DNA from: Catenulispora pinistramenti
GTDB lineage: Bacteria; Actinomycetota; Actinomycetes; Streptomycetales; Catenulisporaceae
Length of the DNA stretch: 47,499 nt
Direction of reading: 5' to 3'
NCBI RefSeq assembly: GCF_018274385.1
Contig: NZ_JAAFYZ010000062.1
Span: forward strand, 1 to 47,499
Shown: positions 1-47,499 of the stretch, piece by piece
How the letters are laid out: each line of letters opens with the position of its first letter
Numbering within the stretch: the stretch's first letter is position 1
Program-made: the position numbers and the translations under genes
The notes under the pieces: model-generated
What the model was told of the DNA's origin: nothing
Databases searched by the model: none
The model's input: only the letters and a program-made list of their open reading frames with translations

Positions 1-587
1 CTTGACCCCCGGCCACCGGCACTGTAGGCGAAGCCCTGCCGACGCGACCGAGGGGAACGAACCGAAAACCAGCCGGAGAAATACAAAACGGGTGGTGCGG
101 GTACCGGCGGCTCGGCGAGTTCGGCTGTCGGTCTGGGTGCTGGCAGCGCGGCAGTTCCGAAGGTGCGCATTCTGGGCTGGCGAGCTCAGCCGCTGGTCTG
201 GGTGCTGGCAGCGCAGCAGTCCCGAGGGTGCGCATTCTGGGCTGGCGGGTGCGGGGCGCAGGTGCGGGCGCGGGCTCGCCCTGGCCGCCGAGATGGCCGC
301 CGCCGGATGGCAGATTGGTGTGGCCACCAAGGCATCCTGCCTACCGCACCCGGGCATGTTCTCGACCAAGTGACCACCGACCCGCCGCCAGGCCGATCCG
401 GCGCTCGCCAACCCTGAACGCGCACCCGGGACACCGGCGCGCTGGCCAGCACCTGGACCGGCGGCCGAACTCGGCAGGCCGCCGGTACCTCACCCCCCGT
501 TTTGTATTTCTCCGGCTGGTTTTCGGTTCGTTCCCCTCGGTCGCGTCGGCAGGGCTTCGCCTACAGTGCCGGTGGCCGGGGGTCAAG
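1..587. repeat. Large palindrome (inverted repeat) at left edge
   Basis: The first ~92 bases are the reverse complement of ~496-587 with no mismatch seen, and weaker similarity continues inward so that the arms span about 1-185 and 403-587. The loop side holds a direct repeat (131-183 and 196-248, period 65 bp). No convincing gene lies here: the open frames on the two strands are mirror images created by the palindrome. The outer 64 bases of each arm are copies of a module found again at 637-700 and 47267-47330. Confidence 0.9.
131..248. repeat. Direct repeat, ~53 bp, period 65 bp
   Basis: Two near-identical blocks, 131-183 and 196-248, each running from gtctgggtgctggcagcg to gcattctgggctggcg with a few substitutions. 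They lie inside the left half of the edge palindrome and have only a diverged counterpart in the right half, so they were duplicated after, or independently of, the palindrome. Confidence 0.8.
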
Positions 588-1060
588 TTCGCGCCGTGCG
601 AAACCGCCGCCTACCTGCATGTCCGCCGCGCGCGGACTTTACCCCCGGACACCGGTGCTGTACCCCCCGGGCTGACGACGCGACCGAGGGGAACGGACCG
701 CACCACCTCACCGACCGCCGCCGCTGAGACTCACCCGGCCACCCGATGGAGCGGCGCTAGTTTCCCTGAGGTTGCCGAGGCCCGCCGGAGGCCCGGCTCT
801 TCACCACAGCTCTTGATCTTGCTCTTGATCTTGCTTGTGGCTCTTGATCTGGCCTTTGCTCGTGCTCTGACTTGCTGGAGTTGAAGAGGCCTGAGGTGGG
901 GCGGGGTTGTGAACACGCGAACTGGCAGCCGAGAAACACACCCACCGCCCCGAACCCCGAACCGGCACAACTATGACCGAAGGCCGTAAAAAGCATTTAA
1001 AACCCACAGCCCAACCGCAACCCGGCCCACAAACTCCAGCCCCCAGCAAACTCCACCGCC
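566..1060 (+). repeat. Long dispersed repeat, left copy
   Basis: About 495 bp closely similar (roughly nine bases in ten by eye) to the reverse complement of 46891-47401. It holds a 64-bp module at 637-700 that also forms the arms of the edge palindrome, a stretch of 12-bp units based on ctcttgatcttg (810-852), and a conserved stretch ending near the ctccacc motif at 1051. Differences between the two copies fall at all codon positions of the open frames, and the 12-bp block differs in length, so it does not look protein-coding. Function unknown; a non-autonomous element or intergenic repeat family is possible. Confidence 0.88.
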
Positions 1061-1100
1061 CCCAAGAACCCAAACCCCGAACAGCCCCAGGCACCGGGTG

Positions 1101-1154
1101 CCATCCACACCACTAGTCCATCCACACCACTAGTCCAGCCACACCACTAGTCCA
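1101..1154. repeat. 17-bp tandem repeat, about 3 copies
   Basis: Units at 1101-1117, 1118-1134 and 1135-1151, the first two identical (ccatccacaccactagt) and the third with one change. The stop codon of the recombinase gene (1147-1149) lies inside the third unit. Each unit contains the palindrome actagt. The repeat could be a duplicated recombination or binding site or simple slippage; nothing in the sequence decides. Confidence 0.85.
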
Positions 1155-2499
1155 GCGACAGCCCCGGCAAGATCTTGATCCGGCTGGTGTCGAAAACGCT
1201 CCGGCTGGTGGTCTTGTCCCCTATCTCGATCGAGGCGAACAAGAAGCGCAGTACGTCGCGCCGACGCGGCTCGGGCAGGCGCCACCAGGCGCTGGGGGCT
1301 TCGGGACCGGTGACGACGCCGTCCAGGACATAAGCGCTCTGCGTCTCCACGCGGCCGTGGCCGGTGCGGAACTGGTCCGGGCGGCCGGGGCTGCCGACCG
1401 GGCCGCGGCGTACCGTGACCGGGAGGTCGGACGGTGCCGGGACTGTGCTGCTCTGCTGGAGGACCTCGACGGCTGCCTGCTGGACGTGCTCCTCCAACGA
1501 CTTCGCGCCGATGTGGCGGTTGCAGCGGTCGGGCGCCGGTTTGTTCTTTGAGGCGCAGGCGTACATTCGGTAGTCGCCGACGATCGAGCCGACCATGTGG
1601 TCGCGGCAGCGTTCGCAGACCACCAGGCCGGTCAGCAGATAGTCCGCGCGGGGGCGGTTGTCGGCGGCGGCGCTGCGTGCGGCGCGCTCGGCCTGGGCTC
1701 GTTTCCAGTCCTCGATGTCGACGCACGGCTCCCAGACGGCTCGGCGCAGGCCGTCGATGGATTCGACGCCGCCTTGGAAGACGCGTAGACCCGCGTAGCG
1801 CGGGGCGTCCAGGATGCGGCTGACGCCGCCGGTGGTCCAGGTGGCGCCGGTCACGGTCGGGATGCCGCGGGTGTTGAGGTCGCCGGCGATGGCGCGCAGG
1901 CTGTCCCCGGCCAGGAATCGTGCGTAGATCTGCCGGACGGTCTGCGCCTCTTCCTCGATCAGGGGGTGCATTCCGGAGCCGTAGCCGTAGGCCCGGCGAC
2001 CGCCGCCGTGCGGGCGGCCGTCGTCGGCGTTCTGGCGGCGCAGCTTCTGGACGGTCTTCGACAACGAGGCGGCCTTGCCCGCGAACTGACGGGCTTGGGA
2101 CAACGCGGCCTCCCGGCCCGACGGATCCGTGAGGTCCAGCGTGTCGCCCGTCGAATACAGATCGACCCCGTGTTCCTGCGCCGCGATCAACAACTCGACC
2201 GCGTCGGCCGGGCGGTGCCGGACCAGCATCAACGGCTTGAGCAACAGCACGGCCGGCACTCGACCACTACGCACCGCCGTAAGCAGCGCGGCCCACCCCG
2301 GTCGCTCGCTCCCCGCGTTCCATACCGAGCGCCGTTCGTCGGCGAACACCAGGTGCGCCGGCACCGTGATCCCGATCCCCGCGGCGTACTTACGCCCCTG
2401 TCGTTCCTGCACGTCAACCGGCGTTTGGTCGCCGTCGCCCCGCCTAGGAACGCAACAGTAGAGCGCCCCTACGGCACCTGCTTCGCCCAGCACAGCCAT
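1147..2499 (-). CDS. Large serine recombinase family protein, catalytic site degenerate
   Basis: The 450-residue protein has the layout of large serine recombinases: resolvase-like domain (~12-140), recombinase DNA-binding domain (~165-270, with GRPHGGGRRAYGYG at its start) and a zinc ribbon with Cys295, Cys298, Cys315 and Cys326. The family normally excises or integrates DNA through an active-site serine in a YxRxS motif. Here that motif reads YCCVP (14-18), so Arg is Cys and the nucleophilic Ser is Pro. The later KLDRL-type motif reads KPLML (88-92), losing the Asp and an Arg, though Arg94 remains. The frame is otherwise intact. It may be an inactive relic or a DNA-binding protein without strand-exchange activity. 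The start ATG follows a 9-bp-arm palindrome, and a BlaI-type gene is divergent. Confidence 0.85.
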   Translation of the reverse strand: MAVLGEAGAVGALYCCVPRRGDGDQTPVDVQERQGRKYAAGIGITVPAHLVFADERRSVWNAGSERPGWAALLTAVRSGRVPAVLLLKPLMLVRHRPADAVELLIAAQEHGVDLYSTGDTLDLTDPSGREAALSQARQFAGKAASLSKTVQKLRRQNADDGRPHGGGRRAYGYGSGMHPLIEEEAQTVRQIYARFLAGDSLRAIAGDLNTRGIPTVTGATWTTGGVSRILDAPRYAGLRVFQGGVESIDGLRRAVWEPCVDIEDWKRAQAERAARSAAADNRPRADYLLTGLVVCERCRDHMVGSIVGDYRMYACASKNKPAPDRCNRHIGAKSLEEHVQQAAVEVLQQSSTVPAPSDLPVTVRRGPVGSPGRPDQFRTGHGRVETQSAYVLDGVVTGPEAPSAWWRLPEPRRRDVLRFLFASIEIGDKTTSRSVFDTSRIKILPGLSLD

Positions 2500-2506
2500 G
2501 AACTCA

Positions 2507-2529
2507 ATCTACTAGCCTAACTAGTAGAT
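2507..2529. promoter_or_regulatory. 23-bp perfect palindrome between recombinase and blaI-type gene
   Basis: Arms atctactag (2507-2515) and ctagtagat (2521-2529) around cctaa. It begins 8 bp upstream of the recombinase start and lies ~73 bp upstream of the divergent BlaI-type gene. The TAGTAGATGTAGA run is loosely like the TACT/TGTA sites used by BlaI repressors, so an operator for the neighbouring regulator is a fair guess. A recombinase binding site is the alternative. Confidence 0.6.
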
Positions 2530-2601
2530 GTAGAGGCCTGGTTCCGAGTTTGTCCGTGCAAGACCGACGACAATCGGCGGTGACTCGTTTACGCTGCCAC
2601 C

Positions 2602-2994
2602 GTGGCTCTGCGGCAGTTCGGCGAACTGGAAGCCCAGGTGATGGACCGCGTGTGGCGGCACAATCGCCCGGTGTTGGTCCGCGACATCCTCTATGACGTG
2701 AACACGGACCGAAAGCTCGCCTACACAACGGTGCTGACCGTCATGGAGCGGTTGTGCCGCAAGGGCTGGCTGCGCCGGCAGCGCCAGGGCCGGGCGCACG
2801 CCTACGAAGCCGTCGCCTCGCGCGAGCACTACACCGCGCAGCTGATGTGCGACGCGCTGGCCACCAGCAGCAACCAGACGGTGTCGTTCGTCCACTTCCT
2901 GGAGCAGCTCTCGACCGAGGAGAACCAGGCGTTGCGGGCCGCGCTGGAGGTCCGTCAGCTCCTTTCCGACGACGCGACCGACGAAGGTGGCTGA
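2602..2994 (+). CDS. BlaI/MecI/CopY-type transcriptional repressor
   Basis: The 130-residue protein is a winged-helix repressor of the Penicillinase_R family. It opens with FGELEAQVMDRVW and continues with the family's recognition helix region TTVLTVMERLCRKGWLRR (~42-59), then a helical dimerisation tail. Such repressors normally control beta-lactamase or copper genes and are released by a BlaR-type sensor protease. No M56 sensor partner lies next door, so its trigger is unknown. GTG is the start. No Shine-Dalgarno is visible, and a TACGCT -10-like hexamer (2590-2595) would place transcription on the start codon, so a leaderless message is likely. It probably binds the palindrome shared with the divergent recombinase gene. 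Confidence 0.9.
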   Translation: MALRQFGELEAQVMDRVWRHNRPVLVRDILYDVNTDRKLAYTTVLTVMERLCRKGWLRRQRQGRAHAYEAVASREHYTAQLMCDALATSSNQTVSFVHFLEQLSTEENQALRAALEVRQLLSDDATDEGG

Positions 2995-3024
2995 TTCTTC
3001 TCCGCGTGTTTACATAAGCACCCG

Positions 3025-3053
3025 TTGACCGATCTACTTCGCGCGGCTAATTT
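3025..3053 (+). promoter_or_regulatory. Putative sigma-70-type promoter before the S53 peptidase
   Basis: TTGACC (3025-3030) and TAATTT (3048-3053) are separated by 17 bp in an otherwise gene-free 270-bp leader. This would give a 5' leader of roughly 200 nt for the peptidase gene starting at 3267. No riboswitch class was recognised in the leader. Confidence 0.5.
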
Positions 3054-3266
3054 CCTCACTCGAGGCCTCAAGCAACATCAACTGCACGGCATCGCACCAC
3101 CGCACGGGGATCAGGGCCCACCGCTGCGCCGCCCTGCCCCGCACCACACCGCGCAACTCGGGGGGCCAGGTCACCGCAGTCTTCTGATTCTCCGTGACGG
3201 CTCCACACATTGGGTGGCCGCACCAGGGGTCTCGCCACCTCCCCACACCGAGAGGGACACACCTCA

Positions 3267-5435
3267 GTGAGAATCAGCTCACGCCTGCGCGCACTCGCGT
3301 GCCTGGCAACGGCGGCCGCCGTCAGCGGCGCGCTGTCGGTCGGCGCGGCGTCGGGGGCCACGAGCCCCGGCACGTCCGTCGCCTCCACGGCCGGGAACGC
3401 CGCGGCGGTGACAGCCAACGTGGCCGCGAACGTGACCACGAACCTGACCGCCAACGTGACCGCGAACCTGATCAGCGCGGAGGCGACGGGCTCCGCCCAC
3501 GCTTCGCAGCCCGCTGTCACGGCCGAGAACCAGGGGTCGAGCCACGCGTGCTCGGCGGTGATCGTCGTCGGGCACCAGTCCTGCTTCGCGTTGAAGCGGA
3601 ACGGGGTCCACCCCACCGCGGCCTCGGCCTCGGCCTCCCCGGACGCGATTCCCTCCGGCGTCGGGTACGGGCCCTCGCAGTTGCAGTCGGCGTACAACCT
3701 CACCTCGGCTTCGGCGGCGAACGGGGCCGGTCGCACCATCGCGATCGTCGACGCTTATGACGACGCGAACGCGGCGTCCGACCTGGCCGCGTACCGGTCG
3801 GCGGCCGGGCTGCCCGCGGCGAACTTCACGAAGGTGAACCAGAGCGGCCAGACGTCCCCGCTTCCGTCCGCGCCGCCGTCCGGCGACGACTGGACCGTCG
3901 AGGAGTCGCTGGACCTGGACATGGCCTCCGCGATCTGCCCGCTGTGCAAGATCGTGCTGGCCGAGGCGAACGACGACTCCAGCGACGGGCTCTACGTCGC
4001 GCAGACCGCCGCGGCGAGCCTGGCCGGTTACATATCGAACTCCTGGGGCGGCAGCGAGTCCTCCACCGAGACCTCGCAGGACAGCCAGTACTTCACGCAC
4101 GCTTCCGGCGTCGTGACCACGGTTTCCGCAGGTGACTCCGACTACGGGGCTTCGTACCCGGCCACTTCGCCGAACGTGGTGTCGGTCGGCGGTACCAACC
4201 TGGCCACGTCGTCCAACTCGCGGGGCTGGACCGAGTCGGTGTGGAACACCACGCCGGGTTCTGAGGGCACCGGTTCGGGTTGCTCCGCCTACGAGGCGCA
4301 GCCTGCCTGGCAGACCGCGCTGAACCTGCCGTCGGGCTGCTCCAAGCGCGTCGACAACGACGTCGCGGCGGACGCCGACCCGGCCACCGGTGTCGCGGTG
4401 TACGACACGTCGAACGGCAACAGCGGTTGGCAGGAGGTCGGCGGTACGTCGGCGTCGTCGCCGATGGTGGCCGCGATGTTCGCTCTAGCCGGTAACGCCG
4501 GGGCGACTCCGGCACAGGACATCTACCAGCACGCCGGCAACTTCTACGACGTCACCTCTGGCAACGACGGCACCTGCACCCCGTCCTACGTGTGCACCGC
4601 CGGAACCGGCTACGACGGCCCGACCGGCATCGGCACCCCCAACGGCATCACCGGCCTGCAGACCGGCGGCAGCGGCGGCACCGAGACCGTTTCGGTCACC
4701 AACCCGGGCAACCAGAGCTCTACGGTCGGTACCGCGATCAGCACCCTGCAGGTCTCGGGCACTGACTCGGCCAGCAAGGCTCTGACTTACTCGGCGACCG
4801 GACTTCCGGCCGGGCTGTCGATCAGCTCCTCCGGCGCCATCACCGGTACGCCGTCCGCTGCCGGTTCGTCGACCGTGACGGTGACCGCGTCGTCTGGTTC
4901 CGCTTCGGGCTCGACCTCGTTCACGTGGACCGTCAGCTCGTCCGGCGGTGGCGGCTGCACAGCCGCGCAGCTGCTCGGCAACCCCGGGTTCGAGACCGGC
5001 AGCGCGTCCCCGTGGGCCACGTCGGCCAGCGTCATCAACAGCGACACGACCTCCGAGCCCTCGCACTCGGGGAGCTACGACGCCTGGCTCGACGGCTACG
5101 GCACCACGCACACCGACACGCTCGCGCAGAGCGTCAGCATCCCGGCTTCGTGCACGTCGGCGGACTTCTCGTTCTGGCTGCACGTCGACACCGCCGAGAC
5201 CAGCACCACGAAGGCGTACGACACGCTTCAGGTGCAGGTGCTCAACTCCTCCGGGAGCGTGCTGGGGACGCTGGCGACGTACAGCAACCTGAACGCCGGC
5301 ACCGGTTACACCCAGCACTCGTTCAGCCTGGCCAGCTACCTCGGGCAGAACGTCACGCTGAAGTTCACCGGTACCGAGGACTACGAGCTTCAGACGTCGT
5401 TCGTCATCGACGACACAACGCTGAACGTGCGCTAG
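3267..5435 (+). CDS. Secreted S53 (sedolisin-type) serine-carboxyl peptidase with C-terminal Ig-like and binding domains
   Basis: The 722-residue protein starts at GTG 3267, with AGAGGGA 10 nt upstream; an upstream start at 3210 would put a non-signal stretch in front of the signal peptide. After the signal ([18 protein letters not shown]) comes a ~110-residue low-complexity region, then the S53 domain. Catalytic candidates are Glu212 and Asp216 (EESLD), the oxyanion Asp290 (SAGDSDYG) and the nucleophile Ser395 (GGTSASSP). A calcium-site segment follows ([14 protein letters not shown]). The tail holds a putative Ig (He_PIG-like) repeat and a beta-sandwich beginning [12 protein letters not shown], probably for substrate binding. 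A recognisable activation prodomain of the kumamolisin kind is not seen. It likely digests proteins outside the cell. Confidence 0.9.
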
Positions 5436-5473
5436 TCGAACATGCGCTAGAGGTAGGAACAGGTCCGAAAAGT

Positions 5474-5512
5474 GAGGCGGTGTACCGGACAGCTTGTCTG
5501 GTACACCGCCTC
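5474..5512. terminator. Bidirectional hairpin terminator
   Basis: Arms 5474-5491 and 5495-5512 (gaggcggtgtacc on the left) pair over 18 bp with one G-U pair and a 3-nt loop. It lies between the converging S53 peptidase and lipoprotein genes and can serve both. Confidence 0.85.
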
Positions 5513-5543
5513 TCGCTGTGTCGACTCCCGCCGCTGCCGTGCC

Positions 5544-5942
5544 TTAGGAGTCCGGGTCGCCGATCGTGACCTTCTCGACCTCGGCCAGCGACGGCGACGG
5601 GTCCGAGGGCAGGTAGCCGCTGCAATGCAGCTGGAACGTCACCGTCGCCCCCGGCGCGACGAAGTCAAGGGGGCTCTGCTGCCCGCCGTACTCGTCGCCG
5701 GCCCCGCCGGCGCATTTGCCGGCGGCCTGGATGTGGAGGTTGAGGGTGACCCGCGCCGTCACCCCCTTGTTCGGGTAAGGGTTGGTGAACAGCCCGGTGA
5801 CGATGAAATCGACCTGATCGGTCGGCACGATCTGCTCGATCGACACCTGACTCTTGTAGTTCTTGGATCCCCCGCCGCACCCCGCGGCCCCGGCGATCAC
5901 CATCACGGTCGCGAGCGCGACGAGCGCCGGCCGACGTGCCAT
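5544..5942 (-). CDS. Predicted lipoprotein of unknown function
   Basis: The 132-residue product begins with a short positive start, a hydrophobic stretch and a lipobox-like AGAAGC, so Cys22 would be lipidated and the protein anchored outside the membrane. The rest reads as a small beta-rich domain (VDFIVTGLFTNPYPNKGVTARVTLNL) with two further cysteines, one near 77 and one near 106, that could pair. No family was recognised. It converges with the S53 peptidase over a shared terminator and lies downstream of, and on the same strand as, the HxlR gene with a ~100-bp gap. Confidence 0.7.
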   Translation of the reverse strand: MARRPALVALATVMVIAGAAGCGGGSKNYKSQVSIEQIVPTDQVDFIVTGLFTNPYPNKGVTARVTLNLHIQAAGKCAGGAGDEYGGQQSPLDFVAPGATVTFQLHCSGYLPSDPSPSLAEVEKVTIGDPDS

Positions 5943-6043
5943 CCGACTTGCCTCCTGTGAACCGTCTTCTTCTCAAGCCCTTCGGAGGATTCGGCAGGTA
6001 GCAGTGCGGTGGGACGGCACAAGTGCCGTCGCGGTCTTGAGGA

Positions 6044-6424
6044 TCACGATGGCCGGTCGGCTACCTGCACCGCGGCGCCGGTCTCCAGTTCAGCCGCCCA
6101 CCGCTCGGACCAGCGCATGAGTCCGCGCATCTCATGCCGTGCATCCGCACCCAGTTGAGTGAGCCGGTAGGCGCCGCTCTCATCACGCTCGACGAGCAAG
6201 CTCTCCTGCAACTCGGTCAGCCGCTGCTGCAAGACGCTCGACGACATGCCGTCGCATCGCTGTTGCAGGGGACGGAAGCCGAGCGGTTCGTCGCGTAGTT
6301 CCCAAAGGATGCGCAGGATCCAGCGTCGGCCGAACAGGTCGAACGCGGCCATCAGCGGGCGGCCGCTGGCCGAGCCGCGGACCGGGCGGCCGGGACGTGG
6401 TGGGACAGCGGAGGCGGGGGTCAA
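6044..6424 (-). CDS. HxlR-family winged-helix transcriptional regulator
   Basis: The 126-residue protein carries the HxlR core: FDLFGRRWILRILWEL, RPLQQRCDGMSSSVLQQRL as the recognition region, and a wing ending in the YRLTQLG strand. HxlR proteins sense small electrophiles or redox changes and usually control an adjacent enzyme gene. A TTG start is used because the next ATG (6352) would cut into the conserved first helix; GGAACGG lies about 10 nt upstream, with a TATATA element at 6444-6449 further up. The divergent neighbour, its likely target, is a broken decarboxylase-family gene, so this regulator may have lost its local job. Confidence 0.85.
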   Translation of the reverse strand: MTPASAVPPRPGRPVRGSASGRPLMAAFDLFGRRWILRILWELRDEPLGFRPLQQRCDGMSSSVLQQRLTELQESLLVERDESGAYRLTQLGADARHEMRGLMRWSERWAAELETGAAVQVADRPS

Positions 6425-6481
6425 TTCGGGCTGCCGTTCCTTCTATATACAGGCCGGTCTGGGGCAGGTCGTGCGGGCTCG

Positions 6482-6545
6482 CGGTGCGTGGGTGGCGCGG
6501 TGCGCGGGTGGCCCGGTGCGTAGGTGGCGCGGTGCGTGGGTGGGG
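6482..6545. repeat. 16-bp tandem repeat, 4 copies
   Basis: Four units of cggtgcgtgggtggcg with small changes lie between the HxlR gene and the decarboxylase remnant. They sit where the 5' part of the remnant should be, so the repeat may have replaced or displaced its promoter and N-terminal coding region. Confidence 0.85.
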
Positions 6546-6985
6546 CGGTTACGAACTCAGCCGCCGCCTCAGCCTCACCCCGCGCGACCGCGAGATCGTC
6601 ACCGACCGCACCTGCGCCCGATGCGGCTGCGAATACGAGTGGGGCGTGCACGTCGAGTACTTCGCGGACCGCGCCGGGCTGACGCGCGAGCAGATCTCGT
6701 CCACAGCCTGGGGATCCAGCGCCGACCCGTGCTGGCCCGTGCTGGCCCGAGGAGCGCGACCGGCTGCTGCTCGACGCGGCCGACGCGCTGCACGACGCGA
6801 ACGACATCGACGACGCGCTGTGGAACCGCCTCGTCGCAGAGTTCGATGAAGCGCAGCTCCTCGACCTGCTGATGCTGTGCGGCTGGTACCACGCCATCAG
6901 CTTCACCGCGCGCGCCGCACGCCTTCCGCTGGAGGCGACGGCAGCGCGGTTCGAGACGTACTCCGGGTCGCTCGACGTCACATGA
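6546..6985 (+). pseudogene. Carboxymuconolactone decarboxylase (AhpD-like) family remnant, frameshifted and 5'-truncated
   Basis: The first frame gives the CMD signature LTPRDREIVTDRTCARCGCEYEWGV (shown here as LTPRDREIVTDRTC followed by ARCGCEYEWGV), with the paired cysteines that act as peroxidase or disulfide centres. It continues to SSADPCWP. At 6728-6747 the ten bases cgtgctggcc occur twice in tandem. Removing one copy joins the frame to EERDRLLLDAADALHD...LLDLLMLCGWYHAISF, the expected second half. The N-terminal ~50-80 residues usual in the family are missing, replaced by 16-bp repeats. It is therefore broken twice and is probably the former target of the divergent HxlR gene. Its stop codon overlaps the 3' end of the opposing crcB gene by 8 bp. 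Confidence 0.85.
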
Positions 6986-7349
6986 TGAGCGCCAGCCCGA
7001 GTCCGGCCGCCGCCGCGGCCATCCCGGCGGCCAGGCTGATGGCGGCGTTCCATGTGGCCTCGATGACCGAGCCGTCCTCGACCAGGCGCATCGTCTCGTA
7101 GCTGAACGTGGAGAAGGTGGTGTAGGCGCCGCAGAAGCCGGTCCCGGCGATCGTCACCACGTCCTTGGGCATGCCGTCGTGCAGCGCCAGGCCGGTCAGC
7201 AGCCCGAGCACGAAGGCGCCGGTGACGTTGATCGTCATGGTGCCGATCGGCAGCGCGCTCGCCCGGCGGCCGGCGATCGCCTTGTCCAGCAGGTAGCGGG
7301 CCGGGGCGCCGAGCGCGGCGGCGGCTGAGACCGCGAGCATCAGGATCAC
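6978..7349 (-). CDS. crcB: Fluoride exporter FluC/CrcB, second paralogue of the operon
   Basis: The 123-residue membrane protein has four predicted membrane segments and the FluC signatures: GAPARYLLD, TMTINVTGAFVLG and GFCGAYTTFSTFSYE. The Asn and the TTFST stretch shape the fluoride pore and the central sodium site. FluC works as an antiparallel dimer that lets fluoride leave the cell passively. The GTG start at 7349 overlaps the stop of the DUF190 gene (GTGA), so the three genes are translationally coupled. With a second crcB in the operon, a heterodimer is possible. Confidence 0.92.
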   Translation of the reverse strand: MILMLAVSAAAALGAPARYLLDKAIAGRRASALPIGTMTINVTGAFVLGLLTGLALHDGMPKDVVTIAGTGFCGAYTTFSTFSYETMRLVEDGSVIEATWNAAISLAAGMAAAAAGLGLALIM

Positions 7350-7678
7350 AGCCGGCTCCACTTGATGACCTCGACGTCGTCGATGATGACCAGCCCCTCG
7401 GCGATCAGCTCGTCCAGCTGCGGAAGGAACGCGTCGATCTTCTCGACGGCGTCCACGATGATGATCACCAGCGGCAGGTCGTCGGCCAGCGACAGGATCC
7501 GCGTGGTGTGTATGCGCGAGCTCACCCCGAAGCCTTCGATGCCCCGGAACACGCTGGCCCCGGCCAGCCCCGCTTTCCTCGCCCGGGCCACGATCTCGTG
7601 GTACAGCGGCGCATGCCGGTACTGGTCCGACTCTCCGACGAAGATGCTCAGTCGGCGGGCGGGTCCGGACAGCTTCAT
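7346..7678 (-). CDS. DUF190 family protein
   Basis: The 110-residue cytoplasmic protein matches DUF190, a small PII-like alpha/beta fold: RRLSIFVGESDQYRHAPLY, then AGLAGASVFRGIEGFG, and LPLVIIIVDAVEKIDAFLPQLDELI. DUF190 genes are frequent companions of crcB, and a sensing or regulatory role over the exporter is inferred from that context and from PII similarity; the molecular function is not established. ATG at 7678 overlaps the upstream crcB stop (ATGA) and the stop overlaps the next GTG, giving a tight three-gene operon. Confidence 0.88.
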   Translation of the reverse strand: MKLSGPARRLSIFVGESDQYRHAPLYHEIVARARKAGLAGASVFRGIEGFGVSSRIHTTRILSLADDLPLVIIIVDAVEKIDAFLPQLDELIAEGLVIIDDVEVIKWSRL

Positions 7679-8238
7679 CGCCGTCCTCCGATCGTCTCGG
7701 ATTCGGCGTCTGATTCGGTGCCTGGTTCGGTGCCTGATTCGGTGCCTGGTTCGGTATTCGGCTCAGCCGGCCCGGTGTTCGGCTCGGCATCGGCATCCGA
7801 CGCGGCGGACCCCACGTCGCGCGAGCCGTGGCGAGCAGCAGCGATCCCCCGCCCCACGCTCAGCCCCAACGCCGTCGCCCCCAACCCCGCGACCAGGCTC
7901 AGCACCAGATTCGCGACGGCCGCCCCCCAGGCGCCCGCTGAGATCAGCCGGTCCGTGTCCACCATCCACGTGGAGAACGTCGTGTACGCGCCAAGGAACC
8001 CGACGCACAGAAACGGCCGCACGTAGATGGTCGGCGGCCACACGTCCAGGATCAGCACCACCAGCAACGCCAGCAGGAACGACCCACTCACGTTGATCGC
8101 GAACGTCGTGGCGGGAAACGTGTGCGGGGCGGTCGGGAACGCCAACCCCAGGCCGTACCGGGCCGGCCCGCCCAAGGCGCCGCCCGCCGCGATCGCCGCC
8201 AACACCCGCCCGGAGTGCGAGTCGGTGTTCGAAACCAT
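7675..8238 (-). CDS. crcB: Fluoride exporter FluC/CrcB, first gene of the operon, with repeat-built tail
   Basis: The protein has 187 residues from ATG 8238, chosen because AGGAG (8248-8252) lies 9 nt upstream; the alternative ATG at 8247 touches that site. The FluC signatures are GGPARYGLG, TTFAINVSGSFLLA and GFLGAYTTFSTWMVD, with four membrane segments in the first ~125 residues. The last ~50 residues are an acidic Thr/Glu-rich tail encoded by 12-bp repeats (7711-7758), not part of the usual ~125-residue exporter. The tail is likely cytoplasmic and dispensable. The gene leads the crcB-DUF190-crcB operon. Confidence 0.9.
   Translation of the reverse strand: MVSNTDSHSGRVLAAIAAGGALGGPARYGLGLAFPTAPHTFPATTFAINVSGSFLLALLVVLILDVWPPTIYVRPFLCVGFLGAYTTFSTWMVDTDRLISAGAWGAAVANLVLSLVAGLGATALGLSVGRGIAAARHGSRDVGSAASDADAEPNTGPAEPNTEPGTESGTEPGTESDAESETIGGRR
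7711..7758. repeat. 12-bp tandem repeat, 4 copies, in frame in crcB
   Basis: Alternating tgattcggtgcc and tggttcggtgcc units (the last one diverged) encode the EPGTESGTEPGTES-type tail of the upstream CrcB. The 12-bp period keeps the frame, so copy number can change without breaking the protein. Confidence 0.85.
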
Positions 8239-8262
8239 CGGGTCCATCTCCTACTCGTCGGA

Positions 8263-8280
8263 CGATGACATGCGTCATCG
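8263..8280. promoter_or_regulatory. Palindrome in the crcB leader
   Basis: Perfect 7-bp arms cgatgac (8263-8269) and gtcatcg (8274-8280) around atgc, about 25 bp upstream of the crcB start and just before its ribosome site. It looks like a repressor operator rather than a fluoride riboswitch: the conserved riboswitch motifs were searched for by eye and not found. Confidence 0.5.
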
Positions 8281-8377
8281 CTATGAGTAGGGACCGTTGG
8301 CTGTCAAGGCGACGGCGGTTATACGGCGGGCCCCACCGCCGGATTTCACTCACGAGTGTACTTGCCGACTCCCATGC

Positions 8378-8423
8378 ATACCCGGTATCTATATACCCGT
8401 GACCCGCAACCATACCGAGTATG
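8378..8423. promoter_or_regulatory. Paired operator-like palindromes before padR
   Basis: ATACCCGGTAT (8378-8388) and CATACCGAGTATG (8411-8423) are related palindromes 33 bp apart, with a further TATATACCCG in between. The second overlaps an ATG at 8421, which supports the downstream ATG 8439 as the true start. PadR proteins commonly repress their own operon through such sites. Confidence 0.55.
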
Positions 8424-8438
8424 CACGGAGCCGCTGAC

Positions 8439-9101
8439 ATGTCCGTCAAACACTCCCTGCTCGCCGGCCTCGCCGACGGCGAGCGCTACGGCTACCAGCT
8501 CCGCGCCGAGTTCGAGGAGCGGACCGGGGCCACCTGGCCGCTGAACATCGGGCAGGTGTACACGACGCTGAACCGGCTGGAGCGTGACGGCCTGGTCGAG
8601 CCGGCCGGGCAGGATGCCGCGAACCATGTCTTCTATCGGATCACCGATGCCGGGCGGGAGGAGTTGTTCTCGTGGTTCGCGCGGCCGGTGACGCGGGCGG
8701 AGCGGCCGCGCGATGAGTTGGCCGTGAAGTTGGCGCTGGCGGTGACGGTGGGCGGCGTGGATGTCGCCGCGATCGTGCACGCGCAGCGGAAGCACGCGTT
8801 GGCCGCGCTGCAGGACTACACGCGGGTCAAGGCGAGGTTGGATCCCGCCGAGTTGGCCGCTTCGCTGGTGCTGGAGTCGATGATCTTCCAGTCCGAGGCC
8901 GAGATCCGGTGGCTGGATCACGTCGAGGCGCGGGTGCTGCGGCATGCGCGCGAGAGCCAGACCACGCGGGTCGGGGGGCCCGCGGATCCGGGCTCTGCGA
9001 AGGGTGCCGGAGGCGCCGCGCCGACCGACGCCGACGCCAGCACGCGCACCTCGCGCAGCACGCGCGCCACCGCCACTGCCAGGAAGGGGAAAGCCATATG
9101 A
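8439..9101 (+). CDS. PadR-family transcriptional regulator
   Basis: The 220-residue protein begins with the PadR winged helix: KHSLLAGLADGERYGYQLRAEF, then NIGQVYTTLNRLERDGLVE, and YRITDAGREELFSWF. A C-terminal helical region (~95-170) should form the dimer. The last ~45 residues are a Ala/Thr/Arg-rich tail beyond the usual family length. ATG 8439 is preferred because ACGGAG lies 9 nt upstream. The stop overlaps the ABC ATPase start (ATGA). PadR genes in this position usually repress a drug- or peptide-export ABC operon until a ligand binds. Confidence 0.9.
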   Translation: MSVKHSLLAGLADGERYGYQLRAEFEERTGATWPLNIGQVYTTLNRLERDGLVEPAGQDAANHVFYRITDAGREELFSWFARPVTRAERPRDELAVKLALAVTVGGVDVAAIVHAQRKHALAALQDYTRVKARLDPAELAASLVLESMIFQSEAEIRWLDHVEARVLRHARESQTTRVGGPADPGSAKGAGGAAPTDADASTRTSRSTRATATARKGKAI

Positions 9102-9832
9102 GCGGCAAGACGATCCTCGAGCTCCGCGGCGTCACGCGGACGCACGGCAAGGGTGCGGCCGAGGTGCACGCGCTGCGCGGTGTGGACCTGGTCGTGCGGG
9201 CCGGGGAGTTGGTCGCCGTGATGGGACCGTCCGGGTCGGGCAAGTCCACGCTGCTGTCGCTGGCCGGCGGCCTCGATTCGCCATCCGGCGGGGAGGTGGT
9301 GATCGAGGGGACGACGCTGGCCAGCCAGTCGAAGGCGCAGTTGGCGGCGATCCGGCGGCGTTCGGTGGGCTACGTGTTCCAGGACTACAACCTGATCCCG
9401 GCGCTGACCGCGGCCGAGAACGTGTCCCTGCCGCAGGAGTTGGACGGCCTGTCGGCGCGCAAGGCGCGGGTGGCGGCGCTGACGGCATTGGCCGAGGTCG
9501 GGTTGCAGGCCGAGGCCGATCGGTTCCCCGATGAGATGTCCGGCGGGCAGCAGCAGCGGGTGGCGATCGCCCGGGCGCTGATCGGCGAGCGCCGGCTGAT
9601 CCTGACCGACGAGCCGACCGGGGCGCTGGACACCGAGACCGGGGAGGCGGTGTTGCGGCTGTTGCGCCGGCGCTGTGACGAGGGCGCCGCCGGGGTGCTG
9701 GTGACGCACGAGTCCCGGCACGCCGCGTGGGCCGACCGCATCGTCTTCATCCGCGACGGCCTGGTCCTGGACGAGTCCGCCCCCTTGCAGCGCGCCGAGG
9801 ACCTGCTGGTCGGGGACGAGGCGCAATCGTGA
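9098..9832 (+). CDS. ABC transporter ATP-binding protein (MacB/LolD type)
   Basis: The 244-residue ATPase has Walker A GPSGSGKST, a Q-loop VFQDYNLIPALTAAENV, the signature MSGGQQQRVAIARAL, Walker B RLILTDEPTGALD and an H-loop VTHESR. The ALTAAENV and DEPTGALD forms are typical of the MacB/LolD/FtsE branch that powers FtsX-like permeases. ATG overlaps the padR stop, with AGGAAGGGGA just upstream, and the stop overlaps the permease GTG, so the three proteins are made together. The likely role is export of, or resistance to, a lipid, peptide or antibiotic; the substrate cannot be read from sequence. Confidence 0.95.
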   Translation: MSGKTILELRGVTRTHGKGAAEVHALRGVDLVVRAGELVAVMGPSGSGKSTLLSLAGGLDSPSGGEVVIEGTTLASQSKAQLAAIRRRSVGYVFQDYNLIPALTAAENVSLPQELDGLSARKARVAALTALAEVGLQAEADRFPDEMSGGQQQRVAIARALIGERRLILTDEPTGALDTETGEAVLRLLRRRCDEGAAGVLVTHESRHAAWADRIVFIRDGLVLDESAPLQRAEDLLVGDEAQS

Positions 9833-12612
9833 GCGGCTGGGGACTCGCGCTGCGGGTGGCGCGCCGGGAGGCGTGGCGGAACAAGAAGCGCTCGATCCTG
9901 GTCGTGGCGATGCTCGCGCTGCCGGTCGCCGGCGCCGCGGCGGCCGACACGCTGTGGCGCAGTTCGCAGGTCACGGCCGAGCAGAAGGCCGCCTGGGACA
10001 TGGGCCGCTACGACGCGCTCGTCACCGACACCGGCGTCCCGATGTATCAGGCCCCGGATATGTCCGAGGCGGGGCCGGCGCGGGATGCGGCCGGGAACTC
10101 CCCGGCGCCGGTGCGCACGGCACCGGAGACCGTGGCCGGCCTGACCGCGCTGCTGCCCGCCGGTTCGCACGTCGGCCGGCCGGAAACCCTCGGCCACACG
10201 CAGGTGCAGGTGACCAACGGCACCAGCCGGGCGTGGGGGCTGGTCCGGGACACCGATCTCGGCGACCCGCTGCTGGCGGGCACCGCCGACCGGGTCTCCG
10301 GCACCGTCCCGGCCGCACCGGACCAGGTCACGCTGAGCAGCGCGCTGGCCGGGCGGCTGCACAAGAAGGCCGGGGACACTGTCGGGCTGCGCACGACCGA
10401 CCCCGTCACCGGCACCGTCTCGCCGGTCCTGACCGTGCACGTGAGCGGGATCTACGACCGCAAGTCGGACCCCTACGGCGACGTCTTGTTCGTCCGGCCG
10501 GGAATATTCGGCCCGCAACAGACTGGTGTCGCGGGCGCTCCCAGCCAAGCAACGTTCCCGATCTCCGTGCACGGCGGCGTCGACTGGAACCTGACCAAGC
10601 AGCTCAACGCGCAGGGCTTCACCGTGCAGTCCAAACGACTGCTCGCCGATCCGCCGCCGCGGTCTCAGGTCCCGTACTACCAGTTCTATGCGGCTCACAG
10701 CGACGGCAGCAACAACGCCCAGCTGGCCGTGGTGGCGATCGCGCTGTCGATGATCCTGCTGGAAGTCGTACTGCTGGCCGGGCCGGCGTTCGCGGTGAGC
10801 GCGCGCCGGCGGCGCCGGGACTTCGGGCTGCTCGGCGCGGCCGGGGCCGACGGCCGGCGGTTGCGGCGGATCGTGTTGGCCGACGGTGTGGTGCTCGGCG
10901 CCGCGGGCGGAGTGCTCGGCGCCGTCGTCGGGATCGTGGCCTCGGCGGTCGCCCTGCCGTGGTTCGGCCACTACACGCAGCAGGCGCTGGGCGGATTCCG
11001 GCTCAGACCGCTGGAGCTGGCGGGCTCGGCGCTGGTCGGCGTCGGCACCGGCGTGGCGGCGGCGGTGGCCCCGGCGATCACGACCGCGCGGCAGGACGTG
11101 CTGACCGCGTTGACCGGGCGGCGCGGCGCGGTGAACACGCCTTGGAAGCTGCCGCTGATCGGGCTGGCCGGGGTGCTGGCCGGCAGTGTCCTGATCGTGT
11201 TCGGCGCCTGGCACGGCGGCCAGGCGGTCACGATCACGGTCATCATCGGCATCGTGCTGGCCGAGCTGGGCATGGTGGCCTGCACGCCGCTGATCGTGAC
11301 GTGGTCCGGCCGGCTGGCCCGGGTGCTGCCGCTGACCGGGCGGCTGGCGCTGCGCGACGGCGCCCGCAACCGCGGCCGGACCGCTCCGGCGCTGGCCGCG
11401 ATCATGGCGGCGGTGGCCGGGGCCTCGGCGGTGGCCATGGTCATCAACTCCGACGACGCGCAGAGCCGGCGCTACTACCAGAGCCAGCTGCGCATGGGGC
11501 AGGCCGTGGCGCAGCTCGACGACGGCAACTCCGGCGTCGCGGGGGCGGTGGCGGACCGCCTGGTCGAACAGATCGTCAGCGTGCTGCCGACGAGCATGGT
11601 CGCGGTCCTGCAAGGCATCGGCTTCGGGGACAACCAGACCACCGTCCCGGCACCGAACATCATGCGCGCACCGGGGAACATGTGCCCGGACCGGCTCAGC
11701 ACCGCCGCCCAAGCCAAGGATCCGCGGTGCAGCTTGGGCATGAGCGGGCGGATCCAGTTCCTGACCGGGTCCACGTCGGTGGTGTCGGGCGGTCCGGAGC
11801 TGGTGCGGGCGTTGCTCGGCCGCGACGATCCGGCCGCCGACGCGATGCTGAAGACCGGCGGCGCCGTGGTCTTCGACAAGTACGACCTGGCGACCGCCGG
11901 GGCCCGGCCGACCGTCCACCTGGCCATCTCAGGGACCTGTGACCATCCGACGACGTGTGCTCCTCAGGACGAGAAGCAGGCCACGCTGCCCGCCGCGCTG
12001 GTCGACAGCCCGCGCACGGACGTGTCGGCCATCGTGGCGCCCGGCGCCCTGGACAAGCTCGGTGTGAAGTTCGCTCCGATGGCCGCGCTGTTCGACACCA
12101 CACGCATGCCGACCACCGACGAGGAACAGCGGGCCGACGACCTGGTCGCGGCCGCCGGCATCAGCGAGAGCTTCTACGTCGAGCGCGGCTACCAGAGCCA
12201 GACCTGGGCCGGGATGCTCGCCCTGGGGGCCGTCGCCGGGGTGGTGATGCTCGGGGCGGCGGCCGTGGCCACCGGCCTGGCGATCACCGATGCGCAGAAC
12301 GATCTGGAGACGCTGGCCGCGGTCGGTGCCCGGCCGCGGGTCCGGCGGACGCTGGCCGCGTCTCAGGCCGCTGTCACGGCGGGACTCGGCGCGGTGCTGG
12401 GAGCCGCGTTCGGGCTGCTGCCGGCCGTCGGTCTGATCGAGGCCAGGGCGAAGCAGGTCACCCCCGAGGACATGTTGTCGATCCAACAAACACAGTTCGC
12501 CCCGCCGTGGCTCTACCTCGGCGTGGTGGTCGTGGCGCTGCCGGTGCTGGCCGCGATCGGTGCGGCGGCGGTCACCCGGTCGCGGATCGAGATGCGCAGA
12601 CGGCGCGGATAG
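9829..12612 (+). CDS. FtsX-like ABC transporter permease
   Basis: The 927-residue protein starts at GTG 9829 within the ATPase stop (GTGA). One N-terminal membrane segment (SILVVAMLALPVAGAA) is followed by an extracellular region of ~270 residues. Then comes a FtsX domain with three segments (NNAQLAVVAIALSMILLEVVL to ALVGVGTGVAAAVAPAI), two more segments, a second extracellular region (~560-800) and a second FtsX domain (GMLALGAVAGVVMLGA to the C-terminus). Two FtsX domains are usual for large actinobacterial permeases, where one chain replaces a dimer. It works with the ATPase just upstream under PadR control. Confidence 0.92.
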   Translation: MSGWGLALRVARREAWRNKKRSILVVAMLALPVAGAAAADTLWRSSQVTAEQKAAWDMGRYDALVTDTGVPMYQAPDMSEAGPARDAAGNSPAPVRTAPETVAGLTALLPAGSHVGRPETLGHTQVQVTNGTSRAWGLVRDTDLGDPLLAGTADRVSGTVPAAPDQVTLSSALAGRLHKKAGDTVGLRTTDPVTGTVSPVLTVHVSGIYDRKSDPYGDVLFVRPGIFGPQQTGVAGAPSQATFPISVHGGVDWNLTKQLNAQGFTVQSKRLLADPPPRSQVPYYQFYAAHSDGSNNAQLAVVAIALSMILLEVVLLAGPAFAVSARRRRRDFGLLGAAGADGRRLRRIVLADGVVLGAAGGVLGAVVGIVASAVALPWFGHYTQQALGGFRLRPLELAGSALVGVGTGVAAAVAPAITTARQDVLTALTGRRGAVNTPWKLPLIGLAGVLAGSVLIVFGAWHGGQAVTITVIIGIVLAELGMVACTPLIVTWSGRLARVLPLTGRLALRDGARNRGRTAPALAAIMAAVAGASAVAMVINSDDAQSRRYYQSQLRMGQAVAQLDDGNSGVAGAVADRLVEQIVSVLPTSMVAVLQGIGFGDNQTTVPAPNIMRAPGNMCPDRLSTAAQAKDPRCSLGMSGRIQFLTGSTSVVSGGPELVRALLGRDDPAADAMLKTGGAVVFDKYDLATAGARPTVHLAISGTCDHPTTCAPQDEKQATLPAALVDSPRTDVSAIVAPGALDKLGVKFAPMAALFDTTRMPTTDEEQRADDLVAAAGISESFYVERGYQSQTWAGMLALGAVAGVVMLGAAAVATGLAITDAQNDLETLAAVGARPRVRRTLAASQAAVTAGLGAVLGAAFGLLPAVGLIEARAKQVTPEDMLSIQQTQFAPPWLYLGVVVVALPVLAAIGAAAVTRSRIEMRRRRG

Positions 12613-12645
12613 GGCCGACTCGGCCGCGGGGCCGGATCGGCTTTC

Positions 12646-12677
12646 GGGGCTCGTATCAGATGGCTGATACGAGCCCC
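12646..12677. terminator. Hairpin terminator after the ABC operon
   Basis: Perfect 14-bp arms ggggctcgtatcag (12646-12659) and ctgatacgagcccc (12664-12677) with a 4-nt loop. It lies between the permease gene and the oppositely oriented gene ending at 12770, so it can act on both. Confidence 0.85.
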
Positions 12678-12760
12678 GATTCATGCCCGAGCCCGGCTCG
12701 TGCCCGAGCCTGATTCATCCCCGAGCCTGGTTCATCCCCGAGTCCGACTCGTGCCCGAGT
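12676..12760. repeat. 17-bp tandem repeat, 5 copies
   Basis: Units at 12676-12692, 12693-12709, 12710-12726, 12727-12743 and 12744-12760, on the theme ccgattcatgcccgagc, directly follow (and start inside) the terminator hairpin. Each unit carries a CCGAG end that can pair with ctcg in its neighbour, so alternative hairpins can form. Confidence 0.85.
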
Positions 12761-12769
12761 CCGAACCGC

Positions 12770-13234
12770 TCAGTACTCGCCCTTGATCACGAAGAACGAC
12801 CCGCGGATCTCCCCGGCCAGCTTCGACTTCTGGCGCGCGAACTTGAACCGCTCCGCCAACTCCTCGGGGACTTCCATCCCCTGTGAGAGTTTGAAGCCGA
12901 CCGCGCGCTTCGCACCGTCCTCGATCCCGTACATCACGTTGATCGCCAGACCGGATTCGTAGAACACGTACGCCATCCGGAAGCCCTCCACCTCGAACTC
13001 GGTGACCTCCAGCGGCTTGGCCGCGATCACGATGTCGCGCTCCTGGGCGAGGATGTGGGTCACCCGTTCCAGGGTCTTCGGGGCCTCGTCGGCGGGGGTG
13101 ACGGTGAAGACGTGGTCGTACTTGTTCTTGTAGTAGCGGGCCTCGTTGGCCCGCAGACCGGCCAGGGCCGCCGCGACCGGAGAGGATTCCAGGCCGGTGG
13201 TGGACACGTTCTCGAAGTCGACGATGTAGGGCAT
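12770..13234 (-). CDS. Uncharacterised 154-residue protein
   Basis: No family was recognised. The product starts MPYIVDFENVSTTGLE at ATG 13234, with GGGAG 5 nt upstream. It is a mixed-charge, soluble-looking protein with no signal peptide or membrane segment. It contains LRANEARYYKNKYDHVF near residue 30 and EFEVEGFRMAYVFYESG in the middle, suggesting a compact alpha/beta fold. The codon use is ordinary for the window, supporting a real gene. It converges with the ABC operon and is divergent from the serine hydrolase gene, with a ~95-bp shared upstream region. Confidence 0.75.
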   Translation of the reverse strand: MPYIVDFENVSTTGLESSPVAAALAGLRANEARYYKNKYDHVFTVTPADEAPKTLERVTHILAQERDIVIAAKPLEVTEFEVEGFRMAYVFYESGLAINVMYGIEDGAKRAVGFKLSQGMEVPEELAERFKFARQKSKLAGEIRGSFFVIKGEY

Positions 13235-13331
13235 GCGCACTCCCGGTGAGAGGTGGGCTGTCTTTTGCAGTGTAATTGGCGCTAGCGATCTTTCGAGTGG
13301 TCCGCTGGGACACCGACAGGGAGGGTGACGG

Positions 13332-14351
13332 ATGAAAACGGCAGGTGGGGGCGTCATCATAGGCGTGTCGCGGGATGGGCGGCGCACGATCGAGAAGCTG
13401 GGGCCGCTCCAGGCCGACGAGTCCTCGGTCTTCCGGATCGCCTCGCTGACCAAGCCGCTGACCGCGGTGGCGACCGTCCGGGCGCTGGCGGAGCGCGGGA
13501 TAGCGCTGACGACGCCGGCGATCGAGTTGCTGCCGGACCTGGCCGCCGACTGGCGGGCCGACCGGACGATCACCGTCGAGCAGCTGCTCAGCCAGGTCGC
13601 CGGGCTGCGGGAGTCGATCGACGGCGCGACCGTGGCCGCCCTCGGCCAGGGCCCCGAGGTGCTCCAGGAGGCCGCGCGGCTGGTGGTGCGGGCAGGCAAC
13701 GAGCGCGTACCGGGCGAGGCCTGGTCGTATTACAACGGCAACTACTTCCTGGCCGGCTGCATCCTCGCGACCCTCGCCGCTGCCGGCACGAACACGGACA
13801 CCGATGCCGATGCCGCTCCCGGCACGGGCACCGGCGCCGCCACCGGCAGCCGTGCCAGCACCAGCTATGAGCAGGCCCTCGAAGCGACCCTCCTCAGCCC
13901 GTGGCACCTGACCCGCACCGGCTTCGACACCCCGCCCGCGCCGGTCACCGGCTGGGACGAGCAGACCCCGCTCCCCGTCGAGACCTATCCGCGCGGCCGA
14001 CGCCCCAGCGGCGGCCTGTGGTCATGCGTGGCCGACTACCTCTCCTTCGCCGAGCAGTTGATGGCCGACCCGGCGCTGCTGGCGGAGATCCGGCGAGCCC
14101 GCACCCGCCCCGAAGACCCGATGCGGTACGGCCTGGCCTGGGCTCTCGGTCCGTCCGGCCAGATGTACCTGAACGGCCGTCTGGACGGCTACCGGACCGC
14201 CGTCCTCCTCGCGCCGGAGCACGGCTACGCGAGCGTCGCGTTCGGCAACCAGACCGGGCTCCTGCCGCGGATCGCCAAGCGCCTCAGCGAGTCACAGCAA
14301 GAGTTGACCGGAGACGATCTGGCCGTGGAGATCGACGCCTTCGCGGCGTGA
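13332..14351 (+). CDS. Serine hydrolase of the beta-lactamase (class C)/penicillin-binding superfamily
   Basis: The 339-residue protein has the nucleophile motif SLTK (Ser38-Lys41) and a YYN motif (133-135), as in class C beta-lactamases, esterases and D-aminopeptidases. The third (K/H)-x-G motif is not obvious; the matching place reads LNGRLDGY with Asn where His is common. No signal peptide is seen, so it is probably cytoplasmic and an esterase or peptidase rather than a resistance enzyme. Residues ~153-180 (AGTNTDTDADAAPGTGTG and onward) are a low-complexity Thr/Asp/Gly insert. GGGAGGG lies 7 nt before the ATG. Confidence 0.88.
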   Translation: MKTAGGGVIIGVSRDGRRTIEKLGPLQADESSVFRIASLTKPLTAVATVRALAERGIALTTPAIELLPDLAADWRADRTITVEQLLSQVAGLRESIDGATVAALGQGPEVLQEAARLVVRAGNERVPGEAWSYYNGNYFLAGCILATLAAAGTNTDTDADAAPGTGTGAATGSRASTSYEQALEATLLSPWHLTRTGFDTPPAPVTGWDEQTPLPVETYPRGRRPSGGLWSCVADYLSFAEQLMADPALLAEIRRARTRPEDPMRYGLAWALGPSGQMYLNGRLDGYRTAVLLAPEHGYASVAFGNQTGLLPRIAKRLSESQQELTGDDLAVEIDAFAA

Positions 14352-14583
14352 GCCCGCCTTCGCGGCCGCTACGCCTCAAGGTTCTGCGAAAGCATTTCGA
14401 ATAGGGCTTTCAGCGCCGAGCGGGACGGCCTTTATGCCGACAGAAGTCGACGGATAGCCGCCGGAATGGTGTTTCTGACAGCTGACGCCGGGCCGTGGGC
14501 TGCGGGCAGCAGCCGATCGGGGCATCATCGATGCGTATAGCGCACCAGAACTGAGCAGAGCTTGCTGAGAAAGGACCACGGCC

Positions 14584-15030
14584 ATGGCTGTCGCCGCTGA
14601 TCTCGACCACGCCACCGACTCGCAGTGGGATTGGGTCGCCGAGCACACCCGCAAGTACCTGGCCTCGGGCGGTACCGAGGGCCACAAGCGGAACGGCGTC
14701 TACACGCTGGTGCTCGCCACGACCGGACGCAAGAGCGGGGAGGCACGCCGCACCGCCCTGATCTACGGCACGTCGGGCGAGGACTTCGTCGTCGTGGCGT
14801 CGAAGGGCGGCTCCGACCAGCATCCGTCGTGGTTCGCCAACCTCGTGGCGGACCCGAGCGTCGGGGTCCAGGTCGGCCCGCGCCGGTTCACCGCGCGCGC
14901 CCGGATCGCGACCCCTGAGGAGCGCCCGGCGCTGTGGACGCAGATGGCCGGCATTTTCCCGCTCTACAACGAGTACAAGGAGAAGACCGAGCGCGAGATC
15001 CCGATCGTCCTGCTCACTCCGCAGGACTGA
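14584..15030 (+). CDS. Deazaflavin (F420)-dependent nitroreductase family protein
   Basis: The 148-residue protein is a split beta-barrel of the Ddn/FDOR-B type. The family marks are LATTGRKSGEARRTALIYG (the phosphate-binding TGRKSG), VVASKGGSDQHPSWFANL and VQVGPRRFTARAR. Members bind the deazaflavin cofactor F420 and reduce quinones or nitro compounds; which substrate this one uses is not shown. ATG 14584 follows GAGAAAGGACC. The gene stands alone after ~230 bp with no gene, and converges with the next gene. Confidence 0.9.
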   Translation: MAVAADLDHATDSQWDWVAEHTRKYLASGGTEGHKRNGVYTLVLATTGRKSGEARRTALIYGTSGEDFVVVASKGGSDQHPSWFANLVADPSVGVQVGPRRFTARARIATPEERPALWTQMAGIFPLYNEYKEKTEREIPIVLLTPQD

Positions 15031-15096
15031 TCTCTAGGCGGGACCGGTCCGCAGGCAAGACTGATCCGTAGACGGGAGCGAGAGCCCGGACCCGGA

Positions 15097-15954
15097 CTAC
15101 CGGGCGTCGAAGCTGTCCTTGTCGATGACGACGTGCGTCGGCAGGTTCGGGTCCACCAACACCGGGATCTCGGTGCCGGGCGTCGCGACCTGGGCCCGGC
15201 GTTCCGGCGAGGAGAAGGCCATCCGCAGTTGAGCCGGATAGCGGTCGCCGCCGTCGGGCGGGGTCACTTCAAGCGTCATGTCGACGATACCGCCGGGGAC
15301 CATACCGCCGACGAAACCGGGCAACGTCACCTCGCTGACCGCCTGCACGACGGCGGTGGCGGGCCGGCCGTTGACCACCGGTGCGCCGTCGTCCACGATC
15401 TGCACGTGGACGTTGGACTCGCCCCACGCCCCGCCCTGGTGGCCGCCGAAGGCCTCGGCGATCGCGGAGGTGACGGCCTGCGCGAGGTCCGCGTTGCCGC
15501 CGCCGTTGGTGAACACCCGGCGGGTGCCGGTCCTGAAGGGGGTGCCGCCGAGCAAGCCGGTGCCGCTGAAGAACGAGTCCATCGGGTTCGTCCCGGCTTG
15601 GGTGTCACCGGCCGCCATCCGGGCCGCGGTCTCGTGGGCCCGTTGCAGATCCTGCAACCGCTGGTTCTCGCGGTACTGCTTCCCGGTGAGCACCTGCTTC
15701 CAAAGGATCTTGAATTTGTACGGCCGGGACCGGTCGACGAGCACCGGCAGGTCCATGCCGGTCATCACGAAGCGCCGGCTCGGCTCGGAGGTCTTGCGCG
15801 AGATCGGCGTGGGGTCCACGCCGGGGGCGCTGATCACCCCGACATAGGTCACCGACGAACCGTTCCAGTCTTTGGCGGTCAGCCGCAATGTGCCCGGCAC
15901 CGGATCGCGATAGCGGTGCAGGAGCCGCCAAACACTTAACCTCAGATCGCCCAT
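15097..15954 (-). CDS. Uncharacterised protein with two similar beta-rich halves
   Basis: The 285-residue product is taken from ATG 15954 (MGDLRLSVWRLLHRYRDP); earlier in-frame starts at 15984 or 15963 are possible. Two segments end alike: MTGMDLPVLVDRSRPYKFKI near residue 85 and PGTEIPVLVDPNLPTHVVI near the C-terminus. Each follows a PGT/VTPP beta-strand stretch, which suggests a duplicated small beta-barrel joined by a Gly/Ala-rich linker (~115-170). Similar PVxVDPxxP endings occur in many actinobacterial proteins of unknown role. No signal peptide or membrane segment is seen. It converges with the F420-type gene. Confidence 0.7.
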   Translation of the reverse strand: MGDLRLSVWRLLHRYRDPVPGTLRLTAKDWNGSSVTYVGVISAPGVDPTPISRKTSEPSRRFVMTGMDLPVLVDRSRPYKFKILWKQVLTGKQYRENQRLQDLQRAHETAARMAAGDTQAGTNPMDSFFSGTGLLGGTPFRTGTRRVFTNGGGNADLAQAVTSAIAEAFGGHQGGAWGESNVHVQIVDDGAPVVNGRPATAVVQAVSEVTLPGFVGGMVPGGIVDMTLEVTPPDGGDRYPAQLRMAFSSPERRAQVATPGTEIPVLVDPNLPTHVVIDKDSFDAR

Positions 15955-16037
15955 GCCCGCCATTCTGCGCCCCGCCGCTGTCACGGGGAAAGAGTGCGGA
16001 GGTCACGATAAAGCACACCGCGGGAAAGACTTTCCGT

Positions 16038-16072
16038 TGCCCGGCAACGACCTTTCTCTTCGTTGCCGGGCA
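16038..16072. terminator. Hairpin terminator
   Basis: Perfect 12-bp arms tgcccggcaacg (16038-16049) and cgttgccgggca (16061-16072) with an 11-nt pyrimidine-rich loop. It lies directly beyond the stop of the membrane protein gene (16108, minus strand). Confidence 0.8.
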
Positions 16073-16107
16073 CCTCGGATACTCGCCTTCCGGCGGAGAT
16101 CAACTCA

Positions 16108-18204
16108 TCAGGAGTCGAAGACCATCGAGGTGACCGTGGCCGGATCCTTCTTGTCCCAGATCGGGTAGAGCGTGGTCGCGGTGCCGTGGTGCACGACGCC
16201 GGACTTGTCCTCGATCGTGAACACCACGTCCTCGCCGTACTCGCTCACCTGGCGACTCAGGATCTTGACGGTGTCCGACCGCACCGTCGAGTCCAGCGAC
16301 AGCCCCTGGCCGAACGCCTCCGACATCGACACGTCCTGCCCCATCGAGCTGGGGTGGACCACCGCGGTGCCGTCCTTGTCCCGGGTGGCCCAGCCCGGCT
16401 GGTCCGGGGCCGTCGGCCGGTAGCGCAGCGTGTGGACCCAGTCGACCGCGCCTTGCAGGTTGCCGCTGTCGTGGGCCAGGCCGACGGCCTGGTCGAAGAA
16501 GATCTTCAGGGTCTGCTCGGCCGGCTGCTCGGCCAGCGGTTCCACCGCGTAGCTCGTCCCGCCTTGGGCCGCTTCGTAGGAGGGCGAGGTCGGGACGGCG
16601 GCGGTCGAGGACCAGGAGCCGTTCAGCGAGACGCCGACGACGACCGCCAGGACCGCGGCGTTGAAGGCGAGCTGCGGCTTCCAGCGGTCCTGGCGCGGCT
16701 GATCCAGGCCCAGGAACCGGCCGGGCTTGGTGGCGGCCACGGCGCCGGTGAGGCCTCGGGGCCGGCGCTGCGCCGGGATGCGCAGGAAGTCGGTCGCGGG
16801 ATCGGTCGCGGGATCGGCTGTGGTGTCGGTCGCGGTATCGGCTGTGGTGTCGGTTGCGATACCGGTCGCGGTGTCGGTTGCGATGCCGGTTGCGATACCG
16901 GTCGCGGTGCCGGTCGTTACGGCAGCGACTGCGGCGATGGCCTTGGCCTCAGCGGCTTCCACGTCGGCGAGGGCTACAGCAGTGGCCGCGGCTGCGGGCT
17001 CTACGCTGCCCGGCTGCTTTTGATAGTTGGTGAGCAACAGCTGGATCAGCTGACCGGCCGCGACCGCGGCGGCGGGGAACATGATCATCTCGTAGCGCAT
17101 GTAGCCGGAGAACCCGACACCCGCGGTGATGATGTAGGTCGCCCCGACCGCCCCGATGAAGACCGCGGTGGCGTCGGAGGCGAACCGGGCCAGCACCGAG
17201 ACCCCGGCCGCGATGAGCAACGCGTACAGGATGCGGTCGGTGTGCCACATGTAAGTGCACGCTTCCTGCGTGACGATCTTCAGGTAGTGGATGAACTGCC
17301 GGAGGATGCCCCAGTACGTGGTCTGGCCGCGGCCGACGACACCGGCGGTGTCGGTCTTCACCAGCATCATCGACAGTACCTGGATCACCACCGTGGTCGC
17401 CGCCGTCACCAGCAACGAGCTCAGCCAGCGGTTGCGCCAACTGCGCTCGCGCACCAGCATCCACAGCCATCCGGCGCCGGCCATCGCCGGGGCCAGCACG
17501 CCGACCTGCCGGGTCAGGGCGATGAACACCGAGGCCGCGCCCAGCCACACCAGGTTCGCCTTGCCGATGCGGCGCTCGATCGGCAGGTTCGCGACGATCA
17601 CCGCGGCCAGCCCCATGGCCAGCGTGTCGGTTCCGGCCCAGGTGAAGCCGGTGACCGGGACCGTGATGCTGAAGCCGACGGCGACCAGGGCCGCGACCGC
17701 CGGGCCGTAGAGCCGTTGCAGCACGCGGGCGATCGCCCAGACGAACAGCACCGTGCCCAGTACCGGGATCGCGAGCGAACCGCCGGACAGGCCCCACAGC
17801 CAGATGAACGGGATGGACAGCACCGGGTAGAGCATCCGGGTGCGCACCATCTGCCAGGTCGGGTCGTTGTCCGCGAAGTACCAGGGCGACACGTGCGTCC
17901 CCGGCGAGACCAGCTGCTCCAGATGGACCGAGTGGGACCAGGAGAACCCCATGTCCCGCGACATCATCGGCAGGTAATAGCGGCTGTCCGGCGGATGGTT
18001 CCAGCCCTGGCGGCTGGTCAGCTGCAGGGCCAGCGTCGCCGCCATCATCGGGAAGATCACCAGCAGCACACCGAGCCGCACACCGAACAGGTCCCGTCCC
18101 AGGAAGGACGAGACCAGCTCGGGAACGCGACGACGTGGTGGCCGGCCGCCCGCGAAGACCGATGGGGTCTGCGCCATCTCGGGGACGACAGTGTCCGTGC
18201 TCAT
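16108..18204 (-). CDS. Polytopic membrane protein, possible GT-C type glycosyltransferase
   Basis: The 698-residue protein starts at ATG 18204, with AGGAG 8 nt upstream. About ten membrane segments fill residues ~40-430. The first external loop (HPPDSRYYLPMMSRDM) has the acidic DSxYY pattern seen in GT-C lipid-linked sugar transferases; catalysis is not proven. Residues ~440-480 are a Thr/Ala/Asp-rich linker written in ten 12-bp repeats (16793-16912). Then follow one more membrane segment (AFNAAVLAVVVGVSL) and a ~180-residue soluble tail. The probable role is in cell-envelope sugar transfer. A strong hairpin follows the gene. Confidence 0.75.
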   Translation of the reverse strand: MSTDTVVPEMAQTPSVFAGGRPPRRRVPELVSSFLGRDLFGVRLGVLLVIFPMMAATLALQLTSRQGWNHPPDSRYYLPMMSRDMGFSWSHSVHLEQLVSPGTHVSPWYFADNDPTWQMVRTRMLYPVLSIPFIWLWGLSGGSLAIPVLGTVLFVWAIARVLQRLYGPAVAALVAVGFSITVPVTGFTWAGTDTLAMGLAAVIVANLPIERRIGKANLVWLGAASVFIALTRQVGVLAPAMAGAGWLWMLVRERSWRNRWLSSLLVTAATTVVIQVLSMMLVKTDTAGVVGRGQTTYWGILRQFIHYLKIVTQEACTYMWHTDRILYALLIAAGVSVLARFASDATAVFIGAVGATYIITAGVGFSGYMRYEMIMFPAAAVAAGQLIQLLLTNYQKQPGSVEPAAAATAVALADVEAAEAKAIAAVAAVTTGTATGIATGIATDTATGIATDTTADTATDTTADPATDPATDFLRIPAQRRPRGLTGAVAATKPGRFLGLDQPRQDRWKPQLAFNAAVLAVVVGVSLNGSWSSTAAVPTSPSYEAAQGGTSYAVEPLAEQPAEQTLKIFFDQAVGLAHDSGNLQGAVDWVHTLRYRPTAPDQPGWATRDKDGTAVVHPSSMGQDVSMSEAFGQGLSLDSTVRSDTVKILSRQVSEYGEDVVFTIEDKSGVVHHGTATTLYPIWDKKDPATVTSMVFDS
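16793..16912. repeat. 12-bp tandem repeat, 10 copies, in frame
   Basis: Ten contiguous 12-bp units (types gtcgcgggatcg, gctgtggtgtcg, gttgcgataccg) lie inside the membrane protein gene and encode a TATGIATD-like linker. The period is exactly four codons. Units alternate, which suggests duplication of pairs. Confidence 0.9.
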
Positions 18205-18583
18205 CCAGTCCACTCCTGATCCACCGAACCGCTGACGAGGCACGGCGCCGATACCGCCGTCTCGAAAGCACTGACTCACCAACGCACGGATTCGGTTGCA
18301 AGGCATGGCCCGCGGATGAGCGGGCGGTGGCGCGAGGTGGGCGAATGTCCGTGAGCGGAAGAGATCAGCGCGGCCAGACGGCGGATCGCCGCTGACCGCG
18401 CTGATCATACTTGGCCGGAGAAGGTGGTCCCGCACCAGGTCACACCCGATTGACCGGGCGTGACGCGGTGCGGGCGACCGGTGATGCGCGGACGGTCACG
18501 CGTGGTGAGTCACGAGTAGCGACTGTCACGAGTAGCGACTGTCACGAGCAGTGAGTCCCGCGTGGCCGATCACGCGCAGCGGA
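18205..18583. other. 379-bp gene-free region with a 16-bp tandem repeat
   Basis: This lies between the MFS gene (ends 18584) and the downstream membrane protein gene (starts 18204), both on the minus strand. The only clear structure is three 16-bp units of gtcacgagtagcgact at 18509-18524, 18525-18540 and 18541-18556, followed by further tcacgcg words. An upstream extension of the membrane protein frame runs into it but lacks coding character and a ribosome site. No RNA gene was recognised. Confidence 0.7.
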
Positions 18584-20104
18584 TCACGCGTGGATGGCCG
18601 GGGCCGCGTCCGGATCCGCCGGGTCCGGCTTGCCGGCCTTCAGGATGAGGCCGCAGATGACGGCGCCGACACCGAAGATCGCGGCGGCCCACCAGAAGGC
18701 GACGACATAGCTGTGGATCGCGGCGTTGGCCTGCACGACCGGGCTGGCCGCGTTCTTGCCGACCAGGTAGCCGGTCAGCGCGCTGGCCGCCAGCGAGTTC
18801 AGCAGCGCGGTGCCGATCGAGCCGCCGATCTGCTGGGCGGTGTTGACCATGGCCGAGGCGACGCCGGCGTCGTGGGCCTCCACCCCGGAGGTGGCGGCGT
18901 TCATCGCCGGGGCGAAGATGGCGCCCATGCCGATGCCGACGAGCACGGTCGGGCCGAGGATGTTCGCGGCGTAGCTGGAGTGCAGTCCGATGCCGGTGAG
19001 CCAGACCATGCCGCCGCCGGCCACCAGCATGCCGACGAAGACCAGGATCTTGGCGCCCATCCGCGGGTAGAGCTGGGTGGTGCTGATGGTCGCGGTGATC
19101 ATCAGGGCGGCGACCATCGGCAGGAACGCCACACCGGTCATGACCGGGCTGTAGCGCAGGATCTCCTGCAGGTAGTAGTTCAGGAACAGGAAGACGCCGA
19201 ACATGCCGATGCCGGTGAGGAACATCGCCAGGTAGGACCCGCCGCGGTTGCGCTCCAGGATGACGCGCAGCGGCAGCAGCGGGTGCTTGGTGCGGGTCTG
19301 CCACCAGGTGAAGCCGGCCAGCAGGATCACGCCGGCGGCCAGGAAGCCCCAGGTGCCCGGAGCGCTCCACGGGTGCGACTCGGCGTTGGCGAAGCCGTAG
19401 ACGATGCCGAACAGACCGGCCGAGACCAGAAGAGTGCCGGGGATGTCGAGCGAGGGCCGGGCTCCGTCGCGCGCGTGCCGCGGGATCAGCACCGCGGCGC
19501 CGGCGATCGCGATGACGCTGATGCCGACGTTGACGAACAGCGTCCAGCGCCAGTTCAGGAACTCGGTCAGCACCCCGCCGAGCAGCATCCCGATCGCGGC
19601 GCCGGAACCGGCGATGCCGCCGAACACGGCGAACGCGGTGGCCCGCTCCTTGGCCTCGGTGAAGGTCGTGGACAGCAGCGACAGCGCGGCCGGGGCGAGC
19701 ATGGCGCCGGCCACCCCCTGCAGCGCGCGGGCCAGCACCAGCACCTCGAAGTTCGGTGCGGCACCGCCCAGCGCCGAGGCCGCGGCGAAGCCGACCAGCC
19801 CGATCAGGAACATCATCCGCCGTCCGATGACGTCGGAGACCCGGCCGAACAGCAACAGCAGACTGCCGAACGCCAGCGAGTAGGCGGTGACGATCCACTG
19901 CCGGTCGCCGTTCGAGAAGCCCAGCGCCTTCTGCGCGTCGGGCAGCGCGATGTTCACGATGGTGACGTCCAGCACGATCATCAGCTGCGCCAGCCCGATG
20001 ACGGCCAGGATGAGCCACCGTCTGGCGTGGTTCGGGTCGGTGTGAGCGGCGGGTGGGGCCAGGTCCGCCCGTGGTCCCGCGCCGGTCGTGTCGACATCTG
20101 CCAT
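18584..20104 (-). CDS. MFS drug:H+ antiporter, DHA2 (EmrB/QacA) family
   Basis: The 506-residue transporter has about 14 membrane segments. It carries the DHA2 marks LDVTIVNIALP in segment 1, WIVTAYSLAFGSLLLLFGRVSDVIGRR (the loop 2-3 GRxSDxxGRR motif) and GGIAGSGAAIGMLLGG (antiporter motif C). It should expel cationic or amphipathic drugs in exchange for protons. ATG 20104 is chosen because AGGGGACGAG lies just upstream; an ATG at 20122 lacks such a site. It is divergent from a TetR gene across a 160-bp region with several TGGAA/TTCCA sites, the usual repressor-pump layout. Confidence 0.93.
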   Translation of the reverse strand: MADVDTTGAGPRADLAPPAAHTDPNHARRWLILAVIGLAQLMIVLDVTIVNIALPDAQKALGFSNGDRQWIVTAYSLAFGSLLLLFGRVSDVIGRRMMFLIGLVGFAAASALGGAAPNFEVLVLARALQGVAGAMLAPAALSLLSTTFTEAKERATAFAVFGGIAGSGAAIGMLLGGVLTEFLNWRWTLFVNVGISVIAIAGAAVLIPRHARDGARPSLDIPGTLLVSAGLFGIVYGFANAESHPWSAPGTWGFLAAGVILLAGFTWWQTRTKHPLLPLRVILERNRGGSYLAMFLTGIGMFGVFLFLNYYLQEILRYSPVMTGVAFLPMVAALMITATISTTQLYPRMGAKILVFVGMLVAGGGMVWLTGIGLHSSYAANILGPTVLVGIGMGAIFAPAMNAATSGVEAHDAGVASAMVNTAQQIGGSIGTALLNSLAASALTGYLVGKNAASPVVQANAAIHSYVVAFWWAAAIFGVGAVICGLILKAGKPDPADPDAAPAIHA

Positions 20105-20135
20105 GGTTCTCGTCCCCTGCATCCGGAGAAGTCTT

Positions 20136-20207
20136 TTCCACTTACCCGACACGACTGTACCAGCCAAGTGGAATACTTGCCTCCACATGGAGACCGGTGT
20201 TCCATTT
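20136..20207. promoter_or_regulatory. Operator cluster between MFS and TetR genes
   Basis: TTCCACTT (20136-20143) and AAGTGGAA (20166-20173) are an exact inverted pair 22 bp apart. CTCCACATGGAG (20181-20192) is a palindrome, and TTCCATTT (20200-20207) follows. These lie between the two divergent starts and are good candidates for binding by the adjacent TetR protein. Confidence 0.5.
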
Positions 20208-20264
20208 AACTGCGTCTAAGATTCACCTGGACCGCCGGGAGGCGGCACGAGGCAGGAGCGAACA

Positions 20265-21017
20265 GTGACGAAAGCGAAGATCGAGGAGGCCGAACCCCAG
20301 GTGGCGACCGCCCCCGCACCTCCCACCGGGCCCGCGGCCCGCCCGCTGCGCCGGGACGCCGAACGTAACCGGCAGCTCATCCTGGACACCGCCAAGACGG
20401 TCTTCGCCCAACGCGGCCTGGAGGCGTCCCTCGATGAGGTGGCCCACGCCGCCGGCCTCGGCGTCGGCACCGTCTACCGCCGCTTCCCCAACCGCGACGC
20501 CCTGATCGACGCCCTCTTCGACGACATGCTCCACTCCATCGAGCGCATCGTCGCCGAGTCCATCGCCCTGCCCCGCGCCTGGGACGGCCTGATCCACTTC
20601 ATGAGCTCGATGCTGGAGTCCCAGGGCCGCGACAAAGCCCTGCGCGACCTGATGCTCTCCCGCCAGAAGTACCTCGACCAGTGCGAGCAGGACAAGGAAG
20701 AGGTCGTCCGCGAGACCGTCGAACCGGCCCTTTACGCCCTGATCGACCAGGCGAAGGCCCAAGGCGACCTGCGCCCGGACGTGGAGCCGACGGACGTGGG
20801 CGTACTGCTGATCTCAGCGGTCGGCGTGGTCGACTTCACCGCCCCGGCCGACCCCGACGTCTGGCGCCGCCACTTCACCATCCTGCTCGACGGCATGCGC
20901 GCCCGCCCCGCGGACGGGAACGCCGCGCTCACGCCCGCGGCGCTGGACGATAGGCAACTCGAGGTGTGCATGACCGGGTGGAAGTACGGGACGCGGGAGA
21001 CACCTCGGCGGCGGTAG
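20265..21017 (+). CDS. TetR-family repressor of the MFS pump
   Basis: The 250-residue protein has a ~30-residue Pro/Ala-rich lead, then the TetR HTH (RQLILDTAKTVFAQRGLEAS, VAHAAGLGVGTVYRRFPNRD, residues ~33-85) and a helical ligand domain. The GLGVGTVYRRFPNRDALI form is common in actinobacterial regulators of efflux pumps. GTG 20265 follows AGGAGCGAAC. It most likely represses the divergent DHA2 gene and itself, releasing DNA when a pump substrate binds. Confidence 0.92.
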   Translation: MTKAKIEEAEPQVATAPAPPTGPAARPLRRDAERNRQLILDTAKTVFAQRGLEASLDEVAHAAGLGVGTVYRRFPNRDALIDALFDDMLHSIERIVAESIALPRAWDGLIHFMSSMLESQGRDKALRDLMLSRQKYLDQCEQDKEEVVRETVEPALYALIDQAKAQGDLRPDVEPTDVGVLLISAVGVVDFTAPADPDVWRRHFTILLDGMRARPADGNAALTPAALDDRQLEVCMTGWKYGTRETPRRR

Positions 21018-21103
21018 GAAAGGTTCAGGATGCGTACCGCCCACAACCTCATCGACGACGAGTAAGGCGCGCGAGGCCGACGATCAGACGGCCCAGCCTC
21101 GGG

Positions 21104-21577
21104 CTATCGCGGCTCGTCCCCCGAATCGCTCGCGCCCACTGTCTCCCGGCGGATCAGGGCGCCGAGGAACCCGATCGGGGCGGTGAGCGCGGAGGTGTAG
21201 GCGGCACCGGCGCAGATCTCCACGACATCGCCGCGGCCGACCGAGCTGACCAGGCACAGCTGCTCGGCCACGAAGCGGCCCCAGGCTCGCCGGTAGTTCA
21301 CCGACTGCTGCGCGAAGGAGAAGGAATAGGGCGCGAGCAGGTCGTCGGGGTCGAGCAGCCCCCAGCGGCCGCTGACCACGAACCACGGCACACCGCTCGC
21401 CTCGGCCCGGGCCCGCCGATCTGCGAACTGCGGGCTGACATACAGGTCGCGGGCCACGGCGGGCTCGTTCAGCTGCGCCTTCCCACCTCCGACGAGGATG
21501 ACGGACGCTGCGGTCGACGAGGCGGGCGAGGGCTCGGCGAACGGTGTCGCGGATCCGGCACCGGGGGGCGTTGGCAT
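21104..21577 (-). CDS. DUF6884-like protein
   Basis: The 157-residue protein has the pattern of a YaaA-like family: VILVGGGKAQLNEPAVARDLY, QFADRRARAEASGVPWFVVSGRWGLLDPDDLLAPY, then a helical end. In relatives the first motif is often GCSKxKL; here the Cys is Gly. Function is unsettled; YaaA-type proteins relate to DNA or oxidative damage, but that link is only by family resemblance. The start ATG 21577 has no Shine-Dalgarno, and TAGCTATCT just upstream suggests a leaderless message. It converges with the TetR gene. Confidence 0.75.
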   Translation of the reverse strand: MPTPPGAGSATPFAEPSPASSTAASVILVGGGKAQLNEPAVARDLYVSPQFADRRARAEASGVPWFVVSGRWGLLDPDDLLAPYSFSFAQQSVNYRRAWGRFVAEQLCLVSSVGRGDVVEICAGAAYTSALTAPIGFLGALIRRETVGASDSGDEPR

Positions 21578-21693
21578 GGCAGATAGCTACACGATTGCGG
21601 CGCGGCGCGCCAACCGGGCAGGCGCGCGGGGGACAATACAGAGCCAGAAGACGTCTGCCCGCCGGGCGGGGGCGAAGGCTGCCTGCCACAGCT

Positions 21694-22575
21694 CTAGTCC
21701 GCCCCGATCACCTGAAAGCTCGAGTCCTCGAAGATGTGGTGCATGGAGGTCCCGATGTCGTGCACCTCGTAGTCCCCGTCAGGCAACTTGACCACCCGGT
21801 CCACCAATCCGCCCGGGTACTTGGCCAGTGCCGTGACGACCGCCTGGTCGGCCGTGGCGGCGTCGACTATCGTGCCCTGGCCCTCGGTGTAGTCGGTGGG
21901 GATCGTGCCGTAGGTCTTCGAGGTGTTCTGCTGCCCGCGTTGCATCGCGGTGACGTCCGAGGAGGCCGTGGTGTAGGGGCTGCCCTTGGGCTCGACGGTG
22001 ACCTGGGTCGCGGTGATCGTGGTGCCGTCGACGGTGCCGACCACGAGGACTCCCGCGCCGGCCGTGACGGCGTTCGCCGAGGTGGCGGTGTTGGTACCGC
22101 TCGTCGCGTCCTGGTAGCCGGTGGTCTGGCTTTCGGTGACGGTGAGCTGCGAGCCGACGGTCGTGGTGACGGTGAAGCCGGAGCCGGACACACTGCTGAC
22201 GGTGCCGGAGGTGCCGCCCGGTTCGTTGGTCGAGCGGGCGTTGGATCCTTGGCCGCCGCCGGCACCACCGGGAATGCCGGGCGCGCCGGCACCACCGGGA
22301 ATGCCGGGCGCGCCGGCACCACCGCCGCCGGACGGCGGCTGATTCTGCCCGCTGGAAGCAGTCGTCGAACCACTGCCCGACGACCCGGAGGTCAGAGCGA
22401 CGCCGGTCGCGACGCCGGCCACCGCGAGCACCGCGACGCCCGCGCAGACGACCACGTTCCGCCTGCGTGCGAAGAAGCCTTGTCTTGGAGCCGCACCGCC
22501 CGGCTGGCCGCCGCTCTCGGGACCACCGCTCTCGGGACCGCCGGGCTGCGCGTCGCTGGGGTAGAAGTCGTTCAT
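21694..22575 (-). CDS. Membrane-anchored PepSY-like protein
   Basis: The 293-residue protein starts at ATG 22575, with AAGGGGA 9 nt upstream. A Gly/Pro-rich cytoplasmic lead (~35 residues) and a single membrane segment (VVVCAGVAVLAVAGVATGVAL) are followed by a Gly/Pro/Ser linker with GAPGIPGGA twice (a 27-bp duplication near 22264-22318). Next is an OB-like beta domain (SGTVSSVSGSGFTVTT to ITATQVTVEPKG). It ends with a PepSY-like domain (VVTALAKYPGGLVDRVVKLPDGDYEVH). PepSY domains are thought to inhibit or sense proteases outside the membrane; this protein lies next to a group of secreted peptidases. Confidence 0.78.
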   Translation of the reverse strand: MNDFYPSDAQPGGPESGGPESGGQPGGAAPRQGFFARRRNVVVCAGVAVLAVAGVATGVALTSGSSGSGSTTASSGQNQPPSGGGGAGAPGIPGGAGAPGIPGGAGGGQGSNARSTNEPGGTSGTVSSVSGSGFTVTTTVGSQLTVTESQTTGYQDATSGTNTATSANAVTAGAGVLVVGTVDGTTITATQVTVEPKGSPYTTASSDVTAMQRGQQNTSKTYGTIPTDYTEGQGTIVDAATADQAVVTALAKYPGGLVDRVVKLPDGDYEVHDIGTSMHHIFEDSSFQVIGAD

Positions 22576-22674
22576 ACTGAACAATCCCCTTCATGAGCTG
22601 ACTGTGTCTCCAGGCTGTAGTCCCTTCATTTGCTTCGGCTGTAGGCGGTGTGAAAGGCGTCTTAGAAAACGGCC

Positions 22675-23511
22675 TCAGCCGCAGGCACCGGTCCCGGGCC
22701 CACCGAGCCGGAAGGAAGTCGCCGTCACCTGACCGGCGTCATACCGGCTCGGGCTGGTGGCGCTGACCGCCAGCTCCGGCGCGTCGGTCGTCCCGGCGAT
22801 GCGGTAGTCCCGTATCCAGGACGAGCCGCCTGTGCTGCCGAAGCGCCCGTCGCCCATCTGCGTGCAGCTCGGGGTGTCGGCGGTGTTCTCGGCCACCTCG
22901 CCGAACACCGACACCAACTGCGCACTCTGATACGTCCCGTTCCACAGCGCGCCCGGGAAGTACCCGACCGGCTGATCGCGGAAGAAGACCCACCAGTCGC
23001 CGCCGATGTTGCGGATGGCGAAGTGTGCCGCCTCGTTCGGACGCAGCGCCATGCCGGGCCGGATCCGGTGCGAGACCTGCACGAATCCACAGCCGTTGTA
23101 GCAGCTCTCCTGACCGTCGACCCAGTGGTAGACGAACAGGTGCGGCTTTGCGTCGCCGTTGAGTTCGGGATCGACGGTCCAGCCGATCTCGACGGTCGAG
23201 GTCCGCGCGGTGTTCTGGAGCGCGATCTCCTGCAGGCTGTGCTCGCCGGTCTGCGCCGGGTTGACGATCGGCGCGTCGACCTTCATCAGAACGCTGACGC
23301 CGGTGGTATTCGTCCACTGATGGCCGCTGACGTAGTCGTAACACGCGCCGTACCAGCAGACGGGACCGCTGTTGGCCGCGGCCGACGCCGCTGTCGGCAC
23401 CGCCGGCACGGCCACCCCCGAGCCCGCGACGGCACCGGCCGGAGCACCGACCAGACTCGCCGAGAAGAGAGCAAGCGCCGAGACAAAGCCGACGCGCCAC
23501 TTAACAAACAC
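22675..23511 (-). CDS. Secreted neprosin-like (DUF239) peptidase, copy 2
   Basis: The 278-residue protein from GTG 23511 (TTG 23523 is the alternative) has a signal peptide (RVGFVSALALFSASLVGAPAGA) and a CWYGACYDYVSG motif. The neprosin core includes EIGWTVDPELNGDAKPHLFVYHW, CYNGCGFVQVS, GDWWVFFRDQPVGYFPGALW and VSVFGEV. Neprosins are glutamic peptidases that cut after proline. The two glutamates, Glu108 (VEIGW) and Glu205 (FGEV), sit at places matching the catalytic pair by motif. The start lies inside the end of the preceding paralogue, so the two are co-translated. It probably acts outside the cell, with a disulfide in CTQMGDG. Confidence 0.82.
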   Translation of the reverse strand: MFVKWRVGFVSALALFSASLVGAPAGAVAGSGVAVPAVPTAASAAANSGPVCWYGACYDYVSGHQWTNTTGVSVLMKVDAPIVNPAQTGEHSLQEIALQNTARTSTVEIGWTVDPELNGDAKPHLFVYHWVDGQESCYNGCGFVQVSHRIRPGMALRPNEAAHFAIRNIGGDWWVFFRDQPVGYFPGALWNGTYQSAQLVSVFGEVAENTADTPSCTQMGDGRFGSTGGSSWIRDYRIAGTTDAPELAVSATSPSRYDAGQVTATSFRLGGPGTGACG

Positions 23512-24304
23512 CAGGACCCCCAAGAGTGAAAGACGTCCCGGTCACCGACCCGTAGTCATACGAGTCCGGATCGCTGGCCGTGACAGTGAATTTCGGCTGA
23601 TCAGCCGACCCCATGAGCTGGTAGTCGGAGATCGACGACGCCGCCGTGCCCTGACTGCCGAAAACGCCGTCGCCCATCTGCGTGCAGCTGGGCGCTTTGT
23701 CCGCGGCCACCTCGCCGAACGCCGACACGATCTGAGCGCTGGTGAAGGAACCGCCCCACTCGGATCCGGGGAAGTACCCGAAGGCGACGTCGTTGTAGTA
23801 CGCCCACCAGTTGCCCTCGTAGTACCGAAGCGCGAACGCTCCGCTCGTACCGGGGGTCAAAGCCATTCCGGCCCGGACCGTCGAAGACACTTGAACGAAT
23901 CCGCAGCCGTTGTAACAAGTCGACTGCCCGTTTATCCAGTGATAGACGAACAGATGCGGCTGATAGTCCCCGTTGGTCCCCGGATCGACACTCCACCCGA
24001 TCTCGATGGTGTCCCCGGAAGCCGTACCGCTAGACGTCTGTAGCGAAAGCTCTTGCAGGGAATGACCGTCTGCCGCGACGCCCCCAGGCGCTTCCTGCTC
24101 CATCGTCACCGAAGCGCCGGTGGTATTCGTGTACTGCCGACCGGTGACATAGCTGAAGCAGGACCCGTACCAACACGTTGCCGCCTGAGCACTGCCGGCA
24201 GGCAGTACGACGACCGTGCCGGCGGCCACCACTGTCGCCGCGGCGGCCGCACCGACAGTGCCTATTCGAGTTCTGAGATGGCCGCGAAAAGCTCCAAAAG
24301 GCAT
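23501..24304 (-). CDS. Secreted neprosin-like (DUF239) peptidase, copy 1
   Basis: The 267-residue paralogue has a signal peptide (VGAAAAATVVAAGTVVVLPAGSAQA) and CWYGSCFSYVTGRQYTNTTG. The core motifs are EIGWSVDPGTNGDYQPHLFVYHW, CYNGCGFVQVS, GNWWAYYNDVAFGYFPGSEW and VSAFGEV. Candidate catalytic glutamates are Glu101 and Glu198, with the same 97-residue gap as in copy 2. The pair clearly arose by tandem duplication and has since diverged, mostly in the first third. It follows the proline-iminopeptidase-type gene by 50 bp on the same strand, so one transcript could carry all three. Confidence 0.83.
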   Translation of the reverse strand: MPFGAFRGHLRTRIGTVGAAAAATVVAAGTVVVLPAGSAQAATCWYGSCFSYVTGRQYTNTTGASVTMEQEAPGGVAADGHSLQELSLQTSSGTASGDTIEIGWSVDPGTNGDYQPHLFVYHWINGQSTCYNGCGFVQVSSTVRAGMALTPGTSGAFALRYYEGNWWAYYNDVAFGYFPGSEWGGSFTSAQIVSAFGEVAADKAPSCTQMGDGVFGSQGTAASSISDYQLMGSADQPKFTVTASDPDSYDYGSVTGTSFTLGGPGVC

Positions 24305-24354
24305 GCGTGTACCTCGAAACGAAGTCGATGTGAACCGGACTGTGAAGCGAATAG

Positions 24355-25650
24355 TCAGCGCGCCGCGCGCGCCATACCCAACAACCGATCAAGCACATCC
24401 GTGCCACTGGATGTGAGGCCGTCATGCTCGTGCTCATCGGTCACACGAGTAGTCAGCCCCCGAATCGCATCGGCGGTCGCGAGCGAATGCTTGGTGTCGA
24501 CGTACAGATCGTCCGTATAGACCGTCGCGAACACCGGGACGCTGTTTCCCGCCAACACGCCGACGTCATACAGCGGCCCCCAGTCCTCACGCCTGGCAAT
24601 CGCCTCGGCCACATCCCGCAGCGGACGCAACGCCGGATCGGTCCGGAAGTGCCAGGGGTGGATCGTCTCGCCGGTGAACAGCACCGGAGCCGCCGTCTGC
24701 GCCAGCACCTGCTCGGCGTCGAAGCGCGGGAACTCCTTGCGCACCCGGCTGGCGGCCCAGGCCGTGGCCTCCGGACCCTGCGCGTAAGTGGCCTCGTGCA
24801 TCACCGCGTACAAAGGCCGTTCGGCAAACGACAGCGCCGACTCGACCTGCCGCTGAAAGCGATCCGAAAGCTCAGGCCGCCGCGCTGCGGTCGGCGCCTG
24901 CACGAATGCGTCCTCCAGCAGGTAGTGCAGCTTCTCCGCACCGTCGGTGGTCCCGAGCACGATCCCCAGCGACTGAAACGCCTCGACCGTCAGCAGCGTC
25001 CCGTCCGGCAGCACGGTCTCGTGCTCCCGCAGGTGCTCGGCGATCGCCCGCGCCGTCTGCACGTCCTCCGGATGCCGGTGGTAGAACAACGCGTTCTTGT
25101 CCTCCATCCGCGGATAGGCAGCGCGGTATACGTCGTCCGCGTCCCCCTCCAGCGTCGGCAGTCCGCCGGTGATGAAGACCTCTGCGAGCCCTTCGGGAGC
25201 CGTCGAAAGGTAGCTGACCGCACAGAACCCGCCGAAGCTCTGACCCAGCACGCTCCAAGGAGCGCCACCGGTCAACCGCCGCCGGATGAACTCCGCGTCG
25301 CGCACGATCGAGTCCGCCCGGAACGCCGCAAGGTACTCAGCCTGCTGACGAGCGTTCCCGCGCGGCGGCAGCGTCTGGCGCGTGGCCGGCGTGGAGCGGC
25401 CGGTGCCGCGCTGGTCGAGCAGCAGCACCCGGTAGTCCTTCAGCGCGCGGCTGATCCAGCCGCTCGCCAAGTCGGCCGGAAGCGGACGAGGCGATCGGTG
25501 CCCGGGCCCGCCTTGCAGGTACACCAGCCACGGCCGCGTCTCGTCCGCGGTGACCTCGCGGGCGTAGACCTCGATCTGCTCCCCGCCCGGGCGGTCGTGG
25601 TGCAGCGGAACCGTGAACAGGTGGTCGGTCAGCCGGATCCCCGATGGCAC
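24355..25650 (-). CDS. Alpha/beta hydrolase, proline iminopeptidase type (S33)
   Basis: The 431-residue protein shows GGPG (47-50), DQRGTGRS (79-86) and the nucleophile elbow GQSFGG with Ser138. This is the S33 prolyl aminopeptidase pattern in which an N-terminal proline is released from peptides. The catalytic Asp and His lie in the last third (His in DEHEHDGL). The length of ~430 is usual for this actinobacterial subgroup. There is no signal peptide, so it works on imported peptides. It heads the neprosin operon and is divergent from an HTH-TPR regulator. Neprosin cutting and iminopeptidase trimming fit together for proline-containing peptides. Confidence 0.88.
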   Translation of the reverse strand: MPSGIRLTDHLFTVPLHHDRPGGEQIEVYAREVTADETRPWLVYLQGGPGHRSPRPLPADLASGWISRALKDYRVLLLDQRGTGRSTPATRQTLPPRGNARQQAEYLAAFRADSIVRDAEFIRRRLTGGAPWSVLGQSFGGFCAVSYLSTAPEGLAEVFITGGLPTLEGDADDVYRAAYPRMEDKNALFYHRHPEDVQTARAIAEHLREHETVLPDGTLLTVEAFQSLGIVLGTTDGAEKLHYLLEDAFVQAPTAARRPELSDRFQRQVESALSFAERPLYAVMHEATYAQGPEATAWAASRVRKEFPRFDAEQVLAQTAAPVLFTGETIHPWHFRTDPALRPLRDVAEAIARREDWGPLYDVGVLAGNSVPVFATVYTDDLYVDTKHSLATADAIRGLTTRVTDEHEHDGLTSSGTDVLDRLLGMARAAR

Positions 25651-25669
25651 AGCACCTCACCCCCCTAGT

Positions 25670-25693
25670 TAAATGAAGCAGTAACTCCATTTA
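25670..25693. promoter_or_regulatory. Operator-like inverted repeat between the peptidase operon and the HTH-TPR gene
   Basis: TAAATGAA (25670-25677) and TCCATTTA (25686-25693) match over 7 of 8 positions around 8 bp. It is AT-rich in a GC-rich setting and lies 20 bp from the peptidase start, so a regulator bound here would block that promoter. The divergent XRE-type protein is the natural candidate. Confidence 0.5.
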
Positions 25694-25847
25694 GAGTGAT
25701 GGTTAAGCTAGGGCACTCAGCCGGATGCCGCAAGACCCCCGCCACGGCTTCGTGGTAGGGAGTGCGTGGTAGGAGTCCGTTGAGCAGCCATGTTTCGGTC
25801 GGAGTCCGAGATCGGAATCCGAGAGAGGGAAGAGGAGGAGCGGCGCG

Positions 25848-27254
25848 ATGCCCCTGTCCGGCGACGGCCAACAGACGCAAGGCCAGATCGGGACCCGCCT
25901 CCAGGAACTGCGCACGCGGCACGGCCTGACCCAGCGCGCCTTGGCAGAACCCGGATACACCGCGGCCTATGTCTCCACGTTGGAAGCCGGCAAGGCCCGT
26001 GCCTCGGAGGCGGCGCTGCGTTACTTCGCCGAGCGATTGGCGGTCAGCTATGAGGAACTGGCGACCGGCATACCCGCGGGGCTGCGTGCGGAGATCCGTG
26101 AGGGCCTGGTGGAGGCGAACGCGGCGGCAGACGACGGCCGCGCCGCCGAAGCCGAGGCGCTGTTGGCCGACCTGCTGGATCGGGCCGCGCGCAACGACGT
26201 CCCCGACCTGGTCGCCGAGGTGCGTGTCACGCTCGGCTCGTTCCTGCTCCGCCGAGGCGAGCTGACCGCCGGCCGGGACCAGTTCGAGCAGGCCGAGGCG
26301 CTGTTGGCCGACCAGCCGCTGTTGTCGCGGGTGCGCGCCATCCGCGGCCGCGCGACCGCGCACTACCTCGAGGGCGACGTCCGCTACTCCTGCTATCTGC
26401 TGGAGAGCACTATCAGCGAGCTGAACGGCGGCGGGCTGCCGGATCCGGCTTCGCTGGTGCTGCTGTACGCCGCGGTCATCGGCCCCTACCTGGAGCTGGG
26501 CGCGCTGGAGCGGGCCACGAAGGCCGCGACGCTCGCCTTGGATCTGGCGGCCCGCGTCGCCGATCCGGTCGCGGTCGCCACGCTGCACCGCTCGGTCGCC
26601 CGGACCCTGGCCGCCGGCGGCCGATTCGACGAGGCCGAGGCCGCGCTGGTCAAGGCACAGGACGTGTATCAGCAGTGGGAGATACGCGCCGAACTCGCGC
26701 AGTGCCATTGGATGCGCGGCTATCTGTACGCCCAGCACGAACGCCTCGCGGACGCCGAGATCGAGCTGCGTACGGCCGCGAGCATGCTGCGCGCCGCGGA
26801 CGCCGCGTTCTACGCCGTGCAGGTCGAGGTCGAGCTCGCGGACGTCCGCTGGCGCCTGGGACACGCCGCCGAAGCCGGGGAGCTGCTGACGCGGCTGGTG
26901 GCCGACCTCGGTCCGGGACACGGCGCGGTGCACGCCGCGGCGGCGCACCGGCTACTGGGCCTGATCAGCGAAGGCGCCGAGGACGTGGCGGCGGAACGGC
27001 ACTACCGCACGGCGATCGAGCTTCAGCAGGATGCCGATGTCACCGGCGACCTGGCCGACACCTCGCGGCTGCTCGGCGATCTGCTCGACCGGCAGGGGCG
27101 GACGCGCGAGGCGGTGGCGGCGTATCGCAACGGGCTGATGGGGATGGCGCGGCCGGGCACGACGACACTCGGCGCCGCGCCGCTTCCGCCGCCGGTGATT
27201 CCGGCGCTGGATGCGGTGCATCGGGCTGTGCACGGTGCGACGAGCGAGGGCTGA
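25848..27254 (+). CDS. XRE-type HTH regulator with TPR domain
   Basis: The 468-residue protein has an N-terminal XRE helix-turn-helix (IGTRLQELRTRHGLTQRALA, YVSTLEAGKARASEAALRYFAERL; residues ~14-70). About ten TPR-like helix pairs follow (for example AAEAEALLADLLDRAARND and DEAEAALVKAQDVYQQWE). This layout is that of peptide-binding regulators (RRNPP-like) and of many actinobacterial development regulators. The sensed molecule is unknown. ATG 25848 follows GAGGAGCGG. It is divergent from a peptidase operon, so regulation of, or by, processed peptides is an inference worth testing. A 51-bp duplication follows the stop. Confidence 0.87.
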   Translation: MPLSGDGQQTQGQIGTRLQELRTRHGLTQRALAEPGYTAAYVSTLEAGKARASEAALRYFAERLAVSYEELATGIPAGLRAEIREGLVEANAAADDGRAAEAEALLADLLDRAARNDVPDLVAEVRVTLGSFLLRRGELTAGRDQFEQAEALLADQPLLSRVRAIRGRATAHYLEGDVRYSCYLLESTISELNGGGLPDPASLVLLYAAVIGPYLELGALERATKAATLALDLAARVADPVAVATLHRSVARTLAAGGRFDEAEAALVKAQDVYQQWEIRAELAQCHWMRGYLYAQHERLADAEIELRTAASMLRAADAAFYAVQVEVELADVRWRLGHAAEAGELLTRLVADLGPGHGAVHAAAAHRLLGLISEGAEDVAAERHYRTAIELQQDADVTGDLADTSRLLGDLLDRQGRTREAVAAYRNGLMGMARPGTTTLGAAPLPPPVIPALDAVHRAVHGATSEG

Positions 27255-27297
27255 GCGGCTGGCTGGATCCGGTTGCTGAGCGCTGCGCTGGCGTGGC

Positions 27298-27398
27298 TCC
27301 AGCGGGCGACACGCGGCGCGGCAGATGGCTGGGCAGGTGCGATGCGGGTCCAGCGGGCAACGCGCGGCACCGCAGATGGCTGGGCAGGTGCGATGCGG
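27298..27398. repeat. 51-bp tandem duplication
   Basis: Two units, 27298-27348 and 27349-27398, share agatggctgggcaggtgcga and differ mainly in the acacgcggcgcg/acgcgcggcacc part. They lie between the converging HTH-TPR and TetR genes. Confidence 0.85.
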
Positions 27399-27423
27399 TC
27401 CAGTTGTTGCTGCGCCGGCTCGT

Positions 27424-28050
27424 CTAGGGCTGATACTCCGCACACCAGGCGCCAGTCCACGCGCGTGCGATCCGAATCGCGCGCGCGGCCGGCATCCGCT
27501 CGGGCTCGGTGAGGACCGCGATGGTCAGACCGTCGAGCAGCGCCAGGAGTTCAGCCGCCGCGTCCACCACTTCATCGCCCGGCTCGGCCGCCCGCGCCGG
27601 ATTCGCCGCCGCGAGCGCCCGCGCCAGCACGCCCTCGGTCTCCAGCCACTGTCCCCGGTGGAGTGCGGCGATCGCCGGGTCGTGGGCCGCGCGCGCCACC
27701 AGTGCCAGCCACACCCGCGCGAGGCGGTCGTCGGCTTCGGGGGCGACGAGGAGTCCGACCAGCCGGTCGAGGCGATCGATGGGTGCGAGTTCGGTGAAGT
27801 CGGTGCTGAGGAAGTCGCGGGCCGCTTGTTCGCGGACGTGGAGCCAGACCGCGCGGAGCAGTTCGTCTTTGGTGGCGAAGTAGTACTGGACGGTACCGAT
27901 GGAGACGTCCGCGCGGCTGGCGAGAGTACGGATGCTGACACCCTCGATACCGTTCTCGGCGATCACCTCGGCGAGGCGGTCGAGCAGTTCCGTGCGGCGG
28001 TCGGCGGCCAGGGAGCCCCGGCCGCCCGCCTTGGTGCTGTCAGAGGCCAC
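27424..28050 (-). CDS. TetR-family regulator, last gene of a three-gene operon
   Basis: The 208-residue protein has a standard TetR HTH (RRTELLDRLAEVIAENGIEG, LASRADVSIGTVQYYFATKD; residues ~17-65) and a BetI/TetR_C-like helical domain. Its start overlaps the preceding membrane protein gene by 11 bp, so all three genes are one unit behind a double palindrome at 28834-28868. The simplest reading is self-repression together with the two membrane proteins; the ligand is unknown. Confidence 0.92.
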   Translation of the reverse strand: MASDSTKAGGRGSLAADRRTELLDRLAEVIAENGIEGVSIRTLASRADVSIGTVQYYFATKDELLRAVWLHVREQAARDFLSTDFTELAPIDRLDRLVGLLVAPEADDRLARVWLALVARAAHDPAIAALHRGQWLETEGVLARALAAANPARAAEPGDEVVDAAAELLALLDGLTIAVLTEPERMPAARAIRIARAWTGAWCAEYQP

Positions 28051-28486
28051 TGCGCCGTTCCCTTTCCCGCTGCTTGCCGGCTTGGTAATGCTGCCATGCC
28101 AGGGCCGCGACCCGGCGCGCCACGACGTTCGGCTCGCGCAAGCCGTCCCCGCCGCTTCCGGTGCCGGCGCCGCCGCCGCGGTCCGCGACCACGGCGAAGA
28201 ACGCCAGCAGCAGGCCGATCCCGCCGAGGCCGAAGTAGACCGAGTCGCCGAGGATGCTCACGACCAGCCTGGCTCCTTCGTGCTCCTTTCCGGACAGGGC
28301 CGGGAGGATCGCGCCGAGTTGCAGCCAGTACACGGCCGCCGCCAGCAGCCAGGCTACGCCGCCGGCGGCCAGGGCCGATCCGGCAGACCGGTAGCGCTTG
28401 GCCAGGCGCGCGCCGAGCACCATGGCGACCACGGCCAGCAGCATGACGCCGACTTCGCCGGCGGCGAAGATCGTCGACCCGCTCAT
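28040..28486 (-). CDS. Small membrane protein of unknown function (148 aa)
   Basis: Four hydrophobic segments are visible (GEVGVMLLAVVAMVLGA, ALAAGGVAWLLAAAVYWL, LVVSILGDSVYFGLGGIGLLLAF and a weaker one). A Gly-rich loop and a basic C-terminus (KQRERERRS) should face the cytoplasm. No family was recognised. ATG 28486 overlaps the upstream gene stop (ATGA). It pairs with another small membrane protein of similar design, suggesting a two-component membrane complex regulated by the linked TetR. Confidence 0.75.
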   Translation of the reverse strand: MSGSTIFAAGEVGVMLLAVVAMVLGARLAKRYRSAGSALAAGGVAWLLAAAVYWLQLGAILPALSGKEHEGARLVVSILGDSVYFGLGGIGLLLAFFAVVADRGGGAGTGSGGDGLREPNVVARRVAALAWQHYQAGKQRERERRSGL

Positions 28487-28818
28487 CGCCGCGCCTGCCC
28501 GCTCGTCCGCGGCTGCGAACCTGCTCGCGTCCGACCCTGCGGCCGCCGGAAGGCCGCGACCATCAGCAGCAACCAGGCCAGCGCAAGCAGCACATTGCGG
28601 ATCCCGGCCCCGAGCTCCATGTGCTCGGTCACCTCATCCGCCCCGCCCAGCCACATCACCCGACTGGTCACTGCCCCGACCAGCGAGCCGGCCAGCGCCA
28701 CCAGCGCGGCGGCCAAGGCCCAGCTGAACGCCCCGGCCAGGCGGCGTCGGTAGTACAGGACCATCGCGGCTCCCGCCACAGGGGCCAACAGGCCTGCCAG
28801 TTCTGCCATGCGAAACAT
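28483..28818 (-). CDS. Small membrane protein of unknown function (111 aa)
   Basis: Three membrane segments (ELAGLLAPVAGAAMVLYY, WALAAALVALAGSLVGAV, NVLLALAWLLLMVAAF) are followed by a basic tail (RRPQGRTRAGSQPRTS). GGGAGCGGGGAG immediately precedes ATG 28818. First gene of the operon; the next gene starts within its stop. The family was not recognised. Small size and the partner gene suggest a heteromeric membrane unit, possibly for transport or stress defence, but nothing catalytic is visible. Confidence 0.72.
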   Translation of the reverse strand: MFRMAELAGLLAPVAGAAMVLYYRRRLAGAFSWALAAALVALAGSLVGAVTSRVMWLGGADEVTEHMELGAGIRNVLLALAWLLLMVAAFRRPQGRTRAGSQPRTSGQARR

Positions 28819-28833
28819 CTCCCCGCTCCCTTC

Positions 28834-28868
28834 ATACGCTCGTATGGGTCACTCTAATACGAGTGTAT
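28834..28868. promoter_or_regulatory. Double TetR-type operator
   Basis: ATACGCTCGTAT (28834-28845) and ATACGAGTGTAT (28857-28868) are each palindromic and are inverted copies of one another with one mismatch, with starts 23 bp apart. They lie 15 bp upstream of the membrane-protein/TetR operon. Strong candidate for autoregulation. Confidence 0.7.
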
Positions 28869-29055
28869 GGTGAGCGCCATTCCGGCTGGCGGAAAGCGCG
28901 GGATGGGACCTGCGGCGGGCCGGACGCGGTGTGCGGCTGGTGTTCGTGCCACCAGGTCAAGCACCCTCTCCCCACGCGTCGCCGAGAGCGGCCAGCCTGG
29001 AGGGGAACCCGCGGACCGCCGCCCGGCACCCCGCGAAGCAGCAGAGGAAAGCCAC

Positions 29056-29460
29056 GTGAACATCACCCTGTCGCAGGCCGAAGCCGTCATCGCCGCCGCC
29101 CGGGCCCGGGCCGAGGAGCGCGGGCTGGCCGTTGCGCTCGCGGTCGTGGACGCCGGGGGCAACCTCGTCGCCTTCGCCCGCGCCGACGGCGCGAATCTGA
29201 TCACCATCGACACCGCGATCGGGAAGGCCTTCACCGCGGTCAGTATCGGCGGCGACAGCGGCGACCTGACTCCGGCGATCCAGCCAGGCGGGCCGCTGTT
29301 CGGCACCGGGCTGGTGCTGGCCGGGGCGCGGTCGCTGGTGCCCTACGGCGGTGGCGTGCTGATCCGGGTCGACGGCCGGGTGATCGGCGCGCTGGGGGTC
29401 TCGGGGGCGCCCGGTTCCGATGACGACCACCGGATCGCCGCCGCCGCGACTGCTGCCTGA
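29056..29460 (+). CDS. GlcG/HbpS-family heme-binding-type protein
   Basis: The 134-residue protein matches the GlcG/HbpS (DUF336) fold: LSQAEAVIAAARARAEERGLAVALAVVDAGGNLVAFAR, the FTA..IGGDSGDL segment, and GGGVLIRVDGRVIGALGVSG. Relatives bind heme or act as small structural domains; Streptomyces HbpS works with a sensor kinase. GTG 29056 follows AGAGGAAA. Longer in-frame starts back to 28867 overlap the operator region and lack coding character. No signal peptide is seen, so a cytoplasmic role is likely. A kinase partner is not adjacent. Confidence 0.88.
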   Translation: MNITLSQAEAVIAAARARAEERGLAVALAVVDAGGNLVAFARADGANLITIDTAIGKAFTAVSIGGDSGDLTPAIQPGGPLFGTGLVLAGARSLVPYGGGVLIRVDGRVIGALGVSGAPGSDDDHRIAAAATAA

Positions 29461-29595
29461 GCAGCGGCGAAAGCGGTGTCAGCGGTGTCAGCGGCGCTGT
29501 CAGGGAGGCGTCAGGGCCGTGTCAGGACGGGCCCCGATATTGGAGATGTGAGAGCGGGCCGGACGGGCCCGCCGACCATCGCCAAGGAGCAGATC

Positions 29596-30264
29596 ATGCA
29601 GAAGTTCGACACCCCGAACCCGGTCTCCGTCGTCCTGGAGATCCCGGCGGGGCTGATCCGGCTGATCGCCGGCGAGCGTGCCGAGACCACCGTCGAGGTG
29701 CTGCCGTCCGACGCTTCGAAGAAGCGGGACGTGAAGGCCGTCGAGAAGACCACGGTCGAGTTCCAGGACGGCGTCCTGCGGATCGCGACCGCGGACCCGA
29801 ACAAGGTCCTGGGCAGTTCCGGCTCGCTGGACGTGACGATCTCGCTGCCGGCCGGCTCGCGCTTCGAGGGCCGGGCCGGTGCGGCCGAGCTGCACAGCAC
29901 CGGGCGCCTCGGCGAGGTGGCCTTCGACGGCGGCTACCAGACCGTGGCCCTGGACGAGGTCGGCAGCGCGCACCTGAAGGCGCACACCGGTGACGTCACC
30001 GTGGCCCGGCTGACCGGCCCGGCGGAGATCACCAACGGCAAGGGCGACATCACCGTCGCCGAGGCCGTCTCCGGCGCGGTGGTGCTGACCACCGGTATGG
30101 GCAACCTGTCGGTCACCGCCGCCCCCGGCGTGTCCGGCACGCTCGACGCCAGCACCGGCTACGGCCGGGTCGACAACGCGCTGCGGAACGCCGACGGCGC
30201 CGGTGCCGCCCTGACCATCAAGGCGACCACCTCCAGCGGCGACATCTCGGCCAGCAGCCGCTGA
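29596..30264 (+). CDS. DUF4097 family beta-helical protein
   Basis: The 222-residue protein fits DUF4097 (putative adhesin): MQKFDTPNPVSVVLEIPAGLIRLIAGERAETTVEV as lead, then repeated short beta strands with Gly/Asp turns (HLKAHTGDVTVARLTGPAEITNGKGDITVAEA). It ends in TTSSGDISASS, as the family does. The fold is a small beta-solenoid. Function is unknown. AAGGAGCAG precedes ATG 29596 by 5 nt. The upstream 130 bp contains several gtgtcag words and a GATATTG -10-like site near 29536. A good terminator follows. Confidence 0.85.
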   Translation: MQKFDTPNPVSVVLEIPAGLIRLIAGERAETTVEVLPSDASKKRDVKAVEKTTVEFQDGVLRIATADPNKVLGSSGSLDVTISLPAGSRFEGRAGAAELHSTGRLGEVAFDGGYQTVALDEVGSAHLKAHTGDVTVARLTGPAEITNGKGDITVAEAVSGAVVLTTGMGNLSVTAAPGVSGTLDASTGYGRVDNALRNADGAGAALTIKATTSSGDISASSR

Positions 30265-30345
30265 GGTGCGCAGGCGAACGGTATCCAGCCGGATGCCGAG
30301 TGAACGGAACAGAGTGAACCGAACAGGATGGGCACTCGGGTACGC

Positions 30346-30379
30346 GGCCGGGTCGGAGCAGCTGTCGCTCCGCCCGGCC
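30346..30379 (+). terminator. Hairpin terminator after the DUF4097 gene
   Basis: Left arm 30346-30359 (ggccgggtcggagc) pairs with 30367-30379 (gctccgcccggcc) over 13 bp with one bulged T and a 7-nt loop. A short T-run (cgtttt) follows at 30385-30390. Confidence 0.75.
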
Positions 30380-30525
30380 TCGGCCGTTTTCGGGCCGGTA
30401 CGACACCGCGCCGGAGACCGTAAAGCTTGAGAAAAGCGTTGAGAAAGCTTAGAACAAACGTGCCCTGACATCGGGATCCGGCGTGACATCTTGAGGCACC
30501 ACACCTATGTGAGGGAGCGTCCAAG

Positions 30526-31932
30526 GTGGTCCAGGCTTGGTCAGCCGGGGTGGAGGTGCCGAACGAGCCCGAGTGGGCGATGCCCAAGCGGGACTGGCGC
30601 CACAGCCTCCCCCTTCTTCCCCGCCGGCCGCTCTCGGCCGCGCTGATGGTGCTGCTGGCCGCCGGCGTCGCCGGTCTGCTGGCCCTGTGGTGGCGGCAGA
30701 CGCCCGCCGACCGGCTCCAGTCGCTGCCGGACTACCTCGTCATGCTGGCCCAGATCACCGGATTGGTCGGCGCGTACCTGCTGCTGATCGAGATCGTGCT
30801 CATGGCCCGGCTGCCGTGGCTGGAACACCGGTTGGGCTCGTGGCTGGTGTCCGCGCACCGGAGCTTGGGCGGCTATCTGGTGTTGCTGCTGTGCGCACAC
30901 GCCGGTCTGGTGGTCGCCGCGTATTCGGTCAGCGTGCACGAGCCGCCGCCGACCGTGCTTGTCAGCATTCTGCGGACCTATCCCGGAGTCCTCGCCGCGA
31001 CGATCGGCTTCCTCGTGATGCTCCTGGCCGGATTCACGTCGGCCCGCTCCATCCGGCGGCGATTGGGTTATGAGGGCTGGCATTCGATCCACCTGCTGAT
31101 GTATCCGGCCGCGGCCGCCGCGTTCTGGCACCAGATCACCCTCGGCGCACAGTTCACCCGCAACCCCTGGGCCGCCGAGGCGTGGGTGGGGGTGCACACG
31201 GCCGTCGCGGCGCTGATCCTCACGTACCGCATCGTGATCCCGGCCCTGAACAACCGACGGCACCGGTTCCGGGTGACGCGCGTCGAGGAGATCGGGCCGG
31301 ACGCGATGAGCGTCTACATCACCGGACGGTACGTCGCCGAACTCAGGGCCGAGGCCGGGCAGTACTTCCGGTGGCGGTTCCTGAGCCGAGGCCTTTGGTA
31401 CCAGGCGCATCCGTTCTCGCTGTCCGCCGCGCCGCACGCCGACACGCTGCGCCTGACGTTCAAGTGCGTCGGCGGCTACACGAACCGGCTGAAGCGACGG
31501 CTGCGGCCCGGAGTCAGGGTTCTGCTGGACGGCCCCTACGGCGCCTTCACCAGCGTCCTGCGACGCCAGCACGGCGTGGTGATGATCGGCGGCGGCATCG
31601 GCGTCACGCCGCTGCGCGCGATCGTGGAGACCATGCACGGCCGCCGGAACGACATCGTCTTCATCCAGCGCGCCTCCACGGTCGGCGACCTGGTCCTGAC
31701 CCGCGAACTCGAGGCGCTCAACGCGGCCGGCCGGATCATCTACATCCCGGCCATCGGCAGCCGGCGGAACGATCCGCTGTCCGCCGAACGGCTCCTGGAC
31801 CTGATCCCCGACCTGGAAGACCGGGAGGTTTTCATCTGCGGCTCCGTCGGCATGGCGGCCGCCGTCGTCCGGAACCTGCGCCGGGCGAGGGTCCGGCGCG
31901 GCCGGATCCACACCGAGATCTTTGATTTCTGA
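30526..31932 (+). CDS. Ferric-reductase-like transmembrane flavoprotein oxidoreductase
   Basis: The 468-residue protein starts at GTG 30526 with GAGGGAG 8 nt upstream. Residues ~35-250 form six membrane segments with the heme-type histidines of ferric-reductase domains (SAHRSLGGYLVLLLCAHAG, GWHSIHLLMYPAAAAAFWHQ). The C-terminal half is a ferredoxin-NADP reductase module: an FAD-binding barrel (YFRWRFLSRGLWYQAHPFSLS) and a nucleotide-binding fold (GGGIGVTPLRAI, and FICGSVGM). It probably moves electrons from NAD(P)H across the membrane. It pairs with the FMN-binding protein 18 bp downstream, a known partnership in actinobacteria. Confidence 0.92.
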   Translation: MVQAWSAGVEVPNEPEWAMPKRDWRHSLPLLPRRPLSAALMVLLAAGVAGLLALWWRQTPADRLQSLPDYLVMLAQITGLVGAYLLLIEIVLMARLPWLEHRLGSWLVSAHRSLGGYLVLLLCAHAGLVVAAYSVSVHEPPPTVLVSILRTYPGVLAATIGFLVMLLAGFTSARSIRRRLGYEGWHSIHLLMYPAAAAAFWHQITLGAQFTRNPWAAEAWVGVHTAVAALILTYRIVIPALNNRRHRFRVTRVEEIGPDAMSVYITGRYVAELRAEAGQYFRWRFLSRGLWYQAHPFSLSAAPHADTLRLTFKCVGGYTNRLKRRLRPGVRVLLDGPYGAFTSVLRRQHGVVMIGGGIGVTPLRAIVETMHGRRNDIVFIQRASTVGDLVLTRELEALNAAGRIIYIPAIGSRRNDPLSAERLLDLIPDLEDREVFICGSVGMAAAVVRNLRRARVRRGRIHTEIFDF

Positions 31933-31950
31933 CGCCGTCAGAGGGAATCA

Positions 31951-32376
31951 ATGCCCATTCCACATATCAAGACCCTGCTGTCGATCGTCGGCACCGCGGG
32001 GGCGATGGGCGGTCTGATGGCCGCCAAGACCTCGGCGCACGGACTGCTCCCGAAGCCGCCGTCGGCGGCGGAAAGCGCGCTGGGAACCGGATCGAGCGCG
32101 GTCATGACCGTGACCGGGCCGCCGATCCCGATCACGCACGGGATCGTCCAGGTCCGCATCACCATGGCCGCCGGGCGGATCACGAGCGTCGCGGCGACCA
32201 GCCTGCCGCATGACAACAACGTCTCCTGGGCGCGTTCGGTCGGCGCGGCCTCGGTGCTGGCACGCGAAGTCATCGCGGCGCAGTCGGCGCATGTGGACGC
32301 GGTGACCGGGGCGACGTACACGTCGGACGCCTACATGAAGTCCCTGCAGGCGGCGATCGACGCCGGCAAAGGCTGA
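31951..32376 (+). CDS. FMN-binding domain protein, covalent flavinylation site
   Basis: The 141-residue exported protein has a hydrophobic N-terminus (IKTLLSIVGTAGAMGGLMAA) and one FMN_bind domain. Near its end is DAVTGATYTS (116-125), the sequence that ApbE transferase modifies, so Thr122 should carry FMN through a phosphoester bond. It likely accepts electrons from the ferric-reductase-like protein encoded just upstream. AGAGGGA precedes the ATG. No apbE gene lies in the window, so the enzyme must be encoded elsewhere. Confidence 0.9.
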   Translation: MPIPHIKTLLSIVGTAGAMGGLMAAKTSAHGLLPKPPSAAESALGTGSSAVMTVTGPPIPITHGIVQVRITMAAGRITSVAATSLPHDNNVSWARSVGAASVLAREVIAAQSAHVDAVTGATYTSDAYMKSLQAAIDAGKG

Positions 32377-32512
32377 TCCGCGGCGTCATACCTGGGATGG
32401 GCGCCCGGCCGGGGCTACTGCACAGGTTGACGGACGATCGGTCACCAGGAGGATGAATCAGCAGGCTGTCACGCAATACCGTCACATCAACGGAGCAGGG
32501 ACGGGAGTTGCC

Positions 32513-32785
32513 ATGTCAGCGGGTTCGAGGGATGGCGAGCGGATGCTGGCCGAGTTGGAGCGGATGAAGGAGCGGGCGGGCATGAGCTTCGCCCAGCTCC
32601 AGGCCGCGGTTCCGTATAGCAGGTCGGCGCTGCACCGGTACTTCACCGGGCAGGCACCGATCCCGCGTGACGCGTTGGTGTGGGTGGTGCGGGCTTGTGG
32701 TGGGGACCTGGCCGCGCTGCTGAGGTTGTGGGACGCGGCGCAGTCGGACCCGGTGCTGGGCATGCGCCCGGTCGCGGCGGCCTGA
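32513..32785 (+). CDS. Small XRE-like helix-turn-helix protein
   Basis: The 90-residue protein is mostly one HTH: LAELERMKERAGMSFAQLQAAVPYSRSALHRYFTGQAPIPRDALVWVVRACGGD. The SRSALHRYFTG part is the recognition helix. ATG 32513 is chosen because GGGAG lies 5 nt upstream; an ATG at 32453 abuts AGGAGG with no spacing. Targets are unknown. It converges, with only a 2-bp gap, on the DUF4132 gene. Confidence 0.78.
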   Translation: MSAGSRDGERMLAELERMKERAGMSFAQLQAAVPYSRSALHRYFTGQAPIPRDALVWVVRACGGDLAALLRLWDAAQSDPVLGMRPVAAA

Positions 32786-32787
32786 GA

Positions 32788-35129
32788 CTAGGCCGTCACC
32801 TCGGTCAGGTCCCGGAGCAGTTCGGATGCCGTGACCGCGTCGAGCCCGGCGAACGTCGGGGACTCTGGCCGGGGCCGGTAGACCCCGCCCTCGTCGTGCG
32901 TGCTCAGGAACACGCCGCTGAAGCGCTGGTTCTCGCCGAGTGCGCCGACGAAGCCGACGGCGATCCCGGGGTCGAGGGCCACCGTCACGGATCCGCCGCC
33001 GGGCAGCGTCCGGTAGACCCAGTGCTGGACCCCGGCGTCCTGCGGAGCGCCGCGCCGCCAGCCGCGCCGTTCCAGGCCCAGGACCTTGCCGGTCGGGACG
33101 TCGATGCCGGCGAAGCGGGTCAGCGTGCCGGAGGCCTTCTCCTCGTCGGTGAGGGCGTGGACGGCGCGCCCGAGCTGGTCGAACGGCTGGAGGATCTCGT
33201 AGTCGGCGAACACCTCGGACCACCCGGCCAGCCCGGCGCCGAGGTGCAGGGGATGCGCGATGCCGACCACCGCGTCGTCCGCGAGGGTGTATTCGCCGTC
33301 TGAGACGTCGGCGAGGCTGAGGTCCTCCGCGACGCGGAAGGAGCTGTCGATCCCATCGTCGGTGCCGGTGGCCCAGACCAGGCGGCGGACGACATGGCGC
33401 AGCAGCGGATGCCCGATGAAGTAGTCGCCGAACTCCTGGACCGTCCAGCGGCGCTGCGTGACCATGGCGAGCTCGAAGCGGGCGATCTGGCTCGCGGCGA
33501 GCGTCCGCACATCCTTGCTTCGGCCCCGAAACGGGCGACCAGCCCCTTCGCCCACAGCTCGGCCTCAAAAGGTTCCGGCTTCCATCCCGGCAGGAGGGGC
33601 CGAACCAGCTCCTCCGGCGCGTATATCGCGAAGGGACCGTTCTGGTACCAGCTCGCGGTGCCGTGGCGGGCGATGCTCCGCGCGATGTCGTCCCAGCCAT
33701 CGACGGTCCAGCGCGGGTCTTTCTCGACCCGCGCGGAAGCCCCGGAAGCCCACTGTTCTCGCTCACCGTCGCGCCAGACCAGGCCCGACCCGGTCGGCGC
33801 GACCAGACCGGTGATGACGACCGGCTTGGCCGGCTTGACGGCGGTCAGCCAGGGCGGGCTGACGAACAGCGGAGGCAGCGCGTCCGCGTCCGCCTCCGGG
33901 ACGGGCACGTCGGCCGGGCGGATCTTCTCGACGAGTTCGCGTGCGACCGGATCCAGGTTCGCCAGTTCGGCTTGCACCGCCTCGTCGTTGGCGAGGATGT
34001 ACCGACGCAGCACGGTTGCGGCGACCCGGCCGCGCGCCGTATCGCGGAGCGCGCCGGAATGCGCCGTTTCGGCGAGCATGCGCAGAGCGCGCCGGGGAAA
34101 ACGCTTGGCGGCCTTCTGGATCGCGGCGACGTAGTACTTCTTGTCGATGTTGTCGAGGAGGAACTGGAACGCGTCGTCCGTCGGGGTGGAGGCGATGATG
34201 GCGAGCAGAGTGTCAGCGTCCGTCAGGTCATCGGGCCAGAGGGTCAGGAGCGGAAGGAGACCGCTGCCGACGCTGTCGAAGGCGGTCCACAGCGTTGCGG
34301 GTTCTTGAAGGACTTGGCCTACGTTCACCGCGCGCCCCGGGACGGCGGGGAAGGCGGCTACCTGCTGCGCCGTCGTGATCGAGCTGAGCGCCAGCCACGG
34401 GGACACGTGATCCATCCCCGGCCGCCAGCTGCTGTGGGCGAAGTCGGCCTCGACCCAGTCGGCGTGCTCCGGCATCAGGAAGGAGGTGAGCGCACGCGAA
34501 AACGAGTCGGACAGCGTCGAGGCGGCCCGGGCCGCCCGATCGCCTGCCAGGATCTCGCGGACCTGCGCGTAGTCCTCCTCGCTCGCCGACACCAGATGCC
34601 GCCGCAGACGGACCGCGAGGTCGAAACGCCGCCGCGATTCGGGAACCTCCTCATAACCGGCACCCTTGCGCACGAGGCGCCCCGGGTCCCTTGAGTAGTA
34701 GTCCCGCTCGACGCCGACGCCGAACAACTCCACGGCGGCCCGCACGGCGAAGGGCAGGCCGCGCGTGGCGATCCAGGCGTCGATGATGCCGGCGGGGTTC
34801 TTGTAGCCGGGCATGCCTTGCGAGGTCACGATGGCCGCCGTGAGTGCCGCCGCGAGCGGGGTCGCGGCGGCGAGGCCGCCGTCGGCCGCGCGGAACTCCT
34901 GGACGAGATCGGGTTCGCTCCGGCTGTCGGCGAGGATCTTGTCGATCCAGGCGCTCTTCTCCCGCAGCCGGGCGGCGAGGTATTCGGCGGCGTGCGGGTC
35001 GATCGGCGGAGCGTCGATCGGCGGCGGTTCGGTACCGGCGCCGCGCCGGGGGATCACGAGGCTCCGCATCGCTTCGGGCAGCTCGCAGACGTCTTCCGAC
35101 GGCTGGGCGGTGGTGGTGGCGGCGCTCAT
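32788..35129 (-). pseudogene. DUF4132 (MolR-like) protein gene, frameshifted
   Basis: The first ~538 residues run from MSAATTTAQPSEDVCELPEA to LVARFGAEA. The frame then continues one base off with KDVRTLAASQIARFELAMVTQ and the rest of the DUF4132 C-terminal domain (FADYEILQPFDQLGR, GWRRGAPQDAGVQHWVYR), ending at 32788. One base is missing around 33513-33516 (cctt on the plus strand): an extra base there would restore a ~779-residue protein. No slippery heptamer is visible, so a mutation or sequence error is more likely than programmed frameshifting. DUF4132 proteins have no settled function and often sit near ATPase or WGR-domain genes; none is here. Confidence 0.82.
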
Positions 35130-35229
35130 CGATCACTCCCCGGCGTGCTGGCTCGGTGTGCCGGACTGTAGCGAACGGTCCTGACACGGGGCCGCCCGAT
35201 CGACGTCGGCCGCCAGAGCACCGGACCGG

Positions 35230-35910
35230 TCAGGCCCCACGCCCGCCGGGCACCACCAGCCCCGCTTCGTAAGCCACCACGACCGCCTGAGCGCGCGTGG
35301 ACAACCCCAGCTTCGTCATCGTCCGATTCAGGTGCGTCTTCACCGTGGTCTCGCCGACCACCAGGTGCTCGGCGATCTCGGGGTTGGTCATCCCCTTGCC
35401 CACCAGCCGCAGCACCTCGATCTCGCGGGCCGTGAGCGCCGCGAGGTCCTTCGGCGGGCCGCCCGGCGCCTCGCCGCGCAGCGTGTAGGCCTCGATCAGG
35501 CGCAGCGAGATCTGCGGCGAGAACAGCATGTCGCCGTTGGCCACCACGGTGATCGCCGCCAGCAGCCGCTCCGGCGAGGTGTCCTTGAGCACGAAGCCGC
35601 TGGCGCCGGCCTTGAGCGCGGCGTAGACGTAGTCGTCGAGGTCGAACGTGGTCAGGATCAGGACCCGCGGGGTCTGCCGGCCGGCCGCTTCGCGCGCCGC
35701 CACCAGCTGTTCGGTGGCCGCGATGCCGCCGATGCCGGGCATGCGGATGTCCATCAGGATCACGTCGGGGTCCTGTTCGGCGGCGATGGCCAGCACCTGT
35801 TCGCCGTCCTCGGCCTCGCCGACCACCTCCAGGCCGGGGGCCGCGCGCAGCAGCGCTGCCAGACCCGCTCGCACGAGGATCTGGTCGTCCGCCACTAGTA
35901 CCTTGATCAC
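35230..35910 (-). CDS. NarL/LuxR-type response regulator
   Basis: The 226-residue regulator has a receiver domain with acidic pair DD near residue 8, phosphoacceptor Asp in DVILMDIRMPG (~54), Thr in ILTTFDLDDY and Lys in FVLKDTS. The C-terminal LuxR helix-turn-helix reads LTAREIEVLRLVGKGMTNPEIAEHLVVGETTVKTHL. The histidine kinase is encoded 60 bp upstream on the same strand, so the two form a pair. Such systems often answer cell-envelope or antibiotic stress in actinomycetes; the signal here is unknown. Confidence 0.95.
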   Translation of the reverse strand: MIKVLVADDQILVRAGLAALLRAAPGLEVVGEAEDGEQVLAIAAEQDPDVILMDIRMPGIGGIAATEQLVAAREAAGRQTPRVLILTTFDLDDYVYAALKAGASGFVLKDTSPERLLAAITVVANGDMLFSPQISLRLIEAYTLRGEAPGGPPKDLAALTAREIEVLRLVGKGMTNPEIAEHLVVGETTVKTHLNRTMTKLGLSTRAQAVVVAYEAGLVVPGGRGA

Positions 35911-35970
35911 GCCAACCCCCCGGGTACGAATCCGCCGGCCGTGATCTTAGGGGGGAGCGCGGGGCCCGGA

Positions 35971-37287
35971 CTAGGGTTCCGGGTCGGGCTCCTGCTCCCT
36001 CGGGAGGGTCAGGACCACTTCGAAACCGCCGGCCGCGCGGGGTCCCGCCTGGAGCGTCCCGCCGTAGATCCGCGCTCGTTCCCGCATACCGACCAGACCG
36101 TTCCCGGAGCCCGCTACCGCGGGTCCCAGGGCGGTCGGTACGGCGACAGCGCCTTCCGTGAGGGAGCGTACACGGCCGCCGTCATCGCGAATGCAGACGG
36201 TCAGGTCATGGTTCTGATAAACGAGTTCGATCCGCGCGTGCGCGCCGGGCGAGTGCTTCATCACGTTGGTCAGCGATTCCTGGGCGACCCGGTAGCAGCA
36301 CAGGTCCGGGCCGGGCGCCAGCGTGAAGGCCGTCCCGGTCACCGTCATCGAGACCTCCACACCGGCCGCGCGCACCCGCTCCAGCAGCTTCGGCAGCTGC
36401 GCGAGCCCCGGCGCCGGCTCGACCGACGGCCGGTACGCCGCCTCGGGGACGCCGTCCTCCGGGACCGGCCGCAGCACCGCCAGCATGCGCCGCAGTTCTC
36501 GCATCGCCTCGTGGGTGGCGTCGGCGATGGTGCCCAGCGACCGGCCGGCGGTGGCCGAATCGCTGAGCAGCACATAGCGGGCCAGGCCGGTCTGCACCGA
36601 GATCACGGACATGTGGTGCGCGACCACGTCGTGCAGTTCGCGGGCGATCCGGACCCGCTCGCCGGCCACGGCCTCCCGGGCCCGCGCGGCCTGTTCCCGG
36701 CGCAGCTGCTCGGTGAGCTGGCCCAGCCGGTCGTTGCGCTCGGCCAGCCGCCGGGTCTGGTTCCCGAAGACCCAGGCGACGCCGACGACGAGCACGCTTT
36801 GCAGCACCGCGAGCAGGACCGCGAGCACCACCAGCGTCAGGCTGTACTGAATCCATACGCCGAGCACGGCCGACCCGTAGGGGACGACGCGCAGCGGTGG
36901 CAGCCGGGTCGCGACGGTGTAGAAGACGAGCAGCGGGCTCCACACGAGGGTGGTCGGGGGATAGTCGAGCCCGGCGTACAGGACGACCATCGCGCAGGTC
37001 GCCCACAGCATCGGCACCGGACACCGGCGGCGCAGCGCGAGCCCGGCACAGACCCCGACGGTCAGCGCGTAGCCCAGGACGCCGACGGGATGGTACGTGG
37101 TGTGCTGGGTGTCCTGCGTGGTGTAGACGAGATGGCGGCCCGCCATATAAGGATACTGTTTCAACCAGATCAGGCTGACGGCCAGCATCGCCGCCGCGAC
37201 GATCCCGTCCACCGCCTGTGGATGGGCGCGCAGCAGCCGGACGCCGGTCCCCACGGCGCCCATGAGCCTGATCGCGACTGTCTGCAT
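35971..37287 (-). CDS. Sensor histidine kinase (NarL-type partner)
   Basis: The 438-residue protein starts at ATG 37287. Four to six membrane segments (residues ~25-180) make a compact sensor with little outside the membrane. A coiled stretch (TRRLAERNDRLGQLTEQLRREQ) leads to the HisKA_3 box VRIARELHDVVAHHMSV, where the first His is phosphorylated. An HATPase domain follows, with NVMKHSPGAH (N-box), CIRDDGGRV and GNGLVGMRERARIYGG (G2-box). It should phosphorylate the response regulator encoded next. The minimal external part suggests it reads a membrane signal. Confidence 0.93.
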   Translation of the reverse strand: MQTVAIRLMGAVGTGVRLLRAHPQAVDGIVAAAMLAVSLIWLKQYPYMAGRHLVYTTQDTQHTTYHPVGVLGYALTVGVCAGLALRRRCPVPMLWATCAMVVLYAGLDYPPTTLVWSPLLVFYTVATRLPPLRVVPYGSAVLGVWIQYSLTLVVLAVLLAVLQSVLVVGVAWVFGNQTRRLAERNDRLGQLTEQLRREQAARAREAVAGERVRIARELHDVVAHHMSVISVQTGLARYVLLSDSATAGRSLGTIADATHEAMRELRRMLAVLRPVPEDGVPEAAYRPSVEPAPGLAQLPKLLERVRAAGVEVSMTVTGTAFTLAPGPDLCCYRVAQESLTNVMKHSPGAHARIELVYQNHDLTVCIRDDGGRVRSLTEGAVAVPTALGPAVAGSGNGLVGMRERARIYGGTLQAGPRAAGGFEVVLTLPREQEPDPEP

Positions 37288-37510
37288 CCGCCGCAGCGTA
37301 ACGTTGGAAGGGCGCCAGGTCACCGTGCTGCGGTCCACTGCTCGTGTACGCCGTGGGGTGGAGCGCGAGCGGTTCGTCGGTCTGTGGTTGACGGCGGGCG
37401 CCGGTGGAGGTCTCACAGCTGGGATCAGGTGATCGCCGCTCGCCTGGCCGACGCGCTGTCGAGCCGGCCGGGCGAGGGCGGGGAAGGTGGGGAAGGCGGG
37501 GCGAGCCGGT

Positions 37511-38467
37511 CTAGCCCGTGATCTTGTTGAAGATCTTCGAGTAGGCGTAGCCGGTGCCCTTGTCGTAGCCGTCGACCTCCCAGAACGCCAGCTCCTGCAC
37601 CCCGTGCGAGGCGGCGAAGCTCTCCAGCGTGGAGGCGTTGGACTGGGTGAAGTTCTCGTTGTCGTCGTTGTGCCCGGCGATCGGGGTCAGCCCGAGCATG
37701 CCCCAGGCCTTGCTGCTGGAGACGCCGAAGACCGACTCCAGCTGCGGCACGGTGGCCTTCGCGGCGGACTCCGCGTCGTTCAGCGCGTTCTCGCCGTCAC
37801 CGAAGTCCATCGTCATGATGTTGACGACCTGGACCGCGACGCCCTTGCTGTGGGCGTCCTTCAGCAGCGTGGTGGCGTTGGACTCCAGCCCGGTGGGGTC
37901 CACGGGCAGGGTGTAGTCGACCTGCACGCTCGGGTTCGCCTTCTGCAACGCGGCCAGCGCCTGGTCCCGCCGGGAGTTCGCGGTCTTGTTGTTCAGGTCG
38001 TCGCCCTCGATGTCGAAGTCCAGGCGCGTGACGTGGTAGGTGCTCACGACCTTGGCGTAGGCCGCTTCCAGGCTGGACACCGAGGTGCACTTCTCCGCCA
38101 GCTCACCGCCGGAGGCGCCGCCGAAGGAGATGATGACGTTCCCGCCGGCGTTCTGCAGCGCGGTGATCTGGGAGCTGAACGCGCCCACCGAGTCGCCGCC
38201 GTCCTCCCACTCGGGGGTACAGCCCGACTTCGGTGTGAGGAACGCCAGCGTGTAGAACTTGTCGCCGCTGGCGGACATGTCCTTGGCCATGTCGCCGGCG
38301 TCCGACGAGCCGATCTGCAAGTAGGGCGCGGAGTAGTGCGCGGGGAAGCTCGCCCCGGCGGCGCGGGCGACGGGCGCGGCGTTGGCGGTCGCGGCGACTC
38401 CGAACACGGCGACGGGCAGAAACGCTGTCGCCCCGCATATCAGGGCCTTACGAATGTTTTCGGGCAT
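37511..38467 (-). CDS. Secreted GH18 family glycoside hydrolase (chitinase-like)
   Basis: The 318-residue protein has a signal peptide (RKALICGATAFLPVAVFGVAATANA) and a single GH18 barrel. Key places are VIISFGGASGGEL, the catalytic stretch LDFDIEGDD with Asp150, Asp152 and Glu154 (Glu as acid), the MTMDFGDGENA strand and the final AFWEVDGYD strand. GH18 members cut chitin or N-linked glycans; no separate chitin-binding module is present. ATG 38467 follows GGAGG by 7 nt. A perfect 27-bp palindrome 48 bp upstream implies tight control, perhaps by substrate. Confidence 0.9.
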   Translation of the reverse strand: MPENIRKALICGATAFLPVAVFGVAATANAAPVARAAGASFPAHYSAPYLQIGSSDAGDMAKDMSASGDKFYTLAFLTPKSGCTPEWEDGGDSVGAFSSQITALQNAGGNVIISFGGASGGELAEKCTSVSSLEAAYAKVVSTYHVTRLDFDIEGDDLNNKTANSRRDQALAALQKANPSVQVDYTLPVDPTGLESNATTLLKDAHSKGVAVQVVNIMTMDFGDGENALNDAESAAKATVPQLESVFGVSSSKAWGMLGLTPIAGHNDDNENFTQSNASTLESFAASHGVQELAFWEVDGYDKGTGYAYSKIFNKITG

Positions 38468-38514
38468 GCGGATCCTCCAGGTGCGTGGGGTGATACCTGT
38501 GTTCCGGCAGTACA

Positions 38515-38541
38515 TTGGGTTAGTAAACTTTACTAACCCAA
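38515..38541. promoter_or_regulatory. Perfect 27-bp palindromic operator before the GH18 gene
   Basis: Arms ttgggttagtaaa (38515-38527) and tttactaacccaa (38529-38541) match base for base around a single C. AT-rich in a GC-rich genome and 48 bp from the start codon, it should bind a dimeric regulator of the chitinase-like gene. No regulator gene is adjacent, so the factor probably acts at other loci too. Confidence 0.75.
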
Positions 38542-38614
38542 TCCGGGAGAGTAGGCAGCCCGCGGCGGGGCGTCAAGAGGCAAACCACCGCGGCGAGCGC
38601 CGGCACCGAACGCC

Positions 38615-38645
38615 GAAGCCCGTCGGCACGCGGCCGACGGGCTTC
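38615..38645. terminator. Hairpin terminator of sdhCAB
   Basis: Perfect 13-bp arms gaagcccgtcggc (38615-38627) and gccgacgggcttc (38633-38645) with loop acgcg, 24 bp beyond the sdhB stop. Confidence 0.85.
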
Positions 38646-38668
38646 CCTGCGTCACAGGATCCTGATGC

Positions 38669-39414
38669 TCAGCGGGTGGCCTTGCGCTGCGCCCGCAGCC
38701 ACTCCTTGTTCATCGTGGCGATCGACGCCAGCGGGATCCCCTTCGGGCACGCCGTGGCGCACTCCCCGGTCAGCGTGCAGCCGCCGAAGCCCTCGGCGTC
38801 CATCTGCGCCAGCATGCCGATGACCCGGGTCTCGCGCTCGGGGGCACCTTGCGGCAGGGTATTGAGATGGTTGACCTTCGCCGCGGTGAACAGGCTGGCC
38901 GAGCCGTTGGGGCAGGCCGCGACGCAGGCGCCGCAGCCGATGCACTCGGCGTTCTCGAAGGCCAGGTCGGCGGCGGGCTTCGGGATCGGGGCGGCGTGGG
39001 CTTCGGGGGCCGCGCCGGTCGGGGCGGTGATGTAGCCGCCGGCCTGGATCACCCGGTCCATCGCCGAGCGGTCCACCACCAGGTCCTTGACCACCGGGAA
39101 GGCAGCCGCGCGCCAGGGCTCGACGTCGATGGTGGCGCCGTCCCTGAAGCTGCGCATGTGCAGCTGGCAGGTGGTGGTCTTCTTCTGCGGGCCGTGCGCC
39201 TGGCCGTCGATCATCAGCGAGCAGGCGCCGCAGATGCCCTCGCGGCAGTCGTGGTCGAAGGCGACGGGGTCCTGCCCGGCCAGGATCAGCTGCTCGTTGA
39301 GGACGTCCAGCATCTCCAGGAACGACATGTCGCGGCTGATGCCGTCGACCTCGTAGGGCTGCATCCGGCCCGGCTGGGACGCGTTCTCCTGCCGCCAGAT
39401 GCGCAGGGTGAGCT

Positions 39415-39418
<4 letters not shown>
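38669..39418 (-). CDS. sdhB: Succinate dehydrogenase/fumarate reductase iron-sulfur subunit
   Basis: The 249-residue protein carries the [2Fe-2S] ligands in CREGICGAC plus a later Cys (TTTCQL). The C-terminal clusters [4Fe-4S] and [3Fe-4S] are held by [14 protein letters not shown] and [15 protein letters not shown]. It passes electrons from the FAD of SdhA to the membrane cytochrome. ATG 39418 overlaps the sdhA stop (ATGA), so synthesis is coupled. The ~250 length is usual for the single-anchor (type B) enzymes. Confidence 0.95.
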
Positions 39419-41369
<1,951 letters not shown>

Positions 41370-41373
<4 letters not shown>

Positions 41374-42080
41374 TTCACGACTCCCGTCATCACGCCCACC
41401 GGCACGGCGATGAAGCCGAGGGTGAGCAGCACGGCGACGATGTTGCCGGCGGTCCGGATCAGGCGGTCGCGCTTCACGCTGCCCACGCCCAGGGTCTGCG
41501 CGGCCGACCAGAAGCCGTGCTGGACGTGCAGGCCGAGGGCGAGCACCGCGACGATGTAGATGACGTCGCCGTACCAGTTCTTGAAGGTGGAGACGACGTT
41601 CGCGTAGGGGTGGCCCGGCTGGAACCCCGAGTGCACGGTGCCGGTGGTCAGGTCGAGGATGTGCCAGATCAGGAAGAGCAGCAGGATGATCCCGCCCCAG
41701 CGCATGGTCCGGGTCGCGTGGCTGCTGCCGCCGCGCTTGTGCTCGTAGCGGACCGGGCGGGCCTTGATGTCGCGCCGGCTGAGCTGGTAGGCGGACACCA
41801 CGTGGGCGACCACGGCCACCACCATCACGACCCGGATGACCCACAGCGTCCAGGTGTAGTGCATGGCGGGCTCGCCCATGGTGCGCAGCCAGTGCGCGTA
41901 GCCGTCGAACTGGCCGGGCCCGAAGAAGACCTTGAGGTTCCCGAACGCGTGGGCCAGCAGGTAGAGCACCATGACCAGGCCGCTGACCGCCATGACGGCT
42001 TTCTTGCCGACGGAGCTGTCCCAAGCCGCGCGCAGGGAAGGCGGACGTCGGTCCGTCCACGTTGCGGTAACCATGGCCAT
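41370..42080 (-). CDS. sdhC: Succinate dehydrogenase cytochrome b subunit (single-anchor type)
   Basis: The product of ~236 residues has five membrane segments ([91 protein letters not shown]). Histidines within or near them suit two b hemes. One large subunit replaces the SdhC/SdhD pair, so no sdhD gene is expected. It takes electrons from SdhB to menaquinone. The start is ATG 42080 or 42074; neither has a good ribosome site. It is divergent from a LysR gene across ~100 bp. Confidence 0.93.
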
Positions 42081-42106
42081 GACGCTAGGAGCCGGTAATC
42101 GATTGG

Positions 42107-42119
42107 TCCAAGACATGGA
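42107..42119. promoter_or_regulatory. LysR-type binding site candidate
   Basis: TCCA-agaca-TGGA (42107-42119) lies in the ~100-bp region between sdhC and the LysR gene, within a longer AT-richer stretch. LysR proteins bind T-N11-A-like partial palindromes between divergent genes; here this is the best candidate, though short. Confidence 0.35.
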
Positions 42120-42182
42120 TCAGCTGGTGACGATAGTCAGAGCCTATGATGGTGGCGCGAGACCAGGAAAGGATCAAGCTCC

Positions 42183-43097
42183 GTGCAGTTCCACCAGCTC
42201 CGATACTTCGTCACGGTCGCCGAGACCCGGCACTTCACCCGGGCCGCCGAGGCCATGCATGTGACGCAACCCTCACTGTCGCAACAGATCAGGGCGCTGG
42301 AGCACGAGCTCGGCGCGGACCTCTTCCTGCGCGCCCGGGGCAACATCACGCTGACCGACGCCGGTGAGGCGCTGCTGCCGATGGCCCGGCGGATCCTGGC
42401 CGACGCCGACGCGGCGCGGCGTGAGGTACAGGAGCTGGCCGAGCTGCGGCGCGGGCACGTGCGCCTCGGGGCGACGCCGTCGCTGTGCACCGGACTGCTT
42501 CCGGACGTCCTGCGCACTTACCACCGGCAGTATCCCGGCATCCAGCTGCTGGTCCAGGAGAGCGGTTCGCACGACCTGGTCCGGGACCTGGCGCGCGGCG
42601 CGCTGGACCTGGCGCTGGTGGTGCTTCCGCTGCCGTCCCCCTCGCCCGCGTTGACCACCGAGGAGCTGCTGCGCGAAGACCTGGTCGTGGTCTCGGCGCC
42701 GAACCTGCCGGCACCGGGGGACGGCCGGCAGGTACGGATCTCAGACCTCGAACACGAGCAGCTGATCATGTTCCGGCACGGCTACGACCTGCGCGATCTG
42801 ACGGTGGCGGCGTGCCGGGCGGCGGGTTTCGAGCCGGTGTTCGCGGTCGAGGGCGGGGAGATGGACGCGGTGCTCGGGTTCGCGCGGGCCGGACTCGGCG
42901 TGGCGATCGTGCCGGGCATGGTGGCGCGGAACGCCGATCCGGGGCTGCGGGTGACGCCGATCGTCTCGCCGTCGCTGCAACGGACCATCGCGCTGGCGCA
43001 CCGTACCGATGTGGCGTTGCCGCGGGCCGCGCAGGAGTTCCGGCGAACGTTGCTGGGGCGGTCGGGGTCCGGCTTGCCGGCCATCGCAGATAGCTGA
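42183..43097 (+). CDS. LysR-family transcriptional regulator divergent from sdhCAB
   Basis: The 304-residue protein has the LysR winged HTH (MQFHQLRYFVTVAETRHFTRAAEAMHVTQPSLSQQIRALEHELGADLFLR), a linker helix and a two-lobe ligand domain from ~90 (VRLGATPSLCTGLLPDVL, RDLARGALDLALVVLPLP). GTG 42183 follows AGGAAAGG. A LysR gene divergent from a single-anchor sdhCAB operon is a frequent actinobacterial layout, suggesting control of succinate dehydrogenase by a metabolite, which is not identified here. Confidence 0.93.
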   Translation: MQFHQLRYFVTVAETRHFTRAAEAMHVTQPSLSQQIRALEHELGADLFLRARGNITLTDAGEALLPMARRILADADAARREVQELAELRRGHVRLGATPSLCTGLLPDVLRTYHRQYPGIQLLVQESGSHDLVRDLARGALDLALVVLPLPSPSPALTTEELLREDLVVVSAPNLPAPGDGRQVRISDLEHEQLIMFRHGYDLRDLTVAACRAAGFEPVFAVEGGEMDAVLGFARAGLGVAIVPGMVARNADPGLRVTPIVSPSLQRTIALAHRTDVALPRAAQEFRRTLLGRSGSGLPAIADS

Positions 43098-43146
43098 GAC
43101 ACGGCACCGGCCGAAGCCGGCTGTGGCTGATGCCGGGCAAGCTGAA

Positions 43147-43194
43147 ACCCGCGGAACGCGCCGGGCCGAAGGGCGGTCGGCATGCTCCGCGGGT
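43147..43194. terminator. Possible terminator hairpin
   Basis: Perfect 9-bp arms acccgcgga (43147-43155) and tccgcgggt (43186-43194) enclose 30 bp that can fold further. It lies between the converging LysR and SnoaL-like genes. Confidence 0.45.
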
Positions 43195-43215
43195 GGGTCG
43201 GGTCGCCTCAGGCGT

Positions 43216-43261
43216 CGGGTCAGGGTTCGGGCCAGGCTTTGGGCCAGGCTTCGGCTCAGGA
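43216..43261. repeat. 12-bp tandem repeat, about 4 copies
   Basis: Units cgggtcagggtt, cgggccaggctt, tgggccaggctt and cggctcagga follow the SnoaL-like gene and include its stop codon (43256-43258). Confidence 0.75.
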
Positions 43262-43669
43262 AGCCGGGGTCCAGTCGGCGGGCAGACCGGACTGGGCCAG
43301 GACGGCGGCCAGGCTGTAGTAGTCCCGGTCGGCGGTGATCAGCAGGTCGTCGCGGGTGTCGAGCAGGGTGGCCATCGGGACGGCGAACGGGGTGGGCGCG
43401 CCCTTGATGTGGCCGGAGTAGACGGCCTCGATCGTGACGCGGTCGCCGGAACGGTAGGCGGTGACCAGCTTGACCGCGGCGTCGTCGATCATCGCGTCGG
43501 TGCGGGCCTTCCAGCCGGAGATCTGCTCCTGGCCGGTCATCGTGGCCCCGATCGCGTGGTCAGTATAGGCGCCGTCGGCGGTGAACAGCGCGCCGAGGGC
43601 ACCGGCGTTGCCGCCGTTCCAAGCGGCGGCCCAGGCGATGGCGATCTCCGGGAGGGTGGTGGCGTTCAT
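43256..43669 (-). CDS. SnoaL/NTF2-like protein
   Basis: The 137-residue protein fits the SnoaL-like cone fold: IAIAWAAAWNGGNAGALGALFTADGAYTDHA, then GWKARTDAMIDD, VTIEAVYSGH and a final DRDYYSLAAVLAQSGL. Members are small enzymes or binding proteins for ring-shaped compounds; the activity is not readable here. GGAGTGCC precedes ATG 43669. It follows the quinone-oxidoreductase-type gene by 29 bp, so both are in one operon under the divergent TetR. Confidence 0.85.
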   Translation of the reverse strand: MNATTLPEIAIAWAAAWNGGNAGALGALFTADGAYTDHAIGATMTGQEQISGWKARTDAMIDDAAVKLVTAYRSGDRVTIEAVYSGHIKGAPTPFAVPMATLLDTRDDLLITADRDYYSLAAVLAQSGLPADWTPAS

Positions 43670-43698
43670 GGTGGCACTCCTTCGGGTTCTGATTCGGT

Positions 43699-44730
43699 TC
43701 AGTTGGTCAGGATGATCTTTCCGCTGACGGTGCCGGACTCGGCCAGCCGCAACGCCTCCGCGGCCTGGGCCAGCGGCAGCTGGGCCGCGATCGGGGTGAC
43801 GATGTCGCCGCGCCGCAGGGCCGCGAAGACCTCGGTCAGGTCGGCGCGCAGCCGGGCCCGGAAACGGTCCTGGTTCAGCTTCTTGCCGGCCCAGATGTTG
43901 AAGAAGGAGGCGCTGCGGCCGTTGGGCAGCAGGGTCCACAGCGTGGTGCGGGCCACGATCTTCAGCACCGGCCACTGCTTGGAGCCGCTGTCGTCGCGGG
44001 TCGAGGCGGTGCCGTAGGAGACGAGCGTGCCGTGCGGGGCGAGCAGGTGCCAGGAGTCGATGACGCTGCGCCCGCCGACGTGGTCGAAGACCGCGTCCAC
44101 GCCGCCCGGGGCCAGCTCGCGGACCTGCTCGGGGACGTTGTCGGCGCGGTAGTCGACCGGGATCACCCCGGCGGCGCGCAGCGCGTCGTGGTTCCGGGCC
44201 GAGGCGGTGCCGATCACCGTCGCCCCGGCCGCCAGCGCCAGCTGGGCCAGGACCGAGCCGACGCCGCCGCTGGCGCCGTGCACCAGGACCGTCTGACCGG
44301 CCTTCACATGCGCCTTGCGGTGCAGCATCTGCCAGGCGGTGATGCCGTTCACCACCACGGTCTCGGCCTGCTCGGCGGTCAGGCCCTCGGGGACCTCGAC
44401 CGCGTCCCGGGCGTCGGCCAGCAGGTGGCTGGACCAGCCGCCGACCTTGGTCAGCACCGCCACCCGCTTGCCCAGCAGGCCCGGCTCCACCCCGGCGCCG
44501 ACCGCGTAGACCCGGCCGACGACGTCGTAGCCCGGGACGAACGGGAACGGGGGCTGGTCGTAGTAGCGGCCCCGGCGCATCTGCTGCTCGGCGAAGGAGA
44601 CCCCGGTCGCCTCCATGGCGATCACGATCTGGCCGGCCCCGGGCTGCGGCACGGCCGCGTGCCGGACCTGCAGTCCTTCCGGCTCCACGATGCCCGGCAG
44701 TACCACCTGGACGAGAGTCTGATCCGTCAT
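43699..44730 (-). CDS. Medium-chain NADPH:quinone oxidoreductase-type dehydrogenase
   Basis: The 343-residue protein is a zinc-free medium-chain reductase. It shows the GroES-like half (VPGYDVVGRVYAVGAGVEPGLLGKRV) and the Rossmann half with VLVHGASGGVGSVLAQLALAAGATVIGTA. The NADPH-binding AxxGGVGS pattern and absence of the zinc-binding Cys/His set point to a quinone or enone reductase. It lies in an operon with the SnoaL-like gene and is divergent from a TetR gene, which probably represses both. Confidence 0.92.
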   Translation of the reverse strand: MTDQTLVQVVLPGIVEPEGLQVRHAAVPQPGAGQIVIAMEATGVSFAEQQMRRGRYYDQPPFPFVPGYDVVGRVYAVGAGVEPGLLGKRVAVLTKVGGWSSHLLADARDAVEVPEGLTAEQAETVVVNGITAWQMLHRKAHVKAGQTVLVHGASGGVGSVLAQLALAAGATVIGTASARNHDALRAAGVIPVDYRADNVPEQVRELAPGGVDAVFDHVGGRSVIDSWHLLAPHGTLVSYGTASTRDDSGSKQWPVLKIVARTTLWTLLPNGRSASFFNIWAGKKLNQDRFRARLRADLTEVFAALRRGDIVTPIAAQLPLAQAAEALRLAESGTVSGKIILTN

Positions 44731-44764
44731 GGCCGCGGCCCTTTCTGTAGAAGCTCTTGCGTTC

Positions 44765-44779
44765 GTTACAAGTTATAAC
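44765..44779. promoter_or_regulatory. Operator-like palindrome between qor-type and TetR genes
   Basis: GTTACAA (44765-44771) and TTATAAC (44773-44779) are inverted with one mismatch around a single G. It lies 35 bp upstream of the oxidoreductase start, a fitting place for the divergent TetR to act. Confidence 0.5.
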
Positions 44780-44874
44780 AGCTCGCTTCAGTGAATGTCA
44801 ATCGCATCGGTGATAGCCTCTAACTGTCGCCGTCCGCAGAGCCGGCACAGACGACAGACGAGGAGGTCACGGCC

Positions 44875-45525
44875 ATGGGAGCAACGACGGAGTCACCCAG
44901 GCAGCGCTACCGCGCGCAGGTGCAGGAGGAGATCAAGCAGCACGCGTGGGAGCAGATCGCGACCGCGGGCGCCTCCGCGCTGTCGCTGAACGCCATCGCC
45001 AAGCAGATGGGGATGAGCGGGCCGGCGCTGTACCGGTACTTCGCCAACCGCGACGAGCTGATCACGGCGCTCATCCGGGACGCCTACCAGAGCCTGGCCG
45101 ACGCGATCCGGTCCGCCGCGGCGGGCGGCGCGGATCTCAGGGGGCTGGCACAGGCGATGCGGGCCTGGGCACTGGAGGACCCGCAGCGGTATCTACTGAT
45201 CTACGGCACGCCGGTGCCGGGCTATCAGGCTCCTGATGACACCAGGCAGCTGACCAACGACGTGATGACGAAGCTGCTGGAGGCGGCCGGGGGCGCCGGA
45301 CTCGGCGCGCTGCCGGCCTCGCCGCTGGGGGAGCATCTGGCCGCCTCGGACGCCGGCTGGGCCACGGCGTACTCCGCCGAGCCGGAGCGGCTGCACCGGG
45401 CCGTCGTCTTCTGGACCCGGCTGCACGGGGTGCTCTCGCTGGAGCTGGCCGGGCACTTCAGCGGGATGGGGTTCGACCCGGCGCGGGTGTACGCGGCCGA
45501 GGTGGAGGCCGTCGCAGGCCACTGA
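44875..45525 (+). CDS. TetR-family regulator with WHG-type C-terminal domain
   Basis: The 216-residue protein has the HTH (ALSLNAIAKQMGMSGPALYRYFANRDELI, residues ~33-65) and a C-terminal domain of the TetR_C_33/WHG kind (WALEDPQRYLLIYGTPVPGYQAPDD; FWTRLHGVLSLELAGHF). GAGGAGG precedes the ATG. It is probably the repressor of the divergent oxidoreductase-SnoaL operon. It converges with the MBL-fold gene. Confidence 0.93.
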   Translation: MGATTESPRQRYRAQVQEEIKQHAWEQIATAGASALSLNAIAKQMGMSGPALYRYFANRDELITALIRDAYQSLADAIRSAAAGGADLRGLAQAMRAWALEDPQRYLLIYGTPVPGYQAPDDTRQLTNDVMTKLLEAAGGAGLGALPASPLGEHLAASDAGWATAYSAEPERLHRAVVFWTRLHGVLSLELAGHFSGMGFDPARVYAAEVEAVAGH

Positions 45526-45547
45526 TGGTCCGCGACGGCCCCGGGGG

Positions 45548-46189
45548 TCAGACGGTGATCGTCTCGCCGATCGGGACGATGGTCACCGGCACGTCGGTCA
45601 GCCCGCCCTGGCCCACCATCTGCCGCGTCATCTGCTGCCCGAGGTCGCTGAGCAGCAGCTCGTGGATCTGCACGGCCTGCTTCGGCGCGACCTCGCGCAC
45701 GTAGTCCACGCCCTCGCCGAGCTTGGCCCACGGCCCGCTGGTGGGCAGCAGCAGCGTCTCCACCGGCGCGTCCGGGACGTGGTAGGCGTCGCCGGGGTGG
45801 TACACGCGCTCGTCGACCAGGTAGCCGACGTTCGCGACCCGGGGCATGTCGCGGTGGATCATGGCGTGCAGTTCGCCGAAGACGCCGATGTCGAAGCCGG
45901 CCACCGCGATCCGGTCCCCGGCGGCCACCGCGGTGACCTGCCCGCGCCGGGCCTGCCACCGCCCGACCACGCTCTCCGGGCCGTACACCCGCAGCTCGGG
46001 ACGGGCTTGCAGGGCCTGCGCGAGCAGTTCCTCGTCGAAGTGGTCGAAGTGCTCGTGGGTGATCAGGACCGCCTCGGCCGCCGCCACGGCGTCGGCCGCG
46101 TCGGGCGTCAGGGTGCCCGGGTCGATGACGATCCGGCCCTGGTCACCGGCCAGCGAGACACAGGCGTGGGCGTATTTGGTCAGCTGCAT
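45548..46189 (-). CDS. MBL-fold metallo-hydrolase (UlaG/YcjG-like)
   Basis: The 213-residue protein shows the metallo-beta-lactamase motif THEHFDHFD (His45, His47, Asp49, His50), an earlier IVIDPGTL strand and later GDAYHVP. It opens with LTKYAHACVSL, as do small UlaG-like hydrolases. It should bind two metal ions and hydrolyse a small ester or phosphodiester; the substrate is not known. Upstream lies a perfect palindrome at 46214-46233, which may be the site of a regulator such as the neighbouring TetR. Confidence 0.9.
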   Translation of the reverse strand: MQLTKYAHACVSLAGDQGRIVIDPGTLTPDAADAVAAAEAVLITHEHFDHFDEELLAQALQARPELRVYGPESVVGRWQARRGQVTAVAAGDRIAVAGFDIGVFGELHAMIHRDMPRVANVGYLVDERVYHPGDAYHVPDAPVETLLLPTSGPWAKLGEGVDYVREVAPKQAVQIHELLLSDLGQQMTRQMVGQGGLTDVPVTIVPIGETITV

Positions 46190-46213
46190 GGGTCAGCTCC
46201 TGTTCCACTGATG

Positions 46214-46233
46214 TGTACAGGCTGGACTGTACA
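46214..46233. promoter_or_regulatory. Palindrome upstream of the MBL-fold gene
   Basis: TGTACAG (46214-46220) and CTGTACA (46227-46233) are exact inverted copies around gctgga, 25 bp upstream of the MBL start. Size and spacing suit a TetR-type dimer. Confidence 0.55.
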
Positions 46234-46297
46234 GTCTCCAGCTGATCCTCCGATGCCGATGCCGTTAACCGGGTGACAGCCCCGTGATGATGGCGGC

Positions 46298-46786
46298 ATG
46301 ACGAAAGGCGCGTGGACCGTGAGCCGCGCCGGGGTCGAGCAGCCCGAGGCGGCCGGCTTGCTGTACTCGTACTACGACGAGCTGGTCAGCCGGTACTGGG
46401 GGCGGCCGTGCGAGGCCGGTGAGGTGGAGTCGGCGATGCGCGATGAACCCAACGACGACCTGGCTGTGTTCCTGGTGGCGCGGGTCAGGGACGCGGCGGC
46501 CGGGTGCGTCGGGGTGCGGATGTTGGCAGCGGGGTTGGCCGAGTTGAGCCGGATGTACATCCGGCCGGAGTTCCGGCGCTCCGGCGGCGGCCGACTGTTG
46601 CTCGCGGCGGCGGATCAGGCGGCCGAGGAGTCGGGGGCTCGGGCCATTCGCCTGGACACCAGGGACGATCTGGTGGAGGCGCGGGCGATGTACGCGCGGT
46701 GCGGCTATCGCGAGATCCCGGCTTACAACGACAGCCGGTACGCCGACCATTGGTTCGAGAAGGCGCCGCCCTCACCCCGGATCTAG
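46298..46786 (+). CDS. GNAT-family N-acetyltransferase
   Basis: The 162-residue protein has the GNAT core: LVARVRDAAAGCVGVRML, then AELSRMYIRPEFRRSGGGRLLLAAADQA with the acetyl-CoA pyrophosphate loop RRSGGG, and ARAMYARCGYREIPAYND at the end. It transfers acetyl from acetyl-CoA to an amine; the substrate is unknown. It is divergent from the MBL gene across ~110 bp. The start is ATG 46298; no strong ribosome site is visible. Confidence 0.9.
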   Translation: MTKGAWTVSRAGVEQPEAAGLLYSYYDELVSRYWGRPCEAGEVESAMRDEPNDDLAVFLVARVRDAAAGCVGVRMLAAGLAELSRMYIRPEFRRSGGGRLLLAAADQAAEESGARAIRLDTRDDLVEARAMYARCGYREIPAYNDSRYADHWFEKAPPSPRI

Positions 46787-46817
46787 TGCTGTATCAGGCA
46801 ACGTTTGCCGGGGAGTT

Positions 46818-46865
46818 TTCGCGATGTGGTTCGCGATGTGGTTCGTGACGTGGTTCGCGACATGT
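46818..46865. repeat. 12-bp tandem repeat, 4 copies
   Basis: Units of ttcgcgatgtgg (46818-46829, 46830-46841) followed by two variant units to 46865, between the GNAT gene and the right-hand long repeat. Confidence 0.88.
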
Positions 46866-46890
46866 CGGTCGGCGGGCGGGATTCGTTGGC

Positions 46891-47401
46891 GGGTGGAGCT
46901 TGTTGGGGGCTGGAGTTTGTGGGCCGGGTTGCGGTTGGCGTTTGGGTTGAAAGGCGATTTTTACGGCCTTCGGTCATGGTTGTGCCGGTTCGGGGTTCGG
47001 GGTGGTGGGTGTGTTTCTCGGCTGCCGGTTCACGTGTTCACAACCCCGCCGCGCCTCAGGCCTCTTCAACTCCGGCAAGTCAGGACAAGGGCAAAGGGCC
47101 AGATCAAGAGCAAGATCAAGGGCATAGGCCAGATCAACAGCAAGATCAAAGTCAAACCCATGGTGAAGAGCCGGGCCTCCGGCGGGCCTCGGCAACCTCA
47201 GGGAAACTAGCGCGGTTCCCTAGGGTGGCCGGGTCAGTCTCAGCGGCGGCGGTTTGTGGGGTGGTGCGGTCCGTTCCCCTCGGTCGCGTCGTCAGCCCGG
47301 GGGGTACAGCACCGGTGTCCGGGGGTAAAGTCCGCGCGCGGCGGTCATGCAGGTAGGCGGCGGTTTCGTATGGCGCGAACTTGACCCCCGGCCACCGGCA
47401 C
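46891..47401 (-). repeat. Long dispersed repeat, right copy (inverted)
   Basis: Reverse complement of the element at 566-1060, with substitutions spread evenly and a longer 12-bp repeat block near 47089-47155. The module at 47267-47330 and the partial one at 47380-47401 are divergent with a 49-bp gap, exactly as at 524-587 and 637-700. The similarity stops sharply at 47401. The open frames inside differ from the left copy by changes at all codon positions. Confidence 0.88.
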
Positions 47402-47499
47402 AATGCCGCGTAGTTAAGGTTTTGGTGGGGGTGTCAAGGGGCTGGTTGGTGGTGTGAACGAGACCTCTGATACATCGGTTCTTGTCTAGAGAAGCCGTT
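47402..47499. other. Unassigned sequence at right edge
   Basis: 98 bp beyond the repeat. The G/T-rich stretch and AT-richer end do not match any other part of the window. No gene, RNA or terminal inverted repeat could be supported; an insertion-sequence end beyond the edge cannot be excluded. Confidence 0.4.

Follow-up and report, generated by a model that had tools for sequence, protein, structure and literature searches.

We have analysed a 47,499-nt window from Catenulispora pinistramenti (contig NZ_JAAFYZ010000062.1); "the window" denotes this whole stretch. It carries an HTH-TPR regulator gene divergent from a prolyl-aminopeptidase (PAP) gene and two neprosin genes, with a repeat-rich control region between them. 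The features are as follows.

25848..27254, forward strand: HTH-TPR regulator, 468 aa (Pfam HTH_31 and TPR_12, AlphaFold model, fold neighbours)
24355..25650, reverse strand: S33 alpha/beta hydrolase of the PAP type, 431 aa (PDB match, PF00561)
23501..24304, reverse strand: neprosin 1, 267 aa, with a signal-like N-terminal segment (PF03080, E 8e-26)
22675..23523, reverse strand: neprosin 2, 282 aa, TTG start as called (PF03080, E 1.2e-31)
25663..25713, no strand assigned: intergenic control region with nested inverted repeats CCCTAGTTAAA/TTAAGCTAGGG and TAAATGAAG/CTCCATTTA (repeat search)
25682..25711, forward strand: element TAA-N6-TTA-N9-TTAANNTAG
25704-25709, forward strand: right end of the element, TAAGCT, a candidate -10 box for the regulator
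25666..25671, reverse strand: mirror -10-like hexamer TAACTA, a candidate for the aminopeptidase-neprosin unit

The two neprosin genes overlap by 23 bp, the gap from hydrolase to neprosin 1 is 50 bp, and 197 bp separate the regulator and hydrolase genes. The first-pass annotation of this DNA had described tandem neprosins at 22675-24304, a proline-iminopeptidase-type hydrolase divergent from the regulator, and an XRE-HTH/TPR regulator. All three descriptions hold: PF03080 is present in both neprosins at those coordinates, Abhydrolase_1 and the PDB relatives agree for the hydrolase, whose coordinates are also correct, and HTH_31 and TPR_12 were found at 25848-27254(+). It had noticed no gene for a signal peptide between the divergent genes, and inspection of the 197-bp gap revealed none either. 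The layout, in which the regulator diverges from a predicted S33 PAP and two neprosins with both putative catalytic glutamates, is confirmed by profile and alignment.

PF03080 scores are 110 bits for 22675-23523(-) and 91 bits for 23501-24304(-) against a cut-off of 22, and neprosin 1 matches the solved neprosin structures with an E value of 4.1e-14. Both proteins contain a Neprosin domain with equivalents of the two catalytic glutamates, which are numbered E188 and E297 in plant neprosin in the part of PMC9343461 drawn on here. These equivalents are Glu101 and Glu198 in neprosin 1 (counted by hand along the alignment to the neprosin structures) and Glu112 and Glu209 in neprosin 2 (via the alignment to neprosin 1). 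No neprosin activation (pro) domain was detected in either protein, PF03080 alone being reported in a Pfam scan with E values up to 1. Secretion was judged by eye from the N-termini, not by a signal-peptide program. A neprosin paralogue in the same genome (G000:C73) has a lipoprotein-like N-terminus by eye; it was considered as a further target and rejected, the palindrome pattern having no match in the stretch fetched.

The best solved relative of the hydrolase is AT3g61540 (8jgn; E 4.9e-112, residues 5-428), followed by proline iminopeptidases. This full-length alignment to a solved member places the hydrolase among large-type S33 PAPs, and its GQSFGG motif at residue 136 fits the GxSxGG nucleophile elbow. 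Its NCBIfam prolyl aminopeptidase matches are weak and fall below their cut-offs, among them TIGR01249 (32.8 bits against 259.75), a 307-position model that hence describes the short type. No signal peptide is evident.

The palindrome at 25670-25693 described in the first-pass annotation is present, with 9-nt arms that are 89% complementary, and sits within another, larger pair of inverted arms (25663-25673 / 25703-25713). As a degenerate pattern with at most two mismatches it occurs at one place in the 11.46-Mb genome, which is not above chance, as a reversed control also gave one. It is lifted above chance by the recurrence of the layout in the genus and by conservation of the intergenic element across species. 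Five of seven genus members share an identical central intergenic block, which can still be recognised in the remaining two and in other neprosin loci. Of 177 distinct loci (a 178th had too short an upstream region), 108 have an exact copy of the element TAA-N6-TTA-N9-TTAANNTAG; the element had been read off these same 177 loci. It was found neither in shuffles nor downstream; the trans M64 sites described below were not used to derive it. It occurs upstream in 86 of 106 small-peptide loci, and is absent, even in its loosest form, from the three Streptomyces loci with hydrolase and M64 and from 10 of 37 M64 loci. The exact element has a single place in the window's genome. Across 20 whole genomes it was found once or twice in 14 and was absent in six, with a reversed control of zero in all. 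Because scanning this region for the sigma-70 consensus gave no promoter, TAAGCT and TAACTA are offered as putative -10 boxes read from the conserved element.

A search for the gene set in related genomes, as the first-pass annotation had proposed, found the neighbourhood conserved, so that the refuting outcome named there did not occur. Regulator, PAP and neprosin occur together in seven of ten Catenulispora genomes, the window's own included (G023 with one neprosin detected); the other three, which lack the full set, are 77, 81 and 90% complete. Within the order, only 9 of 245 genomes have neprosin (neprosin-1 search, E <= 1e-10), and in all nine a copy adjoins the regulator; in the class, PF03080 was detected in 2 of 296 genomes, again including the window's own. 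Elsewhere in the order, the divergent partner of the regulator is a secreted M64 metallopeptidase, PAP plus M64, or a small secreted peptide that is itself conserved. The regulator was found in 157 genomes; among the 150 matches listed, which were used, M64 and/or PAP lies divergently within 4 kb in 45, and a neprosin is divergent in a further three. For closer comparison 192 loci were fetched, 178 of them distinct (14 repeat regulators), and since neighbouring-M64 loci were fetched less often they do not sample the family at random. On the regulator tree, which was built from 176 of the 192 loci (those under 400 residues or identical were dropped) with the first, regex-based peptide labels (81 loci), partner labels cluster strongly; the M64 context at L140, whose contig is as long as that of L169, rests on a 35-codon remnant. 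A distant relative of the regulator (G391, 37% identity) faces a secreted protein that resembles, by eye, a chitin-active enzyme and not a peptidase. The system is present in acid-loving and antibiotic-making soil bacteria.

The review PMC9147577 counts M64, neprosin and S33 PAP all as proline-cleaving enzymes, and an M64 enzyme favouring sites after proline is described in an excerpt of PMC12402451. The comparison supports the view that three unrelated folds, each known for proline cutting, recur opposite one regulator. PAP is not a fixed member of the system, since the element lay at none of 23 PAP loci away from the regulator (part of the best 30 matches among 211 genomes), and remote PAP was rejected as a target.

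In Streptomyces the divergent position is often taken by a small ORF, usually 50-75 residues long, whose conserved hydrophobic stretch ends in AANAGPA. Of the 128 fetched loci with no peptidase next door, 114 contain it (106 of 120 distinct), on the divergent strand in every case; it was found in none of the 64 peptidase-neighboured loci (58 distinct) and not in the downstream control. The profile was built from 78 loci, so that 36 matches lie outside training. The core has a pN/pS of 0.23, with mismatches of 0.26/0.17/0.44 by codon position. Past the hydrophobic core, the tails of the 107 hits of 114 that could be anchored are variable, and in 8 of the 107 loci they are only four to five residues long. 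No conserved mature peptide is evident, and the conserved part is signal-peptide-like. The small-peptide gene may possibly be a truncated M64 gene: of the four alignable genome pairs out of five, one (G044) showed clear DNA similarity to the signal-peptide segment of a non-adjacent M64 gene (score 80, shuffle maximum 38), and the others (G201, G187 and G091) were not above the shuffle maximum.

M64 genes that do not adjoin the regulator provided a separate view of the element. The 27 genes compared were all such matches of about 160 bits or more among 66 genomes, with G112 excluded because there one stretch carries both M64 and the regulator. The element was present at 9 of the 12 genes from genomes that have the regulator (8 exact, 1 loose) and at 0 of 15 from genomes that lack it (Fisher p 5e-5, or 2e-4 with exact sites only, both approximate as the genomes share ancestry). 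The results support the palindrome being part of a conserved element that also marks non-adjacent M64 genes in most of the regulator-bearing genomes compared. Across the order, the comparison shows regulator, upstream element and divergent secreted peptidase (neprosin or M64) or small peptide to be one recurring unit, which in the window comprises PAP and two neprosins.

In the AlphaFold model (mean pLDDT 87.4), the regulator has an XRE-type HTH at about residues 11-73, followed by 18 helices that make up nine TPRs (79-434) and a disordered, proline-rich C-tail. This N-terminal HTH with a multi-TPR superhelix is the RRNPP(A) architecture. The nearest bacterial folds are Rap-Phr (Z 26.1), NprR (25.7; 5dbk, 348 residues) and NprR-NprX (23.0; 4gpk), with MalT domain III at 24.9, within about 1 of NprR; MalT is a sugar-sensing regulator. 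Eukaryotic proteins head the VIA-align table (an anaphase-promoting-complex subunit, Z 32.0, and APPBP2, Z 29.9), in a comparison that covers Foldseek's own matches, so that a family's absence there carries no meaning. As other TPR proteins score as high, we do not claim RRNPP membership. A profile search matched PlcR (2qfc, E 1.8e-7) and ComR over the HTH. In TPR folds the A helices form the groove side, and in this family they are more conserved than the B helices (0.79 against 0.71, p 0.004; 42 of 50 regulators kept at under 90% identity). Only 3 of the 72 A-helix positions conserved in both the neprosin and Streptomyces branches differ between them. As the groove-lining helices are the more conserved and hardly differ between branches, the family probably shares a single class of ligand. 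That the regulator senses a peptide is plausible, a reading we favour by a little.

A dedicated regulator-peptidase switch is well supported by the conserved layout and element. The fuller explanation, in which this switch would be set by a peptide in the TPR groove, we consider evenly balanced. The regulator would bind the element as a dimer and repress its own gene and the divergent operon, and a peptide in the groove of the nine TPRs would switch it. Outside the cell, the secreted neprosins would cleave protein on the C-terminal side of proline, the fragments would be imported, and the cytosolic PAP would strip N-terminal proline from them; a peptide reporting that digestion had succeeded, or that the peptidase itself had been secreted, might then set the regulator. 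The first-pass annotation had proposed a comparable scheme of digesting, trimming and sensing, which is partly supported: a conserved module, proline-linked partners, a palindrome that belongs to a conserved element and the predicted HTH-TPR fold speak for it. One step of its pathway needs correcting: neprosin products end in proline and PAP removes N-terminal proline, so PAP could act directly on them solely at Pro-Pro.

Because Streptomyces relatives have a small secreted-peptide gene in the same position, the regulator family may still have a dedicated peptide ligand. The regulator could belong to a peptide-pheromone (quorum-sensing) family for which the Streptomyces peptide is the precursor, the window's regulator having lost it, or never had it, and listening to other peptides. 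The divergent placement of the ORF in 114 of 128 peptidase-free loci and in 0 of 64 with a peptidase, its constrained core, the shared upstream element and the NprR- and Rap-like fold all fit, but the tails are variable around a signal-peptide-like core, the window's gap holds no visible peptide gene, and the groove does not look diversified as in typical pheromone receptors; we regard this as doubtful. It is possible, if only tentatively so, that Streptomyces and relatives hold an intracellular NprR-NprX-like family whose regulator began as a local protease controller reading a protease-linked peptide. The protease gene would have been replaced by a peptide-only gene in one Streptomyces branch, with the AANAGP signal-peptide segment as possible ligand, and the Catenulispora neprosin loci would be the protease-linked form. 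A protease kept elsewhere would then stay under the same regulator, which would keep watch on the export of the very protease it controls.

An ordinary local regulator of a secreted hydrolase, with TPRs that bind a protein or non-peptide ligand and a merely coincidental proline link, seems unlikely. TPR folds are promiscuous, as the MalT score illustrates, and the distant relative faces a chitinase-like protein, yet neprosin, M64 and PAP, whose folds are unrelated, are all described as cleaving at proline (PMC9147577) and all lie opposite one regulator. Inherited synteny without functional linkage is very improbable: although the clustering of partner labels makes many of the loci non-independent, regulator and element persist when the divergent partner is exchanged, and the element is found at non-adjacent M64 genes with the regulator and in none of the 15 genomes without it. 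The regulator-peptidase switch is the reading we retain.

Peptide-sensing control circuits of this kind are best known from Bacillus. According to PMC10075063, intracellular HTH-TPR peptide receptors are described from Firmicutes, and actinobacterial signals are typically small molecules. Among the matches listed, no open-access paper dealt, by title or start of abstract, with the regulator, element or small peptide; subscription papers and preprints were outside the scope. Our comparison suggests a form of NprR-like protease control that is actinobacterial and swaps its partners. Since the regulator has a defined DNA element with a small number of exact genomic sites, and can be paired with any of three proline-cutting enzymes, peptide sensing in Streptomyces becomes directly testable, and if true the system would show how a protease's own controller could become a signalling receptor. 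The bacterial neprosins, possibly acid-active, add to a family studied against gluten peptides (PMC9343461, in part).

The window's neprosins share PF03080 and, by alignment, both catalytic glutamates with the glutamic prolyl endopeptidase of Nepenthes; without a reported activation domain, they resemble its catalytic domain and not its zymogen. PMC9343461 describes neprosin orthologues as restricted to plants, a statement that the bacterial members of the family qualify. In some Streptomyces, an M64 IgA-type metallopeptidase stands opposite this regulator where the neprosins would be; it is absent at the window locus, with a lower-scoring match elsewhere in the same genome (G000:C12). The predicted PAP, which aligns with the large-type AT3g61540 over the residues given above, differs from it in heading a unit that contains secreted neprosins. 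NprR-NprX, the RRNPP system of Bacillus neutral-protease regulation, has the same HTH with about nine TPRs; the predicted fold of the window's regulator can be superposed on NprR, and its Streptomyces relatives have a small secreted-peptide gene next door. NprR targets a secreted protease, as is proposed here. Unlike NprR-NprX (15% identity in the regulator), the window's system is actinobacterial and shows no peptide gene, no fetched locus has both a peptide gene and a neighbouring peptidase, and the partner peptidases are neprosin, M64 or PAP. PlcR-PapR, which among natural proteins the regulator profile matches best (in the HTH region), has the same HTH-TPR architecture in a shorter protein of 293 residues. 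PlcR controls a many-target regulon, whereas the system described here has zero to two exact element sites per genome across the 20 genomes.

All four genes named in the first-pass annotation, two neprosins, a proline-iminopeptidase-type hydrolase and a divergent regulator, were found in the window:

22675-23523, minus strand, neprosin 2, overlapping neprosin 1 by 23 bp
23501-24304, minus strand, neprosin 1, beginning 50 bp past the hydrolase
24355-25650, minus strand, prolyl-aminopeptidase-type (PAP) hydrolase; closest solved structure, AT3g61540
25848-27254, plus strand, XRE-type HTH-TPR regulator, divergent from the other three genes

Alignment shows the two catalytic glutamates kept in both neprosins, and a Pfam domain scan reported a neprosin activation domain in neither. 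The 11.46-Mb genome holding this contig belongs to the genus Catenulispora; its nearest relative among those listed is C. pinisilvae, with a 99% identical regulator. An MFS transporter and a TetR regulator (18584-21017) also adjoin the module in fetched loci L084-L087, so that synteny reaches past the module in part of the genus. A DUF6884 protein (21104-21577) also accompanies the module in L084, the closest relative, and the other fetched genus stretches lacked a match to it.

The conserved neighbourhood on which the annotation's reading depended was recovered. Among 245 genomes of the order Streptomycetales, matches were found in 157 for the regulator (E <= 1e-20), 211 for the hydrolase (E <= 1e-60) and nine for neprosin (E <= 1e-10, searched with neprosin 1). 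Regulator, hydrolase and neprosin occur together in 7/10 Catenulispora genomes, own included, six having two neprosins and one (G023) a single detected copy; the three genomes without the full set are 77, 81 and 90% complete. At least one neprosin copy lies beside the regulator in 9/9 neprosin-bearing genomes of the order, including two outside the genus (G198 and G232) in which neprosin is directly opposite the regulator and the hydrolase is absent. The Pfam family PF03080 is present in just 2/296 genomes of the class, own included, so the pairing is not owed to a common gene. Neprosin also faces the regulator in loci named as Solihabitans, Streptacidiphilus, Streptantibioticus and several Streptomyces.

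Elsewhere, the partner opposite the regulator is exchanged. Streptomyces relatives of the regulator (53-58% identity) face other genes; an M64 (IgA-type) metallopeptidase and/or the hydrolase is divergent within 4 kb in 45 of the 150 regulator matches listed, and three of these 150 (G048, G053 and G135) repeat the window layout, hydrolase first, with M64 replacing the neprosins. Across 192 fetched loci, repeats included, the divergent partner was hydrolase plus neprosin in nine, neprosin in 13, M64 in 38, hydrolase plus M64 in four and no peptidase in 128 (without repeats, 120 loci lack a peptidase and 58 have one). In a tree of 176 regulators, a single well-supported branch with 19 rows gathers 16/17 neprosin-bearing rows and three labelled "none", and the peptide branch described below is nested among M64 rows. 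The minimum number of label changes was five for M64, six for neprosin alone and two for hydrolase plus neprosin; the initial set of peptide labels, which overlooked many peptide loci found later, needed 16. Since partner labels cluster on the tree, rows are not independent, and much of the counting rests on related genomes.

Most of the loci without a peptidase have a partner of their own. In 114/128 peptidase-free loci, by a profile built from 78 of those 114, the divergent strand carries a small ORF whose hydrophobic segment is conserved (consensus YARGVAAAVVAVAALVLAANAGPA); the ORF was found in 0/64 peptidase loci and no downstream control; without repeated loci, the figures are 106/120 vs 0/58. 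Its core is under purifying selection (pN/pS 0.23, 120 close pairs) and its tail varies between loci. Streptomyces examples are L119, L128-L139, L142, L144-L146 and many of L166-L286. The product, a small secreted peptide, is a candidate signal.

The annotation's operator-like palindrome lies within an intergenic block (25663-25713) containing two nested inverted repeats. Among seven genus members, the central part of the block is identical in five and altered yet recognisable in G023 and G009, and the flanks vary more. The palindrome by itself is less telling: its pattern occurs at one place in the genome, as does a control pattern. The form that recurs across partner types, TAA-N6-TTA-N9-TTAANNTAG, is exact in 108/177 distinct loci: hydrolase plus neprosin 7/7, neprosin 9/11, peptide 86/106, M64 5/37, hydrolase plus M64 0/3 and other 1/13. 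It was found neither downstream nor in twenty dinucleotide shuffles per locus. The loosest form reaches 134/177 loci (M64 27/37), and is missing from 10 M64 loci and all three hydrolase-plus-M64 loci. At L094 (G000, contig C73, 24106-24813) and L093 (G005, C124) lies a neprosin paralogue whose start resembles that of a lipoprotein and which has a Ser/Thr-rich linker; the palindrome was not in the stretch fetched around it.

The element also occurs at genes distant from the regulator. In 20 whole genomes, the exact form was present once or twice in 14 and absent from six, and a reversed control had no places. In four peptide-type genomes, the second site is at an M64 gene, 16-21 kb off in G044, G201 and G187 and on another contig in G091. 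In G011, it is at a second regulator copy (L092, contig C47), which is disrupted, with its element intact, and adjoins a second-locus neprosin. In a comparison of every M64 gene that scored roughly 160 bits or higher and was not adjacent to a regulator, the exact element stood at the gene start in 8/12 regulator-bearing genomes, and in G188 a loose form stood at an M64 gene about 3.6 Mb from the regulator. It was not found at the non-adjacent M64 gene of G058, G225 or G233, and the regulators of the latter two fall in a branch (L106, L143) that lacks the element at its own loci. In genomes lacking a regulator match, the element was at 0/15 M64 genes and nowhere in the whole 134 kb around them, both strands counted. 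The contrast gives a Fisher p of 5e-5 (exact sites alone, 2e-4), only approximate because the genomes have common ancestry. Non-adjacent hydrolase genes had the element at 0/23 loci looked at.

Judged from these sequence patterns, the regulator very probably controls the divergent unit through the intergenic element, the M64 and hydrolase-plus-M64 loci without the element being a point against. At its right end the element resembles a -10 box (TAANNT) that would serve the regulator gene, and a mirror -10-like copy faces the hydrolase; a regulator bound here would thus control its own transcription together with that of the divergent unit.

In an AlphaFold model of the regulator from 50 aligned sequences (mean pLDDT 87.4), the HTH is followed by 18 helices, which build nine TPRs, and then by a tail predicted to be disordered. 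The HTH part matches PlcR and ComR among others in profile searches. The best VIA-align matches were a subunit of the anaphase-promoting complex (Z 32.0) and APPBP2 (29.9), followed by pheromone-bound Rap (26.1), Rap F (25.8) and NprR (25.7), with MalT domain III (24.9) about level. Peptide sensing by the regulator is slightly more likely than not, its odds being set lower because MalT domain III scores close to NprR. Within the predicted-disordered tail, a proline-rich stretch, PGTTTLGPAP, is conserved; at 27150-27200, PGTTTLGxAPxPPP is kept across the family. This tail could be a built-in ligand of the TPR groove.

As to what is sensed, the leading explanation, which as stated has perhaps an even chance, is a peptide that either comes from digestion or carries some other information on the peptidase. 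A dedicated pheromone in peptide-type Streptomyces, for which the small secreted peptide is the candidate, appears rather unlikely; these likelihoods overlap and are not mutually exclusive. In TPR folds, A helices line the groove, and those of the regulator are more conserved than the B helices (0.79 vs 0.71, Mann-Whitney p 0.004), with 28 vs 14 invariant polar or aromatic residues; of the 72 A-helix positions that each of the two main branches conserves, 3 differ from one branch to the other. The pattern points to a single class of ligand throughout the family rather than to a diversifying pheromone set.

Neprosin, M64 and S33 prolyl aminopeptidase have three unrelated folds; all are counted as proline-cutting enzymes, M64 IgA peptidase at a Pro-Val bond, in the review PMC9147577, and PMC12402451 describes an M64 enzyme preferring sites after proline. 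The Streptomyces M64 proteins at regulator loci are putative proline cleavers. The annotation's chain, in which neprosins digest, the hydrolase trims and the regulator senses, needs a further step: since neprosin products end in proline, PAP could follow directly only where Pro-Pro occurs, or else once other trimming has taken place. The wider regulator family may have no tie to proline, given that a 37%-identical HTH-TPR regulator (L307, G391:C2:782000-793000) faces a secreted chitinase-like protein, by eye a chitin-active oxidase/chitinase fusion. Catenulispora and Streptacidiphilus, carriers of the neprosin layout, are presumably acid-living genera. Plant neprosin loses activity above pH 5 (PMC9343461), and the layout's occurrence in such genera would agree with an acid-active enzyme.

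In Bacillus, NprR controls a secreted neutral protease; the present regulator resembles it in architecture and probable job, and in predicted fold by VIA-align. Peptide receptors of the HTH-TPR kind are described from Firmicutes (PMC10075063 and PMC9765709), and searches of an open full-text library found no description of the actinobacterial HTH-TPR family.
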